A DNA stretch of 15,934 bases from a bacterium (GCA_029210545.1 JARGFV010000056.1:1-15934); one strand, 5' to 3'; shown: positions 1-15,934, counted from the first letter of the stretch. The notes: generated by a model from the sequence alone, not told the origin. Translations and numbers: made by a program.

Positions 1-252
1 ACCGTCGCTGCCGACCTGGACGTCACCGAGAATGACGAGAGCGGCACCAAGTACCAGGAGTGGGCCCTGGGCGCGGAGTTCGACATCTGGGCCATCGCCC
101 TGCGCGCGGGGATGAGCAATAACTCGGGGATCTCGGGAGCGCCGACCCTGCTGCACTTCGGCCTGGGTATCGGTTTTCTGGATCTCGGTTTCGCCTATGC
201 GGAAAAGGGCGACTACTACATCGCCGGTGCGAACCTGGGGCTGGGGCTCTAA
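1..252 (+). CDS. TraF_2-like outer-membrane protein, C-terminal part
   Basis: The last 83 codons of a gene that begins outside the window, open from base 1 and ending in TAA at 250-252. The peptide alternates polar and hydrophobic residues, as in transmembrane beta-strands: LGAEFDIWAIALRAGMSNN, then FGLGIGFLDLGFAYAEKGDYYIAG, and it ends in GLGL. This resembles the C-terminal barrel of the family annotated as 'F plasmid transfer operon, TraF' (PF13729), whose members often start this segment with AADLDxT as here. Despite the name, these proteins are usually found outside conjugation operons as outer-membrane proteins of unknown role. A strong terminator follows 2 bases after the stop, so it is the last gene of its transcript. 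The family call is from memory of the motif pattern. Confidence 0.55.
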   Translation, partial: TVAADLDVTENDESGTKYQEWALGAEFDIWAIALRAGMSNNSGISGAPTLLHFGLGIGFLDLGFAYAEKGDYYIAGANLGLGL

Positions 253-253
253 A

Positions 254-280
254 CAAAAAGGCGCTGACAGCGCCTTTTTG
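254..280 (+). terminator. Rho-independent terminator of the TraF_2-like gene
   Basis: A perfect 12-bp stem (254-265 with 269-280) has a 3-base loop (GAC). It is a GC core, GGCGCT/AGCGCC, flanked by an A5 run on the left and a T5 run on the right, and it begins 2 bases after the stop codon. The A and T runs are symmetric, so it could also stop transcripts arriving from the right. Confidence 0.85.
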
Positions 281-281
281 T

Positions 282-295
282 GATTCCAGATTCCA
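282..295. repeat. Heptad repeat, GATTCCA x2
   Basis: Two exact tandem copies of GATTCCA lie directly after the terminator. This is the shortest of the 7-base-period arrays in the spacers. A related array (AATTCCA/GATTCCA) lies at 1154-1174, at the other end of the next gene. Confidence 0.6.
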
Positions 296-297
296 GA

Positions 298-321
298 GAG
301 GGGCGCCTGCGGGCGCCCCTC
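298..321. terminator. Second GC-rich hairpin, possible terminator
   Basis: A perfect 10-bp stem GAGGGGCGCC/GGCGCCCCTC (298-307 with 312-321) has a 4-base loop, followed by only a short CTTTA. The T-run is weak, so terminator activity is less certain than for the hairpin at 254-280. It may act as a backup, or as a barrier between the converging transcripts. Confidence 0.45.
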
Positions 322-360
322 CTTTATGCAAATAGCCGTATTCGAGTAATCGCCTTAACT

Positions 361-388
361 GTTGACTGGGAACTGTAAACCGTTCACT
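361..388. repeat. Degenerate heptad array (GTTnACT type)
   Basis: Four consecutive 7-base units, the first GTTGACT and the last GTTCACT, share ACT or ACC at positions 5-7. The array lies immediately left of the inverted repeat at 391-423. Confidence 0.5.
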
Positions 389-390
389 GA

Positions 391-423
391 TGATCTGATG
401 ACAGGTAAGCTGTCATCAGATCA
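391..423. repeat. Perfect inverted repeat across the oxidoreductase stop codon
   Basis: Two 14-base arms (391-404 and 410-423), TGATCTGATGACAG and its exact complement, flank a 5-base loop. The right arm contains the last codons and TGA stop (416-418) of the oxidoreductase read on the minus strand; the left arm is non-coding. No T-run follows on either strand, so it is not a standard intrinsic terminator, although an RNA hairpin at the 3' end is certain to be possible. Confidence 0.8.
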
Positions 424-1126
424 TCCCTTCGTACCCCTTCAGCTCCTCCGTCACGACCCTTTCCTTCCTGATCCCCAGCTCCTCCAGGGCGCCGGTGACC
501 GCCCGGACCATGGGAGGGGGGCCGGACACGTAGAAGGTCTGGCCCGGGATGTCCGGGACCGACTCCCGGATGACGCGGCTGTTGATGAACCCCGTAAAGC
601 CCGTCCACCCCTCGGGCGGGTTCTGCAGGACGTGAACCACCGTAAGTCCAGGGTCCGCTTTTTCCCATTGCTCGATCTCCCCGGCAAAAGCGGTCTCTTC
701 GACGTCGAGGTTTCCGTAGAGCAGATATTTTTCCCCGGTGACGCCCTTGTCCACGGCATGTTTCAGGATGCTCCTGATGGGAGTGATTCCGATCCCCCCG
801 GCGATGAAGGTGGCCCTGTCGAGGCCGCCCTCGTAGATGAGGTTCCCCATGGGCCCCCTGAAAGTCACCTTGTCCCCGCGAGACAACTTGACGACAACCT
901 GACTGAAATCAGACTGGCTGATCCGCTTGGTGAACTCCAGGTATGGTTCCGTGGGTGAGGAGGAGAAGGAGAGGGTGCGGGAGATCCCTCCATCTTCCCC
1001 CTGGACGGTGAAGTAGCCCCACTGTCCAGGCTTGAAGGTGAAGCCTTCCGGTTTTTCCATGCGCAGTGTAGCCGCGGAAGGAGTGCGCCGGATAAGTTCC
1101 ATGACCTTTACAGAATGCTCGCTCAT
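416..1126 (-). CDS. FAD/NAD(P)-binding oxidoreductase (ferredoxin-NADP reductase-like)
   Basis: Predicted soluble flavoprotein of 236 residues that moves electrons between NAD(P)H and an unknown partner. The N-terminal half is an FAD-binding barrel with RTLSFSS at about residues 50-56, matching the RxxS flavin motif. The C-terminal half is the nucleotide-binding domain, with GGIGITP at 110-116 and SGPPPM at 201-206, as in the PF00970/PF00175 families. There is no cysteine cluster, so no built-in 2Fe-2S domain; the electron acceptor must be separate. The start at 1126 is chosen because GAGGTGAA lies a few bases upstream; an in-frame start at 1168 would add 14 unlikely residues. It stands alone on its strand, with repeats on both sides. 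The fold is confident, the substrate unknown. Confidence 0.85.
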   Translation of the reverse strand: MSEHSVKVMELIRRTPSAATLRMEKPEGFTFKPGQWGYFTVQGEDGGISRTLSFSSSPTEPYLEFTKRISQSDFSQVVVKLSRGDKVTFRGPMGNLIYEGGLDRATFIAGGIGITPIRSILKHAVDKGVTGEKYLLYGNLDVEETAFAGEIEQWEKADPGLTVVHVLQNPPEGWTGFTGFINSRVIRESVPDIPGQTFYVSGPPPMVRAVTGALEELGIRKERVVTEELKGYEGMI

Positions 1127-1153
1127 AGGGTTCACCTCGCCTTTCGGGAATGC

Positions 1154-1174
1154 AATTCCAGATTCCAAATTCCA
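1154..1174. repeat. Heptad array (NATTCCA x3)
   Basis: Three tandem 7-base units, AATTCCA, GATTCCA and AATTCCA, lie just upstream of the oxidoreductase gene. The word matches the two units at 282-295, so the same heptad occurs on both sides of this gene. Confidence 0.65.
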
Positions 1175-1200
1175 TAATGTACCATGTAGCGGGTGCTAAT

Positions 1201-1326
1201 ATCCTGGATTCCCGCTTCCGCGGGAATGACGATTGAAAATTCCTCCTTCAATTTCGTCATTCCGGGCGAAGACCAGGAATCCATTCCTCCGCCTGTCCTG
1301 AGCAAGCGAAGTGCGTCGAAGGGCGC
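1201..1326. repeat. Dispersed palindromic repeats in the spacer
   Basis: The spacer between znuB and the oxidoreductase holds three repeat-like blocks and no gene. First is a hairpin ATTCCCGC-TTCC-GCGGGAAT at 1208-1227. Second is GTCATTCCGGGCGAAG followed by CAGGAATCCA at about 1256-1283, which pairs loosely with the first block. Third is a CCTGTCCTGAGC...TCGAAGGGCGC element at 1292-1326. Related copies of the second and third occur at 7667-7711 and 7416-7441. They look like dispersed extragenic palindromes. Confidence 0.65.
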
Positions 1327-1337
1327 GTACTCGCGTG

Positions 1338-2144
1338 TCAATGGCTATTAAAAAATTTTGCTCCCATCCATGCCGCGATAAACAGGACCGTTTCCACCAA
1401 GACGATGCTTCCCGAGGCGGGCAGGTCCAGGTAATAGCTTGCCACCAGCCCGGCGGCGACCGAAGCCATGCCGGCAGCACACGAGAGGAAGATGGCGGCC
1501 CGGAAATTGGGGGCGAGCTGCAGGGCGGTCGCGGCCGGGATGACGATGAGGGCCGCGACCAGCAGCAGGCCGACCACCTTCATGGCCAGGACCACGGTGA
1601 CGGCCGACAGCACCGCCACGAGCAGGTCCAGCCTGGCCACCGGGATGCCCGAACTCTTCGCCAACTCGTTGTCGAAGGTGATGGAGACCAGATCGTTGTA
1701 GTTAAGGGCCACCGTGACGATGACCACTCCAGCCAGGATCACCGAGGAGAAGACCTCGCCGGTACTGATGGCGAGGATGTTCCCGAAGAGGTAGGAGAAC
1801 AGCTCAACGCTGAACCGGCCGGATGCGCTGGCGATAACCACCCCGAGGGCGAAACCCACGGAAGAGACGATGCCGATGGCGGTGTCCCCGTGCAGGCCCA
1901 TCGTTTCTCTCAGCTTCAGGAGGAGGCCGGAGGCCAGGACCGCCACGACGAGGGCTGTCCAGATGGGAGAGATGCCGAGGAGAAGGCCTAGCGCCACTCC
2001 TCCGAAGGTGACGTGGGCAAGGCCGTGCCCCAGCATGGCCTCCCGCCGCAGGACCAGGAAGACCCCGAGAACGCTGCACGCCAGGGCGATGAGAAGCCCG
2101 GCGGCAAAGGCTCGTTGCATGAATGCGAATTGGAAAATTTCCAT
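1338..2144 (-). CDS. znuB: Zinc/manganese ABC transporter permease, ZnuB-like
   Basis: Membrane permease of a metal importer, 268 residues, the usual length for the ABC-3 family (PF00950; ZnuB/TroC/MntB). It is almost wholly hydrophobic, with about eight membrane segments. The N-terminal stretch FLVLRREAMLGHGLAHVTFGGVAL contains the family's conserved loop, in which RREAM is followed by GHGLAH. The C-terminal half carries the typical VVGLLLVAALIVIPAATA segment. It is third in the import set and begins 98 bases after the ATPase gene ends. The start codon at 2144 lies in a small palindrome (TGGAAA-A-TTTCCA, 2131-2143) and has no clear ribosome-binding site. The neighbouring binding protein has three histidine ligands, so zinc is the likelier metal. 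Confidence 0.9.
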   Translation of the reverse strand: MEIFQFAFMQRAFAAGLLIALACSVLGVFLVLRREAMLGHGLAHVTFGGVALGLLLGISPIWTALVVAVLASGLLLKLRETMGLHGDTAIGIVSSVGFALGVVIASASGRFSVELFSYLFGNILAISTGEVFSSVILAGVVIVTVALNYNDLVSITFDNELAKSSGIPVARLDLLVAVLSAVTVVLAMKVVGLLLVAALIVIPAATALQLAPNFRAAIFLSCAAGMASVAAGLVASYYLDLPASGSIVLVETVLFIAAWMGAKFFNSH

Positions 2145-2148
2145 TAGT

Positions 2149-2236
2149 TCTGGAATAGTGAAGGATGAAGGATGAATATTGCAGAGGCAGAGCCTGTGCC
2201 TTTCTTCCTCCTCCCTCCTTCCTCATTCCTCCTTCT
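2149..2236. repeat. Two heptad arrays in the znuC-znuB spacer
   Basis: The 98-base spacer holds two 7-base-period arrays. The first, 2149-2183, includes GGATGAA twice in tandem, with looser units such as TAGTGAA before it. The second, 2202-2236, has five pyrimidine-only or nearly pyrimidine units, such as TCCTTCC and TCATTCC. On the transcribed minus strand the second becomes a purine-rich GGA tract. No coding potential or clear promoter is seen. Confidence 0.55.
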
Positions 2237-2242
2237 GGTTTA

Positions 2243-2998
2243 TCAATGCCTGTGGCAGATCAGGTGGCTTTCCGGGCCGAAGAGCGTGATCGCCTGCTCG
2301 GATTCGCAGAAATCGTCGTGGCTTCCGTGAAAGATCAGCTTCTGGTTCAGGCACGCGACCTTGTTGACGTGCTTGGTGACCACCCCGATGTCGTGGGTCA
2401 CCAGGACCATGGTGACCCCCTTTTCCCTGTTCACCCGTTCGAGCATGTCGTAAAACCGTTTCTGGGTCGCGCCGTCCACACCGGTGGTCGGTTCGTCCAG
2501 GACCAGGACCTCCGGTTGGGTGACCAGGGCACGTGCGATGAACACCCGCTGCTGCTGCCCTCCCGAAAGAGCCCAGACCCGCCGGTTCTTGTACTGCCGC
2601 ATCTCCATGAGATCCAGGGCCTTGTCGATGACGCCCCCGTCTCCCTTTGAAAGGAACCTGGGCCACCTCTTGTGGGGAAGCAGGCCCATGGCCACCACCT
2701 CCCTCACCGAGGCGGGGAAGAAGGGATCAAGGTCGGTGGCCTTCTGGGGGACATAGCCGATGCGGTCCCAGGCGGTGAACTCGTTGAGGTCCCTCCCCAT
2801 GATCCGGATCGACCCGGAATCGGGTCTGGCCAGCCCCAGCATGATCCTGATGAGAGTGGATTTACCCGATCCGTTGGGGCCGAGGAGCGCCAGGAAATCC
2901 CCCCGGTGGACCTCAAGGGTCACCGAGTCGAGGATCTGCTCGCTGCCGTGCCGGAAACTGATCTTGTCCAGGTCGAACAGGACATCCGGATCATTCAC
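2243..2998 (-). CDS. znuC: Zinc/manganese ABC transporter ATPase, ZnuC-like
   Basis: Cytoplasmic ATPase of the metal importer, 251 residues, full length. Walker A GPNGSGKST is at 40-48, the Q-loop in YVPQ at 82-85, the signature LSGGQ at 144-148, Walker B VLVLDEP at 164-170 and the switch histidine H202 in VTHD. The C-terminus ends ESHLICHRH; His-rich tails are common in this subfamily and may touch metal. The start is GTG at 2998, with GGGAGGGG about 8 bases upstream inside znuA. The first 8 bases overlap the end of znuA, implying translational coupling. Only a metal-importer assignment fits the neighbours. Confidence 0.92.
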   Translation of the reverse strand: MNDPDVLFDLDKISFRHGSEQILDSVTLEVHRGDFLALLGPNGSGKSTLIRIMLGLARPDSGSIRIMGRDLNEFTAWDRIGYVPQKATDLDPFFPASVREVVAMGLLPHKRWPRFLSKGDGGVIDKALDLMEMRQYKNRRVWALSGGQQQRVFIARALVTQPEVLVLDEPTTGVDGATQKRFYDMLERVNREKGVTMVLVTHDIGVVTKHVNKVACLNQKLIFHGSHDDFCESEQAITLFGPESHLICHRH

Positions 2999-3920
2999 AG
3001 GATAACCCCTCCCGCAGGCTTTTCAGGTTCTGCTCCATGAGATCGGTTAAAGCCGTGCCGCTTTGCCACTGGGCAGAGGTGAGGTTCGAAACGGGATTAA
3101 GGGAAAGCATCCCGGCTCCGGTCTCCCGGGAAAGGACCCTGGCAAGCTCCGGGTTCACCGTCTCCTCGAAAAAAACGGTGTTCACGTTGAGTTCCCTGAC
3201 CTGTTTTATCACAGCGGCCATGTGCCTGGCACTGGGTTCGGTGTCCGGGCTGAGCCCGTAGATGGACACCTGGGTCAACCCGTAACGTTTAGCAAGGTGA
3301 CCGAAGGCGGCATGTCCGCCGGTGACCAGGGTTGTGCTGGAGCAGCGCGAAAGGCCCAGCTCGAAGGCCATATCCAGTTCCTCGAGCCGACGGGCGTACT
3401 GTGCGGCACGCGAAGTGTAGATTTCCCCGTTGCCCGGGTCTTTTGCCGAAAGGATCTTCCCCGTTATCCGGACTGCCCGCGCAGCCTGTGCAAGGTCCAG
3501 CCAGAAATGGGGATCACTCCCCTGATCATGCCCACCATTAACGATACTCTTCGAACTGTCCGGTCCGTCGTCCCCGGCAAAGCCGGAGCTGTCCATGATC
3601 TCAACACTCTCAAGCCCTTTCCCCTTCACCGCGCCGACAAGATCGTGAGCCCATGGCTCCATGGATTCACCGACGTAAAGAAAGATGTCGGCCCTGGAGA
3701 GAAAAACGATGTCCGACGGTTTCGGCTCCCAGGAGTGGGGCTCTACACCGGCAGGGAGCAGGATGCGCACGTCCGCAAATGGTCCCGCCACCTCCCGGGC
3801 AAATTCGTAGAGGGGGAAAACGGAGGCGACCACTGTCAACCGATTGGACTGGGCCTTTGCCGGGAATATTGCCAGGGTGAGCGACAGGATGAATATGCAA
3901 GTTGCGAACGATTTTTTCAA
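2991..3920 (-). CDS. znuA: Zinc ABC transporter substrate-binding protein, ZnuA-like
   Basis: Periplasmic metal-binding protein, 309 residues, cluster A-I type (PF01297). A signal peptide covers residues 1-23, with a KK n-region, a hydrophobic core and AKA cleavage site. Likely zinc ligands are H62 in EPHSWEP, H138 in DPHFWLD and H203 in GGHAAFGH, with an acidic residue in FFEETVN (252-253) as a possible fourth. Three histidines favour zinc over manganese. The loop before H138 (NGGHDQGSDPH) is a short form of the His-rich loop. The start at 3920 is TTG, chosen because it gives the complete signal peptide; no ribosome-binding site is visible. Codons 25-33 form one arm of a 25-bp inverted repeat whose other arm lies just upstream of the start. 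No Zur-type operator is obvious. Confidence 0.9.
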   Translation of the reverse strand: MKKSFATCIFILSLTLAIFPAKAQSNRLTVVASVFPLYEFAREVAGPFADVRILLPAGVEPHSWEPKPSDIVFLSRADIFLYVGESMEPWAHDLVGAVKGKGLESVEIMDSSGFAGDDGPDSSKSIVNGGHDQGSDPHFWLDLAQAARAVRITGKILSAKDPGNGEIYTSRAAQYARRLEELDMAFELGLSRCSSTTLVTGGHAAFGHLAKRYGLTQVSIYGLSPDTEPSARHMAAVIKQVRELNVNTVFFEETVNPELARVLSRETGAGMLSLNPVSNLTSAQWQSGTALTDLMEQNLKSLREGLSCE

Positions 3921-3950
3921 TTATAAGTCCAATCGGTTGACAGTGGTCGC
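3826..3950. repeat. 25-bp perfect inverted repeat enclosing the znuA start
   Basis: The arms are 3826-3850 and 3926-3950, exact reverse complements over 25 bases, separated by 75 bases. The first arm encodes the N-terminus of mature ZnuA (SNRLTVVA); the second is in the spacer 5 bases upstream of the TTG start. In the znuA mRNA the whole signal-peptide coding region and the start codon would sit in the hairpin loop. Confidence 0.92.
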
Positions 3951-3957
3951 AGTGCCA

Positions 3958-4068
3958 AGAGATAAGAGATAGGTGATTAGGAAAATCAGTTCCAGGAGAT
4001 AAGTGAATACCTGGACTTAAGGTACAGCCTGTAGAATTTCCTTATCTCGTATCCCTTATCCCCTATCT
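3958..4068. repeat. Heptad arrays in the znuA/GTPase spacer
   Basis: Two 7-base-period arrays flank the middle of the spacer. The array at 3958-3985 has AGAGATA twice in tandem followed by looser units. The array at 4041-4068 has CTTATCT, CGTATCC, and then CTTATCC and CCTATCT. The words are approximately complementary, so the two arrays can pair imperfectly with each other. A small CCAGG...CCTGG hairpin lies between them (about 3991-4014). Confidence 0.6.
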
Positions 4069-4070
4069 CT

Positions 4071-4141
4071 CGAACTTAATGATGGCGATATGGCATGGTT
4101 CTTAATCGTTTAACTCTACTATATCGCCATCATTAAGTTCG
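4071..4141. repeat. 21-bp perfect inverted repeat spanning the GTPase stop codon
   Basis: The arms are 4071-4091 and 4121-4141, exact reverse complements over 21 bases, with a 29-base spacer. The right arm encodes ELNDGDI near the C-terminus of the GTPase; the left arm is non-coding and lies 2 bases from a heptad array. The TAA stop (4102-4104) is in the loop. No T-run follows, so it is not a typical terminator. Confidence 0.92.
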
Positions 4142-5097
4142 TAGTCCATCGCCACCCTCTGCCCGTCGTAGACCTGCTCACCCCAGACCCTGCCGAACTT
4201 CATCCTCTGGGCCAGCTCCTTGTGGACCAGGGTAGCCAGTTCCGAAACGGTGGCGCCCTTTGTGACCACGAAAGGCTGGGTGAGGTCAGGCTCCTTGCCG
4301 GGCGGCTTGGAAAAGACCCTGATGAGGCGAAGGGAGCTATGTACCAGGTCCTTGAACCTCTCAAGCCCGGTGCCGGTTCTGGCCGACACGGGGTGGATCT
4401 CCGGCAGGTCGTCGAAAAGCTCCCTCAGGATGGCCAGCCTTTCGTCGGCTTCGCCCATGGCGCACTTGTTGCCCAGGTAGATGGCCGGGACGAGGACCCA
4501 CCCGTCCTCCTGGTATGTTTTTTCCCCGCCCGGTTCGATGAGGCGGATCTTCAGGTCGTTCAGGACGGCGTGGGCGGCCTCCCACTGCTCGATGAGATCT
4601 TCCCGGGCAAGATCAAGGACGACGACGGCGATATCCGCGTTCCGGATGAGGCCGGAGATCCAGCGTTCCGTGACGCTGGGGTCCAGGGCCGGGGTGTCGA
4701 TGAGCTGGATGGGGATGCCGTGGTGGAACATCATGCCGGGCTGGGGCATGCGGGTGGTGAACGGGTAATCGGCGATGGCGGGTTCCAGGTTGGTCAGGAT
4801 CGAGATGAGGGAGGATTTTCCCGTGTTCACGGGACCGATGACCGCCGCCTGGGCTGCCCCTTCCCTGGGAACGTGGGACAGGTCGACCCTCTTGCTGCCT
4901 TTTTTCTTCGCCTGCTCCGACAGGTTCTTCCACTTGGCGATACGCTTTTTTATGTCCGACTGCATCTTCTCGGTCCCCTTGTGCTTGGGGATGAGACGAA
5001 GCATCTTGTCGAGGGCTTCGAGTTTCGCGTCAGGGGTGGTGGCCGAGCGGAACTGTTCTTCGGCTTCCAGGTACATCGGGGAGAGGTTAGCGCTCAT
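4102..5097 (-). CDS. TGS-domain GTPase (Obg/DRG-like)
   Basis: Cytoplasmic P-loop GTPase of 331 residues, related to the Obg-HflX/DRG superfamily, which generally acts on ribosomes or RNA. Residues 1-70 are a charged helical N-terminus. G1 is GPVNTGKSS at 88-96, a switch region PFTTRMPQPGM follows at 112-122, G3 is DTPAL at 134-138 and G5 is SARTG at 238-242. A C-terminal TGS domain covers about 270-331, ending DGDIVELND. Two motifs deviate: G3 reads DTPA rather than DxxG, and the expected NKxD reads NKCA at 210-213. The ATG at 5097 has no clear ribosome-binding site; ATG at residue 8 is an alternative. It is separated from znuA by a repeat-filled spacer and is probably its own unit. Confidence 0.85.
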   Translation of the reverse strand: MSANLSPMYLEAEEQFRSATTPDAKLEALDKMLRLIPKHKGTEKMQSDIKKRIAKWKNLSEQAKKKGSKRVDLSHVPREGAAQAAVIGPVNTGKSSLISILTNLEPAIADYPFTTRMPQPGMMFHHGIPIQLIDTPALDPSVTERWISGLIRNADIAVVVLDLAREDLIEQWEAAHAVLNDLKIRLIEPGGEKTYQEDGWVLVPAIYLGNKCAMGEADERLAILRELFDDLPEIHPVSARTGTGLERFKDLVHSSLRLIRVFSKPPGKEPDLTQPFVVTKGATVSELATLVHKELAQRMKFGRVWGEQVYDGQRVAMDYELNDGDIVELND

Positions 5098-5184
5098 AAG
5101 GACTATGCGGTTTCCAATAAGGGTTCATCTGCTGCGTTATCGCCCCTCGGGAATCCTCGATATCTGCATTCAAAGTGTCGCACT

Positions 5185-5316
5185 TCACCACAGATCAATA
5201 TCCCCGGTCGACCTGGCAACTCCATGGAAAACCATGGCGTGAGCACCAACGACGAGGTATTTAACTTCCCAGCCGTCGAAAGCGGACAATATGTTTTTGT
5301 AATCGCTGCTGATCAA
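5185..5316 (-). pseudogene. Truncated minimal nucleotidyltransferase, N-terminal 43 codons
   Basis: A TTG start at 5316, with GGGGGA about 6 bases upstream, opens a frame overlapping the end of the 66-codon gene in the +1 phase. It includes VKYLVVGAHAMVFHGV followed by ARSTGDIDLW, the G(G/A)xAxxxHG and RxTxDID(L/I)W signature of small nucleotidyltransferase-fold proteins, which hold the catalytic Asp pair DxD. A TGA at 5185-5187 stops it just after that motif; family members usually run about 100 residues further. No continuation in the other frames is seen up to the GTPase gene. The remaining 5101-5184 looks like unrelated spacer, perhaps a dispersed element that cut the gene. The small partner gene is intact, so the pair is probably a decayed toxin-antitoxin-like or MNT-type module. 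Confidence 0.65.
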
Positions 5317-5461
5317 TGTCGATCCCCCGGAAGGCCCATGCGTTCCTGGTCATGACATGCACCATCGCGACCCTCTCGGCCGGAGTAGTTCTGTCCAGGT
5401 CCGTCTCCTTTCCCTGGTCCTCGAGGCGGACCTTCCCGATTTTTATCACCTTGTTTTTCAT
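5261..5461 (-). CDS. Small protein paired with the nucleotidyltransferase remnant
   Basis: A 66-residue basic, soluble protein with TTPAERVAMVHVMTRNAWAF and QKHIVRFRRLGS. The pattern 'PAER...M...T..AWAF' and a C-terminal basic RxxR tail recalls short unnamed proteins found directly before small nucleotidyltransferase genes; I do not know an established function. Its stop overlaps the start of the truncated nucleotidyltransferase by 56 bases, a coupling typical of such pairs. The start is placed at ATG 5461; a TTG at 5479 would add six residues. It directly follows the 35-codon fragment on the same strand. Confidence 0.6.
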   Translation of the reverse strand: MKNKVIKIGKVRLEDQGKETDLDRTTPAERVAMVHVMTRNAWAFRGIDIDQQRLQKHIVRFRRLGS

Positions 5462-5468
5462 AAAGTTA

Positions 5469-5576
5469 TCATAGCACAACCTCGGAGCAGGAAAGGTAGT
5501 ACCTGGCCATGGCCGCCTCGAGCTGGCGCAGGATCCCGAAGATTTTGAGGACGCGATCTTTGGTTTCAGTCACCAT
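5469..5576 (-). CDS. 35-codon ORF, possible ferritin-like gene fragment
   Basis: ATG at 5576 to TGA at 5469. The peptide is one amphipathic helix, with KIFGILRQLEAAMARYYLSC as its core, then SEVVL and the stop. The 'LR.LE.AMA..Y..C.E' spacing resembles the first helix of small ferritin-like or rubrerythrin-like proteins, so it may be the 5' remnant of such a gene; that is a weak resemblance. The next gene begins 7 bases after the stop. A TATAAT box lies 10 bases upstream of the ATG on the minus strand (5587-5592), which would give a nearly leaderless transcript. Confidence 0.35.
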   Translation of the reverse strand: MVTETKDRVLKIFGILRQLEAAMARYYLSCSEVVL

Positions 5577-5586
5577 TACAGGATGA

Positions 5587-5592
5587 ATTATA
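5587..5592 (-). promoter_or_regulatory. Possible -10 box for the minus-strand debris genes
   Basis: A perfect TATAAT on the minus strand, 10 bases before the ATG at 5576. No convincing TTGACA-type -35 element is found at 16-18 bases. It lies in the 91-base divergent spacer shared with polX. Confidence 0.3.
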
Positions 5593-5655
5593 CAACATGG
5601 ACGGTATAAATCTAAGAAGAAGCTGGTTCCCGGAAACCTCATCCGTGAAATATGT

Positions 5656-5661
5656 TATATT
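5656..5661 (+). promoter_or_regulatory. Possible -10 box for polX
   Basis: TATATT ends 6 bases before the polX ATG (5668). Transcription would begin at or next to the start codon, giving a leaderless mRNA; consistent with this, there is no ribosome-binding site upstream of the ATG. The -35 region is not convincing. Confidence 0.3.
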
Positions 5662-5667
5662 TCGCAG

Positions 5668-7389
5668 ATGGACAAAAAAGCCATATCCAACGCCCTGGAA
5701 GAGGCGGCCGTCCTCATGGAGCTTGCCGGGGACAACCCCTTCCGCATCAGGGCCTACCACAACGCGTCGCGCATCGTCCGCGCTTTCGCCGGGGACCTGG
5801 CCGAGGCCGTGACCGACGGCTCCATCCGCTCCGTCAAGGGGATCGGGACCAATATCGCCGCCCACATCGCAGAACTTCTCGGGTCGGACGACCCGCCCTT
5901 CCTGCTTGAGCTGCGCTCCCGCTTCCCGGAAGGGGTCCTGGAGCTTCTGCGCATCCCCGGCCTCGGCCCGAAAAAGATCAGGGTACTCATGGATGAGCTC
6001 GATGTCACCTCGGTGGGAGAGCTGGAGTACGCCTGCGGGGAGAACCGCCTCCTGACCCTGCCCGGCTTCGGAGCGAAGACCCAGGAAAACATCCTCAAGG
6101 GGATCGCCGGCCTCATCGCCTACGCCGGCCGCTACCTGGCCGATACGGTCCAGCCCCAGGCTGATGCCATCGTCGAAGCCCTGAGGAAGGTCAAGGGAAC
6201 CAGACAGGTGGAGGTGGCCGGCTCCCTTCGCCGCCGCAAGGAGATCGTCAAGGACATCGACCTGGTGGCCTCGGGAAAGAGCGAGCCTCTCATGGATGCG
6301 GTGGCCGCGCACGAGCTGGCGGGAGAGGTCACCGCCCGCGGCGACACCAGGCTGACGGCTCGCCTCAGGTCGGGGGTCAACCTGGACCTGAGAGTGGTTC
6401 CGCCGGAGTCGTTTCCCTACGCCTGGCAGCACTTTACCGGGAGCAAGGAGCACAACATCGCCCTGCGCGAAAGGGCCAGGAAGATGGGTCTCAAGTCCAA
6501 CGAGTACGGCCTGTTCGACGGGGAAAAGAACGTGCCCTGCAGGGACGAGGCTGCCATCTACGAACGGCTGGGACTGGCCTTTATCCCCCCCGAGCTTCGC
6601 GAGGAGATGGGGGAGATCCCGGCGGCCGGGGCCGGCACCCTGCCGGTGCTCGTTGAACCGGGCGATATCCGGGGCGCTCTCCACATGCACACCGTGGCCA
6701 GCGACGGGACGGCCACCCTGGAGGAGATGGTCGCAGCGGCGAGGGACCTGGGCCTTTCGTACATCGGGGTGACGGAACACTCCCAGTCAGCAAGATACGC
6801 AAGAGGTCTTGAACCCGGGCGGGTAAAACAGGAATTTGCCGTGATCGACAAGATAAACGACAAAAACGAAGGTTTTGTCGTTTATAAAGGCATTGAATCA
6901 GACATCCTTCCAGACGGCTCCCTGGACTACCCGGAGGAGATCCTTGCCTCCTTCGATTTTGTCATCGGCTCGGTCCATTCCAGCTTCACCATGAAGGAAG
7001 AGCAGATGACCGACCGCATCTGCCGGGCCCTGGAGAACCCCTGGCTGGACATCCTTGGGCACCCCACGGGGCGGCTGCTGCTGGCCCGTGAGCCCTACGC
7101 CGTGGACATGGACCGGGTTCTCGAGTGCGCGGCCAAAAACGGCAAGTCCATCGAGCTCAACGCTCACCCCTACCGCCTGGACATCGACTGGCGGCTCCTT
7201 CCCAGGGCGAAGGAACTGGGGATGAGGATCGCCATCTGCCCGGACGCCCACAGCACCGCAGAGTTGGCTTACACCTTTTACGGCCTGGGCGCGGCGAGGA
7301 AGGGGTGGCTGGAGAAGGGGGACGTGCTGAACTGCCTGTCAGCTGAAGAGCTGAAGGCGTATTTCCTGCAAAAGCGGCAAAAGCATTAA
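5668..7389 (+). CDS. polX: DNA polymerase/3'-5' exonuclease PolX
   Basis: Bacterial family-X DNA polymerase, 573 residues, the normal length, acting in gap-filling base excision repair. Order of parts: helix-hairpin-helix segments at about 53-65 (VKGIGTNIA), 94-104 ([11 protein letters not shown]) and 128-140 ([10 protein letters not shown]). The polymerase core has GSLRRRKE at 185-192, the catalytic pair D196/D198 in KDIDLV and a third Asp at D240 in NLDLRVV. A C-terminal PHP phosphoesterase domain follows, with HMH at 339-341, D346, H371, E410, H437, H465, and D526/H528 in PDAHS; the metal-ligand set looks complete, so the nuclease should be active. The C-terminus is followed by spacer repeats, with nth next on the same strand 370 bases downstream; both belong to the same repair pathway. 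Confidence 0.95.
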
Positions 7390-7759
7390 CACAGAGAAAA
7401 TCGAAGGGCGCTATGCTTGTCCTGAGCTTGTCGAAGGGCGCTTTGCGCCAGGGTTCAGGGGAAGGCGCGGTTCGTGTAAGAGCAGCAAAGGCGGCCTCAC
7501 GCAGAGACTCGGAGACGCCCAGAGAACCAGGAAAAAGTCATGTTGTCATCGCGAACCATTAACCACGTGAAGCGATCCCGGGATTGCTTCGGCACGCCAT
7601 CCGTCTTCGTCACGCAAAAGGCGTGACTACGCCGCGACAAGTCGGCGTGACCCGCAATGACAGACAATGCTGGATTCCGGGTCTTCGTTTTACTTCGCCC
7701 GGAATGACTTGATGGTTTACTCGGCTACTCTACCGGTAAAATCCAGAAAGTAAGGTCAT
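7390..7759. repeat. Spacer of dispersed extragenic repeats between polX and nth
   Basis: No gene is seen. The blocks in order are: two TCGAAGGGCGCT copies at 7401 and 7431 flanking CTTGTCCTGAGCTTG; a hairpin GGCGC-TTT-GCGCC at 7437-7449, the only terminator candidate after polX; a block of TTGTCATCGCGAAC and GCGATCCCGGGATTGCTTCGG followed by CGCAATGACAG at about 7553-7665, a palindromic type widely dispersed in bacterial genomes; an inner hairpin GTCACGC/GCGTGAC at 7609-7627; and ATTCCGGG...CCCGGAAT at about 7673-7707. The second and last blocks are related to those at 1256-1326. Confidence 0.7.
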
Positions 7760-8404
7760 ATGGCTGAAAGCATGAAAAAGAGATCCGAGCGAGCAGTGGC
7801 CATCGACGCTATCCTCGCCGGACTCTACCCCAACGACACGGCTCTCAAATTTCATAACACCCTCCAGCTTCTGGTCGCTACCATCCTTTCCGCCCAGTGC
7901 ACCGACGGTCAGGTGAACATGGTGACCCCGGCTCTCTTCGAGAAATACCCGGACGCGAAGGCGTTCGCCGGCGCCGACCTCCGGGAACTGGAGCAGATGA
8001 TCTTCTCAACCGGCTTCTACCGGCAGAAGGCAAAGTCGATCCAGGGGTGCTGCAAGGCTATCGTTGAAAAGTTCGGGGGAGAGGTGCCCAGTACGCTGGA
8101 GGAGATGGTCACCCTGCCCGGGGTGGGGCGCAAGACGGGCAACCTGGTCCTGGGCATCGCCGAAGGGATCCCGGGTGTGGTGGTGGACACCCACGTCAAG
8201 CGGTTATCGAACCGAATGGGGCTTACGGAAAACAAGGACCCGGAGAAGATCGAAAAGGATATCAACGCCCTTTTGCCGCCCGGGCGCTGGATGCCCTTTT
8301 CCAGTGAACTGATCTTTCTGGGAAGAGACAAGTGCTCAGCGCGAAGGGCGAAGTGCGAAGAGTGCCCGGTCAGTGTTCTATGCCCGAAGGTGGGAGTGGT
8401 TTGA
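7760..8404 (+). CDS. nth: Endonuclease III (DNA glycosylase/AP lyase)
   Basis: Removes oxidised pyrimidines from DNA and cuts the abasic site. The length, 214 residues, is typical. The helix-hairpin-helix is LPGVGRKTGN at 119-128 with catalytic Lys125, and the catalytic Asp143 is in VVDTHVKR. The four cysteines of the 4Fe-4S cluster are C192, C199, C202 and C208, spaced 6-2-5 as in the family. All four and both catalytic residues are offset by exactly five from E. coli Nth, so the enzyme should be intact. LSAQCTD at 44-50 corresponds to the usual LSAQATD. The start at 7760 has TAAGGT about 6 bases upstream; Met5 is an alternative. It converges on the beta-helix gene. Confidence 0.95.
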   Translation: MAESMKKRSERAVAIDAILAGLYPNDTALKFHNTLQLLVATILSAQCTDGQVNMVTPALFEKYPDAKAFAGADLRELEQMIFSTGFYRQKAKSIQGCCKAIVEKFGGEVPSTLEEMVTLPGVGRKTGNLVLGIAEGIPGVVVDTHVKRLSNRMGLTENKDPEKIEKDINALLPPGRWMPFSSELIFLGRDKCSARRAKCEECPVSVLCPKVGVV

Positions 8405-8405
8405 A

Positions 8406-8440
8406 CGTGTGTGCGTGAAGCGTGGAGCGTGTATGCGATA
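8406..8440. repeat. Heptad array between nth and the beta-helix gene
   Basis: Five 7-base units begin 2 bases after the nth stop codon, including GCGTGAA, GCGTGGA and GCGTGTA. The following 30 bases to the beta-helix stop contain similar words on the opposite strand (ACGCAC), so the convergent spacer can fold imperfectly. No T-run terminator is visible. Confidence 0.6.
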
Positions 8441-8470
8441 TGATTGTCACTCACGTACGCACAAACGCAC

Positions 8471-10948
8471 TCACGGGACAATGACCACACGTCCCAAATC
8501 CCCGTCATCCTCCTTGTCGAAGATGACATCTCCCAGAACCTTCCCCTTGGGCAGGTCGAAAGCTCCGCCCTCGACCTCCACGTCCTCCGTAACGTGGATC
8601 CCCAGCTTGACGTGGTAGTCGCGGCTTTCCGAGAAGGTGTTGTTTTTCAAGGCCACGTTCTCCGGGTTGTCCGTGACGAAGATCGCGGTGTTGTTCCCTT
8701 GGAATGTGTTCCCCTCAACGGTGCCCCCGAACTCGTGGAACCTCAGACCGGCGTCGTTGTAGCGGAAGGCGTTGTCCCTGACCGACATGTTCGTGCTGGA
8801 AAAGCGAAGCCCCACGTTGTTCCTCTCGAAGGCGCAGTCCCGGACAACCACGTCCCCCGCCTCCCTGGCGTGTATGCCGGTCGAGGCGTTCGTGAACACG
8901 CAGTTTTCGAACCGGCCTCCCTTTCCGTTGAGCAGGTTGACGCTTCCCCACTTGACGCCTTCGACGGATGCCGGCCCTGCCTGGGAGAAGTGGATCGGTT
9001 CGTTGGCGGTCCCGACAGCATCGATCCTGCCGCTCACGATGAGCTCCGAGGAGGGGAAGCCGGGATGGTCGGAGCACAGGTCGAAGAGGGAGTCGGCCTC
9101 GACGGGGGAGAACCATATCCTGGCCCCATGCCTGAGGGACACGGGCTTGTCTGTTGGTGTGGGGACGTCCCCTGCGATGAGAAGTCTCCCCGCATAAGGA
9201 CCCGTGGGCACCCCGGTGCCGGGAAAGGCCAGGGAGAATGTCAGTGGTTCATCGGTGATGACAGACCCGATCCCCTCCTCGTCCTGACCGTCGTAGATCC
9301 TGGCCGGGTCGGGAGGGCCGCCGACCCCCCAATCGCATCCACTGGCGTCGATACCGGTTGATCCGTTGTTGTCCACGTCGAACCGGCCGTTGCCGGCAAG
9401 CCGGCTCATTTCGACTCGCACCGGGGCGTCGGTGACGGATAGACCCGTAAAGCCGTTTTGGGAAAGGTCACTGTAGATGACCCGGCCATCGACGCTGTTG
9501 AAGGACAGCCCTTCCGTCAGGTTGCCCCGCACCATGGACTCGCGGATGGTGACCTTCTCCCCGGCTCCCTTGAAACGCGGGCCCCTCACGTTGCCGCTGA
9601 TGACAGCCCTGGTGAGGGTCGTCTCCGATTCCCTGGACACGAAACTCTCGGCGAAACTGCCGGTGACCACGAGATCTGATACCGCCACCTTCGACCGGAG
9701 GAAATTGATCCCGGCCACGTTGTCCTCGGCGACGATGTTCGTGAGGGTGACCTCGCTGTCCCGGAACCGGGCCCCGCTCTGGTTGCGGCGGAAAAAAGCC
9801 CGGTCGATGACGGTCCCGGCCGACTCCTGGAACTGGACCCCGCGAAGGTTGTCCTCGAAAATGACGTTGGAAAAGCGCGCCTTTGAAAAATGGCTGTGGA
9901 ACGCCTTGACCCCGTGACGGAAGATCGCATTGTTCACCACGTTGTCAGGCGAGTCGGAGGCGATGACGCTCAGGCTGTCCCAAACCCCCGGCGAGGCTCC
10001 AGGCTCTTCGGAGTCGAATAGAACCCAGGCGTCCTCCTCGCCGAGAACCTTCACCGTCCCCTGGACGACGATCCAGCTTTCTCCAAGGCCGTCACCGTTG
10101 GTGTCCCTGAAGGTGAAGAGCACGTGGGTGCCGGGTCCGATCTCGAGGGTGACTTCCGGAGGAACGGCCACCTGGCCGTCGATGATCACGGTCCCGGACC
10201 AGGTGGTGTCCTCCGTGAGGGCCACTTCCCCCATGTACTGCCTGGTGACAGGAGGGCGGTCAGGGGTGACGGGCAAGGTCTCCCTGTAATGGACATCAAC
10301 CGGCTGAGCCGTCAGGGAAAGGGCGCCGTCGCCGTTGCCCTCGAAAGTGTCTGATGGGCTTTTCAGGGGGTTGAGCGTGTGCCAGGCGGCGGTGGCTATC
10401 CCGTTGTCCCGGTAGGTGTTGCCCGACTGGATGACCCACGCTCCCAGGGCCGCGGCCATGCCCACTTCGTTGCCGGTAAAGGTGCACCCCGTTACCCGGG
10501 CGGTGCCGCCGAGCATCATGAGCCCGTACTGGGCTCCGGCAACAGTGGAACGTTCCAGTGTCACGGCGGCACCGGGGGTTGCCGCGACGATCCCGCCCCA
10601 CGAGCCCCTGGTGCCCGTTTCCGTTCGGATGACGGTGTCTTCGAGGACGAGAACCCCCCGGACGACGATCTCGGTCCCCGTGGTCACGAACTGGGAGTCG
10701 GTGCGGGTCCCCTCGCTGGCAAGGACCGTGACCCTCGTGCCCGGCTGAAAAGCCAGGGTGATCCCCTCCGGGACGAGGAGGTCCTCGGAGAGGGTGACCA
10801 TCCCCGACAGGGTCGTGTCGGCGGTGACGGCGCCGGCCAGCACCACGGGCTGGTCGACAGTTCCCCGCAGGATTGCGCTGCGGGGGCCGGCGCAGGAAAA
10901 TACAGCCAGAGTGAGGAGGCTAAGAAGGATGGCAGGTCTTATTCTCAT
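8471..10948 (-). CDS. Large parallel beta-helix repeat lipoprotein
   Basis: 825-residue predicted lipoprotein: a signal peptide with lipobox VFSC and Cys19, with Ala at +2, favouring the outer membrane. The rest is PbH1-type repeats (PF13229-like) with spaced motifs such as GCTFTGNEVG, NVIFEDNLRGVQF and NTFQGNNTAIF, predicting right-handed beta-helices. Three successive modules can be drawn, at about 41-230, 243-550 and 586-825. Each opens with a strand-rich segment of the type 'G.V...D..V..G..L.I.PG' (for example PEVTLEIGPGTHVLF). Module two ends with GVGGPPDPARIYDGQDEEG, a short version of the Trp/Gly capping motif known from such helices. DTNGDGLGE at 282-290 could bind calcium. The role is unknown; polysaccharide binding or cleavage and adhesion are options. 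Confidence 0.85.
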   Translation of the reverse strand: MRIRPAILLSLLTLAVFSCAGPRSAILRGTVDQPVVLAGAVTADTTLSGMVTLSEDLLVPEGITLAFQPGTRVTVLASEGTRTDSQFVTTGTEIVVRGVLVLEDTVIRTETGTRGSWGGIVAATPGAAVTLERSTVAGAQYGLMMLGGTARVTGCTFTGNEVGMAAALGAWVIQSGNTYRDNGIATAAWHTLNPLKSPSDTFEGNGDGALSLTAQPVDVHYRETLPVTPDRPPVTRQYMGEVALTEDTTWSGTVIIDGQVAVPPEVTLEIGPGTHVLFTFRDTNGDGLGESWIVVQGTVKVLGEEDAWVLFDSEEPGASPGVWDSLSVIASDSPDNVVNNAIFRHGVKAFHSHFSKARFSNVIFEDNLRGVQFQESAGTVIDRAFFRRNQSGARFRDSEVTLTNIVAEDNVAGINFLRSKVAVSDLVVTGSFAESFVSRESETTLTRAVISGNVRGPRFKGAGEKVTIRESMVRGNLTEGLSFNSVDGRVIYSDLSQNGFTGLSVTDAPVRVEMSRLAGNGRFDVDNNGSTGIDASGCDWGVGGPPDPARIYDGQDEEGIGSVITDEPLTFSLAFPGTGVPTGPYAGRLLIAGDVPTPTDKPVSLRHGARIWFSPVEADSLFDLCSDHPGFPSSELIVSGRIDAVGTANEPIHFSQAGPASVEGVKWGSVNLLNGKGGRFENCVFTNASTGIHAREAGDVVVRDCAFERNNVGLRFSSTNMSVRDNAFRYNDAGLRFHEFGGTVEGNTFQGNNTAIFVTDNPENVALKNNTFSESRDYHVKLGIHVTEDVEVEGGAFDLPKGKVLGDVIFDKEDDGDLGRVVIVP

Positions 10949-10968
10949 ATCTCAGATCCCAAATTTCC
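10941..10968. repeat. Heptad array at the start of the beta-helix gene
   Basis: Four 7-base units, including ATTCTCA, TATCTCA and GATCCCA, overlap the first codons of the beta-helix gene (its ATG is 10946-10948). The ribosome-binding region of that gene therefore lies in repeat sequence and is weak. Confidence 0.45.
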
Positions 10969-10997
10969 AGGTTTACAATCTCTTGCCGGTACGAAGC

Positions 10998-11077
10998 GCG
11001 ATGATCGAGGTGCAGGGCGATGATCGAGGTGCGAAGTGAGGATTTTCTTCGTTCTTCGCTCTTTGTGCTTCGCGCCA
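10998..11077. repeat. 16-bp direct repeat and heptad array in the spacer
   Basis: GCGATGATCGAGGTGC occurs twice exactly, at 10998-11013 and 11017-11032, 19 bases apart. The words GATGATC and GAGGTGC within it are themselves 7 bases long. From 11043 to 11077 a second array follows with units such as CGTTCTT and CGCTCTT, each ending in CTT. No gene is seen in the 137-base spacer. Confidence 0.75.
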
Positions 11078-11085
11078 GGTGTTTC

Positions 11086-12057
11086 TCAAAACAGATAATG
11101 ATATCCGTACGCCATGGTGATTGTCCCGACGAGGCAGATCCCGAGGTACAGGAAGAACACCCTGCGGGCAAAGAAAGTCAGGAAGATCCCCATGACGGGA
11201 ATGGCGGTCACCGGTCCTCCCACGAGGAAGGCCAGCCCGGGGCCCTTGGCGAGGGGCAGGTCCACGTAACCATAGAGGATGGCCGAGGCCATGATCTGGT
11301 TGATGTGCAGGGGGACCACTGCCACCGTGATGAGGGGGATACTGAGGGGGAACGTGTTGGTGAGCAGGGGGGCGACCCACTCGGAAGGAATGTACCGGGC
11401 GGCCACCACCTCGATGAATACCCCGAGGAGAACGAACTTCCCGATCTTCAGGGTCCCGTCCACGAACTTTCCGAAAAAAACAGCGGCCTTGTTGCTCGTG
11501 CGCGATTCGATGTACTTTTTGCTGAACTGGTTCCTGCAATCGCACTGAAGGTCTTCGCAGGGATAGTCGGGGTCGTGGAAATCACCCCTGGGGATCCCAC
11601 GGGTGAAAAGCCTGTCCATCTCGAACCAGCCCCGCCGCTGGAAATAGAGGGTCGTATAGCCGGCGAACAGACCCATGATAGCGGCGCTCGCCAGCTTGAC
11701 CACTGCCCACTGCTGCCCGAGTTCCCAGGCGGTCAGGGTATACCCCGCGGGGCTCATGAGGGGGCTCGTTACCAGCAGGGTCATGGCCGGGGCGAAAGGA
11801 ACCCCCGCCAGGATCATGGAGATGGTCAGGGGCAGGATGCCGCAGGCACACAGGGGGCTGAACAGGCCGATACCCACGGCCAGCCAGATGGCTCCTCCGC
11901 CCAGTCTTTCAAGGGTCCTGCGCAGCTTGATGTGCCACCCGTAGGTGCGAACGAGGGCCTCCAGGGCCACTCCTGCCGCGAAATACCAGAAGATGTACCT
12001 GAACTCGGCGATAAAATCGGAACCCAGTCCCAGAACCTCGTTGAAAAATGTTTCCAA
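11086..12057 (-). CDS. PF03773-type permease, putative metal or metalloid exporter
   Basis: Polytopic membrane protein, 323 residues, of the permease family that includes ArsP and SO_0444-type transporters (formerly DUF318). Membrane segments cluster at about 20-140 and 205-323, separated by a polar cytoplasmic-type loop at 141-200. The hallmark SPLCACG is at 67-73, and a second conserved patch, VVPLHINQIMASAI, at 247-260. The loop has an extra cysteine cluster, PCEDLQCDC (166-174), that could bind a soft metal. The TTG start at 12057 is chosen because AAGGAG lies 6 bases upstream; an earlier TTG at 12102 lacks a binding site. It lies downstream of TauE/SafE in the same direction. Substrate unknown; metal or arsenical efflux is suggested by family only. 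Confidence 0.8.
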   Translation of the reverse strand: METFFNEVLGLGSDFIAEFRYIFWYFAAGVALEALVRTYGWHIKLRRTLERLGGGAIWLAVGIGLFSPLCACGILPLTISMILAGVPFAPAMTLLVTSPLMSPAGYTLTAWELGQQWAVVKLASAAIMGLFAGYTTLYFQRRGWFEMDRLFTRGIPRGDFHDPDYPCEDLQCDCRNQFSKKYIESRTSNKAAVFFGKFVDGTLKIGKFVLLGVFIEVVAARYIPSEWVAPLLTNTFPLSIPLITVAVVPLHINQIMASAILYGYVDLPLAKGPGLAFLVGGPVTAIPVMGIFLTFFARRVFFLYLGICLVGTITMAYGYHYLF

Positions 12058-12178
12058 AAACGGCTCCTTAGACAGATATCTGCCAGCCAACGGGGCCCAC
12101 AAGCTGATTAATGGTCAAAAAAATGCCCTTTTTGCATTCAAACCAATAATTATTGCCATAGTTATGCCAAGAAGGGCA

Positions 12179-12248
12179 GTATCCAGTATCCAATAGCCAG
12201 ACCCCAGAGTCTGCGGTTCTGGAGTCCGGACACCAGGCACTGGATTTT
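12179..12248. repeat. Ten-unit heptad array
   Basis: A 70-base run divides into ten 7-base units. It begins with GTATCCA twice, and later units include GACCCCA and GGAGTCC; most end in CC, CA or CT. It runs into the hairpin at the TauE/SafE stop codon. The remaining spacer to the permease start, 12058-12178, is AT-rich and shows no gene; it probably holds the permease promoter, but no clear boxes are seen. Confidence 0.65.
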
Positions 12249-12277
12249 TTTGCTCATTTCATGAGAGAGAAAAATCC
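12242..12277. repeat. Imperfect inverted repeat across the TauE/SafE stop codon
   Basis: GGATTTTTTTGCTCAT (12242-12257) is matched by an imperfect complement at 12261-12277, with a 3-base loop. The inner 5 bp and outer 8 bp pair exactly. The right arm encodes FFSLM at the C-terminus of the TauE/SafE protein; the stop codon (12254-12256) is in the left arm. The U-rich side is 5' on the transcript, so it is not an intrinsic terminator. Confidence 0.6.
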
Positions 12278-13012
12278 ATCCCACCCCATTTTCAGCGAAA
12301 TAACCAGGATGATGGCTCCCACGATGATCCTCAGGGTCCTGGGACGAGCGTAGTGCGTGACCCAGAGTCCCCCCAGCCTGGAACCTGTCAGGGCGGCCGC
12401 GGCAAGGAGGAGAGCGGTCGGAATGGGGAAGTCGGCGTGGGGCAGATGGGACAGGAAGGCCGCTGTCGCGGAGACCACCACCACGAGGGATGACGTGGCC
12501 ACTGCCTGCCTGGTCGGGAACCCGGTGGCCAGGAGGAACGAAACGAGGAGGAACCCGCCGCCGATCCCCAGCAGTCCGCTGAAAAATCCCACGAAAAATC
12601 CGATGGTCAGGATGACCCATGCTCGATAGACCGTCAGGGGGGCCGATCTGTCCACCGGGTCGCGGGTCGAAAAGATGCTATAGACGACATAGCCCGCCGC
12701 CGCCGAGAACAGGACCTTTACAACTCCGGTTGGAATGACCGTCATGGCCCAGGCTCCCGCCGGGGCCCCGAGAAGGACGGTGGACGCGGCCGTAAGGCTG
12801 GTTTTCGTCTGAACCAGCCCGTTCCGGTAGTATGTATAGGCTGCGCTGGAACTGGTCGCGATCCCGAGGAAAAGGCTCAGGGGGATGGCGCCTGTAGCGA
12901 AGTCAAGGCCCCACCAGGAAAGCAGGGGAACGTAAACGATCCCGCCGCCGAGACCCATCATGCCCAGGAGACCGGAGCCGAAGATGACCGCGATGAGTAA
13001 AATGGCCAGCAT
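12254..13012 (-). CDS. TauE/SafE-family membrane permease
   Basis: Membrane protein of 252 residues, the usual length of the TauE/SafE family (PF01925), whose characterised members export sulfite, sulfoacetate or related anions. It has about eight membrane segments in two homologous halves, each beginning with the family motif: GLLGMMGLGGGIVYVPLL at 14-31 and GLLGIGGGFLLVSFLL at 146-161. SRLGG at 211-215 closes the family pattern. The ATG at 13012 has no good ribosome-binding site. It heads a minus-strand group with the PF03773 permease and the beta-helix gene, and is divergent from the PKD operon. Substrate cannot be inferred from sequence. Confidence 0.88.
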   Translation of the reverse strand: MLAILLIAVIFGSGLLGMMGLGGGIVYVPLLSWWGLDFATGAIPLSLFLGIATSSSAAYTYYRNGLVQTKTSLTAASTVLLGAPAGAWAMTVIPTGVVKVLFSAAAGYVVYSIFSTRDPVDRSAPLTVYRAWVILTIGFFVGFFSGLLGIGGGFLLVSFLLATGFPTRQAVATSSLVVVVSATAAFLSHLPHADFPIPTALLLAAAALTGSRLGGLWVTHYARPRTLRIIVGAIILVISLKMGWDGFFSLMK

Positions 13013-13027
13013 GGGGGTTACAGTAAA

Positions 13028-13097
13028 GGGGAAAGTGGAAAGTGGAAAGTGGAAAGTGGAAAGGAAACAATGAGGAGGGAGAAGGGTTGAGGATTGC
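13028..13097. repeat. Heptad array, GTGGAAA x4 and decayed units
   Basis: One GGGGAAA unit and four exact GTGGAAA units (13035-13062), the cleanest heptad array in the window, lie 15 bases upstream of the TauE/SafE start. Looser purine-rich units continue to about 13097. On the other strand the unit reads TTTCCAC. Confidence 0.85.
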
Positions 13098-13115
13098 CGG
13101 TTTTATAGTGCGCAT

Positions 13116-13214
13116 GTGCACCGGTGCACTGGATCTCCTGATTCCTGACCGGCTTGTCCTCCGTAGCCTATTATGCCCATCAGTTTCACCGCCTGTTGCA
13201 CACGGTCGTGTGCA
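13116..13214. promoter_or_regulatory. Two palindromes in the divergent spacer
   Basis: GTGCACCGGTGCAC at 13116-13129 is a perfect 14-base palindrome. TGCACACG-GT-CGTGTGCA at 13197-13214 has perfect 8-bp arms. Both share TGCAC/GTGCA half-sites and lie 68 bases apart in the space between the divergent TauE/SafE gene and the PKD operon, where operators would be expected. A TTGACA at 13242-13247, with a poor -10 (TAAGCT) 17 bases downstream, could be the PKD operon promoter. A 61-codon minus-strand frame (13103-13288) also covers the palindromes and cannot be excluded. Confidence 0.35.
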
Positions 13215-13241
13215 TAATCCCTTGTTATATTTGACCATTTT

Positions 13242-13361
13242 TTGACAAAGTCCGGAACCCGCAATAAGCTTGGCTGTAATCTGGCCATGTGGGTGATCGC
13301 AATGGCGGCCTTGTTTACGATCCCGGCCGTTGTACCGGCGCATTCGCCTCGAACACGGTGA
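13242..13361 (+). other. Signal-peptide reading frame out of phase with the PKD protein
   Basis: In the frame starting with TTG 13242 or ATG 13287, the sequence encodes a good signal peptide. It has an n-region with K, R and K (MTKSGTRNKLG), a hydrophobic core MWVIAMAALFTIPAVV, and a PAHS cleavage region, then TGA at 13359-13361. The mature-protein frame of the PKD gene continues in the -1 phase from this point. One base missing at about 13345-13358 would join the two into a normal secreted protein. Either a real frameshift or a sequencing error is possible. Confidence 0.55.
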
Positions 13362-14512
13362 CGTTGCCCCTGTTCGAACCGGAGAGGTTTTCCCGGGACG
13401 CAGGAGGGCCTGACGTTGCGGTGAGGACCTTCGTCATCCCCACCATCAAGGGGAGCTTCACTCTGGCCTTGGAAAACGGCAGCGCCGCGGGCGACAGCCT
13501 CGCCTCGGCGGCTGTGGTGAAGGTGAACGGGTTTACGGTGATCAAGGTCTCGGACCTGAACCAACAGGTGACTTACCTTGAAAGAGACCTTGCTCCCTAT
13601 GTGAACAAGGGTGAGAACGTCCTGGAGGTGGAGGTCAGGAGCATCCCGTCATCGTATATCACCATTTCCATAAACGGGGTGTATTTGCTGGATGTCCAGG
13701 TGACGGAGCCTGCCGTGGGAAGCAGTCTGGACGCGAATAAGGCCACCGTCCAGGGGATGTGGGAGGCCTACACCGACGATGTGGGGATAGAGGTGGACGG
13801 CGTTCCTGCCGACCTGTCAGGACAATTCTTCGTAGCCTCAAACATTCCACTTGTAACGGGCACCAACACATTGACAGCGACTATTGCGACCTTCGAATAC
13901 ATTACAGTTACGGCAACGGTGGAAGTGACGACCACCGGAGAAAGCCCATCGGTTGAACTTTCCTCCAACATCAATTCCGGCGTACCTCCATTAACAGTTT
14001 CCTTCTCCCCCGATGTAAGGGGGATCGAGGCCGTAGAGTATCGCTACGACCTGGATGGTAACGGTACGGTTGATGAGACGCGGACGACAGATAGTTCCGT
14101 CCAATTCACCTACACCTATATGGGTGTTTTCACCGCAGAAGTTGTTGTGGTTGACGTCGGCGGGATCGAGCGCACCGGATTTACTACGGTGACCGTACAG
14201 GACCGGACAGTAGCCGACGCGCTGTTTACAGGAAGATGGAACGACTTCAGGGGCGAACTGTCGAACAGCGACATCGAAGGTGCAGTGGACAAGTTCTCCC
14301 CCTATTCGGCGGACAGATACCAGAAAATATTCACTACCATCCAGTCAGCTCTCCCTCAGATGGCCGCCGACATGGCGGATATTGAGATCATCTATGTCAA
14401 AGGGGATTCTGCCAAGTATCGGTTGCGGCGTGAGGAAAACGGTCAATTGGTCACTTACTACCTGTATTTCATGCGGGATCCTGACGGTATCTGGCGGATC
14501 CATAAATTCTAG
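13289..14512 (+). CDS. Secreted-type PKD-domain protein with C-terminal NTF2-like domain
   Basis: 407 residues from GTG 13289; first gene of a tight plus-strand operon. Residues about 20-130 begin VTLPLFEPERFSRDAG and include AAVVKVNG and ending-type EVEVRS, an N-terminal beta-sandwich seen before repeat regions in surface proteins. Residues 138-212 resemble a glucodextranase B-like domain (TEPAVGSSLDANKATVQG). Residues 219-304 are a PKD domain (GVPPLTVSFSP, then YRYDLDGNGTVDE, with a possible calcium site at 254-263). Residues 308-407 look like an NTF2-like domain ending DPDGIWRIHKF. As written it lacks a signal peptide, but a signal peptide lies just upstream in another frame. The next gene begins 8 bases after its stop. 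Function unknown; extracellular binding is likely. Confidence 0.75.
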   Translation: MGDRNGGLVYDPGRCTGAFASNTVTLPLFEPERFSRDAGGPDVAVRTFVIPTIKGSFTLALENGSAAGDSLASAAVVKVNGFTVIKVSDLNQQVTYLERDLAPYVNKGENVLEVEVRSIPSSYITISINGVYLLDVQVTEPAVGSSLDANKATVQGMWEAYTDDVGIEVDGVPADLSGQFFVASNIPLVTGTNTLTATIATFEYITVTATVEVTTTGESPSVELSSNINSGVPPLTVSFSPDVRGIEAVEYRYDLDGNGTVDETRTTDSSVQFTYTYMGVFTAEVVVVDVGGIERTGFTTVTVQDRTVADALFTGRWNDFRGELSNSDIEGAVDKFSPYSADRYQKIFTTIQSALPQMAADMADIEIIYVKGDSAKYRLRREENGQLVTYYLYFMRDPDGIWRIHKF

Positions 14513-14520
14513 GAGAGTCC

Positions 14521-15138
14521 ATGTCACGGACAACTGACAAGATGAACGTGCTCTGGAAAACGATCCGGAGGCACTGGATTGTGGCCTCTCTAATTGGTCT
14601 TTATCTCATTGCGAGTATCCTCACCGGCACAGTGGTTGGTCGAGTAACGGACGCCGATACAGGCGAGCCCCTTGATGGAGTCGTGATCATGGCCCACTGG
14701 AAGTGGGATTGGATTCCCCTACCGCTGCCACCCGAGGGCGGGACGATTCAAATGGACACTGTGACAGAGACGGTGTCGCGACGGGGCTGGTTTGTGGTGT
14801 TCCGGCCTACCATGCTTCTTTTTTCCTACCCTTCGGTGACGGTGTGGAATGAGGGTTACGTCGTATGGAACAGCAGATACAATTTCGACGGAAAGAGCCA
14901 ATGGGGAAGCGACAGGACGATCCATCCTACCCGTTACGGGATGAGGGTGCCTCTTCAGCCCTGGGAAGAGAGAATGGGACACTGTGCACAGGAATTTTTC
15001 ATAAGACGCCGCTTCTCGGATGTCAGTGATTATAACCGAGGGGATATTAAGACCCCTTTGATGAGGGAGGCGAAAGCCAGCGAAGGAGACCTGTGCCGTG
15101 CGGCAGGAGGACCATACGAAGAAAGGAAAAAACAATGA
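14521..15138 (+). CDS. Membrane-anchored transthyretin-like protein
   Basis: 205 residues. One membrane helix at about 18-38 (IVASLIGLYLIASILTGTVV) after a positively charged N-terminus, so the rest is outside the cytoplasm. Residues 39-115 form a carboxypeptidase-regulatory-like (transthyretin-type) beta-sandwich: GRVTDADTGEPLDGVVIMA, then RRGWFVV and VTVWNEGYVVW. The C-terminal third, with HCAQEFF and several basic residues, is unassigned. GGAGAG lies 4 bases upstream of the ATG, inside the 8-base gap after the PKD gene. The last codons overlap the next gene by 4 bases (ATGA). It is a diverged paralog of the lipoprotein at 15361-15930. Such domains usually bind or present other proteins or sugars. 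Confidence 0.7.
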   Translation: MSRTTDKMNVLWKTIRRHWIVASLIGLYLIASILTGTVVGRVTDADTGEPLDGVVIMAHWKWDWIPLPLPPEGGTIQMDTVTETVSRRGWFVVFRPTMLLFSYPSVTVWNEGYVVWNSRYNFDGKSQWGSDRTIHPTRYGMRVPLQPWEERMGHCAQEFFIRRRFSDVSDYNRGDIKTPLMREAKASEGDLCRAAGGPYEERKKQ

Positions 15139-15353
15139 AAAAGATATTCATTCCTCTTGGAATAATGATGGTTTCAGTAGTATGTATTGTGGCGAATGGC
15201 TACGGTTTCTCCAAATCAACACATGAAGAGATAGTCGGAAAAAGCCTCACTCATGACGCCTATCTGAATACGTATCTGAAGAGTACTCTCGGGTTCACCA
15301 ACGGCATCAATACCATAATCGATTCCCATGATCCACTCCTTAACGAACTTTGA
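15135..15353 (+). CDS. Truncated secreted protein, 72 codons
   Basis: Starts at ATG 15135, overlapping the previous stop by 4 bases (ATGA), with AAAGGA upstream. A signal peptide covers residues 1-24 (KK, then a hydrophobic run and ANGYGFS). After it, FSKSTHEEIVGKS and YLKSTLGFTNGINT resemble the N-terminus of a secreted helical family related to zinc-dependent phospholipase C/P1 nuclease, in which a Trp or Phe followed by 'THxxI' starts the mature chain. The protein ends at DPLLNEL after only 48 mature residues; the family is much longer. It therefore looks like a 3'-truncated gene, with less GC than its neighbours. The next gene starts 7 bases after its stop and uses TTGAGG within this gene's end as its ribosome-binding site. 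Resemblance from memory, moderate certainty. Confidence 0.55.
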   Translation: MKKIFIPLGIMMVSVVCIVANGYGFSKSTHEEIVGKSLTHDAYLNTYLKSTLGFTNGINTIIDSHDPLLNEL

Positions 15354-15360
15354 GGTTCCC

Positions 15361-15930
15361 ATGAAGCGGCTTAAGATACTGCTCGTCGTCATCGCGGCCA
15401 TCCAGGTGATCTCCGGCTGCGCCCCGGCCCATCTCTATCCGTCGTACCTGGGCCGGGTGCTGGAGAAGGGGACGGACAAGCCCATCGAGGGGGCCGGTGT
15501 CGTGGCCGTGTATTGGAAACAGAACTGGGTCGGCATCGCGGAGGGCGGCAGTACCGATTACCGCGGCTTCCAGGCGGCCCTGACGGACGAAGAGGGGCGT
15601 TTTAAGATCCCCGCCAAGCTTTACCTGAATTTCTGGCCGCTCAGCGGGTTCAAACCTTATCCGCTCATCTCCATTTACAAGGAAGGGTACGGGAACTTTG
15701 GGGGAGGTTTCAGTTACTACGGAGGAAAAACTGGAATCAGCAATCCGAAAATACCGAGAACCGGAGAACTTCCCCCCAACACCGAGGTCATCTTCTGGCT
15801 GCCGAAGCTGGAGACGAGGGAGGAGTTAGGGCGGCATAAACGGGCTGCGTCCAGGTGGCTTGACACAACGAAGGATTATAACACCAAGTTCCCACCACCG
15901 GGCACAACCAAGGAACAGTTTGGATATTGA
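15361..15930 (+). CDS. Transthyretin-like lipoprotein
   Basis: 189 residues with a lipoprotein signal peptide: KRLK n-region, hydrophobic core, lipobox ISGC and Cys20; Ala at +2 favours the outer membrane. The mature part is a carboxypeptidase-regulatory-like beta-sandwich: GRVLEKGTDKPIEGAGVVA, then TDEEGRFKIPAK and ISIYKEGYGNFGGG. It aligns by pattern with residues 39-115 of the protein at 14521-15138 ('GRV...T..P..G..V.A.WK..W' and '..EGY'), so the two are paralogs that differ in membrane anchor. The start at 15361 is used because GAGG lies 5 bases upstream; the frame is open upstream to 15328. The stop TGA overlaps an ATG at 15930-15932, the likely start of another coupled gene that leaves the window. 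Confidence 0.75.
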   Translation: MKRLKILLVVIAAIQVISGCAPAHLYPSYLGRVLEKGTDKPIEGAGVVAVYWKQNWVGIAEGGSTDYRGFQAALTDEEGRFKIPAKLYLNFWPLSGFKPYPLISIYKEGYGNFGGGFSYYGGKTGISNPKIPRTGELPPNTEVIFWLPKLETREELGRHKRAASRWLDTTKDYNTKFPPPGTTKEQFGY

Positions 15931-15934
15931 TGAA

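Follow-up and report, generated by a model that had tools for sequence, protein, structure and literature searches.

Why should the spacers of a short bacterial locus divide again and again into consecutive 7-base units, when the word that is repeated changes from one spacer to the next? The locus lies in a stretch of 15,934 nucleotides (hereafter the window; GCA_029210545.1, JARGFV010000056.1), and its preliminary description listed such arrays in at least 11 places, each with its own word, and held that a 7-base mechanism that copies local sequence, or a shared spacing constraint, would be new. The periodicity itself cannot be counted as new, as an excess of intergenic heptamers is known across prokaryotes (PMC6344855, PMC4692102) and was noted, without explanation, in the SPADE survey (PMC6344855). 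What the arrays are, how they behave among relatives, and which process might generate them, are considered here in turn.

A period of seven in spacer DNA

All five exact tandem arrays of the preliminary description lie where it placed them. Its wider count stood in part: an automatic scan of the window spacers returned ten period-7 segments (starting at 282, 1155, 2159, 2204, 3957, 4043, 8413, 11045, 12177, and 13025), compared with none in each of 100 dinucleotide-preserving shuffles and zero to one at other lags, while the arrays proposed at 361 and 10941 were too degenerate for the threshold. The same signal runs through the sampled part of the genome that carries the window, that of an uncultured bacterium (G000), of which we read 1.18 Mb of 2.72 Mb in 241 contigs, calling genes with a home-made hexamer model; this and the other assemblies are metagenome-assembled genomes (MAGs). 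Autocorrelation with shuffled controls gave a lag-7 match fraction of 0.298 in 167 kb of spacers, against 0.253 after shuffling (z ~54), with further peaks at 14, 21, and 28, whereas the fraction in 991 kb of coding DNA was 0.250 against 0.263, with nothing beyond the codon pattern. The sharp peak expected in spacers alone is therefore present, and neither an absence of lag-7 excess nor an equal excess in coding DNA, the two outcomes that would have spoken against it, was observed; restriction of the period-7 excess to spacers, relative to shuffles and to coding DNA, is also what characterizes heptamer repeats. The sample contains 347 period-7 segments spread over 245 spacers, and about 20 segments at each of periods 3-6 and 10-13. 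Period 8 forms a secondary excess (148 segments) with words of its own, such as ACACGGAG.

That many words share one period, as first proposed, is evident from 67 canonical words among 135 TRF arrays and 102 distinct words among 214 spacers, a diversity unlike the one word per genome of the cyanobacterial, Xanthomonas, or Beggiatoaceae type. The claim that each array has its own word fared less well: letter-shuffled words gave 190 distinct forms among the same spacers, words recur over loci, and adjoining arrays prove to be reverse-complement pairs. Plain slippage, in which a 7-bp step is favored by the footprint of the polymerase and any hairpins are incidental, would yield a lag-7 excess in spacers only, and the literature already contains the footprint idea along with the heptamer excess (PMC4692102, with reference to a 2007 simple-repeat survey). 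Under plain slippage, neither the pairing of arrays as reverse complements nor an AG/CT polarity common to unrelated words and phyla would be expected, and given the structure set out below we consider this explanation improbable.

Heptad-armed hairpins and their polarity

The arrays represent arms of small intergenic inverted repeats, or what is left of such arms; these repeats form a large class united by architecture and not by sequence. Most arrays are not independent words but arms on either side of a loop: of 65 pairs of adjoining arrays within one spacer, 28 have words that are reverse complements of each other, a relation found in 12% of random pairs, and their direct similarity is at the random level. 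The G000 sample contains 84 heptad-armed inverted repeats, or 65 under a stricter rule. In these, the unit is 7 bp long, occasionally 8 or 9, and is repeated about three to six times; a non-repetitive loop follows, mostly of 5-130 nt, and then the reverse-complement word. Every unit of the 5' arm carries one [C/A][A/G]G step, and in the heptad profile [C/A] [A/G] G precedes four variable bases, which agree between units and between arms at about 0.7 identity. Loops of elements that share a word look unrelated when read from the listing, without alignment. In the window, the arrays at 2163 and 2202 belong to one hairpin, as do those at 3958 and 4041, the halves of 8406-8475, and the halves of 12177-12245 (Table 1); the hairpins at 8405-8475 and 12177-12245 were read from the sequence and are not detector output. 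Both the hairpins and their polarity escaped the preliminary description, and the pure spacing constraint that it entertained leaves unexplained why one word is common to both arms.

Table 1. Period-7 arrays and hairpin arms in the window.
Positions	Strand	Feature	Basis
282..297	+	Single array GATTCCA, beside a terminator-like hairpin	Scan
1155..1174	+	Array ATTCCAG (gene strand: GGAATYT)	Scan
2152..2176	+	Left (5') hairpin arm, word GGATGAA, in the 98-bp znuC/znuB spacer	Scan and hairpin detection
2205..2229	+	Right (3') arm of the GGATGAA hairpin, TTCCTCCTCCCTCCTTCCTCATTCC	Scan and hairpin detection
3961..3987	+	Left arm, word AGAGATA, in the znuA/GTPase-gene spacer; array 3957-3977	Scan and hairpin detection
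4034..4060	+	Right arm of the AGAGATA hairpin; array 4043-4067	Scan and hairpin detection
8405..8437	+	Left arm, word GCGTGAA, in the convergent nth/beta-helix-gene spacer	Sequence reading, array scan, relatives
8449..8475	+	Right arm of the GCGTGAA hairpin; ends in the stop region of the beta-helix gene	Sequence reading, relatives
10990..11075	+	Degenerate hairpin: left GGTACGAAGCGCG, right array TTCTTCG (11045-11075)	Array scan; pairing from sequence reading only
12177..12208	+	Left arm, word CAGTATC	Scan
12217..12245	+	Right arm of the CAGTATC hairpin, TTCTGGAGTCCGGACACCAGGCACTGGAT	Sequence reading
13025..13063	+	Longest array, AAAGTGG, 5.6 copies, without inverted partner	Scan

When both arms are read 5' to 3' towards the loop, a strand rule appears, which was noticed in the G000 data and then tested. 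AG exceeds CT by 376:73 in the hairpins of this genome (54 vs 9 elements, p=6e-9), by 252:53 when each word is counted once (36 vs 7 elements), and by 106:15 in period-8 hairpins (19 vs 1 elements). An independent set of 29 hairpins, from relatives and from other phyla, gave 203:44 (24 vs 4 elements, p=2e-4), and the named distant phyla within this set were AG-polar by 8 vs 1 elements. The AG phase at arm ends is probably in part an artefact, as arm detection halts at conserved bases. The base preference held up under cross-validation; positional conservation, assessed in the same way, did not set AG apart from the alternative anchors, and we therefore claim no binding core for it. Primase start sites, at which CT in the template corresponds to AG in the primer, offer one idea for the origin of the polarity.

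Two further explanations of the arrays can be weighed against these features. A DNA-binding protein that contacts an AG core every 7 bp, while the remainder of the unit drifts, would accord with a strong base preference at the three adjacent positions of [C/A][A/G]G. Such a protein leaves the agreement of the variable bases between units and arms unexplained, period 8 occurs too, and AG does not clearly exceed other anchors in conservation, making this explanation decidedly improbable. Alternatively, the hairpins might be selected as RNA in operon spacers, serving transcript ends, processing, or stability, and in co-directional spacers they do start a median of 12 bp past the stop codon, with 26 bp left between their end and the following start. 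However, RNA-level selection is disfavored, and seems to us very improbable, because hairpin density in divergent spacers (1.32 per kb) is similar to that in co-directional (1.64) and convergent (1.59) spacers, and because the gene strand shows no preference for G.U; with 50 G.U vs 80 A.C, the G.U-tolerant pairing of the transcribed strand that marks an RNA structural element is not seen.

Layout and word among relatives

Period-7 arrays are present in all sampled family members. Outside the family they occur in G012, G027, and G029, with one in G020, while most other non-family genomes had none in the stretch sampled, some stretches being short or masked. Period-7 or period-8 arrays were also found in named genomes, comprising ANGP1 MAGs (L104, L105), Armatimonadota (L121, L132), Acidobacteriota (L101, L129), and WOR-3 (L171). 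On the question raised in the preliminary description, of whether the word or only the period is conserved in relatives, orthologous spacers indicate that period and layout are kept and the word is changed. All of these comparisons, including the closest, are between species. The gene order of the window is retained in G003 and G011, and in the convergent spacer between nth and the beta-helix gene the hairpin word is GCGTGAA in G000, AAAGGAGA in G003, and ACACGGAG in G011. The spacer between znuA and the GTPase gene carries hairpins of GAGATAA in G000, GTGTAAA in G011, and AGTTGNT in G005, and in G003 a CAGCACG array of nine copies.

The pace of this turnover can be gauged from G003 and G011, which are 83-95% identical in the coding stretches measured (91-95% at znu; 83-84% at polX and nth). 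Three of six spacers compared between them are almost unalignable, two align in part, and one is conserved, which indicates that turnover is fast and not uniform. In the conserved spacer, which precedes polX, the two genomes share the loop and differ in the arms; also before polX, a heptad array (GTTCTAC ATTCTAG GTTCTAC ATTCC) is stable between the two genomes, and the arrays are therefore not simply hypermutable. The spacers of this pair give the impression of block-wise replacement no less than of rewriting. A hairpin of the CGCAGAG family, with a period of ~9, has a conserved loop and differing arms in G003 (L275:1240-1500) and G011 (L276:244-514), with an additional piece containing GTCACGCCTCTGGCGTGACAGG within the arm in the latter. 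Further, at L282:2475-2511 in G011 the C-terminus of the beta-helix protein directly adjoins tauE, and the permease that lies between them in G000 and G003 is absent.

Possible copying or mobility, and known repeat families

Block-like replacement invites comparison with mobile elements. A REPIN- or MITE-like miniature element, with inverted arms and a variable loop, could be mobilized in trans, by a Y1 (RAYT) transposase or another, and diversify very fast. REPINs and REPs resemble the G000 hairpins in having two intergenic inverted arms around a poorly conserved spacer, in overall size, and in the variability of the loop (PMC3116915, PMC2817692), and the GT(A/G)G head at the 5' side of REPs (PMC2817692) recalls the AG polarity. 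The recurrence of heptad words between loci fits this explanation, as does the gap between znuC and znuB, which is only 5 bp in G004 and ~5 bp in G009 and G007 (tblastn coordinates) vs ~100-400 bp in others. In contrast to REPINs, the arms here are tandem heptads with the core [C/A][A/G]G, and the conserved REP word, the GT(A/G)G head, and near-identical copies are lacking; no word or loop is shared by all copies. The Y1/RAYT-type transposase gene of G000 (G000:C150:1802-2491; L241) is flanked by its own GTAACCCCGGTGTCAGAGC repeat family and not by heptads, and one RAYT gene of G001, with a partly masked flank, is not clearly heptad-flanked. Heptads are present without a Y1_Tnp match in G007, G010, and G011 (the latter two incomplete), and some Y1-rich genomes had no heptads in the short stretch sampled. 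RAYT/Y1 was accordingly rejected as the driver, as it is not beside heptads in G000 and is missing from some heptad-bearing relatives. A MITE would be expected in many copies with conserved terminal repeats and a target-site duplication; the hairpins showed no conserved ends, and in these between-species comparisons no closely related pair of sites, one filled and one cleanly empty, was found. Overall, a mobile element of this kind appears unlikely, if still a serious candidate.

As plain slippage gives the period and not the pairing or polarity, and a REPIN would here have neither a shared word nor a flanked RAYT, we rank first a process of copying at the DNA level, in which short slippage is combined with fold-back template switching anchored at AG/CT. 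We hold this tentatively, at somewhat less than an even chance; the local copying raised in the preliminary description is in this sense possible. Replication-associated copying would duplicate a short local word in steps of 7-8 nt, starting or pausing at AG/CT, and the word would then be copied into the opposite arm through fold-back (hairpin) template switching. The products may be tolerated by spacers and not by coding frames, and repeated rewriting or replacement would explain a layout that is kept among relatives while the word changes. Against copying we count the stable array in G003 and G011, the block-like replacement of spacers, the failure of AG to stand out in cross-validation, and the recurrence of words between loci, which suggests some dispersal. 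A more radical version, in which a dedicated activity started at AG/CT writes a word into both arms in fixed 7-nt (or 8-nt) steps, such that in many bacterial phyla an architecture is inherited without a sequence and rewritten in situ, is in our view rather unlikely.

Loss of mismatch repair was rejected as a cause, as G000 and most family members have MutS. Loss of the hairpin nuclease SbcCD was also considered: no SbcD above the family cut-off was found in any of the 12 family members, nor in the heptad-bearing outsiders G012 and G027; conversely, none of the genomes with SbcD above the cut-off (five relatives and nine named genomes) is heptad-bearing, all being heptad-poor. Most genomes without SbcD are heptad-poor too, and with small numbers and non-independent lineages the link is not significant, so that a tie between loss of SbcCD and tolerance of hairpins is suggestive only.

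Among known repeats, the heptamers of the SPADE and 2007 surveys come closest, being of period 7, intergenic, of many words, and of wide and patchy distribution (PMC6344855, PMC4692102; the 2007 survey as cited in the latter), whereas the G000 arrays are mostly short, degenerate, paired as reverse complements, AG-polar, and subject to rapid word turnover. The intergenic heptamer arrays of Xanthomonas (GGGAATC, with some inverted pairs) and Nostoc (GGGGA(T/C)T) rely on one G-rich word per genome, with G-quadruplexes proposed (PMC4692102), while G000 has at least 67-102 words, most of them not G-rich. Beggiatoaceae likewise have heptamers in spacers, but there as direct repeats only of the one word TAACTGA, mostly just upstream of start codons (PMC4679880). 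Thus the period-7 excess is known, and the many-word hairpin organization, the AG polarity, and the word turnover were not found described in the freely accessible literature searched; a search with sequence strings of the common heptad words returned no relevant paper. A heptamer excess that had gone unexplained (PMC6344855) becomes an object with parts, namely inverted-repeat arms with a fixed AG/CT polarity, and as its layout is kept without the word between close relatives, and is seen also in distant phyla, its birth, replacement, and genetic requirements become testable.

Repeats with conserved sequence coexist with the heptad hairpins. One is a conventional MITE-like family, unlike the hairpins: a palindrome of ~160 bp that is dispersed over G000 in at least 45 copies, 89-97% identical (for example G000:C19:13208-13374 and C14:31838-32006, with many more), and that occurs also in G003 (L205:1540-1697), G011, and G008. 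Within the window, positions 1201-1325 and 7540-7710 hold sequence-conserved dispersed repeats, GGATTCCCGC..GCGGGAATGACG and CTGGATTCCGGGTCTTCG..CGAAG..CCGGAATGAC, which match many places in G003 and G011.
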